A stretch of 64,000 nucleotides of DNA from Chitinophaga pinensis. GTDB taxonomy: Bacteria > Bacteroidota > Bacteroidia > UKL13-3. A program made the translations under genes and the position numbers. Under the pieces are notes generated by a model. The model had not been told where the DNA came from. It saw only the letters and a list, made by a program, of their open reading frames with translations, and ran no database searches. Position 1 is the stretch's first letter. Each line of letters begins with the position of its first letter. Location of the stretch: assembly GCA_945861965.1 (NCBI GenBank), contig CAMAWM010000006.1, forward strand, positions 1 through 64,000. Direction: 5' to 3'. Shown here piece by piece: positions 1 through 64,000 of this stretch.

Positions 1-985
1 TTATAAATGGATAATTAGGTTCAGAATATACGTCTTCAAATAAAGCCGAATGCAAAGGTAAAGCTGAGCTTTCGCTAAACTCTACAGATGATTGAACTAC
101 TTCAATAACTTTTGCTTCCAATTGCTCCAACTCAATTTCATTTGCCCAATTGTTATCTAAAATCTTTTTACGCGTTTTCTCTAATGGATCACGCATTTTA
201 TATTCTTCAACTTCTTCTTTTGTACGGTATTTTGCTGGATCGCTCATGCTATGTCCGCGGTATCGATACGTTCTTATTTCTAAAAATGTTGGGCCCTTTG
301 ATTCACGTGCGTCAGTAGCAGCTTTTGATATTGCTTCGTGCACTGTTTCGGGTTGCATTCCGTCTACAGCATAACAAGGCATATCGTAAGCCAATCCTAG
401 TTTATAAATATCTGTATTGTTTGTTGTCCTTTCTACCGATGTGCCCATTGCATAGCCATTGTTTTCGCAAACAAATATAATTGGCAGTTTCCAAAGCATT
501 GCCATATTAAATGTTTCGTGCAATGCTCCTTGTCTAACAGCTCCATCGCCCATAAAACAAACGGTTACTTGGTTTCCATCACGGTATTTATCAGCCAAAG
601 CAATGCCGGCACCAAGCGGAATTTGACCGCCAACTATACCATGTCCGCCAAAAAAATTATGCTTTTTACTAAACATGTGCATGCTACCACCTTTTCCTTT
701 TGAACACCCAGTCGTTTTTCCAAATAGTTCAGCCATTACTTCATTGGCCGAAATGCCACAACCTAATGCATGTGCATGATCTCGGTAGGCAGTTATGATT
801 CGATCTTCATTTTGCAATGCAGTCATTGTTCCGGCTACTATTGCTTCTTGCCCAATATATAAATGACAAAAGCCCTTAATTTTTTGTTGACCATACAATT
901 GAGCAGCTTTTTCTTCAAATCTGCGCATAAGCAACATTTGTTCAAACCATTTAATATATATTTCTTTTGAAAAGGATTTATTCAT
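1..985 (-). CDS. pdhA: Pyruvate dehydrogenase E1 component alpha subunit (3' end beyond window start); not in the supplied ORF track because it runs off the edge
   Basis: Reverse-strand translation from 985 gives MNKSFSKEIYIKWFEQMLLMRRFEEKAAQLYGQQKIKGFCHLYIGQEAIVAG...GGSMHMFSKKHNFFGGHGIVGGQIPLGAGIALA...GDGAVRQGALHETFNMAMLWKLPIIFVCENNGYAMGTSVERTTN...YRYRGHSMSDPAKYRTKEEVEEYK, a typical E1-alpha with TPP-binding GDG...N motif. Confidence 0.95.
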   Translation of the reverse strand, partial: MNKSFSKEIYIKWFEQMLLMRRFEEKAAQLYGQQKIKGFCHLYIGQEAIVAGTMTALQNEDRIITAYRDHAHALGCGISANEVMAELFGKTTGCSKGKGGSMHMFSKKHNFFGGHGIVGGQIPLGAGIALADKYRDGNQVTVCFMGDGAVRQGALHETFNMAMLWKLPIIFVCENNGYAMGTSVERTTNNTDIYKLGLAYDMPCYAVDGMQPETVHEAISKAATDARESKGPTFLEIRTYRYRGHSMSDPAKYRTKEEVEEYKMRDPLEKTRKKILDNNWANEIELEQLEAKVIEVVQSSVEFSESSALPLHSALFEDVYSEPNYPFI

Positions 986-1106
986 TTATTATAAAAAACA
1001 AGGCGCAAAAATAAAAAAATAAGTGATTGAAAAAAACGGAACTATCGAACTTCATAAATCAGTGAATAGTTGTGTAAATCAGAGTTGTACGATAATTCAA
1101 TGAAAA

Positions 1107-1748
1107 TCAAACAGAATGTGCCGTATTTTTTTCTTGCGATAAACTGTTTTTCATACCCTCATTGAAACAGGTTCTGCAACGAGCTTCATAGGTATCGCTT
1201 TCGCCAAGCATTACCAAATTGTCTACATTTACTTTTCTAAAAGAATGTGTAGCAACATCACCGCATGACATACAAATAGCATGTAATTTTGTTACATAAT
1301 CGGCTACAGCCATTAATTCTGGAACTGGACCAAAAGGTTTTCCAAGATAATCCATATCAAGACCGGCAACAATTATTCTTTTGCCTTGTTCGGCCAAATT
1401 TTGGCAAACATTTACAAGTTCATCGTCAAAAAATTGTGCCTCATCAATACCTATCACATTTGCTTCGCCTGACATTAGTAAAATATTTACTGAGGCCATT
1501 ACTGGTGTTGACTGAATGCTGTTTGAATTATGTGATACAACTTCGGTTTCGTTGTATCGATTATCAAGTGTAGGTTTAAAAATCTCAACATTTTGATTGG
1601 CAATTTTAGCCCTAGTCAATCTGCGAATAAGCTCTTCGGTTTTGCCTGAAAACATACTTCCACATACAACTTCTATCCAACCTTTTCGTTTATCAAAATG
1701 TGCTCTTGGCTCCTGAAACATGCTGCGAATATAATCAGCAAGTCGCAA
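1107..1748 (-). CDS. tdk: Thymidine kinase
   Basis: GSMFSGKTEELIRRL P-loop, DEAQFFDDELV, C-terminal zinc-binding cysteines (CMSCGD...CRTCF). Confidence 0.95.
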   Translation of the reverse strand: MRLADYIRSMFQEPRAHFDKRKGWIEVVCGSMFSGKTEELIRRLTRAKIANQNVEIFKPTLDNRYNETEVVSHNSNSIQSTPVMASVNILLMSGEANVIGIDEAQFFDDELVNVCQNLAEQGKRIIVAGLDMDYLGKPFGPVPELMAVADYVTKLHAICMSCGDVATHSFRKVNVDNLVMLGESDTYEARCRTCFNEGMKNSLSQEKNTAHSV

Positions 1749-1878
1749 ATACTTTACACTTTAACATAAATGTTTATTTCTAATGCTTGATGAAACCGCT
1801 TTAATATTAAATTTTTGTTAACCGAAATAAGCGTTGCGCTTTTTATAAAATTAAAACTAAAAACAATAAACTAAATAG

Positions 1879-2781
1879 ATGAATTCATTACAATTATTAA
1901 CCAAAATTAAAAGTCGATTAGAAGACTTGAATCATGCTGCCGAGCAGGTGCTAAGCAACAACAACGACTTAAGCGCGCTTGACAAAGATTTATTAAAACA
2001 GAGATGCGTAGAATTGTACGAGCTTCTAATTAAGTTAAAAACCAAAGCCGATATTTCTGCTGAAGACATGGAAGTTTTAGAGAATATTGAAATGGATCAA
2101 AAAGAAATTTCGATTAGGGAAATCATTTCGCAAACTGAAAACGAAGAGATTTCATTGAATAGTATTGCTGAATCATTTATTGAAAATCAAGTTGAACCTT
2201 TGCCTGAAATAGTTGATGAGTTTATTGCTGAAGTTCCACAAATAGAATCAGAAGCGATTGAAATAATAGAAGAAATAGCAGAAGAAAAAATCGAAGTTGT
2301 AGCAATGGAAATTAATGAAACTGCAATTGAACAAACAGAATTTTCGGACGAAAAAATAGATGAGCTAATAAAAGAAACCTTGCATAGCAAATCCGAAAAC
2401 TATCAGTTAAATTTTAAAAAAGAAGAAAAACCAGCACCATTTTTAAGCATTGCCAAAACCGAAGTTCCAGTAGTGGAAACAAGCTTAAACGAACGACTAA
2501 ATGGAAATGGATTTGAAATAAGCAATAAAATTCCTGAACCTAAAATAGATAGTTTGAAAACTGCCATTTCCTTGAATAAAAAAATTGCTTTTGTTAACGA
2601 ATTATTTAGAGAAAATGTAGTTGAGTATGCAAAAGCAATTGACAAATTAAATAGCTCAAACAACTTGAACGAGGCATTGGTTTTTTGGGGTGATTTAAAA
2701 TTGCTTCACAACTGGGACACAAATAATAATTTAGTGGGCGAGTTGGAAAAAATGATTCAACAAAGGTTTTCTCACGTCTAA
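1879..2781 (+). CDS. Conserved hypothetical protein with acidic Glu-rich middle
   Basis: 300 aa complete ORF; conserved-looking N- and C-termini (EALVFWGDLKLLHNWDTNN) and low-complexity acidic linker. Confidence 0.75.
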   Translation: MNSLQLLTKIKSRLEDLNHAAEQVLSNNNDLSALDKDLLKQRCVELYELLIKLKTKADISAEDMEVLENIEMDQKEISIREIISQTENEEISLNSIAESFIENQVEPLPEIVDEFIAEVPQIESEAIEIIEEIAEEKIEVVAMEINETAIEQTEFSDEKIDELIKETLHSKSENYQLNFKKEEKPAPFLSIAKTEVPVVETSLNERLNGNGFEISNKIPEPKIDSLKTAISLNKKIAFVNELFRENVVEYAKAIDKLNSSNNLNEALVFWGDLKLLHNWDTNNNLVGELEKMIQQRFSHV

Positions 2782-2795
2782 TTACAAGAAATACT

Positions 2796-3617
2796 TTACG
2801 GGAATTTCGGAAATTTTTTAAAATCAGGTTTGCGTTTTTCTAAAAAAGAATTTTTTCCTTCTTTGGCCTCATCAGTCATATAATATAAAAGCGTTGCATT
2901 GCCTGCCAACTCTTGTATTCCGGCCTGTCCATCAAGTTCTGCATTGAACGAAGATTTTATCATCCGCAATGCAACAGGACTTTTTTCCATAATTTTTTTG
3001 CACCAATCAAGGGTGGTTTCTTCCAATATTTCAAGCGGAACAACTTTATTTACCAATCCCATTTGCAAGGCCTCTTGTGCATTGTATTGATCGCACAAAA
3101 ACCAAATCTCGCGTGCTTTTTTTTGTCCTACTAATCTAGCCAAATAACTAGCACCAAAACCGCCATCAAAACTTCCAACTTTAGGTCCAGTTTGACCAAA
3201 TATTGCATTTTCGGCAGCAATTGTCAAATCGCAAATTACATGCAAAACGTGGCCACCACCAATTGCAAAACCCGCAACCATTGCAATTACCGGTTTTGGA
3301 ATTCTGCGAATTTGCATTTGCAAATCCAACACATTTAATCGCGGAATTCCATCCTCACCAACATAACCTCCATGGCCTCGTACGCTTTGATCGCCACCGC
3401 TGCAAAAAGCTTTTCCGCCTTCGCCTGTTAAAATTACAACAAGCACATCTTCATTCTGTCTTGCCAATTCCATTGCTTCACTCATTTCCTTTACTGTAAG
3501 AGGCGTAAAAGCATTGTGAACCTCAGGACGATTGATGCTTATTTTTGCAATTCCATCGAAGTATTGAAATAAAATTTCTTTGTATTCTTTCAGATTTATC
3601 CAATTTATTTTACTCAT
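2796..3617 (-). CDS. menB: 1,4-dihydroxy-2-naphthoyl-CoA synthase
   Basis: Crotonase fold with [21 protein letters not shown] and [39 protein letters not shown]; adjacent to menD. Confidence 0.95.
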
Positions 3618-3631
3618 TGTACATTTTATTT

Positions 3632-5287
3632 TTATTGAATTTTTATGTTTTTAAACTTTAGAAATTCTTTTGCATTTTCATCCATATCAAATTTTAATTC
3701 TAAGATTTTAGCTGTCTTAGATTTGTTGAAAAACGAATGCAAAGTTTTCTTCAATTGATTATTTGAACGGCAAAAATAATATTCCAACCCAAACTCTTTG
3801 CAAAGATTCTTAGCAGTTAATTTATGTTTTGTTAAAAAAAATTCCTCCAGCTCTGGTTGAGATTGTGGTCCATCAATCAAATTAAAAATTCCTCCGCCAT
3901 TATTGTTTACTATAATTACGCGTAAGTTCGATTTGTTGTGTTCATTCCAAAATGCATTTCTATCGTAAAAAAAAGCAAGATCGCCTGTAATTAATGTAAC
4001 TATTTGATCAGTTATCATAGCTGAACCAAGGGCAGTTGATGAACACCCATCAATTCCACTTACTCCACGATTTGCGAAAACAGAAATTTTATTTTGCGAC
4101 AAACCAGCATAACTTACATACCTGATGGACGAACTATTTGAAATTTGAAGTTGACTGTTTTGTGGCAATGTTTTCAGAATTAAATTAACAGATTTCAACT
4201 CGCTTTCATTTTTCGAATTCATGAAATGTTCCAAAGTATTTATCGCTTTTTTCTCAAGCAGTTGCCAACTTGTTAAATATAAATTCGAATTCTGTTTATT
4301 ACTTTGTTTTTGTTTTGCTATTTCAAACAAAACATTTGTTGGATTGCCCAAAATAAAATCTGTAACATTTCCGTATGTATTTACTTTGCAATTTTTATCT
4401 TCCTGAATTCGAATATGTGTTTTTGGACTGCAATTTTTCAACCAAGTTTTCAAAGATTTTGAAACCAATGGTCCGCCAAAACTAATTATGAATTCGGGTT
4501 CAAGCTGTTTCAAAACACTTGAATTGGCATTTGAAATTATAAAATCAAAATGTTTGATAAATGATGACTCTTGTTGATTCGAAACAACATCGGCAAAAAT
4601 TACAAAGCCTTGTTTTTGCAAATTTTTTATTTGTTGTGTAAGTTTTTTGTTTGGTAAAAGTTGGCCAACAACAACAATTTTTTTGTTATAAAATTTAGTC
4701 GGTTCAATTATTTTATCGTATGAATTAGTGGATTTCGTTTTTGATTCATTCCACTTTATTTTCTGAATTTTTATTTTTGATTCCGGCAAAATGTAAAGCG
4801 GTTCTTTCAATGGAACATTGATGTGAACAGGACCGAAAACCGGAAACATACTTTTACTTAAAACATCCTGAATTTTATTTTGATGCGTAGATTCGGTACA
4901 ATTTATATTTGCTCTAACATGCTTGTCATACACATTTGCCTGATTGATCATTTGTCCATCTTGTTGGTTTAAATATTCCTCGGGACGATCAGCGGTTAAA
5001 ACAACTAAAGGAATTTTTTGATAATAGGCTTCGGCAATTGCAGGATAAAAATTCAAAGCTGCAGTTCCACTTGTGCAAATTAGCACTACAGGTTTCTGCA
5101 ATTGTTGCGCCATGCCCAATGCCAAATAAGCCGCACTGCGTTCATCTACAATTACACATGTTTTAATTTTTTTGTTGCGACTAAATGCAAAAACCAATGG
5201 CGCAGAACGCGATCCTGGGCAAATTACCGCATGTCGAATTCCGAATTCGCTGCACAGTTTTGATATGACAAAAGCATGGTTGTTCAA
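3632..5287 (-). CDS. menD: 2-succinyl-5-enolpyruvyl-6-hydroxy-3-cyclohexene-1-carboxylate synthase
   Basis: [64 protein letters not shown] domain [10 protein letters not shown]. Confidence 0.93.
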
Positions 5288-5292
5288 TGGCT

Positions 5293-7815
5293 TTAAAATT
5301 GAAATCTAATTCCGGCATTTACACCCCAACTTCTTGCTTGAGGAACATCTAAATGGGTTAATCGATGAACCATATTTATTGAGAAAATACGAAAAATATT
5401 TTCAATTCCATATCCAATTTCAATGTATGGCTGATCTTCAAATGAATGTGTTTTTGTCAATGGCCTTTTGTTTCTATCGTTTATTGGCAAAATCTCTAAA
5501 TTTTTTTTATCCAAATTTCCGTAAGCGGCTTTTACAAATGCAAAATTGCGCCACTTCCATTTTCGAATAAGTGGAATGCGATTAAAAAACAACCCTTCAA
5601 CATGTTGAACGTATGTAAAATGAATGTACTCATCGCTAATAAATTCATAAAAATTCATCAATGAATAATTAAAATCAGAGTATAAAAATGTTTGATTTCC
5701 GCGTGCTACATCTAACAATGGATAAGGCAATCTTCCCCAAATTTTTCCAATTGATAACCAATAATCAGCCGTACCAAAAGTTCCTGTGTTTAGATGATGT
5801 GTAGCATTGATTTGAAATTTATCGTAATCAAAATTTCCATCAAAAATGTTTTTAAAACCACGTATATAAGTAAACGTTAATATAGGAAATTTTGAGCGTT
5901 GAAAACGCAAGCGGTCATTGCCTCTTACAATCATCGTTTCTTTATAAGCCCATCGCAATTCTATACTCGCTTGCGTATTCGTAAAAGATTCGCGAATTGT
6001 TGCTGTTGAATTCGTATCGGAATAATTTGTTTTATACGCAAAAACAAAATTACCAAGTGGCGAAAAAGTATTGCGTTGTAAATTTATTCTATAAGTCCAA
6101 TCTCTTTTAGGTTGCGACAAAAAATTTAGTTTTATTTCCTGTGTATGATTTAACCTTATCTTGTGACCAAAAATACTGATTGCCTGAAAAAAACTGGACG
6201 AGTTGTTGGCCAATGAACCTAAATCGGTTGTAATGCCTAACAAATCATAATCGTCACGAAATTGAGCGCCAATAACGCTCCAATTTTTTCGACTAACAAT
6301 TCTATCAATTCCGATATTGTATTTCAACCTTTCGTCTTTAAATCCATAAGCCAAGTATGATTTTAAAATCCATTTTCTGTTAAACAAATGATTGGTTTTA
6401 AAGCCCAGTCGAATTCTATTTCCTTCAACATTGTTGTACGCATACAGAAAAACATAAGGACCAACATCAACACCATCAAAGCGTTTATACCCTTCAACAA
6501 CAAATCGAATAATATCAATATAGGTATGAATTACCGGTAAATTTTTAATGGAATCAACAACCTGATACATTTGCTTTTCAACACTTGTAAATTGTTCTGG
6601 CCTTTTTAATTTCCAATAGGCGCTATCGCGCTCTAAAGTATTTTCGTTTTCGTGTACAATTGTTTTATCAAAAAAATCTGGGTTTTTTGGTTCGTTCACA
6701 ACAATATCCGAAAACGAGTTGTAAAATTTTGCAATCATTCCTGTTGATTTTTTTGTCAATTCCGCAATATCAAAAACCAATCTGTTTTTGTATACAATGT
6801 AAGGTCCTGCATTAGTTTGAATTAACTCTTGTTGAATTTTTAATCGATCAATAAAATTCAAATTTGCCGATTTTGAAATCTCAACATCAATCCGTTTTAA
6901 TGCCCAAGTAGAATCTTGAATCCATAAATGTCCGATGAACCCTAAATCCTGTTCTCGTTTTAAATTAAGCTGAAGTTTGTAACATTTTTTGTTATCAATT
7001 AGTACCGAATCAAGCAAGGTATAAACATAAAATGTATGCGAGTTGTTTGCCAAAGGCGAAATAAAATCTTTGCGTAAAATTCGTACATAATTTTGATTGA
7101 AATTATTTTTTTGCAAACTGCTTCCCATCAAATCGCTTATAAAATCTTTATCGCCAATCCCAACTCCACTGCTTGACGAAGCTTGAATTATTTCTTTGCT
7201 TTTAGACGGTTCTTTGTTATAAAAATATTGACTATACGTTTCGCTGATAAAAATCGGGAGAATATATTTCCCCTCTTCGTTTTTCATTTGGCTGGCAGTA
7301 TCAAACAAACTTTTTATGGATTTAAAAACTTTTCTGTTTTTCATTTCATCGCTAATATTATTCAATGAAATGTCTGCTTTGTTGTAGCAATTGTATTGAT
7401 AAGAACTTAGGTTGTTTTCATCGTTCACATCGCGATATTTTTTTGCATTATTTATAATTCGCAATGCAGGATTTAATCTGGGTTTTATTTTTACGGCTTT
7501 CAATTCGGCAATTGCCGAACTCATTTCATAAATATTATTTTGAGAATTTGCGTAATTAATTTTGACACTTATTCGTTTGTAACCAACATACGAAAAAACA
7601 AGTGAATCAATTTTATAATTTGTTTTTAATTTAAAATTTCCTTCAAAGTCTGTAGTAGTTCCAATGTTGGTTCCTTTAAAAATAACCGTAACAAAAGGCA
7701 GTACTTCTTTGTTGTTAGCATCAAGAACTTTTCCGGAAACTATAAAAATATTATTTTCATTTTGTGCCACTAAAAATAGTGGTAGCAATAAAAATAATAG
7801 AAATAGTTTTCGCAA
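5293..7815 (-). CDS. Outer-membrane protein with carboxypeptidase-regulatory-like N-domain and DUF5686-type barrel
   Basis: Signal peptide; VSGKVLDANNKEVLPFVTVIFKGTNIGTTTDFEGNFKL (CarboxypepD_reg-like); ends with barrel-like Phe terminus VNAGIRFQF. Confidence 0.85.
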   Translation of the reverse strand: MRKLFLLFLLLPLFLVAQNENNIFIVSGKVLDANNKEVLPFVTVIFKGTNIGTTTDFEGNFKLKTNYKIDSLVFSYVGYKRISVKINYANSQNNIYEMSSAIAELKAVKIKPRLNPALRIINNAKKYRDVNDENNLSSYQYNCYNKADISLNNISDEMKNRKVFKSIKSLFDTASQMKNEEGKYILPIFISETYSQYFYNKEPSKSKEIIQASSSSGVGIGDKDFISDLMGSSLQKNNFNQNYVRILRKDFISPLANNSHTFYVYTLLDSVLIDNKKCYKLQLNLKREQDLGFIGHLWIQDSTWALKRIDVEISKSANLNFIDRLKIQQELIQTNAGPYIVYKNRLVFDIAELTKKSTGMIAKFYNSFSDIVVNEPKNPDFFDKTIVHENENTLERDSAYWKLKRPEQFTSVEKQMYQVVDSIKNLPVIHTYIDIIRFVVEGYKRFDGVDVGPYVFLYAYNNVEGNRIRLGFKTNHLFNRKWILKSYLAYGFKDERLKYNIGIDRIVSRKNWSVIGAQFRDDYDLLGITTDLGSLANNSSSFFQAISIFGHKIRLNHTQEIKLNFLSQPKRDWTYRINLQRNTFSPLGNFVFAYKTNYSDTNSTATIRESFTNTQASIELRWAYKETMIVRGNDRLRFQRSKFPILTFTYIRGFKNIFDGNFDYDKFQINATHHLNTGTFGTADYWLSIGKIWGRLPYPLLDVARGNQTFLYSDFNYSLMNFYEFISDEYIHFTYVQHVEGLFFNRIPLIRKWKWRNFAFVKAAYGNLDKKNLEILPINDRNKRPLTKTHSFEDQPYIEIGYGIENIFRIFSINMVHRLTHLDVPQARSWGVNAGIRFQF

Positions 7816-7833
7816 GTGACGTTTAATTAAACC

Positions 7834-8739
7834 TTATTTTATAACCAATCGAATTTTCATCATCAAATCTTTAACTGGTCTGTCTCCAGGTTTTGTTTCT
7901 ACGGCTGCAATTTTATCCAGCACATCAAATCCCGAAACCATTTCGGCAAACACGGTGTAATCCATATCTAAAAAAGGAGTTCCGCCTTCTTTTTCATACG
8001 TATCAATATGATTTTGGCTGTATGTAAAAATGCCTTTTTTATTGTACTCGGCATCCACTAATGGTTGCAAAGTTCCAATATACTCACGCAATCCTTTGCT
8101 GTCTCCACGTTCTTGAAAACCTGTCAGTATTTTTTGAATTGAATCAACCGAAACTATTTTATACAGCAGCTGTTGTTTTGCAGCAATATTTTTGCTGTTC
8201 ATTATATTTTCAAGTTCTTTAATTCCATATGTTTTTCCTTGAACAATATAAAATTGACTTCCCGATGATTCTTTATTTGGATTGATTTGATCAGAAGTTC
8301 TTGCTGCGGCTAAAACTCCTTTTTTATGAAAAAGATAAGGCACAAATTCTGCAGGAATTGTGTAGCCAGGACCACCATTGCCAAGTTGTTTGCTCGAGTC
8401 GGCATTTTTCGAATCTGGATCTCCAGTCTGAACCATAAATCCTTTAATGATTCGATGAAAAAGTAAACTGTCAAAAAACTTTTCTTTAATTAGTTTCTTG
8501 AAATTATCGCGATGAAGTGGCGTTTGATTGTAAAGTCGAAAATACATATTTCCTGAATCAGTCGAAATCTCAACCAGTTCTTCTGATCTTGTTGTAATAT
8601 GAGTGGGCTTGGCTTTCGCTTTACTCGTTTTTTTCGTTGCCTTTTGTATTGTTCCTAGTGATGAATTGGTTCCCTTTTGTGCAGTTCCTACTAATGAAAA
8701 AGTAAGCAGGCTTAAAATTAATAGTGTGTGTTTTATCAT
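7834..8739 (-). CDS. Peptidylprolyl isomerase, cyclophilin type (exported)
   Basis: FHRIIKGFMVQTGDPD, GPGYTIPAEF, GSQFYIVQG, TVFAEMVSGFDVLDKIA. Confidence 0.93.
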   Translation of the reverse strand: MIKHTLLILSLLTFSLVGTAQKGTNSSLGTIQKATKKTSKAKAKPTHITTRSEELVEISTDSGNMYFRLYNQTPLHRDNFKKLIKEKFFDSLLFHRIIKGFMVQTGDPDSKNADSSKQLGNGGPGYTIPAEFVPYLFHKKGVLAAARTSDQINPNKESSGSQFYIVQGKTYGIKELENIMNSKNIAAKQQLLYKIVSVDSIQKILTGFQERGDSKGLREYIGTLQPLVDAEYNKKGIFTYSQNHIDTYEKEGGTPFLDMDYTVFAEMVSGFDVLDKIAAVETKPGDRPVKDLMMKIRLVIK

Positions 8740-8749
8740 AGTTGCATAA

Positions 8750-9109
8750 TTAAGAAATCAAACCCGATTCTTCAAAATATTTTATAACTAATTTTTTTAA
8801 GTAAATTTCTTGTTCCAATAAATTTTTATTTCCTAATTCCTTTATTAATTTGTAATGAGGCCAGCCTTCTGCATCTGTTTTCTCTAATTCATAATATCCT
8901 TCGTAGCTCAATAGTTTGCAGGTAGCAATGTGAAACAAATCCATTTTCTCTTCCTTTTCAAAAACTCTATTCTGCCCCAATTCACGCATTCCAATTATAT
9001 ACAGAATGCCATTCATGTCTGGTTTTTTACCAAATTGTTTTTTTAAATCAAAAACTATTGTATACCATTTTGCCTTACTGGCATCGTTCAATTCTTCTTC
9101 CATGTTCAA
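8750..9109 (-). CDS. Conserved hypothetical protein
   Basis: 119 aa complete ORF with good spacing between neighbours on the same strand. Confidence 0.7.
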   Translation of the reverse strand: MNMEEELNDASKAKWYTIVFDLKKQFGKKPDMNGILYIIGMRELGQNRVFEKEEKMDLFHIATCKLLSYEGYYELEKTDAEGWPHYKLIKELGNKNLLEQEIYLKKLVIKYFEESGLIS

Positions 9110-9178
9110 ATAGGCTACAAAAAATATTTTTTTATAAAATTATTAAAGTTAATTGCGCAATTTATTTATATTAATTTA

Positions 9179-9415
9179 ATGTACGAAATTCCAATTTATA
9201 CAAAACAACAACTTGCTTTACGAAACGGTCAAGACCGAGATGAAATTTGGGTAGCTTACAAAGGCAAAATCTACGATGTAAGCAAAAGTCGTCTTTGGCG
9301 AAAAGGAATGCATTACGAACATTGGGCTGGCCAAGATTTAACGCACGAATTGCCAGATGCTCCACATTCAGACACTGTTTTTGATAAATTTGAACAGGTT
9401 GGGATTTTAGAATAA
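9179..9415 (+). CDS. Small cytochrome b5-like/steroid-binding domain protein
   Basis: YTKQQLALRNGQDRDEIWVAYKGKIYDVSKSRLWRKGMHYEHWAGQDLTHELPDAPHSDTVFDKFEQVGIL resembles the short bacterial cytochrome b5 domain family. Confidence 0.8.
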   Translation: MYEIPIYTKQQLALRNGQDRDEIWVAYKGKIYDVSKSRLWRKGMHYEHWAGQDLTHELPDAPHSDTVFDKFEQVGILE

Positions 9416-9438
9416 CGAATTTCAAAACTAAGCGATTT

Positions 9439-10263
9439 TCAAATCTGCTTTTTGGCAACTAAATAAATATCCCAGGTTTTGTCCAACTCATCATGGGTTA
9501 AAAAGAAATCCTTAGTTGTAATTTGAAGTGTGTCGTTATTTTTGTCTTTTAAGTTTTTACGCATCAAACTTGTCAAAAAATTGTACGGTATTTCAAGCCA
9601 TGTGGCTGGCAATAATTTGTGAATTCCAAGTGGGTCAAGTCGAAGAATTTTTTTCGCCCACTTTGAGTTTTCTTCGTAATACTTGTTCGCCTTTTGGTTT
9701 CCTTGCAATCCCATTAACTCTAAACTTCCAAATATTTTTGCTGCTTCATTTTTCATTTCCTCAAACGTATATTCGTGTACATGAAATGGGTTTCGCGCAA
9801 TGCTCATTTTGATATTTGGGGTGGTGCAAATAAAAACACCTCCTGGTTTCAAAACTCTCATTACATCTTTCATAAATTCTGCCCTTTGATGTATATGCTC
9901 AATAAATTGAAAAGCAGTTAGTACATCTACACTTTCGTTTTCCAAGGGTATTGGCGGAACAATGCCTGATTTAAACGTTAAATTCTTTTTATTGAAATGT
10001 TTTTTACGCGCTATTTCTATGGTCGATTCGCTATAATCTATACCAATTGTTTCGTTTGTATAATCAGCTAGGTATTGCGTTCCATATCCATCTGCACAAC
10101 CAATATCGGCTGTTTTTTTATCTTGAATAAAATCGCGTGCAAATTCATAAGCAAAAAAACAACGTTGTACAGTTACGTTGTTGCTTTCTTCAAAACTGGG
10201 TCTTTCTCTGTCGAACATTAAAGAATTTTTACAATTATACTCTTTTGAATTATTTTGTTTCAA
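9439..10263 (-). CDS. Class I SAM-dependent methyltransferase
   Basis: TADIGCADGYGTQYLADYTNETIGIDYSESTIEIA; VDVLTAFQFIEHIHQRAEFMKDVMRVLKPGGVFICTTPN. Confidence 0.88.
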   Translation of the reverse strand: MKQNNSKEYNCKNSLMFDRERPSFEESNNVTVQRCFFAYEFARDFIQDKKTADIGCADGYGTQYLADYTNETIGIDYSESTIEIARKKHFNKKNLTFKSGIVPPIPLENESVDVLTAFQFIEHIHQRAEFMKDVMRVLKPGGVFICTTPNIKMSIARNPFHVHEYTFEEMKNEAAKIFGSLELMGLQGNQKANKYYEENSKWAKKILRLDPLGIHKLLPATWLEIPYNFLTSLMRKNLKDKNNDTLQITTKDFFLTHDELDKTWDIYLVAKKQI

Positions 10264-10293
10264 TAATACAAATCAGCAAACATTTAATAAAAT

Positions 10294-10325
10294 AAAAAGC
10301 CAACTTCAATTGAAGTTGGCTTTTT
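10294..10325. terminator. Perfectly palindromic bidirectional intrinsic terminator
   Basis: AAAAAGCCAACTTCAATTGAAGTTGGCTTTTT, 32-nt perfect inverted repeat with A/T tracts. Confidence 0.85.
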
Positions 10326-10346
10326 ACTATTATCAAGCAAATTGCT

Positions 10347-11177
10347 TTAGTATTTTCCTATTTTAAATATTCTTCCGTTAACTGTAACTGTAACATCTGC
10401 ATCGCAAGTTCCATCACCAAAATCAATTGTTCTAGTTGGTTTGCCTTCTGGAGTTAAGTCAATTATTCCTTTGGTAATTCTTCTTAGGTTGCAATTTAAA
10501 TCAACCAACAAAGGATTTCCTTCGCGAATATTGCAAACATAACTTTTTCCGTTGCGATTTGTTCCGCTTGTAGTTCCTTTTACTTCGTATTTGTCATCGT
10601 TCCAACCAGGAGTGCCTTCACCAGCAAGCCATGTGCGTGAACGATTTGAAATCCAAGTAATATTTTGTCCTGTTTGAATTGTAATTTTAGCATTTACGCT
10701 TATTGTCCAATTAAGCTGTCCGCTTGCATTGCGACCATTGTTGGTTATTGTTTTACTTGAAATATTATCAATTGTAAATGATTTTGCCAATATTGGATTT
10801 TCCTGTTTGAAATTTTCGAAAGTTATATTGATAACAGATTGTGGCTCGCGGTAGCGACCAGTCCATGTTACAAATATTTTTCCTGAACGGATTTTAGCGT
10901 CATCACAAATAGTTGCTACACCATAATCCAAGGTCATTTTAATTGGCGAAGTAGAAGAATCTATTGTTACAATTGGACCTGCTTTGCCAAGTGATTTGGA
11001 TACTGCAGCATTGTCTACTTGTTGAAAAACCTGATCGAAATTACTTTCGGAATTTCCAGCATCTTCAGTGCTAGTAGTGTCGTACTCCAGTTCTTCTTTT
11101 TCGCTTTTTTTACATGAGGTAAATATCAATCCCATTGATACAGACCCAATAATTACAAACATTAATACGCGTTTCAT
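10347..11177 (-). CDS. Lipoprotein, conserved hypothetical
   Basis: N-terminal lipobox-like IFTSCKKSEKEE; 276 aa; DFGDGTCDADVTVTVNGRIF C-terminus. Confidence 0.78.
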   Translation of the reverse strand: MKRVLMFVIIGSVSMGLIFTSCKKSEKEELEYDTTSTEDAGNSESNFDQVFQQVDNAAVSKSLGKAGPIVTIDSSTSPIKMTLDYGVATICDDAKIRSGKIFVTWTGRYREPQSVINITFENFKQENPILAKSFTIDNISSKTITNNGRNASGQLNWTISVNAKITIQTGQNITWISNRSRTWLAGEGTPGWNDDKYEVKGTTSGTNRNGKSYVCNIREGNPLLVDLNCNLRRITKGIIDLTPEGKPTRTIDFGDGTCDADVTVTVNGRIFKIGKY

Positions 11178-11343
11178 GTTATTTATTTTTATTTTGGTTA
11201 GTGGTGTTCTGAATTAAATTTATTTAAAAGGTTTAATTGGCAAGGTAAAATAATTTTCATCAAAATGCAATAATTGAAAAAAGACCTTTTAATAGTGTAA
11301 TCAAATTTTATATTCGCGGGAAATTTAAGAAAGGAATAAATTT

Positions 11344-11565
11344 ATGTATTGGACACTTGAACTTGCATCTTATCTTGATGATGCGCCTTGGCCTGCAACA
11401 AAAGATGAGTTGATTGATTATGGAATTAGAAGTGGTGCGCCTCTTGAGGTGATTGAAAACCTGCAAGAAATTGAGGATGATGGAGACCCATTTGAAGGAA
11501 TTGAAGAAATTTGGTCTGATTATCCAACTAGCGAAGACTACTTTTATAACGAAGACGAACTTTAA
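11344..11565 (+). CDS. Small acidic DUF2795-family-like protein
   Basis: 73 aa MYWTLELASYLDDAPWPATKDELIDYGIRSGAPLEVIENLQEIEDDGDPFEGIEEIWSDYPTSEDYFYNEDEL, recognised as a widespread Bacteroidota small protein. Confidence 0.82.
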   Translation: MYWTLELASYLDDAPWPATKDELIDYGIRSGAPLEVIENLQEIEDDGDPFEGIEEIWSDYPTSEDYFYNEDEL

Positions 11566-11723
11566 TTTGTAAAAAAATTATAGTTTTAAATTTATAATTC
11601 ATTCGACAAACAGTTGATTTATATTTTTAATTGGGTTGCTTAATTAAAATTCTTAGTTGTAGATTAAGATAACTAACTAAAAAATTAAATTAATATTTAT
11701 AACAATTTTCAATCGTTCATTTT

Positions 11724-12470
11724 ATGAAATCACTTCAAGGAAAAACAGCATTGGTAACTGGTGCAAGCCGTGGAATTGGAAAAGGAATAGCGTTGGGATT
11801 GGCCGAAGCTGGAGCTAATATTGCATTTAGCTTTGCAAGTTCTATTGAAAAAGCTGTGGAGTTTGAAGCCGAGCTAAATTCATTGGGAATTAAAGCAAAA
11901 GGATATCAAAGCAATGCAGCTGATTTTGCAGCAGCCGAAAAATTAGTTGAGGATGTAACGAAAGATTTTGGCAACATTGATATTTTGGTAAACAATGCTG
12001 GAATTACTCGCGACAATCTGATTATGCGAATGAGCGAAGCGCATTGGGATGAAGTATTAAATACCAATTTGAAATCTGCATTTAATATGATTAAAGCAAC
12101 TTCAAAATATATGCTGAAAGCTCGCAGTGGTTCAATTATCAATATTACCTCAGTGGTTGGAATTACAGGAAATGCAGGACAAGCAAATTATGCTTCATCA
12201 AAAGCCGGAATGATTGGATTGACCAAATCGGTAGCAAAAGAATTCGGATCACGATCGATACGTTGTAATGCTATAGCACCAGGATATATTGAAACTGCCA
12301 TGACAGATGCCTTAAGTGCTGAAGTTAGAGCTAAATGGGCTGAAACTATTCCATTAAAAAGAGTTGGAACTTTAGCTGAGGTTGCAAACTGTGTTGTGTT
12401 TTTGGCAAGCGACAACAGTTCATATATTACTGGTCAAACTATAAATGTTTGTGGTGGTATGGTAATGTAA
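11724..12470 (+). CDS. fabG: 3-oxoacyl-ACP reductase
   Basis: ALVTGASRGIGKGIALGLAEAGAN, NNAGITRDNLIMRM, YASSKAGMIGLTKSVAKE, SDNSSYITGQTINVCGGMVM. Confidence 0.96.
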   Translation: MKSLQGKTALVTGASRGIGKGIALGLAEAGANIAFSFASSIEKAVEFEAELNSLGIKAKGYQSNAADFAAAEKLVEDVTKDFGNIDILVNNAGITRDNLIMRMSEAHWDEVLNTNLKSAFNMIKATSKYMLKARSGSIINITSVVGITGNAGQANYASSKAGMIGLTKSVAKEFGSRSIRCNAIAPGYIETAMTDALSAEVRAKWAETIPLKRVGTLAEVANCVVFLASDNSSYITGQTINVCGGMVM

Positions 12471-12507
12471 AAATTTGTTTTTTGTATTAAAACAATTTGT
12501 AAACTAC

Positions 12508-12900
12508 TTATAAATTTGCAGCAATTTCTGTAGCAATCAGTTTCATTTCTTCGTCTGACAATTGCAATTTATCGTTACTAAAATTCATTTCGTTTAAATC
12601 ATTGAAAGGAATTAAATGAATGTGCGCATGAGGCACTTCAAGTCCCATAACACAAACTCCAACACGATTGCACGAAATTGTTTTTTTAATTGCATTCGCT
12701 ACAATTTTCGAAAACAAATGCAATCCCGCAAAAGTTTCATCGTCAAGATCAAAGATGTTATCAATTTCTGTTTTTGGAATGCAAAGTGTATGTCCTTTTG
12801 TTAAAGGTCTGATATCTAAAAATGCTAAAAATTCGCTTGTTTCTGCAACTTTAAATGCAGGAATTTCATTTTGAATAATTTTAGTAAAAATGCTTGGCAT
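12508..12900 (-). CDS. HIT family protein
   Basis: HTLCIPKTEIDNIFDL; VCVMGLEVPHAHIHLIPF (HxHxH triad). Confidence 0.93.
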   Translation of the reverse strand: MPSIFTKIIQNEIPAFKVAETSEFLAFLDIRPLTKGHTLCIPKTEIDNIFDLDDETFAGLHLFSKIVANAIKKTISCNRVGVCVMGLEVPHAHIHLIPFNDLNEMNFSNDKLQLSDEEMKLIATEIAANL

Positions 12901-12910
12901 TTTATATTTA

Positions 12911-13384
12911 TCAAATTGAAATGAATAAAACTTCCAATTTTATAATTCCAGCAGGAGCAGTTATTTCTGCAATTTCACCCACTTTTTTTCCCATTAATCC
13001 AGCACCTATAGGCGATCTATTTGATATTTTTCCTGCTTTTAAGTCAGCTTCGGTATCAGACACAATCATATAGGTAAACTCCTTTTGTATGTTGTGATTT
13101 TTAACTTTCACTTTGCTCATCATCATCACTTTACTGTTGTCGAGTTTGCTGTGATCAATTATGCGAGTAATTGTAACTAGTGTTTCAATTTGAGCAATTT
13201 TCGCTTCAAGCAATCCTTGATCTTCTTTGGCTGCATGGTATTCAGCATTCTCACTCAAATCACCCTTATCTCTAGCATCTGCAATTTGCTTTGAGATAAA
13301 TGGTCGTTGCACATACTTTAAATCATGCAAATCTTTTTGAAGTTTTTCAAATCCTTCTTTCGAAACATAATTAATTGTTGACAT
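12911..13384 (-). CDS. greA: Transcription elongation factor GreA
   Basis: DARDKGDLSENAEYHAAKEDQGLLEAKI; GKISNRSPIGAGLMGKKVGE. Confidence 0.95.
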   Translation of the reverse strand: MSTINYVSKEGFEKLQKDLHDLKYVQRPFISKQIADARDKGDLSENAEYHAAKEDQGLLEAKIAQIETLVTITRIIDHSKLDNSKVMMMSKVKVKNHNIQKEFTYMIVSDTEADLKAGKISNRSPIGAGLMGKKVGEIAEITAPAGIIKLEVLFISI

Positions 13385-13416
13385 AAAATTTATATGTTTA
13401 TCAAATATATTAAAAC

Positions 13417-13456
13417 AAAAAGAAACGTCTGGTTTGTCCCAAACGTTTCCTTTTTA
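13417..13456. terminator. Intrinsic terminator (imperfect hairpin) between greA and the PorV-like gene
   Basis: AAAAAGAAACGTCTGGTTTGTCCCAAACGTTTCCTTTTT; GAAACGT/ACGTTTC stem with flanking A/T tracts. Confidence 0.7.
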
Positions 13457-13480
13457 CTAAACAAAAGTACTTTTTTTATT

Positions 13481-14572
13481 TTAGTTTCCTAATGAAAGTT
13501 TTAGCCCCAAAGTATGAATTCCGCTGAAAATAACTGTGGGCGCATACGAATAATCCAATGAAAAAGATGTGCCCGAATTGCTTATTGGCATTTGAAATCC
13601 TAAACCAACGTTTACACCATATTGTGGACTTTTATAATCAGTGCTGTTAAAATTACCACTTTGGTGTCCATAACCCGCTCTAAGCATAAATGTTTCTTTC
13701 AATGAATACTCAGCACCAAGTGCAATAATATCAGAAGCAAATGCATTGTAATTGAAATTTCCAGATACAGTAAGTTTATGATCATAGGTTTCTTCGCCTT
13801 TGTCTAATCTCATGTCGTACGAAACACCAATATTTGCTAAGGCTGGAGTATTAAAAACCTGTGATCCTACTTTTAGTTTTCTATCGGCACCAGTTTGCGT
13901 TATGATTACACGCAGTGCAAGTCCATCGCCTTCATAAGCCATATCGGGACCAAGATTGCGAATTGATATTCCAAAACGAAAATCTTCTTTTTTGATTTTC
14001 TTACGTGGATCCAAAGTGGTTTGATATTGCACTCCTGCATCAAGTGTAATTCCTTGTGCTTTTACACTTGCAATTCCTTCTGAAACAAAACGTAAAAGCA
14101 ATCCACCAGAAATGCTATTTGAGAATTTTTTAGAATACGCCATTCCAAAATTCATAATTTGAGGAGAGTAGGTTCCTAATGTTCCATCTGGTTGTTCAAT
14201 GGTGCTGTTTGTAATATTTCCCATATCCCAAAATGTAATTCCAAGTCCAATAGTTCCGCCTGTTCCATTTTCGCCAAGTGATTGTGAGAATCCTAAATTA
14301 TTAATTTTCATATCTGTTCCAACAAGATACAGCATTTGAGAAAATTGAATTTCTGTTTTTTTGCTATAAGCCAATCCAGCAATATTGAGGTAAAAAGATT
14401 CAATACCACGAACGGAAGCCGTGTTGGAATTAGATAATCCTGCCGATCTTCCATAAGGATTTAACAACAATTGTGTTGCGCCTGCGCCTCCTGCACGATC
14501 AGGATTTCCGGCATAACTTGCCGATGAAACCAAAAGTGTGGCTGCCAAAATTTGTACTAAATGTTTTTTCAT
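13481..14572 (-). CDS. PorV/PorQ-family (FadL-like barrel) outer-membrane protein; start revised to the signal-peptide Met
   Basis: MKKHLVQILAATLLVSSASYAGNPDRAGGAGATQLLLNPYGRSAGLSNSNTASVRGIESFYLNIAGLAYSKKTEIQFSQMLYL; ORF-track start at 14680 lies upstream of a signal peptide. Confidence 0.85.
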   Translation of the reverse strand: MKKHLVQILAATLLVSSASYAGNPDRAGGAGATQLLLNPYGRSAGLSNSNTASVRGIESFYLNIAGLAYSKKTEIQFSQMLYLVGTDMKINNLGFSQSLGENGTGGTIGLGITFWDMGNITNSTIEQPDGTLGTYSPQIMNFGMAYSKKFSNSISGGLLLRFVSEGIASVKAQGITLDAGVQYQTTLDPRKKIKKEDFRFGISIRNLGPDMAYEGDGLALRVIITQTGADRKLKVGSQVFNTPALANIGVSYDMRLDKGEETYDHKLTVSGNFNYNAFASDIIALGAEYSLKETFMLRAGYGHQSGNFNSTDYKSPQYGVNVGLGFQMPISNSGTSFSLDYSYAPTVIFSGIHTLGLKLSLGN

Positions 14573-14637
14573 TTTCATTAACTTAATTAATTTAAATAAT
14601 AACCAAAACTGCTTTTGATTTATGAATAAAAAACTTT

Positions 14638-17600
14638 TTAAAACGAATCGAAATCGGATGGACGCATTATTCCAAACCATTTGATAATTCTCTCGCCCAA
14701 ATCTTTTGCTTCGATATGAATTATATAAAATCCGCTTGATATTGGAACGTTTGCATCATTCTTTAAATCCCAATCAATGTACGTTCTCGAATCATCATTC
14801 TTGCGAATTCTACGAACTAAAAATCCGTTCTGAGTATAAATAGAAACCACGCATTCTTTTGGAACATTAACAATTTTTATCTTGTTGTCAAGTTGGTTTC
14901 CAGGATCTTCATAAGCTGAATAAGCCATGTAAGGATTTGGAACCACATTAACCATATCCAATGCTTTGTTTCCTGCTTCTTTGTTGTTTGATTGTGGTGC
15001 AATTGACTCAGTCGAGAATCTGTATAATGGCATAGTTTTATTCAAGGTATCTGTTGCGCTCTTATCCAAATAAGCTGCATATGGTTTTTTTACTCTAAGC
15101 TTTATTGTTGCTTCAGACGGAATTAATCCGTCTTTCATCGAGTTAAGAAATCCTTTTGGCGATAAAAGTGGAATTGAAACCCACATCATTTGTGAAAACA
15201 CATAACGTCTGCTCAAAATTGGAGGCAGCTGCGATGAGTCAGATACTTGAATTAGCTGTTTATAACTAGCACATTCATCGTAATTTGGTCCTGGATAAAG
15301 TATTGGTCCACTTGCAGTGGCTCTGAAATTTTTTGCGCCCATTACATATATGTGATGTTTACCTCCAAAAGAAGGTACATATCCTATTGCGTTTTGATCA
15401 AAATATGATTTTGTAGGATTCCAAACCATATCAGTTCCGTTTTCTAATGGAAGTGAAGAATCCTCACCAAACATAATATTTAACCTTTCGCCAGTCTCAA
15501 CATTTATTGCATAACCAGGAAACCAACTCATTCCTTTTCCTGCCGATGGCTCAGGATTTCCGTCTTTATCTATCGATGTTTGCCAGCGAATATTTCCTTT
15601 TGGAGTTCTACCAATATTCAATTCCGGATTTTCACCAAGCTCTATCACTATGCATCTTGTCCATTTGGTTTTGTCTGAAGTAAAAACAACATCAACACTT
15701 GCCATATCTGTTAATGGATTGTCGTTGCTATATCCATTTATACCTTGTAATGGAAATCCAGGTCCATAGGTTCCAACCGCTTTTGATACCAATGAATAAG
15801 GTGACCAAGTGCCGTCAATAATTTTTGCGTAATTTCTTCTTGGATCAACAGCTCTTCCTGCTGGTGTTGCATAATCATCATTTAATTCAGGATGGTTGTA
15901 AGGTGGGCTTGAGCTTTTTCCGGTTACACCCGATCGTATCCAATTAAATGGCTGAATGGTTAAACCTAGAATAGTAACCAACTCATCTCGTACGCCACTC
16001 AACCATTCCAACGAAGGGTCAGAAAAAGTTATATTGCTTTCAATAAATCCATTGGTTCCATCGTCCATGTCGTCAGGATAACCACCAGCTATTGGTTGAT
16101 TAATTGTAAAAGACATTCCGTATTTTGTAAATATCTGTTCGTTAGGATTTTTTAAACTGGTTTCAGAAAAATCAGAATCGTTCTTCGTTAGATTTTTTAA
16201 TATCCAATACGAATTAACAGCACTTAAAGAATCACCCATTCTGTTATTTGCAGAAGTATCTCTCAATCTAACTTCAAACTCAGATAATGGTACTTTTAAT
16301 GGATCTATTACTTTAATTTTTAAAGGTCCCGCGCCTTTTTGATAAGTTGGGAACTTAGCATAATAAGGTGGTTCCAATGCTTCATCAATAGATTTTTGGG
16401 ATAGTTTTAAAGAATTTCCGCCATTTCCAACACCCTCTATTCTTTGAATTTCGGGACCATCGTTATATCCTGCATTTACAAAAGTTCCTTGTCCATGTGG
16501 AATTGGGTTATGCGGAATTCCTGTTGTTATCTTTATCTCTTTTCCATCTATTTGCTTTCTTCCTGCAATGTATTGATTTAAATCGCCAATACAATCTGCA
16601 GTTGCATAGGCAACAACTTTGAAATAATATGTTTTAAAGTTTACTAATGTTTGATCTGATTCTTTCGAGAAAAGATCTTTTGTAACTCTGAAAGAATGTG
16701 CAACTCCAGTATCAGATCCATTCACCATTATTTTCTTTACATCCTCGTTCAATTCAGGATCAAAAATCTGATTTACAATAATTGTTTTTCCGTCTTTCAA
16801 ATCGCATTGTGCTACCAATCGTGCTTCCTCTTTGTTATCTAAATTTGAAGAAATAGCATCTTTCATTTGATATATCTGATATCCTTGAAATTTATACATT
16901 GTTTTAGTTGCACATTTTCCGTTGGCAAAACCTACATAGCTCTCAGTAGTTTTTGTTCCAAGTATTGACAATATCAACTCTTTGTTTAATTCAGTAATTT
17001 GCAAAAGCGGAACAGCTGGTCCATCCACCAATTGAAAATTGTTTTTATATAATTTGTATGCTTTGTCGCTGGCTTGTTTTAATAAATTAAAAGAACCCGT
17101 TGCGCCTCCACTGGTTGCTTTTGCCCAAACCACACCAATAGTTACTCGGTTTACAGCACCTGGCAACAAGGTAAACGATCCTGCAGTTTGCAAAAATCTT
17201 CTGTCGGCTGGTGTGTTTCCTGCAGTTCTTTCAGTCCATTCTGCTCTGCCCGCTGGATCAGTACTTCCCGGAAACATATAGCTTGCAGTATCTCCACCAT
17301 CGTGTCCATTTCCACCGTAATCAATTGAAGATCGATCTTTCCATTTTCCATTCAAATAATACCAGAAATGTTCTGGCTTGCTTGGATTGCCATAAGTAGA
17401 AAAGTCGTTGTTGTAATAAACAAATTTTGTTAATCCAATTTCACTTCCATCAGCTCTGCGAGGCCCTTCAAAAAAATTAATTCCTATACTTGGTGGATTA
17501 AGTCCATATCCTAAAATCCCCTCATCGTTGTCATCGCCATTGTAACAAATTCCCAAATTTCTGGCAACGTCACACTCTACATAATCATCGCTGTAATTTC

Positions 17601-18510
17601 CTAAATCTGGATCAGCCCATTGACCAAAAATACAGCTATCAATTGATTCGTTGCTTCTGTTAATAATGGTAGTTCGGTAAAAAGTCATGTAGTTTACCTG
17701 ATCGTTGGTTACATATCCAAATGCTTGCGTATGCAATTCTAAACCGATGGCAAAACCTTGGGTTTCGCTATGAATATTTCCTTTGTCGTTGTAAAGAATA
17801 TACAACATCATATCCGGAATATTGTCTGGATTATTTTGGTCAAATGAAGGATAATCTCCAACAAATGGATCGTAGGTTCCATCGTTGTCAATATCAACAA
17901 AAGGCGCTAAATTTTTTGCTTCGCCAGGACCACCGTTTCCGGGCCATTCGGCAATCACACCAGTTGAGTTTACCCAACCAGCGGTATCGTGTCTGAAATC
18001 ATCAATTTCCTTGAATGTTATTTTCCAAATTTTATCAAAATCCTTGCAACGTTGTGCTGCAATACTTGCCGATCCATCAGTTTGCAATGGTCCAGGAAAG
18101 AAATCGTTACCAGATTGACGATAGGTTTGTGCTGCCAAACGAAGATTTCCTTGGGTTATTCCTCCTATCCACAAAGCACCTGCAAATAAAGAATGTTTTG
18201 CAACTTGTCCAGTTGGCACTTTTGGAATTTCATATTTTGCATTGCTCAAATTCCACCACATATCGCCTCCATTCAAAATGGTTGTACGAACAGAGTTTAC
18301 ATCCAAATCTACCTGAGCAGATGCAGGCAAACAACCTGATCCCATTTTCATCAATCCCTTTTGCGAAGCAGTCGGATATTCTGAAGTTGTCTTTCCTCCG
18401 ATTGGCGCTTTGCCTGTATTTTCTTTGGCTAATGCAGTTATTGAAATACTAAGAAATGCAAGTATTGTTAAAACCTTTGCACTACTAATTTTTAAATTTA
18501 TTTTGTTCAT
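14638..18510 (-). CDS. Very large secreted protein with C-terminal FlgD/Por-sorting-like domain
   Basis: Signal peptide MNKINLKISSAKVLTILAFLSISITALA; C-terminus VVPNPYMAYSAYEDPGNQLDNKIKIVNVPKECVVSIYTQNGFLVRRIRKND...ISSGFYIIHIEAKDLGERIIKWFGIMRPSDF; start revised from 18558. Confidence 0.82.
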   Translation of the reverse strand: MNKINLKISSAKVLTILAFLSISITALAKENTGKAPIGGKTTSEYPTASQKGLMKMGSGCLPASAQVDLDVNSVRTTILNGGDMWWNLSNAKYEIPKVPTGQVAKHSLFAGALWIGGITQGNLRLAAQTYRQSGNDFFPGPLQTDGSASIAAQRCKDFDKIWKITFKEIDDFRHDTAGWVNSTGVIAEWPGNGGPGEAKNLAPFVDIDNDGTYDPFVGDYPSFDQNNPDNIPDMMLYILYNDKGNIHSETQGFAIGLELHTQAFGYVTNDQVNYMTFYRTTIINRSNESIDSCIFGQWADPDLGNYSDDYVECDVARNLGICYNGDDNDEGILGYGLNPPSIGINFFEGPRRADGSEIGLTKFVYYNNDFSTYGNPSKPEHFWYYLNGKWKDRSSIDYGGNGHDGGDTASYMFPGSTDPAGRAEWTERTAGNTPADRRFLQTAGSFTLLPGAVNRVTIGVVWAKATSGGATGSFNLLKQASDKAYKLYKNNFQLVDGPAVPLLQITELNKELILSILGTKTTESYVGFANGKCATKTMYKFQGYQIYQMKDAISSNLDNKEEARLVAQCDLKDGKTIIVNQIFDPELNEDVKKIMVNGSDTGVAHSFRVTKDLFSKESDQTLVNFKTYYFKVVAYATADCIGDLNQYIAGRKQIDGKEIKITTGIPHNPIPHGQGTFVNAGYNDGPEIQRIEGVGNGGNSLKLSQKSIDEALEPPYYAKFPTYQKGAGPLKIKVIDPLKVPLSEFEVRLRDTSANNRMGDSLSAVNSYWILKNLTKNDSDFSETSLKNPNEQIFTKYGMSFTINQPIAGGYPDDMDDGTNGFIESNITFSDPSLEWLSGVRDELVTILGLTIQPFNWIRSGVTGKSSSPPYNHPELNDDYATPAGRAVDPRRNYAKIIDGTWSPYSLVSKAVGTYGPGFPLQGINGYSNDNPLTDMASVDVVFTSDKTKWTRCIVIELGENPELNIGRTPKGNIRWQTSIDKDGNPEPSAGKGMSWFPGYAINVETGERLNIMFGEDSSLPLENGTDMVWNPTKSYFDQNAIGYVPSFGGKHHIYVMGAKNFRATASGPILYPGPNYDECASYKQLIQVSDSSQLPPILSRRYVFSQMMWVSIPLLSPKGFLNSMKDGLIPSEATIKLRVKKPYAAYLDKSATDTLNKTMPLYRFSTESIAPQSNNKEAGNKALDMVNVVPNPYMAYSAYEDPGNQLDNKIKIVNVPKECVVSIYTQNGFLVRRIRKNDDSRTYIDWDLKNDANVPISSGFYIIHIEAKDLGERIIKWFGIMRPSDFDSF

Positions 18511-18535
18511 TTTAATTCTCTTTTTTACTGTAAAT

Positions 18536-21500
18536 TTAGAATGATAATTGAAGACCAAGTCTTGTTAAACGAGGCAATAAAAACCTGTCAGGATTTACCA
18601 TTCTCGTATTGTACAAGTCAATAAATGATTGCCTGTTGGTAGCAGAGTTAATAAAATCTTGTGCCGCAGGAGAACTTAGGTATCCATCATCGTAAGCACT
18701 TCCTGTAAAACGAAATACCGAAGCAACGTTTGCAACATTAAAAAGATTAGTAATGGTTACAAATATGCGCAATCTGTATTCTTTGGTATTGTCATTCATC
18801 AATTTGCGTTTGAAGGTTATGTTTTTATCTGCAGTAAAATCTAAGTTAAACTGAGGAGGTAAATTAGCTCCGTTTGGCGATCCTTTAACTTGAGTTCTAA
18901 CAACACCTCCACTTTGCACACCATCAGATGTAGCGTTTGTAGTTTGAGTGTATGGGCGACCAGAGTAAGATGTAAAAATAAAATTGAATCCAGAGTTTTC
19001 CAATATTTTTTTCCCGTTTACAACTGGTCCGTTGTATTTTTTATCGTCTTTGTAATGAAAATCAAAAATTGCTTTGAATGTGTGGCGTGTATCAAAATCA
19101 AGTGGAAAAACTGTACGCAAAGTTGACAATCCAGTATTAATCAAAGCTGAGCTTGTTGTAGCATTCGATCCTGTACCATCTGCAAATTGCAATTGATAAT
19201 TTGCTTCTAATTCTACATTGCCCAACTCTCTCAATTTGTATTCCAATCCAATTGATTTTACTGTAGAGAAATCGAGGTTTCCAACTGTTGTATAATCATA
19301 AGGCCATGCTTGATTGTATCTGAACAATTGAACTAAGTTTCTGTATTCGCGATACGAAGCAATAATTCCCAAAGCTGCGTCTTTTGCTACCTGCTGACGG
19401 AATCCAATTTCGTAATCTGTTACTTGAGTCATTTTCAAATTTGGGTTTGCAATTGCTCCTGTAAGTCTGTTTCCTAAATAATAATAATCGTCAATTTGGG
19501 CCACATTGGTTCCAGGTCTTTGTGTCAAAATATCATAGGTTCCAAAAAACTGTGCTGTAGTTGATATTGGAAATGAAAACCAAATACGAGGCAATAATTT
19601 AACATCTGGTTCGTAATCCTCAAATGATTCGCGTGTTGGTGTATTTGGACTTTTTGGATCTACTAAAAAAGGAGTATTTCTGCTTGTGTTTGTTGTTGAT
19701 CTATAAATAGCATCTGGACGATCTAAAGGATTTCCGTCTTTATCAAACCAAAAGTTGCCATTGCGATATCCTACAATTTTTAATGTATTGCCTGCTTGTT
19801 GATCGGGCATTTGGTTAACATACACTTTGTAATCATTGCCAACATTTGTTGGTATTGCATCGCCCAATCCTTTAAGATTTGACTTGCGCACTTCGCCAAC
19901 GGTATAAATAGGAACCATTGAATAGGGATCTTTCAAAACGGCTTGATTCGCATCAAATCTTTCCATACGAACTCCAAGTCTTACAATCAAATCTTTGAAT
20001 ACAAATTTATCTTGCAGCCATGCTGCAAAATATACAGGTTGATATGCTGGAATAACTCGGTTTTTGAAAAACTGGTTGATACCATTTACGCCCGGATCTG
20101 AACTTACAAGATTCCCCAAATGGTCGTAACCAAAGTAAGAAACATACGAATTTCCGTTGTTTAACAATTCGTCTGCTGTAAACATATTCAACGAATACGT
20201 TCCAGGACCAAATGAGTTAACATCAATAAAACTATTTTCTGTTATTGGATTTCCGTTTACATCGGTTGCGTTGCTAGCAATTAATTTTTCTCTTAATCTT
20301 TTATCAAAATTTGACTGCTCTGAAAGTTTTACCAAACGCTGATAATTTACAGTGTCTTGAAATACTCCATTGGCATCAAATTTCAATATGTATTTTGAAC
20401 TGTCCATTGAGTTTCCGTTTCCTGGCATTTGGCTATTTGCCAATTGTCTCATCAAAATCCACAGCGCATCGCTTGACAAACTATATCCTCTTTGAAATCT
20501 TTGTTCGTAGGTTAGTCCAAACTGCATATTGTGTTTTGCTTTTGGATTTCTTTTTGGGGCAAGACTGGCCTCCGTTTGAGCAAACATGATGAAAGTTTCA
20601 GACAAAGATTTGCTATAGCCGGCTTGCAAATTTCCAACATTTCCCCACATTTGAGAGTAAATGCTGATTTGCGAATTTGGTTCATCGCCATTTGCCAATC
20701 CGCCTAAACCTCTAAGTGTTCCAAGACTGTTGATGCTTTTTTCACCAAAATAATCTATAATTTGACGAGTATAGTTTCCGCGTATGCGATTTAAAGTTGG
20801 CGATTGTTCAAATCTTAAAGCAGTATCGCGATAGCCATTTTGTTTGTAGTACGTTGTTAGGTAAATATGATTTCCATTGTCTAAAAGAAACGAATCTGGA
20901 GCAGCGCCAAATGATTTTCTTACCACTTCATAACTAGGCGCTTTATATGTTTTATAATTTCCTATGTAGCCATAATTAAATAATTCTCTTTTGTGGTTTG
21001 CATCCATTGTTTCAGAAAAATTTCTTTCGTAACTAATGCGAATTGTATAAAGCGCATCATTAATAATTTTAGGTTTTTCTGCTTCTTCTTTTTTACCACT
21101 CTCGTCATCAGATGTATTGCTTTTTTTGAAGAACTGAGTGAATTGCAAATAAGTTAATATTCCGTATCCTTCTGACAAACCGTTGTTTTTGTAATTCATC
21201 AGCGAGTTGAAAGTATTTCCGTTTCTTCCGGTAGAATACAATGCCTGATACCCAAGTTTGATGTTTATATTTTGAGTAGGTTGGTAATTAAATGTTCCTT
21301 GAAGTGTTGCACTGTATCCTTCAACATTCTGACGATACCCAACTTTTTCTAAATCGTTTTTTGTTAAAAACTCAGCAGCCGGAACCAAAGTTCCATTTGA
21401 AACTGCACGCAATGGACGCTCTTCCAACTCAGCTAACTTACTATCTTTTACTTTGTATAAATCTACTGCTGGCAATCGTCCGTCTAAGTTGTATCCAAAT

Positions 21501-22348
21501 CGGATTGAGGTTAAATATCCTAAAACTACGCGTTCTTTATTTCCACGATTTTTATCTTTAAACATCAAAGGACCTGTAAATACTCCTTCAAGCTGATTGA
21601 CATGCGAATTGTCCAAGTATCCAAAAAATGGCGATGCGGTACGAAGTTCAATTTGTTTTATGCTGAATCGAGTTGGCGATTTGGTAGTTGCGCTAATTGC
21701 ACCTCCAATAAAATCTCCGTACGATGCTGGTGTTCCGCCTGAAATAACTTCAATGTTTTCAATTGCATTAGCCGGAAGATTGATTGCGTTTGCCTGAACA
21801 CGAACTCCATCAATGTAATATGCAGTTCCTTCAGGACGCGCTCCGCGAATGTTTGGAGTTCCACCACCTCTGGTTTCTACACCTCTAAAAACACCGGCAA
21901 TGGTATTTACGTTTGTTGTTGGTTTTTTATTTAATCCGCCAATGTTGTTTTGTGTTGGGTCGTCCGCATCAATCAAAGATTTTTGAGCTCTAACTTTTAT
22001 CGGTCCTAAAATTTTCTCGGTCGATTTTTTTATTGCAACGGTTACATTTTTTATTTTGTCGCCCAAAACTTGAATGTCTTCAAAAGTAGTTTCGGGGTAG
22101 CCCGAGTAAATAATTTTTATATCGTAGGTTCCTGCAGCTAATCCTTTTAATTCAAAATCGCCTTCATCATCTGACAAAGCAGTTCCTTTTTGAATGCCGT
22201 TGAGCGTAGCAATCACTTTTGCGTAGGCAATAGGTTTTTTATTTCCATCATCAATAATTTTTCCGGCAATAGATCCAAAACCAGACTGAGCAATGGATGA
22301 ACTAAAAAAGCCAAGGATGGCTACTACAATCAGACATAACTTTTTCAT
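18536..22348 (-). CDS. TonB-dependent receptor with carboxypeptidase-regulatory-like N-terminal domain
   Basis: SIAGKIIDDGNKKPIAYAKVIATLNG...; plug region TPNIRGARPEGTAYYIDGVRVQANAINLPANAIENIEVISGGTPASYGDFIGGAISATTKSP; terminal aromatic RLTRLGLQLSF. Confidence 0.93.
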   Translation of the reverse strand: MKKLCLIVVAILGFFSSSIAQSGFGSIAGKIIDDGNKKPIAYAKVIATLNGIQKGTALSDDEGDFELKGLAAGTYDIKIIYSGYPETTFEDIQVLGDKIKNVTVAIKKSTEKILGPIKVRAQKSLIDADDPTQNNIGGLNKKPTTNVNTIAGVFRGVETRGGGTPNIRGARPEGTAYYIDGVRVQANAINLPANAIENIEVISGGTPASYGDFIGGAISATTKSPTRFSIKQIELRTASPFFGYLDNSHVNQLEGVFTGPLMFKDKNRGNKERVVLGYLTSIRFGYNLDGRLPAVDLYKVKDSKLAELEERPLRAVSNGTLVPAAEFLTKNDLEKVGYRQNVEGYSATLQGTFNYQPTQNINIKLGYQALYSTGRNGNTFNSLMNYKNNGLSEGYGILTYLQFTQFFKKSNTSDDESGKKEEAEKPKIINDALYTIRISYERNFSETMDANHKRELFNYGYIGNYKTYKAPSYEVVRKSFGAAPDSFLLDNGNHIYLTTYYKQNGYRDTALRFEQSPTLNRIRGNYTRQIIDYFGEKSINSLGTLRGLGGLANGDEPNSQISIYSQMWGNVGNLQAGYSKSLSETFIMFAQTEASLAPKRNPKAKHNMQFGLTYEQRFQRGYSLSSDALWILMRQLANSQMPGNGNSMDSSKYILKFDANGVFQDTVNYQRLVKLSEQSNFDKRLREKLIASNATDVNGNPITENSFIDVNSFGPGTYSLNMFTADELLNNGNSYVSYFGYDHLGNLVSSDPGVNGINQFFKNRVIPAYQPVYFAAWLQDKFVFKDLIVRLGVRMERFDANQAVLKDPYSMVPIYTVGEVRKSNLKGLGDAIPTNVGNDYKVYVNQMPDQQAGNTLKIVGYRNGNFWFDKDGNPLDRPDAIYRSTTNTSRNTPFLVDPKSPNTPTRESFEDYEPDVKLLPRIWFSFPISTTAQFFGTYDILTQRPGTNVAQIDDYYYLGNRLTGAIANPNLKMTQVTDYEIGFRQQVAKDAALGIIASYREYRNLVQLFRYNQAWPYDYTTVGNLDFSTVKSIGLEYKLRELGNVELEANYQLQFADGTGSNATTSSALINTGLSTLRTVFPLDFDTRHTFKAIFDFHYKDDKKYNGPVVNGKKILENSGFNFIFTSYSGRPYTQTTNATSDGVQSGGVVRTQVKGSPNGANLPPQFNLDFTADKNITFKRKLMNDNTKEYRLRIFVTITNLFNVANVASVFRFTGSAYDDGYLSSPAAQDFINSATNRQSFIDLYNTRMVNPDRFLLPRLTRLGLQLSF

Positions 22349-22457
22349 GTATAACTTTGTTTTATAAATTGAAAATCGTTTAATTTTTTAAAGCCGTAAA
22401 TTAAAGGTCTTTTGTTTAATAAATCAACTGCCAAATTTTTTGTGCGCAATCCTGTGT

Positions 22458-23423
22458 TTATTTGCTTAATTCTAAGTTAGTTATTTTTTCAAGAAGCAGT
22501 TCCGATATTTTGCGATAACTTTCAAATGTCCAACCTGCAATATGTGGCGAAAACACTACCTTTTTGCTGTCAATCAAAAAATCAAAATCCGTTTGTTGCT
22601 GCTCATTCAAAGTTGATAATTTTTCGTTTTCGAGCACATCCAATGCTGCGCCAATAATTTTTCCAGCTTTTATTCCTTCAATCAAAGCGGAAAGTTTCAA
22701 AATTTTTCCGCGACACAAATTCAACAAACAAATTTTTTTCGAAAAATTTTTCAAAAATTTTTCATCAACCATCATCCGAGTTTCGTTTGTAAGTGGGATA
22801 TGAAAACTAATAATTTCTGCGTTTTCGTATATCTCATTCATGCTTGCTTCAGTTGCATTTGAGTCGCTATAATTTTGCAAATATTTATCGTAAGCCAACA
22901 CTTTTACATCAAATCCATTTAACTTTTTGGCCAATGATTTTCCGGTGTTTCCATATCCAATAATTCCAATTGTTTTTCCGCTTAATTCTGTTCCGCGATT
23001 GGCTTCGCGATTCCAAATTTTATTTCTAACTTCCTTATCGGCAATCGCCAAATTGTTTAACAACATCAACAACATTCCAATGGTGTGTTCGCCCACGGCA
23101 TCTGCATTTGCTTCGCCTGCATGAATGCAATTAATTTTTCTGGCTGTTGCAAACTCAAGGTCAATATTGTCCATTCCGCTTCCGGCACGAGCAATAAATT
23201 TTAATTTTTTCGCTTCAAGTAATAATTCTTTCGTAAGTAAGATTTTACTTCTTACTATCAATCCTTCGTAATCAGAAATGCATTTGTAAATTTCTTCTTT
23301 TGATAATTGCGGCAAATAATCCACTTCGAAGTTGGCAGAAATTAATCCCGAAATTAATAAGGATTCAACTTCATCTATTATCAATATTTTTAATGTAGGA
23401 TTCAACATTACATTGTGCAACAA
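22458..23423 (-). CDS. D-2-hydroxyacid dehydrogenase (phosphoglycerate dehydrogenase-like)
   Basis: FIARAGSGMDNIDLEFATARKI; TIGIIGYGNTGKSLAKKLNGFDVKVLAYDKY; FSPHIAGWTFESYRKISE. Confidence 0.9.
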   Translation of the reverse strand: MLHNVMLNPTLKILIIDEVESLLISGLISANFEVDYLPQLSKEEIYKCISDYEGLIVRSKILLTKELLLEAKKLKFIARAGSGMDNIDLEFATARKINCIHAGEANADAVGEHTIGMLLMLLNNLAIADKEVRNKIWNREANRGTELSGKTIGIIGYGNTGKSLAKKLNGFDVKVLAYDKYLQNYSDSNATEASMNEIYENAEIISFHIPLTNETRMMVDEKFLKNFSKKICLLNLCRGKILKLSALIEGIKAGKIIGAALDVLENEKLSTLNEQQQTDFDFLIDSKKVVFSPHIAGWTFESYRKISELLLEKITNLELSK

Positions 23424-23432
23424 AACTGAATT

Positions 23433-24581
23433 TTATTTTTTTTCGTACTCAAATACAAACTTGCCATTTTCAAAAATAAAAACATCCTTGTCTAAATAAA
23501 ATTCTTGATTATCCTTCAGGTTTTTCATGTTCAAATCATCGTTGGCAGTATGAATACTTCCTTTGGTTTTGTACGCAATTTGCAAATACTGATCGTTCAC
23601 ACCTTTTGAAGTTCCGCACAATATTACATGCACCGGTTTTCTAATTCTTTTTAACAAAGCCATATCGCGAACATCGCTGTCATCGGCAAGCAACACAATG
23701 TCGCCATAATTGCGCAAAGTGCCAATTGCTTTTAACACTGCTTCCAAATCATTCTCGGGCTCATCGCCACCTTCACCGGCTTTGCGAGTTTCGTCCACAT
23801 CTTTTCTAAATTTTTTAAAATCTTTGGCTTCGTAAATGTGAATTCCGCCAGTGCTGCCTACTATTTTTTTATCGTCTGTTAGTTTATCGCCATCGTTGAA
23901 CAACACATAATATTTTATTTTTTCGTTTTCGTAACTTCGTTTGTACCAAACCAACAATTGTCCAATATACGGAAACATACTTCCGGTCATATCCACCACA
24001 AGCAATACATTTTTCCATTGGGTATTTCGTCTGAAAACTTTAAAAATAGTAGAGTCTTTTATTTTGTATTCGCCCGTTATAAATTTATCAAATTTAAGTG
24101 TGGTTTCTTTGGTTGGCGATTCATAGGTTACAAATCCTTTTTTATCAAAATGCGAAAACGAACCCAGCATTTCACCTTTGCTAAAATTGGCTTCGGTTTG
24201 CAAATATCCGTTTTGATCGTAGCAGCGTTCGTAGCCTTGTTTTACTCCTTCTTTATAAGTCTCTTCGCATTTCGTACTGCAATTCGGAAAAAATGTAACG
24301 CTTGGTCCGTCCAACACTCCATTTTTATAATTATTGCTGTATTCAATACAATCTTGTTGATCGAAATAACTAATTTCCAATCCTTCTTTTTCGCCATTTT
24401 CAAAATACACTTCGTATTTTAAATCGCCATTGATCCAGTAATATCGCCAAAATCCATTTTTTTTCCCATTGGGCGAAACCACATTAATAGTATCTCCCTC
24501 GTGAATTTCAAAATGCTGTGCAATTGAAAAATCAAGCAGTAAAAAATTTAAAAGAATGGCTATAAAAATTTTGCGAAACAA
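23433..24581 (-). CDS. Secreted protein with MORN/YwqK-like repeats fused to a von Willebrand factor A domain
   Basis: Repeats such as NGKKNGFWRYYWINGDLKYEVYFENGEKEGLEISYFD; MIDAS-like VVDMTGSMFPYIGQ and VLLADDSDVRDM. Confidence 0.82.
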   Translation of the reverse strand: MFRKIFIAILLNFLLLDFSIAQHFEIHEGDTINVVSPNGKKNGFWRYYWINGDLKYEVYFENGEKEGLEISYFDQQDCIEYSNNYKNGVLDGPSVTFFPNCSTKCEETYKEGVKQGYERCYDQNGYLQTEANFSKGEMLGSFSHFDKKGFVTYESPTKETTLKFDKFITGEYKIKDSTIFKVFRRNTQWKNVLLVVDMTGSMFPYIGQLLVWYKRSYENEKIKYYVLFNDGDKLTDDKKIVGSTGGIHIYEAKDFKKFRKDVDETRKAGEGGDEPENDLEAVLKAIGTLRNYGDIVLLADDSDVRDMALLKRIRKPVHVILCGTSKGVNDQYLQIAYKTKGSIHTANDDLNMKNLKDNQEFYLDKDVFIFENGKFVFEYEKK

Positions 24582-24626
24582 GATGCGTAATGCTTTTTTG
24601 ACAAATATACTATTTTAAAAATGTGT

Positions 24627-25139
24627 TCAAATTTCAAGTAGCATCAAATAATCATCGCAGATGGTTTTTCCGAGTTGAAAACTTCTGGTATCAAAGATTT
24701 TAAAATTAAATTGTTTGTAAAAATCAATTGCCTTTTTGTTTTCTTGCCACACACCCAAAAAAATAGCATCGTAGTTTTTTTGCTTTGCATATTCAATACA
24801 ATTTTGCATCAATGCGGCTCCTACTTTTTTTCCTAAAACACTTTTTAAAACATAGATTTTTTCAAGTTCAATTACGCGTTTATTTGGAAATTTCTCGAGC
24901 AAAACCGTATGCAATAATTTTGTGTATCCAATCACATCGTAGTTTTCATCACATGCCAAATGATACTGAATTTCGAGATTGCCGAGGTTTTGTTCAATCT
25001 GTTCTTTGTTGTACGCTTTTTTTAAATATGCCTGAATATCTTCCTCGTCATGAAATCGAGCAAAGGTGTCGTAAAAAGTTTTTGTGCCAATTTGCGCTAA
25101 AATCTCAGCATCGGTTATTTCGGCTTCGTATATTTTCAT
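24627..25139 (-). CDS. GNAT family N-acetyltransferase
   Basis: IELEKIYVLKSVLGKKVGAALMQNCIEYAKQKNYDAIFLGVWQENKKAIDFYKQFNFKI. Confidence 0.92.
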   Translation of the reverse strand: MKIYEAEITDAEILAQIGTKTFYDTFARFHDEEDIQAYLKKAYNKEQIEQNLGNLEIQYHLACDENYDVIGYTKLLHTVLLEKFPNKRVIELEKIYVLKSVLGKKVGAALMQNCIEYAKQKNYDAIFLGVWQENKKAIDFYKQFNFKIFDTRSFQLGKTICDDYLMLLEI

Positions 25140-25548
25140 TTTAATTCTTCAAACCTATAGTAAATTTAATGCTGTTAAAAATAATATGACACAATATAAT
25201 TAGGATTACCATTTTTTTGTTATAATCTTTGCTTGATTCTTAATTAACTCAAATGATTTTAATTGATTATTTACGTTTTCTTACTCTGCATTCATTATTG
25301 ATGTTAATTATTTATACCTCCCCAGCAAATTCTATAAAGAAAACTGTAATTTTTAAAATTCCCTCAAGCCAACCAATTATGAACTGGCTTATAAAGCAGT
25401 TTCATTTTGTTAAAATCATTTTACATTATTTCTTTCGAGGTAGTTCCACATACACCTGAATGTTAAAACATCAATAAGTATTTATTTTTATAGGCTTTTA
25501 GCGTTGAGCCATAAATCATCGTACTAATTTAATTTAAAAATATTTAAA

Positions 25549-25833
25549 ATGAAAAACTTAAAGCAAATTTTGCTTGTATCGGTGATGATTATCGTTGCAA
25601 CAATATTCTTCAATACTAAAGCAAAGGCGTGGCCATTACCACAGCTGTATCTAACATTTATTTGGGATACACCTACTTCCGGATGATTATGGTGTAGCGG
25701 AGATGGTACGTGTGCCGAAGTAATAGGTAGCACTATTTATTTTGGTGATGGTCTTAGTGGCAATTGGCATGGATACCAACCAGTAGAAGAGGGAGAAATA
25801 AGCTATTACATTGACGATGTAGTACAGGAATAA
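25549..25833 (+). pseudogene. Small secreted Cys-containing peptide gene interrupted by an in-frame TGA at 25684-25686 (94 codons if read through)
   Basis: MKNLKQILLVSVMIIVATIFFNTKAKAWPLPQLYLTFIWDTPTSG[TGA]LWCSGDGTCAEVIGSTIYFGDGLSGNWHGYQPVEEGEISYYIDDVVQE*; signal peptide, same frame continues to TAA, terminator 15 nt later. Confidence 0.6.
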
Positions 25834-25847
25834 GTTAAGCAATTTAA

Positions 25848-25877
25848 AACAGGGTGTGCTTAGTACACCTTGTTTTT
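25848..25877 (+). terminator. Intrinsic terminator after the interrupted small-peptide gene
   Basis: AACAGGGTGT-GCTTAGT-ACACCTTGTT hairpin followed by T-tract. Confidence 0.75.
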
Positions 25878-25893
25878 ATAATCAAAACTATGA

Positions 25894-27321
25894 ATGAAAA
25901 AATTTATTTTAACAATACTTATAAGTCTGATTTATTTATTGGGATATTCTCAAATCAAATGTTATATTAAAATAAACATGAGCGACTGTAAGAACTGTTT
26001 TGCTGCTATCAGCTATTTTGATAAAATAAATGCTAACGTAAAAAAAATATTTATTTTTAGAGGTAGTTATGAACAAGACAGAGAATATATTCAACAGACG
26101 TTTTTTAATGACACTAACCAAAAAGCAGAAATACTATTTTCGGATTCATTGTATCATAGTTTAGATACTTTTTCGGCAAGCTCAATTCATGTTTTCACAC
26201 CACAAGGGTTATCTGCACAATTTCCATTTAGAGCAATTGACAAAAATTTCCATTTGATTAATTACCCGGACACACTTTATTTTAGAGACAAATTACCAGT
26301 TTCTTGTAAATTTAAGATTGAGAACGAGCTTCTTTATACTTATAATTATCCGTTGAGCGAAATTGCTATTTATAATATGAATAAATGGTATGCAAATGCT
26401 ACAAAAATCAAATTAACAGACAAAATGATTAAGATAGCATATAATAAGCATTTCCGCGATACATCAAGCTATTACAAATGTAATGAGTTAAGAGAAAAAA
26501 TGAATGTGCCAAGGTTTATTGCTTTGAACCAAATATGGTCATTTGATGTAAAAAGCGATACTCTTTATTTTGTTTCAAAACATCTTTATCCTAAATTATG
26601 TAACTATAAAGGCAAAGCCGATACGTGCTTTTATGTGTTCTTTAGTTTATTTACCGTTTTTAATAATAGTGTTTTAAAAATAACTGATATTGAACGAACT
26701 TACAAAGAAGATAGTCTGGTATACACTTATGAAGGAATTGGTTTTTTGGGAACATATTTCCACTTTTGTAATAATAAATTTCTATTTAATATGGGCAAGA
26801 AAAAACTTGAGAAAAGAAACAACTATTTTATAGGAGAATGGGTGTCAAATAATGGCTCAATATCTTATAATAAACCTTTTCCAATTGATTTGCCTGAACT
26901 GACTTATAAATTTAAAATAGGTTATCTAAGCGAATATACCTTAGATTATCCGTATTTGTTTTCTTGTTTTTCAGCACAATTAGAGAACTTAGAAACGTTT
27001 ACTTCAATATACTTGCCTGTTAATACAGGGAAATTAGATTATCTATATGAGAGCCTACCAACTATAACCTCCCCAACCAAAATTAATTATAAAGTTGTCG
27101 ATTTTTGCATAAGCAATAACCGAATTAAGCTACTTTTCTATCGGAATAAAACATTAGTTGTTCAAGAAATAGATTTAACAAATAAAACAACAGTTGGCGA
27201 GAAAACTTTGATGACTTTTTCATCAGACAATGTATTAAGGTCAGACCCTCAGTTTGAAGATTTTAGTACTCTTGTTCTGCTCCCAATGGATGGTTATTAC
27301 CTTGTAAGACTTAAGATTTGA
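25894..27321 (+). CDS. Secreted protein of unknown function with N-terminal CxxC segment and possible beta-propeller-like C-terminal part
   Basis: Signal peptide MKKFILTILISLIYLLGYSQ; IKCYIKINMSDCKNCFAAISYF; 475 aa, repeated DTLYF-type strands; no confident family recognised. Confidence 0.7.
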   Translation: MKKFILTILISLIYLLGYSQIKCYIKINMSDCKNCFAAISYFDKINANVKKIFIFRGSYEQDREYIQQTFFNDTNQKAEILFSDSLYHSLDTFSASSIHVFTPQGLSAQFPFRAIDKNFHLINYPDTLYFRDKLPVSCKFKIENELLYTYNYPLSEIAIYNMNKWYANATKIKLTDKMIKIAYNKHFRDTSSYYKCNELREKMNVPRFIALNQIWSFDVKSDTLYFVSKHLYPKLCNYKGKADTCFYVFFSLFTVFNNSVLKITDIERTYKEDSLVYTYEGIGFLGTYFHFCNNKFLFNMGKKKLEKRNNYFIGEWVSNNGSISYNKPFPIDLPELTYKFKIGYLSEYTLDYPYLFSCFSAQLENLETFTSIYLPVNTGKLDYLYESLPTITSPTKINYKVVDFCISNNRIKLLFYRNKTLVVQEIDLTNKTTVGEKTLMTFSSDNVLRSDPQFEDFSTLVLLPMDGYYLVRLKI

Positions 27322-27346
27322 TATTACTTATACCCATTCTTTCAAA

Positions 27347-28009
27347 TTAATCATGGCATTCCATCATCAATAAATCGCCTTCTTCATAACTTATTTTAAC
27401 ATTTTCATCAGATAATGCTTCGTTGCTATTTCCTATTCGATAACCAAGTTTTAGTTTTTCATTGTTCAAATTATATTTTAACCCTGAAGTAATAATTCCA
27501 TTTACTTCGCCAACCGGAATTAATGAAATTGCAAATCCTTTGACATATCTTTTCTCGAAGTTTTTTGGCAGTAAAAATATTTTTGAATAATCGTCTATTA
27601 TAACAATATTGATTTTATTTTTATAACGAACAATATTGGTAATATTTGCAATGGTGTGGTCGGCACGTTTTCCAGTTGCCCAAATAATATTAACTGCAGC
27701 AAAACCTTTTTCAATTAAATATTCGATTCCTTTTTCTAAATCGGTTTTGTTTTGATCTACTATTTTTACAATTTCAATAGGTTGCTGATATTGTAAAATT
27801 TCTTCTGGATTTCTGTTGCGATCAAAATCTCCAAGCAAAACATCAATCTTAATTCCCAAGTCCAAAGCTCTGTCCATTGCGCCATCCAACACCATTACCA
27901 ATGGATTCCATTCGAGCAATTGCCCCAACAATTCTGTTGAACAGACTTCACCATTTGCAATAATTAATGCAGGTTCTTGCTTGTCGGTAACTACATGATG
28001 TGAACTCAT
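27347..28009 (-). CDS. Thiamine diphosphokinase
   Basis: VLDGAMDRALDLGIKIDVLLGDFDR; DQNKTDLEKGIEYLIEKGFAAVNIIWATGKRADHTIANI. Confidence 0.92.
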   Translation of the reverse strand: MSSHHVVTDKQEPALIIANGEVCSTELLGQLLEWNPLVMVLDGAMDRALDLGIKIDVLLGDFDRNRNPEEILQYQQPIEIVKIVDQNKTDLEKGIEYLIEKGFAAVNIIWATGKRADHTIANITNIVRYKNKINIVIIDDYSKIFLLPKNFEKRYVKGFAISLIPVGEVNGIITSGLKYNLNNEKLKLGYRIGNSNEALSDENVKISYEEGDLLMMECHD

Positions 28010-28093
28010 TCAGAATTTAATAATTGATTTGTTTTTTGAATGTGCAATATTTTTAAAATTGCTTGAAATAAAAACACATTATTTTGTGCACGA

Positions 28094-28759
28094 ATGAAAA
28101 TTTATGAAACACTGAGTCAAACGCAAATACAACACAAAACAAAATTGATGCAAGCATTGCAAAAATACTTGCCCCAAAATGCATTGGAATATTGTACTGA
28201 ACTAATAATGTATCACAAATTGCATTTGCATATTGAAGTGGAACGGAAATCAAAATATGGCGATTACTCGGCACACGAAGGCAAAGGAAATCGCATCAGC
28301 ATCAATCATAATTTAAGCCGGTTTGAATTTTTAATAACCTTTGTTCATGAGCTTGCGCACCATACAGCGCATAAAAAATACGGTCCATCGCACGATGCAC
28401 ATGGCGAAGAATGGAAAAAAGAATTTCAACAATGCATGCGTCCGTTTTTTGATATGGAAATTTTTCCATTCGATTTAAAATTGACGCTTGCCAAGCACAT
28501 GAAAAACCCAAAATATTCGCAATCGGCCGATGTAAAACTGTTGGAGGTTTTACGAAAATACGATTCAAGAAAAGCAAATCAACCTACTTTATCGCAATTA
28601 CCTGATGGCGCATTTTTTAAAATAAAAGGAAACGAAATTGCCATGCGCAGAATTGAAAAACTAAGAACGTATGTGTTGTGCGAAACTCTAAATGGGAAAA
28701 AATACCGTGTACATTCGATGGTTGAAATTGAAAAACCAAGCGAAGAAAAAATGAAATGA
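28094..28759 (+). CDS. SprT-like zinc metalloprotease-domain protein
   Basis: FLITFVHELAHHTAHKKYGPSHDAHGEEWKKEF (HExxH motif). Confidence 0.87.
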   Translation: MKIYETLSQTQIQHKTKLMQALQKYLPQNALEYCTELIMYHKLHLHIEVERKSKYGDYSAHEGKGNRISINHNLSRFEFLITFVHELAHHTAHKKYGPSHDAHGEEWKKEFQQCMRPFFDMEIFPFDLKLTLAKHMKNPKYSQSADVKLLEVLRKYDSRKANQPTLSQLPDGAFFKIKGNEIAMRRIEKLRTYVLCETLNGKKYRVHSMVEIEKPSEEKMK

Positions 28760-28764
28760 GTGTG

Positions 28765-29280
28765 CTATTTTTCTTTGTTTTTAAAATCAATTGAAACTCC
28801 GTTTACACAAAATCTCAAACCAGTTGGTTTTGGTCCATCGTCAAACACATGACCAATATGTCCGCCACAATTGGCACACATTATTTCGGTTCTTTTCATT
28901 CCATGAGTTGAATCCGTTTCGGTTTTTATTTTTGTACTGTCCAACGCATCAAAAAAACTAGGCCAACCACATCCAGCATCAAATTTATTTTCACTTGAAA
29001 ACAACTCGTTTCCGCATCCCACACAAACATAAATTCCTCCATCCCAATTTGCATTCCATTGGCTTGTAAAAGGCCTTTCAGTTCCCTTGTTTCTCAACAC
29101 TTGAAATTGCTCTGCACTGAGTTGCTTTTTCCATTCTTCATCCGTTTTATTAATTGGAAAAGTAGTTTTATTCATGCTTGTTTCGTTTGAAGTTGATGGT
29201 TCGGAATGAGGAGTGTTATTGTAATCACACGATGTAAAAACAAGCGTCAAAAATAAAGCGATTTGAGAAGAATTCATCAT
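28765..29280 (-). CDS. msrB: Peptide-methionine (R)-S-oxide reductase (lipoprotein-like N-terminus)
   Basis: GGIYVCVGCGNELFSSENKFDAGCGWPSFFDAL; CANCGGHIGHVFDDGPKPTGLRFCVNGVSIDF. Confidence 0.95.
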   Translation of the reverse strand: MMNSSQIALFLTLVFTSCDYNNTPHSEPSTSNETSMNKTTFPINKTDEEWKKQLSAEQFQVLRNKGTERPFTSQWNANWDGGIYVCVGCGNELFSSENKFDAGCGWPSFFDALDSTKIKTETDSTHGMKRTEIMCANCGGHIGHVFDDGPKPTGLRFCVNGVSIDFKNKEK

Positions 29281-29289
29281 TAAAAAAAA

Positions 29290-30291
29290 TTATTCTATTC
29301 GTAGGTATTCAAATTTTGGAGATCCTTTAATTCCGTTGTTATAAAAATCGATGAAACGAAGTTTCCAAATTTGTTTGCGATTGGAATCTATTGTTTGCAA
29401 AATATAATTTACGTGTTTTCGAATGGTATAATTTGCAGCAATTTGATCGTAAATTTTCCAATCGTATCCAATTGTATTTCGAGTGTTTTTATATTGAAAT
29501 GTTTTGGCTAATTCGGGAGTTATTTTTTCAAATTCGTTGATGCTATCTACAGCAACAATTATTTTTGATGGATTTATAAAAACACCTGTTAACGCATAAG
29601 GTGTGGGCTTTCCGGCTATGTCAAATATTTCGGCATATTGATTGAAACAAAAATGCCATTGGGTTTTTTCTGGTTCAAAATTTAATACGATTCCTTTGTT
29701 TTCAAAATTAAAATATACCAAATTTTTCGAATGGTCTTTTTCAATAAAAATCGTTGTGGTATCTGTGCCTGAATAATTGGAAAATGTAAGCCAATATCCC
29801 GAATCAGAAACCGAACGAATTATAAATTGTTTGAATCTGTTTTCGACTAAAGCAATATCAACTCCACGATCAATTGCATAAACATTTTGTTTGCTACTAT
29901 TGTTTGCATTGCACCAGTTTTTCATTGCTAAAGAATCAACATTTCCGTTTGATGGATCGCATGAATAAATTAAGGAAGAATAATCAAGCGAAGGAATAAA
30001 AGTTGTCTTTCCGGTATTAGCAATGAATGCATATTTCCCTCCGTTTACATAAATTAAATTTCCTACAATAGATGCATCAAATGCTAACTCCCAACATTTG
30101 TTGTCAGCCAAATAAATACTGCTGTCTTCTATGTTTACAAATGCCATTTTTTTATAATCGCTTCCAAGATCAACCCTAAGCATTCTACAAGCTCCTTTGG
30201 GTGAAAGTGTATATGGTTTTTCTGCTTTTTCGCAGGACAAAAAAACCAATAGCAAAAGCACAAAAAATATGTTCCTGTTTTTTTTAATCAT
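29290..30291 (-). CDS. HmuY-family haem-binding-like lipoprotein
   Basis: Lipobox LLLVFLSCEKAEK; CWELAFDASIVGNLIYVNGGKYAFIANTGKTTF; KIYDQIAANYTIRKHVNYILQTIDSNRKQIWKLRFIDFYN. Confidence 0.82.
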   Translation of the reverse strand: MIKKNRNIFFVLLLLVFLSCEKAEKPYTLSPKGACRMLRVDLGSDYKKMAFVNIEDSSIYLADNKCWELAFDASIVGNLIYVNGGKYAFIANTGKTTFIPSLDYSSLIYSCDPSNGNVDSLAMKNWCNANNSSKQNVYAIDRGVDIALVENRFKQFIIRSVSDSGYWLTFSNYSGTDTTTIFIEKDHSKNLVYFNFENKGIVLNFEPEKTQWHFCFNQYAEIFDIAGKPTPYALTGVFINPSKIIVAVDSINEFEKITPELAKTFQYKNTRNTIGYDWKIYDQIAANYTIRKHVNYILQTIDSNRKQIWKLRFIDFYNNGIKGSPKFEYLRIE

Positions 30292-30292
30292 G

Positions 30293-32359
30293 CTATTTTT
30301 TATTCCAATCTAAATTTATTTTATACGAAACAAAAAGACTTCTTCCCAAAGCTATAAGTGCTGAATTGTTTTGATTTGAATGAGGTCCAGAAATAAAACT
30401 TGCCTGCACATTCTGTACATCAAAAATATTTTTGCAACCAAAAGTCAAGCTCATTTTTTTATTCAACATGTTTTTAGTGAGCGTAAAATCAAACAATGCA
30501 AATGTGTTTATATAACTTGAAAAATAGTTGTCGTTAACAATATCGTATTGATAGGTATTTAACTTGCCGTTTACTTTAAAAAACAAATTTATGTTAGCGT
30601 CCAATTTACTAAAATTATACATTGCATTTGCTCTAAATTGCGAATTGTCAAAATAGCGTTCGTTTGTATTTTTATTCAAAACCGAATTGCTAATTGAAGT
30701 ATATGCGTAGCCAAAACTTGTACTAAATTTTTCTCTTCGATATTCAACATCTAAGTTGAAACCAACACTCTTGAACTCGCCTATATTTATATATTGCGCA
30801 ACGAAAATACTGCTTTGCAATCGGGCAAAATCAATCCTGTTTTTAATGTGATTTAAAAATAGAGATGGTTCAATAACAAGTGTACTTTTATTGGATTTGT
30901 TTTCGTAATTTAAAGCAAATTGTATGTTGTCAGAAGTTTCTGCTTGCAGTTTTGGATTGCCTAAAAGATTGTGGTTTGGATCAACAAATTGCAAATGCAA
31001 TTCTTTTAAACTTGGCGCGCGAAAACCGCGAGCATACGAAAATCTCACCGCAATGTTATTTTGTAAATCATACTTGAAATGGATTGAAGGAATTAACGGT
31101 ACTGCAAATTGTGTGTTGTAAATAAAACGCATAGCCGGTCTGATCAAAATCTTTTCAACTGGCTTCCACTCTGTGCTTGCAAATAAATTGTAATCTGTAA
31201 TTTGTACTGATTGCAATGCAAGTCGATTTCCTATTGCTGTTTCGTTATTAAATTCATATCCCAATTGATAATTGAATTTGTCATTTTTATTTTTTTTCGA
31301 AACAGTTCCTCTACTCATCCAAAGCGAAAAATAATTGCTGTCTTGAAGTTGCGCATCTTGAATTAATTCTTCTTTTAGTGTCAGCAAATCTTTTTGAAAA
31401 GAATTTCTAATTCTTCTATAATTTTGATACGAAACAATTGCATGAACGCTGTAAAACGAGTTGTATTTTTTTTCAAAAAAAACAGTTGAGTTAATTCTGC
31501 GAGTAAAATAATATTCGTCTTTTGCATAGGCCTCATAAGAGTTTACAATTGCTTCGCCTTTGTTGCTTATTTTTTCATCAAAAAAAAGTGTGTTCAATTT
31601 TAGACTGCCATTTTTTATGTTCAATCCAAAATTAATGTTCGAAAAATATTGAAGTCTTGGCTTCCATATTTTTACTCTTGATTCTTCAGTTTGTGGATAG
31701 CCAAAAAAAATATTTCTTCCACCTAAAATTTGAAAAGCGATTCGTTTTCCAGCCGTTGAATATTCAAAGTTTGAATTGTATTGCCCAATCGTTTCGGCAT
31801 ATAAACTTGCCGATACTTTTGAATTGTTTTTAGTTGGCTTTTTACTAATAATATTAATCACTCCGCCCAAAGCATCCGAACCAAAATTTACACTCATTGG
31901 CCCCTCAATCATTTCAATTCGATCTACATTATTTAAATTTATTTGTGTTAGATCAATATTGCCATTCTCTCGTCCAATAACAGGCACTCCATCAAGCAAT
32001 ATTTTAATATTTTGTCCTGAAACTCCTTGTAAAATAAGGCTACTTCCTAATAAAGGATCTTGATTGATTCGAACATTTAATTCGTTGCACAACAAAGTTT
32101 GCAGATTGAAAGCACCTTGTGATTCTATCCGTTTGTTATCAATAACTTTAACTTTTAAAACAGAATTCGATAAAGAGTTTTCATTGATTTGTCCGGTAGT
32201 AATTACAACTTCATTCAAGCGATTTGCAACTAAACTATCCGAAATATTTTGTGAGGATATGGATTTTGCGAATCCGCACATCAGCACAAAAAAAACAATC
32301 ACTCCTTTGAAGAAAGAAGTGATTGTGAATTTGAAATTATATTTTTTCAGAATTGTCAA
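30293..32359 (-). CDS. TonB-dependent receptor (probable haem/haemoprotein uptake)
   Basis: Plug VIDNKRIESQGAFNLQTLLCNELNVRINQDPLLGSSLILQGVSGQNIKILLDGVPVIGRENGNIDLTQINLNNVDRIEMIEGPMSVNFGSDALGGVINIISKK; adjacent HmuY genes. Confidence 0.92.
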   Translation of the reverse strand: MTILKKYNFKFTITSFFKGVIVFFVLMCGFAKSISSQNISDSLVANRLNEVVITTGQINENSLSNSVLKVKVIDNKRIESQGAFNLQTLLCNELNVRINQDPLLGSSLILQGVSGQNIKILLDGVPVIGRENGNIDLTQINLNNVDRIEMIEGPMSVNFGSDALGGVINIISKKPTKNNSKVSASLYAETIGQYNSNFEYSTAGKRIAFQILGGRNIFFGYPQTEESRVKIWKPRLQYFSNINFGLNIKNGSLKLNTLFFDEKISNKGEAIVNSYEAYAKDEYYFTRRINSTVFFEKKYNSFYSVHAIVSYQNYRRIRNSFQKDLLTLKEELIQDAQLQDSNYFSLWMSRGTVSKKNKNDKFNYQLGYEFNNETAIGNRLALQSVQITDYNLFASTEWKPVEKILIRPAMRFIYNTQFAVPLIPSIHFKYDLQNNIAVRFSYARGFRAPSLKELHLQFVDPNHNLLGNPKLQAETSDNIQFALNYENKSNKSTLVIEPSLFLNHIKNRIDFARLQSSIFVAQYINIGEFKSVGFNLDVEYRREKFSTSFGYAYTSISNSVLNKNTNERYFDNSQFRANAMYNFSKLDANINLFFKVNGKLNTYQYDIVNDNYFSSYINTFALFDFTLTKNMLNKKMSLTFGCKNIFDVQNVQASFISGPHSNQNNSALIALGRSLFVSYKINLDWNKK

Positions 32360-32392
32360 ATCTTATGATTTGTAAACTACTGTTTATAAAAT

Positions 32393-33697
32393 TTACTGTT
32401 TAATAAATTTATGAAATTCGGTTTTTCCATTCCATTCAATTTTGATGAAATAAATGCCAGAACCAAAACCCGACAAATCAAAATTGGTAGCGTTATTGAT
32501 TTCTTTTTTTGCAAGCTCTTTGCCGGTAATATCTGATACTATCGCATTTCCAGAAACCTTGTTTTCAAAATTACTTATAGATATATTTATTACTTCGTTT
32601 GCAGGATTTGGATAAACTAAAAACTGATTGCTTTTCTCGATGGTTTCATTTAATCCCAATAGAGGTCTCATGAAAATTGTTTTTTTGAATGCAATATTCT
32701 GACGTGTTGAATTAGCAAAATAATTAGTAAAAATTATTTTGTAATCTGCTAATGTATCTAATGGAGATTTAACAAAAAAAGCAAGCGAATCAACAATAGG
32801 AACATTTCCTGGAGCCATTGCAATTTCTTTCCAAGTCCAATCTAAAATATTACAATTTTTTGAATAAGGCGGCATTGGTTTTGGTCCTACCGAATCAATA
32901 TCTCCACCAAAATATTTAGCAGCTTGCACCTTTGGATTTTGCAAAACGCCAACTACTGGATACATCACTGGAGGTCCACCTAAACTAACTGGTGCTTTGT
33001 ATTTGGTGAAAAGCAAATCCCAACTGTTAGCCGAAGGTTCGCGGTCAATTGCAGTTTTTGTTATTAAATTATAATACGCAAATAGTTTTCCTGCATACTC
33101 TTTTTTCTTAATCGTTACGCTGTTGCTATCGCTTCCGTCAATGTTTGAAAAAGAAAATACCCATTGTGTATCGGCTTCGTTGCGTTGAATACAAATTTTC
33201 TTGAAATTTGATGTTCCAATAACGGCTAGAAAAACTTTTGTTCCTATTACATTATGACTTGGATCTACATAAGTATAAGTTCCCCAACCATAATCTGCAA
33301 CTGACATAGATGCAAAATTGTATCCATCGTTAAAAGCACCAATATCCCAACTTGTATCGCCATTATATGTTTGCTTCCAAGTTTTCCATCCAGCGGTATC
33401 AAATTGTTCCCAATTAGACGATGTAAAATTTGATTTGTAAAGACTTGTACCTCTACCATCATTAATTTTTACAGTAGCTCCTTGCATGGTATTGCTTGGC
33501 GGAATAGATGGTCGAACGGAAAATGCAATGTGCCAATTGTTTCCGATAACAGTATCTTTATTTCCTGATTTCAAATTGTAATAAACATCCTGAACGTTTC
33601 CTGGCTTCATGCTTAAGGAGTCCTGAACGGTTATAGGTTGTGCTGACACTAAAGTACTAGCAATAGTACATACGGTTAAAAAAAATAGTTTCTTCAT
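32393..33697 (-). CDS. HmuY-like protein with T9SS type A sorting domain
   Basis: HmuY-like N-terminal part (VIGNNWHIAFSVRPSIP...WDLLFTKYKAP...) and C-terminal FLVYPNPANEVINISISN...GSGIYFIKIEWNGKTEFHKFIKQ. Confidence 0.87.
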   Translation of the reverse strand: MKKLFFLTVCTIASTLVSAQPITVQDSLSMKPGNVQDVYYNLKSGNKDTVIGNNWHIAFSVRPSIPPSNTMQGATVKINDGRGTSLYKSNFTSSNWEQFDTAGWKTWKQTYNGDTSWDIGAFNDGYNFASMSVADYGWGTYTYVDPSHNVIGTKVFLAVIGTSNFKKICIQRNEADTQWVFSFSNIDGSDSNSVTIKKKEYAGKLFAYYNLITKTAIDREPSANSWDLLFTKYKAPVSLGGPPVMYPVVGVLQNPKVQAAKYFGGDIDSVGPKPMPPYSKNCNILDWTWKEIAMAPGNVPIVDSLAFFVKSPLDTLADYKIIFTNYFANSTRQNIAFKKTIFMRPLLGLNETIEKSNQFLVYPNPANEVINISISNFENKVSGNAIVSDITGKELAKKEINNATNFDLSGFGSGIYFIKIEWNGKTEFHKFIKQ

Positions 33698-33849
33698 TAA
33701 TTTATTATTTGGTTTTTTAATTGGGGCGCAAAACTCGCACTACCTAGCTCAAAGTGCTATGATGTAACTCACGTATTTTTTTTATGACTGAATTTTTACA
33801 ATTCAAAATTTATCGTGCTTGAATTTAAAAACAAGATAGTTATTACGAT

Positions 33850-33881
33850 TTTGGCAGTTAAGTCAATTTGATTTAGTTTTG
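33850..33881 (+). promoter_or_regulatory. Candidate Bacteroidota-type promoter for panD
   Basis: TTTTGG...20 nt...TAGTTTTG matching the TTG / TAnnTTTG pattern, 18 nt before panD ATG. Confidence 0.4.
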
Positions 33882-33899
33882 CCGAGCAAATACACAGAT

Positions 33900-34247
33900 A
33901 TGCATATACAAGTTTTAAAATCAAAAATACACCGAGTAAAAGTAACCCAAACAGAACTTCACTATGTGGGTAGTATTACCATTGATCAGGATTTGATGAC
34001 CGCATCAAACATTATTGAAAATGAAAAAGTTCAGGTTGTAAACATCAACAATGGCGAGCGATTGGAAACCTATGTAATTACTGGCGAACCCGGAACTGGA
34101 ATAATTTGTTTAAATGGTCCTGCTGCACGAAAAGCCGCTGTTGGCGATTATGTTATCGTTTTGTCCTATGCAAGTATGGATTTTGAAGAAGCCAAAAAAT
34201 ACAAACCCGTTGCTGTTTATCCTGATATAAACAATAAGATTAGTTAA
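33900..34247 (+). CDS. panD: Aspartate 1-decarboxylase
   Basis: [63 protein letters not shown]; start revised from 33879. Confidence 0.94.
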
Positions 34248-35237
34248 TTGAATAACAAATCAAATAAAATACTGCAATACCTATTAATTGCTGCGATAGG
34301 TGGTTTTTTTATTTATTTCGTTTTTAAGGGAACTAATTGGCAAGAGATGTTTGCCAAAATTAGTAATGCCAATTTTTATTGGCTTAGCTTGGCCATGTTA
34401 GTCGGAATTTTTAGTCATTGGCTTCGAGCCTTCAGAGGAGTGATGATGTACGATGCAATGGGATATTCCATTTCAACCAAAAATAGTTTCTATGCCGTTT
34501 TAATTGGATACATGATGAGTTATATAATTCCTCGTGCAGGCGAAGTTTATAGATGTGTAAGTTTAAATAAAACGGATTCCATGCCTATTGAAAAATCGCT
34601 GGGAACAGTGGTGACCGAAAGATTGGTTGATATGCTAATTTTGCTTTTAATTATTGCATTTGTGTTTGTTATACAATTCGATTTGTTAGTTAATTTTATC
34701 AGCCATAGTTTAGATTCAAAAACCGAATCAACAACCAATTCCATTTTAATAAAATCAATGCTTACTTTATTTATAATTATAAGCATTGTTTTGTTTTTTG
34801 TTTTCAGAAAAAAAATAGTGCAGCATGCATTTTATCAAAAACTAAAAACCGGTTTTACAACTGGATTATTAAGCGTTAAACAAGTAAAAAATCCAATCCT
34901 TTTTATTGTGCTTTCATTTTCTATTTGGATTGGCTATTTGCTGATGATGTATATTTGTTTTTTTGCGATGCAGTCAACAAGCAATTTAGGAATATTTGAA
35001 TGCCTTACCGTTTTTGCAATTGGAACTATTGGAGTGGTTTTGCCCGCACCAGCTGCAGGAGCGGGAGCCTATCATTTTTTTGTCATTCAATCGTTGTTGT
35101 TATTTGGTGTAGGTGCAGAAGACGGAAAAGCATATGCAACTATGGTGCATGGTGTACAAATGATTTTGCTTTTAATTATTGGTTCGATATGTTCGTATAT
35201 AGTTTTAAAAACGAAAAACAAAAATGCAATCAATTAA
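34248..35237 (+). CDS. Lysylphosphatidylglycerol synthase TM / UPF0104-like flippase-type membrane protein
   Basis: Multiple TM segments, YMMSYIIPRAGEVYRCVSLNKT, TERLVDMLILLLI, PAPAAGAGAYHFFVIQSLLLFGV; TTG start directly after panD stop. Confidence 0.87.
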   Translation: MNNKSNKILQYLLIAAIGGFFIYFVFKGTNWQEMFAKISNANFYWLSLAMLVGIFSHWLRAFRGVMMYDAMGYSISTKNSFYAVLIGYMMSYIIPRAGEVYRCVSLNKTDSMPIEKSLGTVVTERLVDMLILLLIIAFVFVIQFDLLVNFISHSLDSKTESTTNSILIKSMLTLFIIISIVLFFVFRKKIVQHAFYQKLKTGFTTGLLSVKQVKNPILFIVLSFSIWIGYLLMMYICFFAMQSTSNLGIFECLTVFAIGTIGVVLPAPAAGAGAYHFFVIQSLLLFGVGAEDGKAYATMVHGVQMILLLIIGSICSYIVLKTKNKNAIN

Positions 35238-35703
35238 TTCAAAAATAATTGACCGAAATAATTTACAACAACTAATTGAAAAGTGGAGACTTTCAAACGA
35301 AAAAATTGTTTTCACAAATGGCTGTTTTGACATTATTCATCGCGGGCACATTGATTATTTATCAAAATCTGCTGCACTTGGAACCAAATTAATAATTGGG
35401 CTAAATACAGATGCATCAGTTAGAAAATTAAAAGGAGATACCAGACCAATTCAAGACGAACAATCAAGACAAATTATACTCTCGGCTTTTCAATTTGTAG
35501 ATGCTGTAATTTTATTTGACGAAGAAACTCCGTATGCATTAATAAACTCTGTTCAACCTGATATACTAGTAAAAGGCAGCGATTACAAACCCGAAGAAAT
35601 TGTTGGATTTGATATCGTAAAAGCAAAAAATGGTGAAGTTATTACCATTGATTACCTCCCAGGATTTTCTACAAGTGCAATCGAAAAAAAAATAAAACAA
35701 TAG
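35224..35703 (+). CDS. rfaE2: D-glycero-beta-D-manno-heptose 1-phosphate adenylyltransferase (RfaE2/HldE C-domain)
   Basis: VFTNGCFDIIHRGHIDYLSKSAALGTKLIIGLNTDASVRKLKGDTRPIQDE. Confidence 0.93.
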   Translation: MQSINSKIIDRNNLQQLIEKWRLSNEKIVFTNGCFDIIHRGHIDYLSKSAALGTKLIIGLNTDASVRKLKGDTRPIQDEQSRQIILSAFQFVDAVILFDEETPYALINSVQPDILVKGSDYKPEEIVGFDIVKAKNGEVITIDYLPGFSTSAIEKKIKQ

Positions 35704-35753
35704 CATCTTAAAAGTTAATCTTCCAATACTTCCTTTTTGCCCTTGTATTTCAA

Positions 35754-35784
35754 TTTGCCTACTTAAGGATTAGCGATATATTCG
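35754..35784 (+). promoter_or_regulatory. Candidate Bacteroidota-type promoter for acyl-CoA dehydrogenase gene
   Basis: TTTG-N19-TATATTCG, 28 nt before ATG at 35813. Confidence 0.45.
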
Positions 35785-35812
35785 CACTCTCAAATTAAAA
35801 AAACTTTCAGAA

Positions 35813-36952
35813 ATGAATTTTGAACTAAGCGAAGAGCATTTAAATGTTCAGCAAGCAGCTAGAGATTTTGCGCAAACAGAATTATTGCCAGGCGTTATTG
35901 AACGCGATGAGCACCAAAAATTTCCAATGGAACAAGTTAAAAAACTTGGCGAACTTGGATTTTTAGGAATGATGGTTGACCCAAAATACGGTGGAAGCGG
36001 AATGGATACCATAAGCTATGTATTGGCTATGGAAGAACTTTCAAAAGTAGATGCATCAACTTCAGTTGTGGTTTCAGTAAACAATTCATTGGTTTGTTGG
36101 GGACTTGAAACTTTTGCAAACGAGGAACAGAAGCAAAAATATTTAGTGCCAATGGCTAGCGGAAAATGTTGGGGAGCATTTCTTTTATCCGAGCCAGAAG
36201 CAGGAAGCGATGCTACTTCACAAAGAACATTGGCCGAAGACAAAGGAGATTATTACTTGTTGAATGGAACAAAAAATTGGATTACAAACGGAAGCACTGC
36301 TGAATATTATTTGGTAATGGCACAAACCGATGTAGCAAAAGGTCACAAAGGAATTAACGCTTTAATAGTTGAAAAAAACTGGGAAGGCGTAACCATTGGA
36401 AATAAAGAAAATAAACTTGGAATAAGAGGAAGCGATACACATTCTGTTATGTTTCAGGATGTAAAAGTACCCAAAGCAAACCGAATAGGCGAAGAGGGTT
36501 TTGGGTTTAAATTTGCAATGAAAACATTGGCCGGAGGAAGAATAGGAATTGCTTCTCAAGCATTGGGAATTGCAAGTGGCGCTTATGAGTTGGCATTAAA
36601 ATATTCAAAACAACGCAAAGCTTTTGGAAAAGAAATAATGCATCACCAAGCTATACAATTTAAATTAGCCGATATGGCAACACAAATTGAAGCCGCACGA
36701 TTGCTTTGTTTGAAAGCTGCATTTTTAAAAGACCAACACAAAGATTATGCATTGGCAAGTAGCATGGCAAAATTGTTTGCATCCGAAACTGCAATGTGGG
36801 TTTCGGTTGAAGCCGTTCAAATTCATGGCGGATATGGATATGTAAAAGAATACCATGTTGAACGATTGATGCGCGATGCTAAAATTACACAAATATATGA
36901 AGGCACAAGCGAGGTTCAGCGCATTGTAATATCAAGAGAAGTGTTGAAATAG
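35813..36952 (+). CDS. Acyl-CoA dehydrogenase
   Basis: LSEPEAGSDATSQRTLA, YLLNGTKNWITNGSTAEYYLVMAQT, YSKQRKAFGKEIMHHQAIQFKLADMA, IYEGTSEVQRIVISREVLK. Confidence 0.96.
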   Translation: MNFELSEEHLNVQQAARDFAQTELLPGVIERDEHQKFPMEQVKKLGELGFLGMMVDPKYGGSGMDTISYVLAMEELSKVDASTSVVVSVNNSLVCWGLETFANEEQKQKYLVPMASGKCWGAFLLSEPEAGSDATSQRTLAEDKGDYYLLNGTKNWITNGSTAEYYLVMAQTDVAKGHKGINALIVEKNWEGVTIGNKENKLGIRGSDTHSVMFQDVKVPKANRIGEEGFGFKFAMKTLAGGRIGIASQALGIASGAYELALKYSKQRKAFGKEIMHHQAIQFKLADMATQIEAARLLCLKAAFLKDQHKDYALASSMAKLFASETAMWVSVEAVQIHGGYGYVKEYHVERLMRDAKITQIYEGTSEVQRIVISREVLK

Positions 36953-36970
36953 ATTCGAAAAAAATTACAA

Positions 36971-37007
36971 AAAAATGCGGATTAAATTTTTAATCCGCAT
37001 TTTTTTA
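36971..37007. terminator. Bidirectional intrinsic terminator between convergent genes
   Basis: AAAAATGCGGATTA-AATTTT-TAATCCGCATTTTT perfect 14-bp stem. Confidence 0.88.
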
Positions 37008-37020
37008 TTTTATAAATCGA

Positions 37021-40000
37021 TTATGTTCCAGGATTTAATTTGGTATAAACCGCCTCAAATTCTTTTTTCAAATCCTCCATTTTGTTTTGATTGGCTACAA
37101 ACAAACAGTATTGAATAATTTGAATGTTTTCATCCAATTCTTGTTGCACACCTTTTTGTTTTTTGCCTTTAAAGGTTCTGTAATATGCTGCTTTTCCTTC
37201 GCATTGTTTTACAATTTCTCTTAAAACATTTGACCCTTTTTCTTTGGCTCCAGCCATAAAGTATCCTTCGGCTAATCGCACTGAAAAGAAATCGTGTTGA
37301 ACATACTCGGCAGGCATCATTTTCACACAATGGTCAATTGCTTTAATTGCGCTGTCGGTTTTGCCTTCTTGCGATAATTTTTCAGCCAATCTGAAAAATA
37401 TATTGCGCATGTTTTTAGTTTGACGCAAAACTGTTTCGTCAAGATAAACTCCTGGTTTTTCAATATTTCCCCATTTGAATTTATTAACTAAATTTTCATA
37501 CAAAATAGTGCTGTTTACTCTTCCATAAACAGGATTGTTTGGATTAATTGGTGTTAAAATAGGAAGCAATCGATAGGTTAATCCTTCCAACTGAAAATAC
37601 GATTGCATATTAATGTATGCCTCTGTTCCTGTAGTAATAGCCCAATAAATTGGTCGAGTATTAATATTTGAAGCCAATACATCCAACACCACCAAATCTG
37701 CCTTTTGTAACATACGCGCTTCAATTTCCCATTTTATTGAATCTTGCATATAAATAGCATCCTCTGGTCTAACAACTCCGTTTTTTAAACATGCTTTTTT
37801 ATCTACAGGAATACAAAATCTTTTGGTTGGAAAGAACGAAGCTTTTTGTCCGCCTTGCAATGTAACTTTTGAATAAGGATCGTTGTCGTCACACATAAAT
37901 GTGATAATCTTCGATATATCGTAATAATCTGTTTTATTGATTCCGAATTTATCTAAAATCTCAGGCCCATCATAATACACAACATAATCGCGTGAACCTT
38001 GAACATATTTGTCTGATGTCATTGAAAACTGAATCGGTTTGCTTCTAAATGAAGGTCTTTTTAATCCATCAGCATACCAATCGGTATTGAGCAAACTCAA
38101 ATTGATTACTCGAATATCGCTTCGAATGTCTTCAACATTTTGAGCATACCAAAGTGGATACGTATCGTTGTCACCGTTTGTAAATAATATAGCGTCAGGC
38201 GCGCAACTGTTCAAATAATCTTCAGCAAAATCCACTGCAGTTTTACGATTTGAGCGATCGTGATCATCCCAATTTTGTTGGGCCATTAAAATAGGCGAAC
38301 CCAAACACGCAACACCGACTAAAACAGAGGCTGTTTTTCGGTTCATTCGTTTGCCCATAAAATCAGTAATTGCCAAAACCCCAAGCCCAATCCAAATCAT
38401 AAATGTTTGGTAAGAACCGACATACGCATAATCTCTTTCGCGAGGTTGCTGTGCAGGAAAATTAAGATAAAGAATAATAAATGCACCTGTAAATAAGAAA
38501 AGTGTGAGTACAACAATTGCATCTGCTTTTGCTTTTCTAAAATGATAGAAAAATCCTATCAACCCCAAAATTAATGGAATGGCAAAATAAGTATTGCGTG
38601 CTTTGTTATTTTTAATTGAATCTGGAATGTTTTTCTGTGGTCCAACAAGTAAATTGTCAATGAACGAAATTCCTGTAATCCAGTTTCCACTTACTTCGTC
38701 TCCGTAACCTTGTTGGTCGTTTTGCCTTCCTACAAAATTCCACATAAAATATCTAATGTACATAAAGCGCATTTGGTACGAAGCAAAAAAGTCAACGTTT
38801 TTCATAAATGAAATGCGTTTGGCATCTTTTGGAATATTTTCCCATCTTTGATACCACTCAACATAATCGGCTCTATCAGCCCACATACGAGGAAAAATTA
38901 CACAGTCTTTACTTGGATAAATGGCTTTTAATTTATCTCCTGCTTCTACATATTCTTTTCCTTGTTTTCGGTAATTCATACCGGTTTTTTCATAATCAAC
39001 TGGGCGAGAATAGTAATACTGCCCGTAAACCAATGGATTGTCGCCATATTGTTCTCTGTTTAAATACGAAAGCAACGAAAATGGTTGTTCAGGATCGTTC
39101 ATGTCCAAAGGCGGATTTGCCATTGATCGAATTACAACCATTGAATAACTTGAATATCCAATAACTATAAATGCAAACGAAAGAATAATTGTATTGATTA
39201 CTGATTTGGATAACGATGAAACAAACAATACATAATACAACACTCCGCTTACAACTAACCAAGCAACAATGCTTGACAAACCTGAATTGATAACCAAGGA
39301 ACTAACTACCATCAATAAATAGGTAATTACTGCAATTGCTAAACTGGTTTTTGAAAGCGAATGGGTATAATGAATTAACGCAGAAATTAAAGTAATAAGC
39401 AAGAAAACAAGAATGATAAATCCGAAATTAAAACTTAACCCTAACATGTTAACTGCAATGTAATCCAGTTTGGTAGCCAATGTTGGCAATCCAGGAATTA
39501 TACCAAACTGTACCGATCCGATGGCCAAAACAGCAACACCTGTTGCTTTTAAAAATCCCATACGACTGTAATCGAATTTCTTGAAATAATAAACGTAAAC
39601 GATAGCAGGAATAACCAACAAATTAAGTAAGTGAACTCCAATTGCTAAACCGATTAAATAGGCTATTAGAATTAACCATCTGTCTGAACCTTTTTCATTT
39701 GAAATGTTTTCCCATTTTAAAATACACCAAAATGTAAGCGTAGTAAAAAAACTTGACGATGCATATACTTCAGCTTCGACAGCCGAAAACCAAAAAGTGT
39801 CCGAGAAATTTAATGTAAGTGCACCAACTAATCCTGCTGCAAAAATAGAAAAACACTGAGTTGCAGTTGCTTCTTCTCCTTTTTTTACTACTATCTTTTT
39901 GGCAAGATGTGTAATTGTCCAAAAGAAAAACAAAACGCACAAGGCAGATGTTGTTCCTGAAACCATATTAACCCAAAAAGCAACTTGGCTTGTGTCGCTT

Positions 40001-40206
40001 CCGGCAAACATTGAAAAAATTCGTCCAATCATCAAAAACAATGGCGCGCCTGGAGGATGGCAAATTTGTAATCGATACGATGCGGAAATAAATTCGCCAC
40101 AATCCCAAAAACTAACTGATGGCTCTAAGGTAAGTGTATACGTAATTATTGAAACAATGAAAGTTAACCATCCGATAATGTTGTTGTACAAATTGTATTT
40201 ATTCAT
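37021..40206 (-). CDS. DUF2723-family membrane protein (probable protein O-mannosyltransferase-like glycosyltransferase)
   Basis: YTLTLEPSVSFWDCGEFISASYRLQICHPPGAPLFLMIGRIFSMFA; multiple TMs; NFPAQQPRERDYAYVGSY. Confidence 0.9.
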   Translation of the reverse strand: MNKYNLYNNIIGWLTFIVSIITYTLTLEPSVSFWDCGEFISASYRLQICHPPGAPLFLMIGRIFSMFAGSDTSQVAFWVNMVSGTTSALCVLFFFWTITHLAKKIVVKKGEEATATQCFSIFAAGLVGALTLNFSDTFWFSAVEAEVYASSSFFTTLTFWCILKWENISNEKGSDRWLILIAYLIGLAIGVHLLNLLVIPAIVYVYYFKKFDYSRMGFLKATGVAVLAIGSVQFGIIPGLPTLATKLDYIAVNMLGLSFNFGFIILVFLLITLISALIHYTHSLSKTSLAIAVITYLLMVVSSLVINSGLSSIVAWLVVSGVLYYVLFVSSLSKSVINTIILSFAFIVIGYSSYSMVVIRSMANPPLDMNDPEQPFSLLSYLNREQYGDNPLVYGQYYYSRPVDYEKTGMNYRKQGKEYVEAGDKLKAIYPSKDCVIFPRMWADRADYVEWYQRWENIPKDAKRISFMKNVDFFASYQMRFMYIRYFMWNFVGRQNDQQGYGDEVSGNWITGISFIDNLLVGPQKNIPDSIKNNKARNTYFAIPLILGLIGFFYHFRKAKADAIVVLTLFLFTGAFIILYLNFPAQQPRERDYAYVGSYQTFMIWIGLGVLAITDFMGKRMNRKTASVLVGVACLGSPILMAQQNWDDHDRSNRKTAVDFAEDYLNSCAPDAILFTNGDNDTYPLWYAQNVEDIRSDIRVINLSLLNTDWYADGLKRPSFRSKPIQFSMTSDKYVQGSRDYVVYYDGPEILDKFGINKTDYYDISKIITFMCDDNDPYSKVTLQGGQKASFFPTKRFCIPVDKKACLKNGVVRPEDAIYMQDSIKWEIEARMLQKADLVVLDVLASNINTRPIYWAITTGTEAYINMQSYFQLEGLTYRLLPILTPINPNNPVYGRVNSTILYENLVNKFKWGNIEKPGVYLDETVLRQTKNMRNIFFRLAEKLSQEGKTDSAIKAIDHCVKMMPAEYVQHDFFSVRLAEGYFMAGAKEKGSNVLREIVKQCEGKAAYYRTFKGKKQKGVQQELDENIQIIQYCLFVANQNKMEDLKKEFEAVYTKLNPGT

Positions 40207-40325
40207 CCTGATATTATTTGATTTCTTTAAAAAAAATTTAAGAAGGCAAACATAATAGAATTTGGGAAGCAGACAATAGCTTCGAATGGATAATTTTTAA
40301 ATTTAAGGTGTTGAAAATTAAAGAA

Positions 40326-40562
40326 TCAAGAAACCGCGACTACGCTAGTAATTTCGGGAATTGCATTTTTTAAACCATTTTCAATTCCGGCTTTCATGGT
40401 AAGATGACTAATTTCGCAGCTACTGCAATTGCCAGTTAGTCTAAGCTGAACCTCCATTTCGTCTGTAACATTTACAAGTTCTACATCTCCGCCATCGGCT
40501 TGCAGAAAAGGGCGCATGCTGTTCAGAGCAATTTCAATTTTATTTCTTAAGTCTTGATCCAA
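40326..40562 (-). CDS. NifU C-terminal-like Fe-S scaffold protein
   Basis: IALNSMRPFLQADGGDVELVNVTDEMEVQLRLTGNCSSCEISHLTMKAGIE. Confidence 0.93.
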   Translation of the reverse strand: MDQDLRNKIEIALNSMRPFLQADGGDVELVNVTDEMEVQLRLTGNCSSCEISHLTMKAGIENGLKNAIPEITSVVAVS

Positions 40563-40637
40563 TTTATCTGATTGATTAATACAATTTACGAGTGCAAATT
40601 AAACAAAATAAGCAATTACTATTTTCTTTGATTCGTT

Positions 40638-41711
40638 TTAGTTTTTCTGAATTGCGTTTAAAATAGAAACCGATTGAGCCACATTTTCAGCCAGCTCAAA
40701 AAAAGCTTTTTGTACAGGCGTATTTTTTTCAAATACTGCTGGGGTTCCATTATCTCCTCCTTCTCGAATACTCATATAAATAGGAATTTGTCCTAGCAAT
40801 TTTAATTTCAATTCGTCTGCCATTCTTTGCCCTCCATTTTCACCAAAAATAAAATATTTTTTTCCTGGCAATTCATCAGCAACAAAATAAGCCATGTTTT
40901 CAACGATACCCAAGATAGGAACTTTTATCGGAGTCATGCTAAACATAGTTGCTGCTTTGTATGCATCGGCCAACGCTATGGCTTGCGGTGTGGTAACCAT
41001 CACAACTCCAGTTAAGGGTACAATCTGCAACATGGTTAAATGTATATCGCCAGTTCCGGGCGGCAAATCCAAAATTAAATAGTCCAATTCGCCCCAATCG
41101 CAATCGTTAATAAATTGTCGTAATGCGGATGAAACCATTGGTCCGCGCCAAACTACGGCTTGTTCTGGTTTTATTAAAAAACCGATTGACAAAAGTTTCA
41201 CACCATACTTTTCAATGGGTAGCATCAAAGATTTCCCATCAACATTTTTCATTTCGGGTTGCGCATTCATTTCGCCAAACATCATCGGAATGCTGGGCCC
41301 ATAAATATCTGCATCCAACAATCCTACTTTTGCGCCTTGCATGGCCAAAGCTAAAGCCAAATTGCTGGCAACTGATGATTTTCCAACACCACCTTTTCCA
41401 CTTGCAATAGCTATAATATTTTTAACATTTGGAAGAACTAATTTGTCCGATCGATTGCTGCTAACATTGGCTGTCATTTCAATTTTCACTGAAATATCTT
41501 TTGATATAAATTCATGAATTGCTTGTATGCAATCCTTCTCCATTTTTTCTTTCAATGGACAAGCAGGAGTTGTCAAAACAAGTTTGAATGAAATCAATTT
41601 TTCATCAAATTGTAAATCCTGAATCATGTTTAAAGTGACTAAATCTTTATGAAGGTCGGGCTCTTGTACTGTTGAAAGCGCTTTTAAAATATCGTCTTTT
41701 GTAAAATTCAT
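40638..41711 (-). CDS. apbC: Mrp/NBP35-family Fe-S carrier ATPase
   Basis: IIAIASGKGGVGKSSVASNLALALAMQGAKVGLLDADIYGPSIPMMFG; LDLPPGTGDIHLTM. Confidence 0.94.
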   Translation of the reverse strand: MNFTKDDILKALSTVQEPDLHKDLVTLNMIQDLQFDEKLISFKLVLTTPACPLKEKMEKDCIQAIHEFISKDISVKIEMTANVSSNRSDKLVLPNVKNIIAIASGKGGVGKSSVASNLALALAMQGAKVGLLDADIYGPSIPMMFGEMNAQPEMKNVDGKSLMLPIEKYGVKLLSIGFLIKPEQAVVWRGPMVSSALRQFINDCDWGELDYLILDLPPGTGDIHLTMLQIVPLTGVVMVTTPQAIALADAYKAATMFSMTPIKVPILGIVENMAYFVADELPGKKYFIFGENGGQRMADELKLKLLGQIPIYMSIREGGDNGTPAVFEKNTPVQKAFFELAENVAQSVSILNAIQKN

Positions 41712-41795
41712 TTGGGTTGCGAATTTATGAAATAAAAAACAGCAGACGTGGTTTTTAAAATCAATAAAAACAAAATTAAACTATGAAAAAATAAT

Positions 41796-44645
41796 TTAAT
41801 GCGCCTCAAGCCAATTCTTTCCAACCCCAACATCTGCTTTTATTGGAACATTCAAATGCATTGCATTTTCCATTTCTTCAATTACTATTTTTTTCAGAAT
41901 TTCTATTTCGTCTTTGTGTGCATCAAAAAGCAATTCATCGTGAACCTGCAAAATCATTTTTGAATGAATGATTTCTGATTTTTGATTCTTGATTCGCTTA
42001 TGAATATTTATCATCGCAATTTTTATCATATCGGCCGCACTTCCTTGTATAGGCGCATTGATAGCGTTTCGCTCTGCAAATCCTCGTATCGTAAAATTGG
42101 CAGAATTAATGTCACGCAAATATCTTTTTCGACCTTTTAAAGTTTGCACATAACCGTGTTCTTTTGCAAAGTTAATTGTGGTATTCATGTATTCTTTTAT
42201 CCGTGGATACTGCTTCCAATATTCGTCAATTATAGCTCCTGCTTCTTTTCGTGGTATGCCTAAACTTTGGCTCAGCCCAAAAGCACTTTGTCCATAAATA
42301 ATTCCAAAATTTACTGCTTTGGCATTTCTTCTTTCGGCCGAAGTAACTTCTTCAATATTTTTTCCGTAAACTTTTGATGCGGTTGCAGTGTGAATATCCA
42401 AAGCTTGTTTGAAGGCATCAATCATGTTTTCTTCGTTTGCAATAGATGCTACAATTCGCAATTCAATTTGAGAATAATCCGCACTTAGCAAAACAAAATT
42501 TTCGTTCCGAGGAATAAATGCTTTTCGAATTTCTTTGCCTCTATCTGTACGAATTGGAATATTTTGCAGGTTTGGATTTATAGATGCAAGTCTGCCGGTC
42601 GCAGCTTCTGCTTGCTTAAAATTTGTATGAACTCTGCCGGTTATTTGGTTAATTTCTCGCGGCAATGCATCCACATAAGTTGATTTTAATTTTTGCAATT
42701 CGCGAATGTCCAAAATGCAGCGAACAATTTCGTGTTCGTTTAATTTTTGCAATACGTCTTCGCCCGTTTGATATTGTCCGGTTTTCGTTTTTTTGGCTTT
42801 TAGATCAAGTTTCAAGTGATCAAATAAAACTTCGCCCAATTGTTTTGGCGATGAAATATTAAACTCTAAACCACCCGAAAGTTCTTTTATTTTTTTGTCT
42901 TGTATTACAATTTCAATTTCTAATTCTTTTGAATAATCATTCAAAAATTCTTTATCAATTTTCACGCCCTCGCGTTCCATATCGTTCAACACATCAATCA
43001 ATGGAATTTCAATTTCATCAAACAATTCTTTTACTTCATGTTCAATCAAAAGTGGCGAAAGTTTTTTTGACAACTGATAAGTTATATCTGCATCTTCAGC
43101 AGCATATTCTTTGATTTTTTCCATGTCAACTTCACGCATATTCAATTGATTTTTTCCTCTTTTTCCAATCAATTCAGTAATTGAAACTGGCTGATAATTC
43201 AAATAAATTCCCGATAAGTAATCCATTCCATGACGCAAGTCTGGCTCTATCAAATAATGTGCAAGCATGGTATCAAACAATGGTCCGCTTAATGTCAATC
43301 CATAGTTTTTAAGTATGCCTAAATCGTATTTAATATTTTGTCCGATTTTGCAAATCGTATCGCTTTCAAAAATCACTTTAAATTTTTCTAAGGTCTTTTT
43401 TGCTTCATCAAAATTGGAGCTACACGGAATATAATATGCCTCATTTGCTTTGATCGAAAATGAAATTCCGACAATTTCAGCATGCATTTCAAGTCCAGTT
43501 GTTTCGGTATCAAAACACACTTCTTTTTGCTGAAGCAAATTTTGGATTAACTCGTTTTGTTTTTCTTCTGTGTCAACTAAAATATAATTATGCGTAGTGT
43601 TTGAAATGTTGTTATGAACGATTTCTGCTTGACTATTTGAAGTAGAAAGTTCAATGTTTGAATCTTGTGATCTTGGATTTGCATTTTGGTTGAACAAATC
43701 AAAAACTGTAGATGAGCTGGCTCTATCAACACTTGGAACATTTAAAATAGAAGTTTGAATCGCAGAGTTTGAATCGCCAAAAAGTCTTTTTGCCATTGTT
43801 TTAAATTCAAGTTCCGCAAAAAGTTTTTCACAAGCATCTTTGTCGGGTGATTCTAAGATCAATTTGTCTTCTTCAAATTCAATCGGGACATTCAAATCAA
43901 TAGTTGCCAATCTTTTTGAAAGAAAAGCTTGTTCTTTATTATTTTCTATATTTTCTTTTTGCTTTCCTTTTAGTTCGTGCGTGTGTTCATACAGACCTTC
44001 CATGCTTCCATATTTCTGCACCAAAAGCTTGGCGGTTTTTTCGCCAACACCTGGTATTCCTGGAATATTATCAACCGAATCGCCCCACATTCCCAAAATA
44101 TCAATTACTTGTTTTATGTCTGTTATTTCCCATTTTTTCAACACTTCGGGCACGCCCATAATTTCATATTCATTTCCAAGTCGTGCAGGTTTATAGATGA
44201 AAATATTTTCGCTAACCAACTGCCCAAAATCTTTATCCGGTGTCATCATAAAAACTTTGAAACCTTCTTTCTCAGCTTTTTTTGCCAAGGTTCCAATGAC
44301 GTCATCTGCCTCAAATCCTGGTCTAATTAATAAAGGAATTTTCAGCGCTTCGGTTAGTTGCATAATGTACGGCAAGGCAGACGAAATCCCTTCTGGCATT
44401 TCATCGCGGTGCGCTTTGTATGCTTCATATTCAATGTGTCTTGCTGTTGGTTCTGACGTATCAAAACTAACTCCAATATGTGTTGGTCTTTCTTTTTTTA
44501 AAATATCTAAAACCGTATTGGCATACCCAAAAATTGCGGAGGTATTGAACCCATAACTTGTGATTCGAGGATTTTTACTGAATGCAAAATATGCGCGATA
44601 AACAAGCGCCATTCCATCCAGCAGAAATAATTTTTTATCAGACAT
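41796..44645 (-). CDS. polA: DNA polymerase I
   Basis: 5'-3' exonuclease, 3'-5' exonuclease (CFDTETTGLEMH) and polymerase motifs (LLSADYSQIELRIVA, RRNAKAVNFGIIYGQSAFGLSQ, LQVHDELLFDAH); start revised to MSDKKLFLLDGMAL. Confidence 0.97.
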   Translation of the reverse strand: MSDKKLFLLDGMALVYRAYFAFSKNPRITSYGFNTSAIFGYANTVLDILKKERPTHIGVSFDTSEPTARHIEYEAYKAHRDEMPEGISSALPYIMQLTEALKIPLLIRPGFEADDVIGTLAKKAEKEGFKVFMMTPDKDFGQLVSENIFIYKPARLGNEYEIMGVPEVLKKWEITDIKQVIDILGMWGDSVDNIPGIPGVGEKTAKLLVQKYGSMEGLYEHTHELKGKQKENIENNKEQAFLSKRLATIDLNVPIEFEEDKLILESPDKDACEKLFAELEFKTMAKRLFGDSNSAIQTSILNVPSVDRASSSTVFDLFNQNANPRSQDSNIELSTSNSQAEIVHNNISNTTHNYILVDTEEKQNELIQNLLQQKEVCFDTETTGLEMHAEIVGISFSIKANEAYYIPCSSNFDEAKKTLEKFKVIFESDTICKIGQNIKYDLGILKNYGLTLSGPLFDTMLAHYLIEPDLRHGMDYLSGIYLNYQPVSITELIGKRGKNQLNMREVDMEKIKEYAAEDADITYQLSKKLSPLLIEHEVKELFDEIEIPLIDVLNDMEREGVKIDKEFLNDYSKELEIEIVIQDKKIKELSGGLEFNISSPKQLGEVLFDHLKLDLKAKKTKTGQYQTGEDVLQKLNEHEIVRCILDIRELQKLKSTYVDALPREINQITGRVHTNFKQAEAATGRLASINPNLQNIPIRTDRGKEIRKAFIPRNENFVLLSADYSQIELRIVASIANEENMIDAFKQALDIHTATASKVYGKNIEEVTSAERRNAKAVNFGIIYGQSAFGLSQSLGIPRKEAGAIIDEYWKQYPRIKEYMNTTINFAKEHGYVQTLKGRKRYLRDINSANFTIRGFAERNAINAPIQGSAADMIKIAMINIHKRIKNQKSEIIHSKMILQVHDELLFDAHKDEIEILKKIVIEEMENAMHLNVPIKADVGVGKNWLEAH

Positions 44646-44695
44646 AAGTGTCAAAAGTAAAGTATTTTTGCAACTCTTAATTCCAAAGTTTTTTA

Positions 44696-45370
44696 TTGAA
44701 AAATATATTCAAATTAGCAGCTCAAAAAATTAAATACTTAAGCAGTTTTTTGTTTGGCGATCTAATTGCAGTTTACGAAAGCAAATTGAATGGACGACTT
44801 GAATTGTGGCGATTGGAGGGGAAATTAATTTTGAATTCAAAAAACGCAAATCAATCTTTCGATAGTCTTCACAGGGTTTTTCAAAAAACTTTTCAAAAAA
44901 TAAATCTTCTTCTTCTTCAACCAAAAAATATTTTATTGATAGGGCTTGGCGCTGGAAGTGTGGTAGATATTTTAATAAATGAGCTTAAGTTGGATTGTAA
45001 AATTGACGCAATAGAACATGACGAAACAATGATTGAAATTGCTAAAAAACATTTTAACATTGATAAATTTTCCGATTTGAATATTATTGTTTCAGATGCT
45101 TATAAATATGTTTCGGTTTGCAACAAAATTTACGATTTGATTGTAGTTGATTTGTTTAAAGACGATCAAATAGAAGAGCGGTTTTTTGATGAATCATTCA
45201 ATCAAAATTTATTAAAATTAAGCACCAGCGGAAAAATTATTTTTAATACCATTCAACGGAACGAAATTCAAAAAATACAATTTGAAAATCTGAAGAAATT
45301 TTACATTTCAAATAATAAACTTTGTAACGAATTTATTTTAGAGGAAGAAAATAAAGTATTGGTAATTTAA
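44696..45370 (+). CDS. Spermidine-synthase-like class I SAM methyltransferase
   Basis: NILLIGLGAGSVVDILINELKLDCKIDAIEHDETMIEIAKKHFNID; TTG start. Confidence 0.8.
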   Translation: MKNIFKLAAQKIKYLSSFLFGDLIAVYESKLNGRLELWRLEGKLILNSKNANQSFDSLHRVFQKTFQKINLLLLQPKNILLIGLGAGSVVDILINELKLDCKIDAIEHDETMIEIAKKHFNIDKFSDLNIIVSDAYKYVSVCNKIYDLIVVDLFKDDQIEERFFDESFNQNLLKLSTSGKIIFNTIQRNEIQKIQFENLKKFYISNNKLCNEFILEEENKVLVI

Positions 45371-47262
45371 TACGCTCTAGAATCGCTGCCTTCAATATAA
45401 TTAATAAATGCTTTGTTAACCACTTTGTTACCTCCTGGCGTGGGATAATCTCCACTAAAATACCAATCGCCTTTGTGGTTTGGACAGGCTATGTGAAGGT
45501 TGGAAATGGTTTGATAAATTATTTTCAATTCGGCTTTTAAGTCACTTGGTTTTACAATTTCAGCAATTTTATTTGAAATTTCTTCGTCTGTAAAATTAGC
45601 GTACAATACTTTTACATAATTCTGCAATTCTTCTTTGGGCAAATTTTCTTGCGCTTTGCATTTGTTATATACATCAATCAATTGTTTTTCTAATCTACGG
45701 TCTTTTAACAAGGCAACCATTGCTTGAAATGCAACAAAGTCTTTCAATTTACTCATATCAATACCGTAACAATCGGGGTAACGAATTTGTGGCGCTGAGG
45801 AAACAATAATTATTTTTAATGGATTTAATCTGTCTAATATTCTAAGAATTGAAGTTCGTAAAGTTGTTCCTCTAACTATCGAATCATCAATAACAACCAA
45901 TGTATCGGTTTCGTTTTTTACTATTCCATACGTTACATCGTACACATGTGCAACCATGTCTTCGCGGTTTGTATCATCCATTATAAAAGTTCTAAGTTTA
46001 GCATCTTTTACAGCCACTCTTTCTCTTCGCGGACGAAGCGATAAAATATTTTTAAGTGTCGAGTCGTTTAGGTTATGTCCAAGTTTTAGAATCTGTTCCG
46101 TTTTATACCTATCCAACAAATCGTTAATTCCATCAATCAAACCATAAAACGATACGGCTGCAGTATTTGGGATATAACTGAAAACTGTATTTTTCATATC
46201 GTAATTTACAGCTTTCATAATTTTATCGGCCAACAAATAACCCAATTGTTTTCTCTCTTTGTAAATATCTAAATCGTTTCCACGACTAAAATAAATTCTT
46301 TCAAAAGAACAGGCTTTATTTTCTTGAGGATGCAAAATATTGGTTTCAAATACTTCACCATTTTTTTTGATAATTAAAGCGTTGCCAGCTCCTAACTCTT
46401 TAACATCTCTAATCTTAACGTTGAAACCTGTTTGAATGGCTGGTCGCTCGCTAGTTACCACCACAACCTCATCATCGTAATAATAAAAACATGGGCGAAT
46501 ACCATTTGGATCTCTAACTACAAATGCATCGCCATGTCCCATTACACCTGCCATCACATAACCTCCATCAGCATCGCGCAACGATTTTTTTAATATATTT
46601 TCTACATTGATATTATCGGCAATCAAATGCGAAATTTTTTGATTGCTATGACCTTCTAATTTAAACTTGGTAAATTTTCTTTGATTTTCTTCGTCCAAAA
46701 AATGCCCAATTTTTTCGAGCATGGTTACGGTATCTGTCTTCAAACTTGGGTGTTGTCCCAATGCTACTAACACATCAAATAATTCATCAACATTAGTGAG
46801 GTTAAAATTTCCGGCCAAAACAAGATTTCTACTCATCCAGTTGTTTTCGCGAATGAAAGGATGACACAAGTCAACGCTATTTCCACCATGAGTTCCATAA
46901 CGCAAATGACCTAGCAACACCTCGGCTACAAAAGGTGCATTTGCTTTTAAATAATTAACATCTTTGATTTGTTCTTTGGTACCGCTGTTGTTTATTTTCT
47001 TGTTTATTTTCTCAAAAATTTTGGCAACAGCATTGCTATCATTGGCTCTTTGTCGGTCAATAAAATTCTCGCCTGGCTTAACATCAATTTTAATTGCAGC
47101 AACCCCAGCTCCATCTTGTCCACGGTTGTGTTGTTTCTCCATTAGGAGATACATTTTTTTTAAGCCGTAAAGTGCAGATCCATACTTCTGTTGATAGTAG
47201 GTAAGCGGTTTGCGCAGCCTTATGAGCGCTATTCCACACTCATGTTTTATTGCATCGCTCAT
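45367..47262 (-). CDS. Amidophosphoribosyltransferase-like class II glutamine amidotransferase (long form)
   Basis: HECGIALIRLRKP N-terminal Cys region, RGQDGAGVAAIK, HLRYGTHGGNS, DPNGIRPCFYYYDDEVVVVTSERPAI, VVIDDSIVRGTTLRTSI. Confidence 0.9.
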   Translation of the reverse strand: MSDAIKHECGIALIRLRKPLTYYQQKYGSALYGLKKMYLLMEKQHNRGQDGAGVAAIKIDVKPGENFIDRQRANDSNAVAKIFEKINKKINNSGTKEQIKDVNYLKANAPFVAEVLLGHLRYGTHGGNSVDLCHPFIRENNWMSRNLVLAGNFNLTNVDELFDVLVALGQHPSLKTDTVTMLEKIGHFLDEENQRKFTKFKLEGHSNQKISHLIADNINVENILKKSLRDADGGYVMAGVMGHGDAFVVRDPNGIRPCFYYYDDEVVVVTSERPAIQTGFNVKIRDVKELGAGNALIIKKNGEVFETNILHPQENKACSFERIYFSRGNDLDIYKERKQLGYLLADKIMKAVNYDMKNTVFSYIPNTAAVSFYGLIDGINDLLDRYKTEQILKLGHNLNDSTLKNILSLRPRRERVAVKDAKLRTFIMDDTNREDMVAHVYDVTYGIVKNETDTLVVIDDSIVRGTTLRTSILRILDRLNPLKIIIVSSAPQIRYPDCYGIDMSKLKDFVAFQAMVALLKDRRLEKQLIDVYNKCKAQENLPKEELQNYVKVLYANFTDEEISNKIAEIVKPSDLKAELKIIYQTISNLHIACPNHKGDWYFSGDYPTPGGNKVVNKAFINYIEGSDSRAY

Positions 47263-47322
47263 AAATTATGGTTGCGAAAGTAGTATTTAATACCGAGATT
47301 TTTTAACGTACAAAAAGTATAA

Positions 47323-47790
47323 TTATTTATTTTTTCTCTCTTTCAAAACATTATCCAACATTTCAATAAAAGTTTCAGGTCCCATATATCCAGCTTGTAA
47401 AAAGAGTTGTTTTTTATCTGTAATAATTACATACGTTGTAGGAAAACCGGTTTTTTCGCCTCGGCTAAGTTGCGAGTACATTTCAGCCGGAGAAAATTTT
47501 TGCCCATCCACATCGTATATTATTCCTTGTTTTTCGGGATTAAACTTAATAGCAATAAAATCTTTATTTAGCCTTTTTATAACTTCAGGATTGGCGTACG
47601 TATCGCGATCCATTTTTTTACACCATCCGCACCAATCGGTATAGGCATCAACCAACAGTATTTTATTTTTCTTTATGGCAAGTGGATACCCTTCGTTCCA
47701 ATCGTACCATTTCATCAAATCTTCTTGTTTTGTAGAAAAGGATGTGAATACAATAAAAAGTACAGGCAATACAAAAATTAATTTTTTCAT
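47323..47790 (-). CDS. Exported thioredoxin-fold protein (DUF255/thioredoxin_7-like)
   Basis: VDAYTDWCGWCKKMDRDTYANPEVIKRLNKDFIAIKFN. Confidence 0.9.
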   Translation of the reverse strand: MKKLIFVLPVLFIVFTSFSTKQEDLMKWYDWNEGYPLAIKKNKILLVDAYTDWCGWCKKMDRDTYANPEVIKRLNKDFIAIKFNPEKQGIIYDVDGQKFSPAEMYSQLSRGEKTGFPTTYVIITDKKQLFLQAGYMGPETFIEMLDNVLKERKNK

Positions 47791-47903
47791 TGGAGAATAT
47801 TTTGGCCAAAAATAACAATAATTATACCTGTTTTTATAGTGGCTATTAAAATTATAACCATAAACTTGTTTTATTTATTAATAGTTTTTTATATGTTTGG
47901 CGA

Positions 47904-48599
47904 ATGAATACACACCAAGCATATAATACTTTAACCAAAACGGTTATCGTATTTGTAACGATGATTTTAATGTCAGTGTCTGCATATAGTCAAACCGTAG
48001 AACCTGTTGCTAACATGTACGATGACACTACTGCGGTAGCAGCTGATAGCACAAGCACTACCAGCACAGATAGTCAGACTAAAGTTGTTGTTGTAAAACC
48101 ATACGAAAGAATTGCACTTTCTATTGACAGCGTTACAAATTTGATAGCCTACAACGGAGTTGTTGAGCAAGAAGATAGCGGCAGCGATTCGCTTTATTTA
48201 AGAGCAAAGCGTTTTGCTGAAGAGTGGTTTGGAAAGAGCAATTCTGTATTTGAACTTGAAAAACGAGGTCAAAAATTAATATTAAACGCAACCATTCCGG
48301 CTAATGCTTACATTAATAAATACAATAAAAAATCAATGGGCAAGTATCAATTCAGAATGATTATATTGATAAAAGAAGGCCGATACAAATATACTTTAAC
48401 AAACTTTGTTCACGAAGCTGCTAAACCAAACAATGGAAAACCTTCAAGAAATTATTTCGAATATTATAATTCAGCCACTCAAAATGTTCGTTTGTGTGAT
48501 GGAATTCTTCGCTTTGCCGACCACGACATAAAAGAAACAATCAGTCGTTTTAAATTAGCAATGAGAGATCCAATCTTCTTAGACGAAGACGAATGGTAG
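47904..48599 (+). CDS. Exported DUF4468-like protein
   Basis: Signal peptide ...SVSAYSQT; LYLRAKRFAEEWFGKSNSVFELEKRGQKLILNATI ... KYQFRMIILIKEGRYKYTLTNFVHEA. Confidence 0.75.
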   Translation: MNTHQAYNTLTKTVIVFVTMILMSVSAYSQTVEPVANMYDDTTAVAADSTSTTSTDSQTKVVVVKPYERIALSIDSVTNLIAYNGVVEQEDSGSDSLYLRAKRFAEEWFGKSNSVFELEKRGQKLILNATIPANAYINKYNKKSMGKYQFRMIILIKEGRYKYTLTNFVHEAAKPNNGKPSRNYFEYYNSATQNVRLCDGILRFADHDIKETISRFKLAMRDPIFLDEDEW

Positions 48600-48877
48600 A
48601 AATTATTTAGTTTCTATAGATAAAAAAATCATGGTTTAGCGGCACAAATTCCACTTTTTAGCAGCAATTCGCTGTAAAACTTTAACTACGCTCTAAATAG
48701 ACTGCAGCCAAAAGGAGAAGCCAAAGCAATATTAAAGTCCTCAACCACTATTATTTTCTATGCAAGAATTAGACTTTTATACAGTGGCTTTAGCACTGAA
48801 TATTAATAAAAATGAATTAGTTAAGAATTCTCATTCAGAAATTTTTTAAAAACAGTTTCCTAATTCGTAAAAATTAA

Positions 48878-48885
48878 TACCTTCG
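48878..48885 (+). promoter_or_regulatory. Candidate -7 element for tRNA-Gln
   Basis: TACCTTCG (TAnnTTYG-like) about 15 nt before the tRNA 5' end. Confidence 0.4.
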
Positions 48886-48899
48886 CAACCCTTAAACTT

Positions 48900-48972
48900 T
48901 GTCCGATAGTGTAACTGGCAACACGTCTGATTTTGGTTCAGAAGAGTCTAGGTTCGAGCCCTAGTCGGACAA
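48900..48972 (+). tRNA. tRNA-Gln (anticodon TTG)
   Basis: TGTCCGA...TCGGACA acceptor stem, TCTGA-TTTTGGT-TCAGA anticodon arm, CTAGG-TTCGAGC-CCTAG T arm. Confidence 0.93.
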
Positions 48973-48987
48973 CAAAATTTTGGAATA

Positions 48988-49953
48988 ATGATTAATCGCA
49001 ACGAGGTAAAACTTTTTTCAGGCACCGAATCAAAATATTTGGCCGAAAAAATAGCGGCAGCTTACGGGCAACCGCTGGGCGATTGTGTTATTTCAAAGTT
49101 TAGCGATGGAGAATTTCAACCAAATTACAACGAAAGTGTACGTGGTTGCGATGTTTTCTTAATTCAATCAACCTTTGCCAATGCCGATAATTTGCTAGAG
49201 TTGTTATTGATGATTGATGCTGCAAAAAGAGCATCGGCACATTATATAACAGCAGTAATTCCTTATTTTGGAATGGCAAGACAAGATAGAAAAGACAAAC
49301 CGCGCGTATCAATAGGAAGCAAGGTGATAGCAGATGTTTTAACCGCTGTTGGTGCTAGCCGAGTAATGACAATGGATTTGCATGCTCCTCAAATACAAGG
49401 ATTTTTTAAAATTCCAGTTGATCACTTAGACCCATCGGTTGTATTTATTCCTTACATCAAAAAAAATATAGGCAATAAAAACCTAATGATAGCTTCGCCT
49501 GACATTGGTTCGTCAGCCAGAGCACGTTCTTATGCTAAGAATTTAGGTGTCGATATGGTAATTGTAGACAAAGAGCGTAGACGTGCTAACGAAATTGCAT
49601 CAATGACATTAATCGGAGATGTAAGCGGTCGCGATATTATTATGGTTGATGATATTATTGATACCGGAAACACTTTGGCAAAAGCGGCTTTGCTTATGAA
49701 AGAAAAAGGCGCGTTAAGTGTTAGAGCCATGTGTACACATCCCGTACTTTCGGGCAATGCATATGAAACTATTGAAAACTCAGTAATAGACGAGTTGGTT
49801 GTGTGCGATACCATACCACTTAGAAAAGAAAGTCCAAAAATAAAGGTGCTTTCAGTAGCTCAACTTTTTGCAGATGCAATCAGAAATATTAATGAACACG
49901 GAAGCATCAGCTCTTTGTTTGATATAAAAGAAAAAACAATAGTAAATAATTAA
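48988..49953 (+). CDS. prs: Ribose-phosphate pyrophosphokinase
   Basis: KLFSGTESKYLAEKIAAAYGQPLGDC; VIPYFGMARQDRKDKPRVSIGSKVIAD; DIIMVDDIIDTGNTLAKAA. Confidence 0.97.
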   Translation: MINRNEVKLFSGTESKYLAEKIAAAYGQPLGDCVISKFSDGEFQPNYNESVRGCDVFLIQSTFANADNLLELLLMIDAAKRASAHYITAVIPYFGMARQDRKDKPRVSIGSKVIADVLTAVGASRVMTMDLHAPQIQGFFKIPVDHLDPSVVFIPYIKKNIGNKNLMIASPDIGSSARARSYAKNLGVDMVIVDKERRRANEIASMTLIGDVSGRDIIMVDDIIDTGNTLAKAALLMKEKGALSVRAMCTHPVLSGNAYETIENSVIDELVVCDTIPLRKESPKIKVLSVAQLFADAIRNINEHGSISSLFDIKEKTIVNN

Positions 49954-49965
49954 ACGAAAAATAAA

Positions 49966-50595
49966 ATGAAAACATTAGCATTATTTGGAAATAAACGTAG
50001 CCAAATCGGAAAAACAAATACAAAAGCAATAAGAACAGAGGGAAAAGTTCCATGTGTGCTTTATGGTGGTAAAGAGAATTTACATTTTACGATTTACGAA
50101 GCCGATTTTAAACAATTGGTTTATACGCCCAATACTTACAAAGTACAATTGGATGTAGATGGCCAGATTTTTAAAACCATTTTAAAAGACATTCAGTTTC
50201 ATCCAGTAAACGACTCAATAATTCACGCTGATTTTTTTGAAATCAATGAAGACATAGATGTTGAATTATATATTCCAATTAAATTTAAAGGAAATGCAAT
50301 TGGTGTAAGAAACGGTGGAAAGTTGATTGTTAAATCTTCTAAAATACGTGTGAGGGGATTGCCTAAAAATCTGCCTGATTTTTTAGAAGTAGATGTGGAA
50401 GGACTTGAAATAGGAAAAGCTATAAAAATTAAAGATTTGAGTAGCCCGAATATTATTTTGCTTGATTCTCCAGACAATCTTGTTGTAACTGTAAGAGTTA
50501 CTCGTGCGGTGGTTGAAGAGGTTAAAACAGTTGCTCCGATTGCTGCTGCTCCCGCTGCTCCAGTTGCTGAAGCAAAAGACACTAAGAAAAAATAA
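49966..50595 (+). CDS. rplY: 50S ribosomal protein L25/general stress protein Ctc
   Basis: VPCVLYGGKENLHFTIYEADFKQLVYTPNTYKVQLDVDG; DIQFHPVNDSIIHADFFEI; Ala/Pro-rich C-tail. Confidence 0.95.
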   Translation: MKTLALFGNKRSQIGKTNTKAIRTEGKVPCVLYGGKENLHFTIYEADFKQLVYTPNTYKVQLDVDGQIFKTILKDIQFHPVNDSIIHADFFEINEDIDVELYIPIKFKGNAIGVRNGGKLIVKSSKIRVRGLPKNLPDFLEVDVEGLEIGKAIKIKDLSSPNIILLDSPDNLVVTVRVTRAVVEEVKTVAPIAAAPAAPVAEAKDTKKK

Positions 50596-50615
50596 TTAGT
50601 TGAACTTATAAAACT

Positions 50616-50647
50616 AAAAACCCGATACATGTGTATCGGGTTTTTTT
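50616..50647. terminator. Bidirectional intrinsic terminator
   Basis: AAAAACCCGATAC-ATGT-GTATCGGGTTTTTTT between convergent genes. Confidence 0.88.
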
Positions 50648-50662
50648 ATTTAAAGGGTATTT

Positions 50663-52711
50663 TTAGTCTTTATAAATTTTAAATATACATTCATCTACTT
50701 TTAAAAAATAAAGCCCTTTATCGGTTATTGAATTTAAATTTATTTTCATTTCGGAATCCAAAATTATTTTTTCAAAAACTTTTCGTCCGGTTAAATCAAA
50801 TATTTCGATTAAATTATTTTTATAAATTAATGGTATTTTCAATGAGATTTCATCCGTAAATGGATTGGGCGAGATTTCTATTTTATTGTTTTCAAGCAAT
50901 TTCACACTTACCGTTTTCGAGTACTCAAATTTGCCATCAAAATCTACTTGCTTCAATCGATAATAAATAGTTGATGATTGTTGGTTTATAGTTGTTAGTG
51001 CGTTATCAATAAATTGATAATTGCTTATTGAATTTGTATTTCCATTGCCTTTTACATTTCCAATAGTTTCCCAATTTTTATTATCAAATGTTCGTTCAAT
51101 TTCAAAGCGAGAATTATTTATTTCTGAAGCGGTACTCCAGTCAAGTTTTATTTGATCGCTATTTATTAATTCTGCATTAAAATCAAGCCACACAACGGGC
51201 AAAATACTATTACCACTCAACGCTCCAGATGTTTGATAATTGCTTGTTGAATACCATCCATTGTATTCATAAATAGTTGCAAAATAGTTTACATTCCAAG
51301 TTAATCCAGAAACTACAACACTGCTTCCAGATCCATTATAAACTACATAATTTCCGCTTCCCATTTGGGTTCCACTTCCAAAAACAGCATTGGCTAAATA
51401 ATAATTTGAATCCACCGGCATTGCATTTACAGCAGCTCCTGCTTTTATTACTACTATTCTTTTATTTCCGTTTCCACTCCTCCAATTTATCTGCATTGAA
51501 GTGGAGGTTTTATTGGTAAAAGAAATTCCAGAGCAAGCTAATGTGGGTTTTGAAGGAATAGATCCTCCCCATATTTTTTTTACAAATTGTGGACTATCAA
51601 TAAAAGGATTGCGATTGTTTTGAAGCGAATAAATTGCATTGTTACGATTTATTTCTTTTGTGCTTATTGGGTCTTGATTATGCCAGGCAAGCATTAAATT
51701 TAAATACCAAGTTTTGTAAACTGTACTTGAATTATTTGCAATCAAAATCGCATCTGCTTGTGTACTGTTTGAATACCATCCTCCAATTATATTTTCATAT
51801 CGCGTAGCCATGAAAAAATAGGTGCGTGCTAAATCTCCTTTATATTCATCAACCGGTTCAAAAACAATTCCTGAATATCCACTGCTTGTATTGTTGCCTA
51901 ATTTAGCGCCAAGCTGCGATGTCCATGTTGGCGAGGTAACAACACCGTATGGATAATTGCTTCTCATGCCATTCACTTTTCCATCTGTTGGATAAATATG
52001 AAAAAGTTCGGTATACATTGGAGATGCACTATTAAACCAATCTTGCGGAAAAGAATGTTCGCGGTTATAACAATCGCCTTCAACCGAATAGTTGCCGCAT
52101 TGATCCGTTGAATAGGTATAAGTGTATGGCGAAGTTTCACAAACCGAAGTAGAATATACATCCCAAATTTTTCCGTTATACCCAATGTCTGTTGAATTGA
52201 AAGCAGTCCATAATCCAGCGTAACTAAGTGCTGTAGTTGATCCAGAAATTTTTGTATAAAGACTCGTTTTTAATGTTGATCCATTACCGCTTGCGGTCGA
52301 ATAATAATTTGAAGGAATACTCCAATTAGTTCCGCTTCCGATTGCACTTATAACTCTTTGGATTGCGCCAATACTTGTGTGTGTAATGTTTCCACTTATA
52401 CTTCCTGTAGTTGAAGGACTAAAGCGAACATAAATATTTGTAGCGCTTACATTTCCTGAATTTGGAATTATTGAAATTGAACCCGAAAACTGTTGTGCGC
52501 AAACAAGCGATATCTCAAATCCTGTTGCTGCATTTAGTATTAGATTGGATGTTAATCCTGTTGCTGATACCGAATATTTTTGTGGTGATGAACTAAAAAA
52601 AATCTGACTATTCCCAAACGATGGCAAAGTTGTAACCGAGCAAGTTATCGTTTGCGATTTGCCAGAAAAAATGGCTAAAGAAAAGATTAGAGAAACTACG
52701 AAATATTTCAC
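50663..52711 (-). CDS. Endonuclease I family nuclease with T9SS type A sorting domain
   Basis: YNREHSFPQDWFNSASPMYTELFHIYPTDGKVNGMRSNYPYG; EYKGDLARTYFFMATRYENI; C-terminal IEISPNPFTDEISLKIP...DKGLYFLKVDECIFKIYKD. Confidence 0.92.
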   Translation of the reverse strand: MKYFVVSLIFSLAIFSGKSQTITCSVTTLPSFGNSQIFFSSSPQKYSVSATGLTSNLILNAATGFEISLVCAQQFSGSISIIPNSGNVSATNIYVRFSPSTTGSISGNITHTSIGAIQRVISAIGSGTNWSIPSNYYSTASGNGSTLKTSLYTKISGSTTALSYAGLWTAFNSTDIGYNGKIWDVYSTSVCETSPYTYTYSTDQCGNYSVEGDCYNREHSFPQDWFNSASPMYTELFHIYPTDGKVNGMRSNYPYGVVTSPTWTSQLGAKLGNNTSSGYSGIVFEPVDEYKGDLARTYFFMATRYENIIGGWYSNSTQADAILIANNSSTVYKTWYLNLMLAWHNQDPISTKEINRNNAIYSLQNNRNPFIDSPQFVKKIWGGSIPSKPTLACSGISFTNKTSTSMQINWRSGNGNKRIVVIKAGAAVNAMPVDSNYYLANAVFGSGTQMGSGNYVVYNGSGSSVVVSGLTWNVNYFATIYEYNGWYSTSNYQTSGALSGNSILPVVWLDFNAELINSDQIKLDWSTASEINNSRFEIERTFDNKNWETIGNVKGNGNTNSISNYQFIDNALTTINQQSSTIYYRLKQVDFDGKFEYSKTVSVKLLENNKIEISPNPFTDEISLKIPLIYKNNLIEIFDLTGRKVFEKIILDSEMKINLNSITDKGLYFLKVDECIFKIYKD

Positions 52712-52812
52712 GAGTCAAATATAAACTATTATTAAAAATCATACTAACTTCGTCTCGATACCTGTCTTAAAAATAGGGCCACTATACATATGGTTAAATC
52801 ACAAATTACAAA

Positions 52813-52839
52813 AAAACCGTACTTTTTAGTTACGGTTTT
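52813..52839. terminator. Intrinsic terminator of the atp operon (reverse strand)
   Basis: AAAACCGTA-CTTTTTAGT-TACGGTTTT 9-bp stem downstream of atpG stop. Confidence 0.75.
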
Positions 52840-52884
52840 AATTGGGCTAAATAAGTATTTAACTCGAAAAATAAAGTCTTTTGA

Positions 52885-53766
52885 TTAACTGCTCAACGCA
52901 GCTGCACCGCCCACAATTTCTGAAATTTCTTTTGTAATTGCAGCTTGTCTAGCTCGGTTGTATTCAACTTTCAATCCTTTTAAAAGATCGCCAGCATTTT
53001 CGGTTGCTTTGTCCATTGCCACCATTCGCGCGCCATGTTCAGAAGCCAATGAATCCAACAAACTGCGGTAAATCTGCGTTTTTAATATTCGCGGAATTAG
53101 CTCTTCCAAAATCCCTTCTTTCGATGGTTCAAAAATATAGTCGTTGTTTTTTGCAGTTGTGTTTGAAAAACTTGCCTTGTTTATTGGAAGAAATTGTTCT
53201 GCCGATAAAATTTGTGTAGCAGCATTTTTAAATTGATTGTAAATAATTTCAACCGCATCAAACTTTCCTGCGCGAAAATCAGACAAAACTTTTGTTCCGA
53301 TTTCAAATCCTGTATCCGCATTTAAATTCAAAAATGTGTCCTTGAATTCTGAAATAACTGGCAATGTAGTTTTGTTAAAAAATTCAAATCCTTTTTTACC
53401 AATTGTCAAAACAGATACATTTCCATTTTCAGATTGAGCAAAATATTTTTCTTTAATAGTTTTGTTTGTAAGCTTTATCACATTTGCATTAAACGAACCG
53501 CACAAACCTCTATCGCTTGTAATTACAACCATCAAAATGTTTTTGATTTGTCTTTCTGCAAAAAATAATTTCACCGAATCTACATCCACGCTTTCAGAAA
53601 GATTTGCCAATATGCCGTTCAGTTTCTGAGCATACGGACGCATTTGCACAATTCCGTTTTGTGCTCTACGAAGCTTTGTAGCCGAAACCAATTTCATGGC
53701 TTTGGTTATTTGCTGGGTCGATGAAACCGATGCAATGCGTATTCTTACTTCTTTTAAATTTGCCAC
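52885..53766 (-). CDS. atpG: ATP synthase F1 gamma subunit
   Basis: MANLKEVRIRIASVSSTQQITKAMKLVSATKLRRAQ; VVITSDRGLCGSFNANVIK; NRARQAAITKEISEIVGGAAAL. Confidence 0.97.
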   Translation of the reverse strand: MANLKEVRIRIASVSSTQQITKAMKLVSATKLRRAQNGIVQMRPYAQKLNGILANLSESVDVDSVKLFFAERQIKNILMVVITSDRGLCGSFNANVIKLTNKTIKEKYFAQSENGNVSVLTIGKKGFEFFNKTTLPVISEFKDTFLNLNADTGFEIGTKVLSDFRAGKFDAVEIIYNQFKNAATQILSAEQFLPINKASFSNTTAKNNDYIFEPSKEGILEELIPRILKTQIYRSLLDSLASEHGARMVAMDKATENAGDLLKGLKVEYNRARQAAITKEISEIVGGAAALSS

Positions 53767-53787
53767 TTTCTATTAATAATTTGAAAA

Positions 53788-55368
53788 TTAGCTACTGTAT
53801 TTTGCTGAAAGTTCTTTTCCTGTTTTTTCAATAACACTTGTAACTTCTTCACTAATATTTCCTTTTTTCAACTCGTCCAAAATGTTCTTGTGTTTGTTTT
53901 CCATGAAATTTAAAAACTCTGCTTCAAATTCACGAATTTTATTTACCGGAACATTTGACAACAAACCTTTAGTTCCTAAATAAATAATTGCAACTTGTTG
54001 CTCAACTCTCAAAGGCGAAAATTGATTTTGCTTTAATATTTCAACATTTCGTGCTCCCTTTGCCAATACAGCTTTTGTAGCAGCATCCAAATCAGAACCA
54101 AATTTCGAGAAAGCTTCCAACTCGCGGTATTGAGCTTGATCGAGTTTTAAAGTTCCTGCAATTTTTTTCATCGATTTTATCTGAGCATTTCCTCCCACAC
54201 GACTTACCGAAATTCCCACATTAATTGCTGGGCGAATTCCTGAGTTAAATAAATTAGACTCTAAAAATATTTGTCCATCGGTAATCGAAATTACGTTGGT
54301 TGGAATATATGCCGAAACATCACCTGCTTGGGTTTCAATAATTGGCAATGCAGTTAAACTTCCACCACCTTTTACCAAATGTTTTATCGATTCAGGAATA
54401 TCATTCATTTGTTTAGCAATCGCATCTGTTGAATTTACTTTTGCTGCACGTTCAAGCAAACGACTGTGAAGATAAAATACATCACCAGGATACGCTTCAC
54501 GACCTGGAGGTCTGCGAAGCAACAAAGATACTTCGCGATAGGCAACTGCTTGTTTCGATAAATCATCATAAATTACCAAAGCTGGACGACCTGTATCACG
54601 GAAAAATTCACCGATAGACGCTCCTGCCATTGGTGCATAAAATTGCATTGGTGCAGGATCAGACGATGTTGCACAAACTACAACTGTATAGGCCATTGCA
54701 CCACTTGCTTCAAGTGTATTTACTACTTGTGCAACGGTAGATGCTTTTTGTCCGATAGCAACATATATACAATAAACAGGTTTACCTGCTTCAAAAAATT
54801 CTTTTTGGTTGATAATGGTATCAATACAAACAGCTGTTTTTCCTGTTTGTCTGTCGCCAATTACCAATTCGCGTTGTCCACGACCAATTGGAATCATAGC
54901 ATCAATTGCTTTGATACCAGTTTGTAATGGCTCTTTTACTGGCTCACGGTAAATTACTCCTGGAGCTCTTCTTTCCAAAGGCATTTCATACAATTCACCG
55001 GTAATTGGTCCTTTTCCATCAATTGGTTGACCAAGTGTGTTTACAACACGACCAGCCATTCCTTCACCAACTTTAATTGATGCAATTCGGCCAGTACGTT
55101 TTACCGAACTCCCTTCCACTATTTTGTCTGATGCTCCAAGCAATACTGCTCCAACATTGTCTTCTTCAAGGTTTAATACAATTCCTTGTGTTCCATCAGT
55201 AAATTCAATCAATTCGCCTGATTGTACTTTTGTTAATCCGTAAATACGGGCAATTCCATCGCCTACTTGCAATACGGTTCCAACTTCCTGCAACTCTGCT
55301 TCTGATTTAAAATTGCTGAGTTGTTCTCTTATAATTGCTGATACTTCATCAGGTCTGATATCTGCCAT
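53788..55368 (-). CDS. atpA: ATP synthase F1 alpha subunit
   Basis: [87 protein letters not shown]. Confidence 0.98.
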
Positions 55369-55381
55369 AATTGTTATTTTT

Positions 55382-55933
55382 TTATTTTGAAATGTAAGTA
55401 GTTAATAATTCTTTTCTTGCCTGATTTAATTTTCCAGCTATGCTTGCATCGTACATTCTATCGCCCATTTGTACTATCATTCCACCAATCAATTCGGGCT
55501 CTACAATATTTTTTAATTCTACCTTCATTCCACTTTCTTTTTGAAGAAAATTAATGATTTGTTTTTGCGTTGCATCACTTATTGCTACGGCAGTTTTAAC
55601 AGTTGCTCTGGTAATTTTATTGATATCGTTGTATTGATTGATAAATGAATTTGCAATGACTTTCATAAATGATTCGCGCCTTTTACGAACTATGATGCCA
55701 AAAAAATCAATGCTAAGTTTATTGAAATTCTTTTCGAAAATCTGCTTTAAAATTGACATTTTTTTGTCGCTGTGAACGATCGGATTTTTTAATAAATTTT
55801 CCAGCGAAACATTTTCAGAAATAGTTTTCAGCAGTGATTGCATATCGTTGTACACTGCATCCAAAATATTTTGTTGCTGTGCTAATCCAATCAATGACTT
55901 TGCGTATCTGTTTGCTATTCTGTATTCCGACAT
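55382..55933 (-). CDS. atpH: ATP synthase F1 delta subunit
   Basis: [17 protein letters not shown]...; C-terminal [33 protein letters not shown]. Confidence 0.95.
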
Positions 55934-55937
55934 GCTG

Positions 55938-56432
55938 TTATTTCAGATTCAAATTTTTCAAATTCTCATTCACCAATGCTTCTTGTTGTTGTCTGTCTTC
56001 CATTTTGCTGCGAAGAATTTTTTCAGCCAAATCCACTGTTAGCGTAGCAACTTGCGTTTTCAACTGATTCATTGCATTGATTTTTTCTTTTTCAATGGCC
56101 TCAGTTGCCGAAGCTACTTTTTTACGAAATTCTTCATCTGCACTTTTTTTAGCTTGTGCAATAATGTTGTCTTTCATATCGCTTGCTTCTTTTAGCATTT
56201 TATCGCGTTCTACTCTGGCTTCGTTTAGCAAACGCTCGTTATCCGATTTCAATGCATCCATTTTTTTGCGCGCATTTTCTGCTGCGTTTAATGCATCGGA
56301 TATTGAGTCTTCGCGTTCCTTTATAGATTTGATAATGGGCTTCCAAGCATACTTTGAAAGTATGTATAATACAATTCCGAATGTCAATGTCATCCAGAAT
56401 AGTAGTCCAATACCGGGTTTTACTAATTCCAT
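55938..56432 (-). CDS. atpF: ATP synthase F0 b subunit
   Basis: GIGLLFWMTLTFGIVLYILSKYAWKPIIKSIKEREDSISDALNAAENARKKM. Confidence 0.96.
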   Translation of the reverse strand: MELVKPGIGLLFWMTLTFGIVLYILSKYAWKPIIKSIKEREDSISDALNAAENARKKMDALKSDNERLLNEARVERDKMLKEASDMKDNIIAQAKKSADEEFRKKVASATEAIEKEKINAMNQLKTQVATLTVDLAEKILRSKMEDRQQQEALVNENLKNLNLK

Positions 56433-56526
56433 TTTTATTTGATTTAATTAATGTGTTAACGAGTCAATACACTTAGTTGAATTCCAGAAAAAAATTTCGG
56501 AATCTGCGTAAAAACTTTTAAAAAAA

Positions 56527-56805
<279 letters not shown>

Positions 56806-56820
56806 TTAATTATTAATTGT

Positions 56821-58008
56821 TTAATGAGATTCTTCGTTATGATGCTCTTCTAATGCCATTCCAAAATAAAGCGCAGAAAGCAAAGTGAAAACATACGCTT
56901 GTAAAAATGCAACTAGCAACTCAAGCATATTCATAAAAATACTGAACGCAACTGAAAGTAATGAAACTCCCAAACCCAATCCTACATTCATTTCGCCAAA
57001 AATAAAAATGAGACTCATGAATCCAAGAATAATGATGTGGCCTGCTGTAATGTTTGCAAACAATCGCAACATCAACACGAATGGTTTTGAAAACACACCA
57101 ATGATTTCAACTATTGGCATTAAAGGAATAGGAAATTTTAACCACCACGGAACTCCAGGCGTATTTATAATGTGCATCCAATAATTTTTATTGGTGTTGG
57201 CACAGGTTATAATGAAAGTTCCTAAAGCCAAAATTAAAGTAACAGCAATATTTCCGGTTACGTTTGCTCCGCCTGGGAAAAACGGAATCAATCCGAATAA
57301 ATTGTTTATGAAAATAAAGAAAAATATGGTTAAAAGATAGGGCAAAAATTTCTCGTATTTTGGTCCGATAGATGGCTTAACAACTTCGTCTCTCAAAAAA
57401 ATTATAAGCGGCTCAACAAATGACTGAATACCTTTTGGCGCTTTTAAATTGTTTTTGCGATAACGTTTTGCAATTGAAAGCATAATCCAACACAAAACAA
57501 ATACTGCAAAAAACATGGCTGCAACAATTTTTGTAATGGATAAATCATAAAATTTTGCTTCTTTGTTTACGGTACCATCATGGTTTAATGCTAGTATATG
57601 ATTGCCTTCAATTTTATATCCTTCGTAGTTTGCATGTCCGTGCTCAAATCTGCTTGATGAAAATAATTTTAATCCAGTTTCGCCATAAATAATTATTGGC
57701 AATGGAATTGAAATGTGCTTATGTCCAATGGTAGCAATGTGCCAATCGTGCGCATCGGTAACGTGTCCCATAATAATTTCACCTGGTTTTATTTTTTCTT
57801 CTATTGCATGAATTTCAGTTTCTGCATGTTCTAATTTGCTTTCATCATGATGAGCGACAACACTATCTGAAACTATTTCATTGGCATGATGTTTAGCAGA
57901 TTTTTCTTCGTGACTTGAAAAGGCAGTATTTACCCAAGCGGTAGCTATTAGCAAAATTATGGACGAAAAGAAGATTAATCGTTTCGTTTTCTTATTGTTA
58001 GCTTGCAT
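56821..58008 (-). CDS. atpB: ATP synthase F0 a subunit with long His-rich N-terminal extension
   Basis: LRLFANITAGHIIILGFMSLIF; AFLQAYVFTLLSALYFGMALEEHHNEESH; about 150 aa extracytoplasmic N-terminal extension. Confidence 0.95.
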   Translation of the reverse strand: MQANNKKTKRLIFFSSIILLIATAWVNTAFSSHEEKSAKHHANEIVSDSVVAHHDESKLEHAETEIHAIEEKIKPGEIIMGHVTDAHDWHIATIGHKHISIPLPIIIYGETGLKLFSSSRFEHGHANYEGYKIEGNHILALNHDGTVNKEAKFYDLSITKIVAAMFFAVFVLCWIMLSIAKRYRKNNLKAPKGIQSFVEPLIIFLRDEVVKPSIGPKYEKFLPYLLTIFFFIFINNLFGLIPFFPGGANVTGNIAVTLILALGTFIITCANTNKNYWMHIINTPGVPWWLKFPIPLMPIVEIIGVFSKPFVLMLRLFANITAGHIIILGFMSLIFIFGEMNVGLGLGVSLLSVAFSIFMNMLELLVAFLQAYVFTLLSALYFGMALEEHHNEESH

Positions 58009-58405
58009 TTGCAGGATTTTTTTTCTCAGAATCGGGGCGCAAATTAACTGTTAAGATTAAAACTTCAAACACAGAAAAAAATAAATAAATTAACATGTAC
58101 GCTAACACAAATGCCAACTGCATTTTCGGGGTGAATATGATATAAATTAGCAGCGGAAAAAACGAAAAAACAAAACGCAATCCCATTGCTCCATAAGTGC
58201 GTGTTAAAAAGGTTTTATTTTCTTTTTTTAATCCCGAAAGTGAGATAAAATAAACGATAACAGTAAGCGCAATAAAGTACGCTAAAACTATCCAAATAAA
58301 ATTAGCTAAAAAAACTTTGCTTTGTGTGTTTTGAAACAAACCAATAGCACACGAAATACATGCAGTTAATAAAAAAAGTTTTCTGAAAAATAATTTGTTT
58401 GTCAT
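57998..58405 (-). CDS. Small membrane protein upstream of atpB (AtpI-like position)
   Basis: MTNKLFFRKLFLLTACISCAIGLFQNTQSKVFLANFIWIVLAYFIALTVIVYFISL..., four TM segments, overlaps atpB start; start revised from 58576. Confidence 0.72.
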   Translation of the reverse strand: MTNKLFFRKLFLLTACISCAIGLFQNTQSKVFLANFIWIVLAYFIALTVIVYFISLSGLKKENKTFLTRTYGAMGLRFVFSFFPLLIYIIFTPKMQLAFVLAYMLIYLFFSVFEVLILTVNLRPDSEKKNPANAS

Positions 58406-58487
58406 TGGGTGGCGAAGGTAATGTTTTTTGTTGTTTGCTGCTTTGCTTATGATCATAAAAATTAAAAACTTTCGTTTTCTTTGCAAC

Positions 58488-58598
58488 ATGAGATTGATTA
58501 AAATAATATTACTCGTACTTCTGGCTGTATTTTTAATTGAAAGCACTTCGTCTTGCAGCAGCAGTAAAAAATGCAATTGCCCAAAACTACACAGATGA
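58488..58598 (+). CDS. 36-aa small lipoprotein overlapping the downstream glycosyltransferase start (absent from ORF track)
   Basis: MRLIKIILLVLLAVFLIESTSSCSSSKKCNCPKLHR*, lipobox-like STSSC; TGA overlaps ATG of next gene (ATGA). Confidence 0.6.
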   Translation: MRLIKIILLVLLAVFLIESTSSCSSSKKCNCPKLHR

Positions 58599-59398
58599 GT
58601 TCGCCATTAATCAGTTTAATTACGGTTACTTTTAATGCAGAAAAATTGGTTGCCGACACTTTAAAGTCAGCTATTGAGCAATCGTATAAAAACATTGAGT
58701 TGATAGTAGTTGATGGTGGATCAAGTGACAAAACCCTAGAAAATGTAAAACAATTTTCAGCCCAAATTGGCACCCTTATTTCTGAACCAGATTGTGGAAT
58801 TTACGATGCCATGAATAAAGGAATTAAAGCTGCAAAAGGAGAATGGATTTATTTTTTGAATTCAGGAGACGCCTTTTACGATCAACATGTTTTGCAAAAT
58901 ATTTTTAGTCATTCGGTCGAATCATTCGATTTGATTTACGCCAAAGTTAAAACCAAAAACGAACCAACGGGTATCAATTATATTACTGGCAGACCAATTG
59001 TATTCAAGGATTTTTTTTCAAAATATCCCATTTGCCATCAAGCAACTTTTACACGTAAATCTGTTTTTGAAAAAATGAATTATTTCAACACTCGGTATAA
59101 ACTGGCAGCCGATACCGAATGGTTTGCACGGTTTTTTAAAACACCGCAAACAAAGGCAATTTTTATAGATCAAATTGTAGCCTATTACGATATACAAGGA
59201 ACAACGTATCACAAAAGAATGGATGGATACAAAGAGTATTTGCATTTTGGATTCAAGCATTTTCCCTGGTATATTTCTTTGAAAAATTATTGCAACTATC
59301 CTTTGCTTTGGTTGAAAGTGAAGCTTATTAGGATGTTTCAAAACACTCCTATTTTTAAAACTTATAGACGAATAAAATTTAAAGGTACATTAAAATAA
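58595..59398 (+). CDS. Family 2 glycosyltransferase
   Basis: SPLISLITVTFNAEKLVADTLKSAIEQSYKNIELIVVDGGSSDKTLE; EPDCGIYDAMNKGIKAAKGEWIYFLNSGDAFYD; start revised to the ATGA-coupled Met. Confidence 0.93.
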   Translation: MSSPLISLITVTFNAEKLVADTLKSAIEQSYKNIELIVVDGGSSDKTLENVKQFSAQIGTLISEPDCGIYDAMNKGIKAAKGEWIYFLNSGDAFYDQHVLQNIFSHSVESFDLIYAKVKTKNEPTGINYITGRPIVFKDFFSKYPICHQATFTRKSVFEKMNYFNTRYKLAADTEWFARFFKTPQTKAIFIDQIVAYYDIQGTTYHKRMDGYKEYLHFGFKHFPWYISLKNYCNYPLLWLKVKLIRMFQNTPIFKTYRRIKFKGTLK

Positions 59399-59450
59399 AT
59401 TTAATTTTTTCGAAACGATTAAAATGTAATTTGCCTCCCGTTTTAAGTTT

Positions 59451-60473
59451 ATGCAAAAGAAAATCAGAAGCATATTTTTAGTGTTTTTAATAACTGAAAT
59501 TTTTTTTTCAGCAACTAAAATTCACGCACAAATTCTTCCTAGTTATGGCAACAGCCGAACCGGTGGAAGTGGAATGCAATTTCTAAAAAATCATTTTGAT
59601 GCAAGATCAACTGCTATGAGTGGCGCTGTGGTGGGATTGATTGACGACCCTTCGGCATTGTTTTGGAATCCGGCCGGAATCACAAAAGTTGATACCGCAA
59701 AAGTGCATGTGATGATTTCTCGTGTTAGTTATTTTGCCAATATCAATTCGAATTTTGCAGCCATTGTTTTCAAACCCGGAAAATTAAGTTATGTGGGCAT
59801 TAGCGTTATAAGCATGAATTATGGCGACAATGACGAAACTACCGAATATCAACCCAATGGAACCGGAAGAAAATTAATTCTTGGAAATACTTTGTTTGGT
59901 TTGAGTTATGCCAAAATCTTGACCAATAATTTTAGCTTTGGATTGTCGGCAAAATGGGCAAACGAAGTATTGACAAATGTGGTAACTAACAATTTTTTAT
60001 TTGATATAGGATTGACATACGATGTTGGAATAAACTATTCAAGATTTGGTGTTTCGTTCAGCAATTTTGGTTTGAATGTTTCGCCTGAAGGCGAAGTAAA
60101 AATTTTAAACTTGTACAAAGAACAAAACGTAAATACTTTTCAGGAAATTTCGGCACCTGGTTTTTTTCGTTTGGGATTTGCATTTGATCCCATTCATCAA
60201 AAAGACCATATTGTAACTGTTGCTGGGCAGTTAAATCATCCAACAGACAATAACGAAACGCTTGCAATGGCTGCAGAATATTCGTGGCGAAATACACTTT
60301 TTGGGCGTAGCGGTTGGGAATTTGGAACAGATGAGACTTCTGCTTTTCCTTCGTTGGGAGTTGGATTTAATTTGTTGCGAAATTTTGGTGGCCTTCGTGT
60401 GGATTACAGTTTGGTTAACAAAGTAAGACTTGGAAATATAAATCGATTAACTTTGTCGTTTATGATTAAATAA
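59451..60473 (+). CDS. PorV/PorQ-family outer-membrane protein
   Basis: GGSGMQFLKNHFDARSTAMSGAVVGLIDDPSALFWNPAGITKVDTAKVHVMISRVSYFANINSNFAAIVF. Confidence 0.87.
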   Translation: MQKKIRSIFLVFLITEIFFSATKIHAQILPSYGNSRTGGSGMQFLKNHFDARSTAMSGAVVGLIDDPSALFWNPAGITKVDTAKVHVMISRVSYFANINSNFAAIVFKPGKLSYVGISVISMNYGDNDETTEYQPNGTGRKLILGNTLFGLSYAKILTNNFSFGLSAKWANEVLTNVVTNNFLFDIGLTYDVGINYSRFGVSFSNFGLNVSPEGEVKILNLYKEQNVNTFQEISAPGFFRLGFAFDPIHQKDHIVTVAGQLNHPTDNNETLAMAAEYSWRNTLFGRSGWEFGTDETSAFPSLGVGFNLLRNFGGLRVDYSLVNKVRLGNINRLTLSFMIK

Positions 60474-60479
60474 AAATCC

Positions 60480-61700
60480 ATGAGAAATTTTTTTGCGCTA
60501 CTATTTTTTCTTTTTACAATTTCTTCATGTTCAATTTTCGGAGATAAAAACAATTCGACTGTTGACGATGTTTTAAAGCAAGGCGCCATTGATCCAAATC
60601 TAATTCAAAATGCAGTGAGTTATGTTCCAGTATTTCCATTTTTTTCGGGATTTAACAATCCCCTTGACGTGTTGGTTGGATACGATGAAATGATATATGT
60701 AGTGGACGAAAAAGGATTGAATATATTGGACCAAAAAGGAACACTTGCACTAATAATTCCCATTCAAGGCGCAACGGATGTAACGCAAGACCGAAGACTT
60801 CACACTTACGTTACCGGAAAAGTTCAAAGACAAGGCGGAACAGAAATGCTGAGTTGTGTGTTTCATTTAATTGGAACCGGACAAGGCAATTATCAATTCG
60901 TTGATACTTTGATTCATCCGTTTTGCGATGAGTCGCGAAGCAGCACACAATTTCGTGGAAACGATGATGTGGCAGTAGAATTTACTGGATTGGCGTGTTT
61001 GTACGATAACACTTTGTATGTGTCACGAACAGGACCACGAAACGAAACAAATACATTTATTAGGCCCGACAATGCCGTTTTGGTTTTTAATGAAAAAGGC
61101 GATAACATTTCGTATGCTGCCGGTTTAAATCCAAACGAATCGAGTTTAAAATCTGCTGTTGGCATTTCTTCAATTGCTACGCTAGCAGCTCCACCGCAAC
61201 GCATGCAAGGAATTAGTACAAGCAAAAATTTTACAATTACTTTGGCCAGTCAAAACACAAATTTAGAGTATCGCGCATTGCATATTTCGGTTTATGACGA
61301 TCCTGATTTAGGAACTATTTATAACGAAACACCAACGCTTTTAAGTTTTGATTACAGCAAAGGAAACCGATTTTTTTATGAACCCTTTCGATTTAAAAAA
61401 CCCGAAGACTGTTTTATCGCACCCGATGCATTGCAATACACATTTGTAGTAGATAGCGGAACCGATTCGGTTTATGTTTTTACCAATCAAGGCATCGAAG
61501 GTGTAAATCCTCCTGCCAATTCAAAATTAAAAAAACAAGTTATTGTTTCGTTTGGCGGAGTGGGTAGCGATGGTACATCAAGCGGACCTTTTGGACTAAA
61601 AGATCCAAGCGGAATTTGCTACAACCGCAAAATGATTTATGTAGCCGACAAAGGCAATAACCGAATTTGCAGATATAAATTAAGTACGGATTTGCAGTAA
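60480..61700 (+). CDS. Lipoprotein with NHL/beta-propeller-like repeats
   Basis: Lipobox FTISSCSIFGDK; NPLDVLVGYDEMIYVVDEKGLNILDQKG; FGLKDPSGICYNRKMIYVADKGNNRICRYKL. Confidence 0.83.
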   Translation: MRNFFALLFFLFTISSCSIFGDKNNSTVDDVLKQGAIDPNLIQNAVSYVPVFPFFSGFNNPLDVLVGYDEMIYVVDEKGLNILDQKGTLALIIPIQGATDVTQDRRLHTYVTGKVQRQGGTEMLSCVFHLIGTGQGNYQFVDTLIHPFCDESRSSTQFRGNDDVAVEFTGLACLYDNTLYVSRTGPRNETNTFIRPDNAVLVFNEKGDNISYAAGLNPNESSLKSAVGISSIATLAAPPQRMQGISTSKNFTITLASQNTNLEYRALHISVYDDPDLGTIYNETPTLLSFDYSKGNRFFYEPFRFKKPEDCFIAPDALQYTFVVDSGTDSVYVFTNQGIEGVNPPANSKLKKQVIVSFGGVGSDGTSSGPFGLKDPSGICYNRKMIYVADKGNNRICRYKLSTDLQ

Positions 61701-61809
61701 AATATCTGATTACTTAAAAAGATATATTTGTGAATATAACCGCTATTTTATGGATGTTATAAATAAGTTATAGTTAATTTTAAAATTTAAAAAAATTAAG
61801 GGACAATTT

Positions 61810-62838
61810 ATGACACCTAAAGAACAACAAATGGCTGACATATTAACCTCTGCCATTAAGGGAAATAATTTGATTGAGTTCAAATACGACAACGAATATA
61901 GGACTGTCGAACCTTTTTTATTTGGGGAGTTATATAATGTAAAACAATCATTTGAACAAGAGGGCAAATATGCATTAAGGGCTTGGCTTGTAAGGGGGTA
62001 TTCAAGTTTACCTGTCGACATTAGACCAGGTGATCGATGGAGAAAATATGAATTTAAAAGAATTATGGACATTACAATCTTAAATGAGACTTATAAAATT
62101 GTACGACCATTGTATAACCCCAATGACCAAGAATTTAAGAGAATTAATTATCGAATAAATGTGTATATTACTAAACTAGAGGCAAATATAGATGCCTATA
62201 TTAATGAAATAAATAAAACAAACTATTGCACTTTTGATGCTGATAAAATTCAAACAATTATTAAAGAATTAGTGCTTGCAAAAGATTTACCCCTTGAAAA
62301 AATGCAAGTCGCTTTTGATAAGTTGAAAAAAGAAACTGATGCCGACATACTTAAAATTGGTTCAGAATACGCAGGTGGTATTGTTATTTATTTGGATAAA
62401 ACAGGCAATCACGGTTTAGTATGTTCTGATGAATATTTTGGAGTAGCTATTTGGGGTGGTGATGGATTAATTGGTGCTAATGGTAATGGTATTGCTGATG
62501 GATCGGGTATGGCCAATACAAAAAAAATTGTAGAATTAGCAAGTTGGTATATTGAAAAAAGTTGGTTCAACACTACCAAAACACCCGCCCCAACCGCAGC
62601 ACGAATATGTTTAGAATCAAATTACAATAACTATAATGATTGGTACTTACCTACCAAAAAAGAGCTGAATTTAATATATCTAAACAAAGATAAGGTTGGC
62701 AGTTTTGCAAATTACAACTATTGGAGTTCCACCGAGTACAATAAATTCTACGCGTGGATACAGTACTTCAATAATGGCGAACAGAACTACGGCAGCAAGG
62801 ACAACGAATACAATGTTCGGGCTGTGAGGGCTTTTTAA
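61810..62838 (+). CDS. WYL-like N-terminal domain fused to DUF1566/C-type-lectin-like C-terminal domain; candidate DGR variable protein
   Basis: N-term LIEFKYDNEYRTVEPFLFGELYN...ALRAWLVRGYSS...YKIVRPLYNPNDQEFKRINYRI; C-term GGIVIYLDKTGNHGLVCSDE...DWYLPTKKELNLIYLNKDKVGSFANYNYWSSTEYNKFYAWIQYFNNGEQNYGSKDNEYNVRAVRAF. Confidence 0.83.
   Translation: MTPKEQQMADILTSAIKGNNLIEFKYDNEYRTVEPFLFGELYNVKQSFEQEGKYALRAWLVRGYSSLPVDIRPGDRWRKYEFKRIMDITILNETYKIVRPLYNPNDQEFKRINYRINVYITKLEANIDAYINEINKTNYCTFDADKIQTIIKELVLAKDLPLEKMQVAFDKLKKETDADILKIGSEYAGGIVIYLDKTGNHGLVCSDEYFGVAIWGGDGLIGANGNGIADGSGMANTKKIVELASWYIEKSWFNTTKTPAPTAARICLESNYNNYNDWYLPTKKELNLIYLNKDKVGSFANYNYWSSTEYNKFYAWIQYFNNGEQNYGSKDNEYNVRAVRAF
62713..62838 (+). 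other. Candidate DGR variable region with invariant 3' end (IMH-like)
   Basis: Asn/Tyr-rich C-terminus (8 N and 7 Y in the last 42 residues), mostly C-ending AAC/TAC codons unlike the AT-rich surroundings, fixed GTTCGGGCTGTGAGGGCTTTTTAA end. Confidence 0.55.
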
Positions 62839-62865
62839 AATTTATCAATTTAACTATTTTAAATA

Positions 62866-62878
62866 ACCGCGTAGCGGT
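62866..62878. repeat. Short GC-rich hairpin 27 nt after the variable-protein stop
   Basis: ACCGC-GTA-GCGGT. Confidence 0.6.
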
Positions 62879-63013
62879 CGAATTTTTGCAGGTAAAAAGA
62901 ACTACGATTATTGGCGACAAATTTTTGAACACGGAAAAACATTAGACAATGTTCCCGTTTTAGCAAAACCAATAAACTATGTTGAAATGATAAAACCTTT
63001 GACCGATGACTAA
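62867..63013 (+). pseudogene. Orphan C-terminal coding fragment without upstream start
   Basis: Open frame PRSGRIFAGKKNYDYWRQIFEHGKTLDNVPVLAKPINYVEMIKPLTDD* directly after in-frame TAA at 62864; no ATG near the 5' end. Confidence 0.5.
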
Positions 63014-63031
63014 AAGCCGGACGCATAACAC

Positions 63032-63148
63032 GGGTTTGCGAAAGCGGGGTTTCGTGATCCACAGACAGTTTTGTGCTCCGAAACCAGTCTGAACTCAAAG
63101 CCTTTTTCCTGAACCTTTTGAGCTTACCTATGTTTAATCGCAAAACCC
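63032..63148. repeat. 117-nt branched imperfect palindrome
   Basis: Outer arms GGGTTTGCGA / TCGCAAAACCC; internal hairpins GGTTTCG...CGAAACC and CTCAAA...TTTGAG. Confidence 0.6.
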
Positions 63149-63218
63149 ATCTTACGATGTGAATAGAGATTATAAATGAATTTTCCTGCCTTGTTTTTTC
63201 GTATTAAATTCGCCCAAA

Positions 63219-64000
63219 ATGAATTTAGAAAACATTTGCCATCAAACCTGCGCTCTTGCAAAACAAGCAGGTGAATTTATAAGGAAAGAATCAACCCGTT
63301 TTAAGCAAACCGATGTTGAAATAAAAAGTTTCAATCAATTGGTTTCGTATGTAGATAAAACTGCTGAAGAAATACTGGTACAAGGATTGAAAACAATTTT
63401 TCCGGAAGCCGGGTTTATTACCGAAGAAAAAACAATTGCAACAGAAGAAAAAGAATGGATGTGGGTAGTTGATCCGCTTGATGGCACAACTAATTTTGTA
63501 CATCAAATTCCGGTTTACAGTGTCAGTATTGGATTGTTGCAAAATAAAAAACCCATGCTTGGTGTGGTGTATGAAATAAATAGAGATGAACTATTTTATG
63601 CAAGCAAAGAGAGTAAAGCATTTTTGAATGGCGTAGAAATTAATGTAAAACAAAACCATGATTTAAGTAAATCCTTGCTTGCTACCGGATTTCCGTATTA
63701 CGATTTTGAAGTGATGCCAAAATATATACATGCATTGCAAAGACTGATGCGCGAATCGCAAGGCATGCGCAGATTAGGAAGCGCAGCAGTAGATTTGGCG
63801 TATGTTGCATGTGGCCGTTTTGATGCATTTTTCGAATATGGATTAAGTCCTTGGGATGTTGCAGGTGGCGCTTTGATTGTTGAAAGAGCAGGGGGTAAAT
63901 TATCTTCTTTTTATGGCGATGATAATTTTATTTTTGGCAAAACTATTATTGCTTCATCCGCTAATTTGTACACTGATTTTTTCAACGTAATTGATGAGAG
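63219..64000 (+). CDS. suhB: Inositol monophosphatase family protein (3' end beyond window)
   Basis: FPEAGFITEEKTIATEEKEWMWVVDPLDGTTNFVHQIPVYSVSIGLLQNKKPMLGVVYE; RRLGSAAVDLAYVACGRFDAFFEYGLSPWDVAGGALIVERAGG. Confidence 0.93.
   Translation, partial: MNLENICHQTCALAKQAGEFIRKESTRFKQTDVEIKSFNQLVSYVDKTAEEILVQGLKTIFPEAGFITEEKTIATEEKEWMWVVDPLDGTTNFVHQIPVYSVSIGLLQNKKPMLGVVYEINRDELFYASKESKAFLNGVEINVKQNHDLSKSLLATGFPYYDFEVMPKYIHALQRLMRESQGMRRLGSAAVDLAYVACGRFDAFFEYGLSPWDVAGGALIVERAGGKLSSFYGDDNFIFGKTIIASSANLYTDFFNVIDE

Follow-up and report, generated by a model that had tools for sequence, protein, structure and literature searches.

Fusion of a WYL-type domain with a probable DGR-type lectin in Chitinophaga pinensis, a candidate remote or orphaned DGR target

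In a DGR, the reverse transcriptase (RT), acting with Avd, makes an error-prone copy of the template repeat (TR) RNA, the errors lying at adenines; this cDNA takes the place of the variable repeat (VR), guided by the IMH and helped by a stem-loop (PMC12875486, PMC7517822); the stem-loop is documented just 3' of the IMH (PMC12875486). Remote targets and incomplete DGR loci are documented (PMC7517822, PMC10907252), and DGR lectins on intracellular regulators or conflict proteins are known (PMC7517822, PMC10907252, PMC7159879), among others from cyanobacteria and Thiohalocapsa. The cyanobacterial remote variable proteins (PMC7517822) have a lectin end on other N-terminal domains and a 3' VR, are mostly predicted to be cytosolic and are encoded away from the DGR. 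In Thiohalocapsa PB-PSB1, whose DGR-diversified proteins are putative antigen sensors (PMC10907252), and in the FGS domains of ternary conflict systems (PMC7159879), a diversified lectin is fused to intracellular proteins of conflict type, some DGR loci are incomplete and targets lie in trans; these proteins carry NACHT/nSTAND1, vWA, kinase or TIR parts, and the available text does not mention a WYL target.

A gene comparable to these targets is found in the window analysed here, i.e. 64,000 nt of the Chitinophaga pinensis assembly GCA_945861965.1 (contig CAMAWM010000006.1, positions 1-64,000, forward strand). It is a single intact frame (61810-62838, + strand) encoding 342 aa, with an N-terminal WYL-type domain, a helical linker and a C-terminal lectin domain (Table 1). 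We read it as probably a WYL-linker-lectin fusion, likely cytosolic, that carries a DGR variable repeat and is a remote or orphaned DGR target. Its architecture, predicted location and distance from a DGR match those of the cyanobacterial remote variable proteins, but it differs from them in the WYL-type N-terminus, the Bacteroidota host and the lack of a matching TR or RT; with the Thiohalocapsa and ternary conflict systems it shares the lectin on an apparently intracellular protein as well as the incomplete DGR setting.

The draft genome (2.1 Mb, 61 contigs, 96% complete) is the only one representing its genus, and the gene has no close orthologues. In the family set, 35 out of 64 genomes have a match to the protein. 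The gene lies on an 80.7-kb contig with ordinary chromosomal genes on both flanks. Relatives of the whole 342-aa protein were not found in the IMG/VR search.

Table 1. Features of the WYL-lectin gene and its 3' flank (positions in the window)
Feature	Position	Strand	Basis or remark
WYL-type domain (fold level), residues 1-118	61810..62163	+	stand-alone gene in relatives; AF2; Foldseek; PADLOC
Helical linker, residues ~119-180	62164..62349	+	predicted helices 110-136, 144-157, 162-178; G039 homology
C-type-lectin (Lcl_C/DUF1566) domain, residues ~183-342	62356..62835	+	PF07603; PDB 8q4e
Probable variable repeat of a DGR, YWSSTEYNKFYAWIQYFNNGEQNYGSKDNEYNVRAVR, with an uncertain 5' limit	62719..62829	+	NNC codon excess; IMG/VR TR/VR length and constant positions
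IMH-like end of the variable repeat (..GTTCGGGCTGTGAGGGCTTTTT)	62808..62835	+	aligns with C39 and the G056 DGR
Hairpin ACCGC-GTA-GCGGT	62866..62878	+	just 3' of the stop codon, the DGR stem-loop position
Coding remnant (AGKKNYDYWRQIFEHGKTLDNVPVLAKPINYVEMIKPLTDD-stop)	62888..63013	+	translation; no start, unrelated; sits where Avd lies in related loci

The lectin end is assigned to Pfam family PF07603 (Lcl_C) over residues 262-340 (E=1.3e-13; 51.7 bits against a gathering cut-off of 34.9), and phrog_4245 (a PHROG with no function assigned) matches residues 124-342. The C-terminus quoted in a first-pass annotation of this DNA agrees exactly with the translation of the frame. The best PDB match of the lectin domain is 8q4e, the C-terminal domain of Legionella Lcl (E=1.7e-8, TMt 0.74), which it resembles in fold and in sequence. 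Legionella Lcl, however, is a surface collagen-like adhesin, whereas the 342-aa protein shows no evident signal peptide (judged by eye, and as the annotation had said) and no visible surface anchor. With no visible export signal, the protein probably has both its lectin end and its WYL end in the cytosol.

The annotation had also read the C-terminus as a DGR-type variable lectin, a reading now backed by the codon signature of the tail and by a DGR-type 3' flank with a hairpin. Pyrimidine-ending codons of the tail end in C 15 times and in T four times, whereas the remainder of the gene has 41 with C and 120 with T (P = 7.6e-6, Fisher test); out of the 2518 stretches of 34 codons in the window's long open frames, the tail is the richest in NNC. 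Its NNC fraction is 0.76; the fractions are 0.67 for the TR and 0.65 for the VR of a complete DGR in a relative (G056, see below) and 0.67 for a second lectin-gene end on contig C39 of the same genome, and all four exceed those of 12 other lectin tails of the family (0.13-0.56, none with P below 0.04). 17 TR/VR pairs from IMG/VR (37-residue) have the same length, spacing and constant positions as the tail, and in 16 of them the mismatches are virtually only at adenine. This likeness alone proves nothing, because the columns at which the window tail differs from the templates are also those at which lectin tails without DGR evidence (L030, L032 and L234) differ; since these control lectins behave alike, the column-wise comparison with IMG/VR templates was dropped as a test of DGR origin.

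The 3' flank has the IMH and 3' inverted repeat of DGR targets in the order IMH-like end, A/T-rich spacer and hairpin (62808-62878), an arrangement common to C39 and G056. The flank is 81% identical over ~80 bp to C39:268-347 (E=1.9e-13), its sole other copy in the genome, and the same hairpin, with a GAA loop, is found on C39 (L015:328) and in the G056 DGR (L046). Among the loci compared, no lectin gene outside the Avd-linked and complete DGR loci has this flank and hairpin. For this short hairpin, the folding energy is only mildly unusual (z = -1.9). Neither a hairpin-plus-IMH pattern nor a stricter template pattern had a match in IMG/VR.

Contig C39 (L015, C39:1-1150) begins inside the second target gene, whose lectin end is followed by the hairpin and then by an Avd ORF. 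The Avd gene (C39:353-700; bAvd PF22296, E=3.7e-21) lies directly behind the flank and on a different contig from the WYL-lectin gene. Past Avd is a fragment fusion, which begins like a second four-helix protein (FEDIIAWQ) and runs into a coiled tail; it occupies the position of TR and RT in G056 and looks like the trace of a deletion of the template and RT. G056 itself (contig C320, L046) has a complete chromosomal DGR (target, hairpin, Avd, TR and RT), with 13 out of 13 core TR/VR mismatches at template adenines. This DGR resembles the window gene in its Lcl_C/DUF1566 target, its 3' flank and its GNA-loop hairpin, and its Avd is of the same family as that on C39; unlike the window gene, it has a complete Avd-TR-RT, and its target has a secretion-type N-terminus and no WYL fusion. 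Another relative, G027, has a DGR (on a contig also numbered C39 in that genome, L248) in which an RT frame lies between the repeats and all 22 TR/VR mismatches fall on template adenines. G046 (C38, L071) encodes a DGR-type RT (GVPIGNYLSQ); next to it are repeated proteins of the form EWKYYPWFD..GSRLCFKSAELARYAG, a type of DGR target that is phage-like.

A live DGR was not found in the C. pinensis assembly, which has neither a template nor a DGR RT. The A-biased template repeat that the first-pass annotation proposed to look for did not appear: in the own genome, BLASTN with the tail, as well as an adenine-mask pattern with three mismatches allowed, found only the tail itself. Phage-borne templates of other hosts are similar to the tail and not cognate. 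Likewise, neither a family search nor a search with the G056 DGR RT as query found a DGR RT in the 96%-complete genome. The sole RT there, on C10, was rejected as a DGR RT, given its retron-type motifs (GSPSSP, VTGL) and its best PADLOC matches, which are retron RTs. This retron-type RT (319 aa; L009, G000:C10:54445-58056, ORFs 44-1216 and 1393-2352) is encoded directly behind a 390-aa DnaB-like ATPase ORF and matches PADLOC RT-Protease_XI / RT-TIR_XII at E about 1e-85, without the fused effector of those types; it is possibly an undescribed retron arrangement.

The first-pass annotation had proposed that the N-terminal ~120 aa are WYL-like, and both the predicted fold and weak HMM matches back this. 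The AlphaFold (AF2) model of residues 1-118 (pLDDT 80, pTM 0.76) resembles WYL regulators, and its best 16 Foldseek matches in the PDB are all of this kind (DriD, BrxR, PafBC, CapW), with E-values of 1.7e-3 to 2.4e-2, a probability of 1.00 and a TMq of about 0.5; in the model of the full-length protein the WYL part is of low confidence. The PADLOC WYL profile matches across residues 7-107 at E=0.02. Pfam has no WYL match in residues 1-118 of the query and matches a homologue by PF13280 at E=0.09; these sequence-profile scores fall under the curated cut-offs. The domain is thus established as WYL-type at the level of the predicted fold, and not at the level of family cut-offs. WYL regulators such as DriD, BrxR, PafBC and CapW join HTH and WCX parts to WYL. 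By comparison, WYL is joined to a lectin here and no HTH was detected; Pfam matches no HTH or WCX family in the protein.

Residues 1-118 are a separate domain, as stand-alone 118-aa ORFs in G013 and G027 share 83% aa and 87% DNA identity with it. Further stand-alone homologues are found in G039, G043 and G046 (50-64% identity), ~100-aa homologues in more distant Bacteroidota and ~31% matches in haloarchaeal plasmid records. G027 carries both a stand-alone WYL gene and its own DGR. In two relatives a conserved gene for 116 aa, of unknown family, immediately precedes the stand-alone WYL gene (L049:204-951, L050:7293-8041), and the two are possibly a two-gene unit. The DNA identity to the stand-alone gene (87%) begins just 5' of the ATG and stops at the stop codon of that gene; in the WYL-lectin gene this stop codon is lost and the frame continues. 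Residues 116-331 share 52% identity with the C-terminal end of a TPR-lectin protein of 655 aa encoded in G039, relatives of which are also present in G038 and G053. Among the genomes compared, the fusion is found only in C. pinensis. It would have arisen when a stand-alone WYL gene lost its stop and was joined in frame to the part of a TPR-lectin-type gene that encodes the linker and lectin. The TPR-lectin proteins themselves (L047, L048 and L056 in G039, G038 and G053, respectively) are a cytosolic-looking family starting with MSNI..PSFVFGYWRPW.EN; their TPR-like body is conserved and their C-terminal lectin very divergent, and they look like fast-evolving intracellular sensors, and no members were found in IMG/VR.

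It is very unlikely that two separate genes were joined only in the assembly, as a chimera. The genome is a draft, and the join coincides with the stop codon position of the stand-alone WYL gene; but the frame continues across it into a linker with homology to the linker of the TPR-lectin proteins, the WYL gene has no second copy in the genome, and a single 80.7-kb contig carries ordinary chromosomal genes on both sides. The C-terminal end may instead be an ordinary Lcl_C/DUF1566 tail that was never a DGR target; its likeness to DGR templates would then reflect the fold, and the motif YWSSTE..AW.Q.F..G.Q....K.....VRAVRAF would be the family's conserved core. We consider this rather unlikely: Lcl_C domains are common in the family (the 35 out of 64 genomes above), the tails of L030, L032 and L234 differ from templates in the same columns as the window tail and neither TR nor DGR RT was found in the genome, but the non-coding 3' flank and hairpin are shared, among the loci compared, only with Avd-linked and complete DGR loci, and the NNC excess is missing from other lectin tails.

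The gene could also be a live remote target, with TR and RT on a phage, a plasmid or an unassembled contig and the tail still diversified in trans, and we think this unlikely. DGR parts may be missing at contig ends, given a completeness of 96% and a contig C39 that opens within the second target gene; the WYL-lectin frame is intact, complete DGRs exist in the relatives G056 and G027, and diversification in trans is reported for Thiohalocapsa PB-PSB1 (PMC10907252). However, the fragment fusion past Avd on C39, at the TR/RT position of G056, looks like a deletion, and the window and C39 tails differ at many positions that are unlikely to be template adenines, so that two templates would be needed. 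The simplest reading is that the window gene is a target that lost its DGR, or one whose DGR is on an unassembled element; the Avd and the second target end on C39 look like survivors of a DGR from which the template/RT region was deleted.

If the gene is such a target, the last ~110 bp of the lectin gene would be a VR pasted from an adenine-erroneous copy of a template repeat, a replacement that would have used the IMH-like end together with the hairpin that follows the stop codon. The tail would have been diversified in the past, leaving one fixed binding surface in this genome. The lectin end would bind a changing ligand, phage or foreign, and binding may be relayed via the helical linker to the WYL end, whose Sm-like ligand- or nucleic-acid-binding fold would turn it into a regulatory or defence response. 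A stronger version, in which the protein is an intracellular sensor that is hypermutable, its WYL-fused lectin still being diversified in trans by a DGR element outside the draft, seems to us improbable; if true, a WYL-type regulator, of the kind that controls phage defence, would be directly coupled to anticipatory diversification of ligand recognition.

Searching the full-text literature for DGR plus WYL, we found no report of a WYL-DGR-lectin fusion (in the available text of PMC7159879, WYL occurs in the reference list only). The domain combination may thus be new, while the concepts of a DGR lectin on an intracellular regulator and of a remote target are already known. If our reading of the gene as a remote or orphaned target is right, an orphaned DGR target can be recognised by its 3' flank and codon signature once the template and RT are gone, and Bacteroidota and WYL would be added to the short list of intracellular DGR targets. 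DGR-type lectin recognition would then be joined to WYL, a fold that senses nucleic acids or ligands in several regulators of defence and DNA damage.
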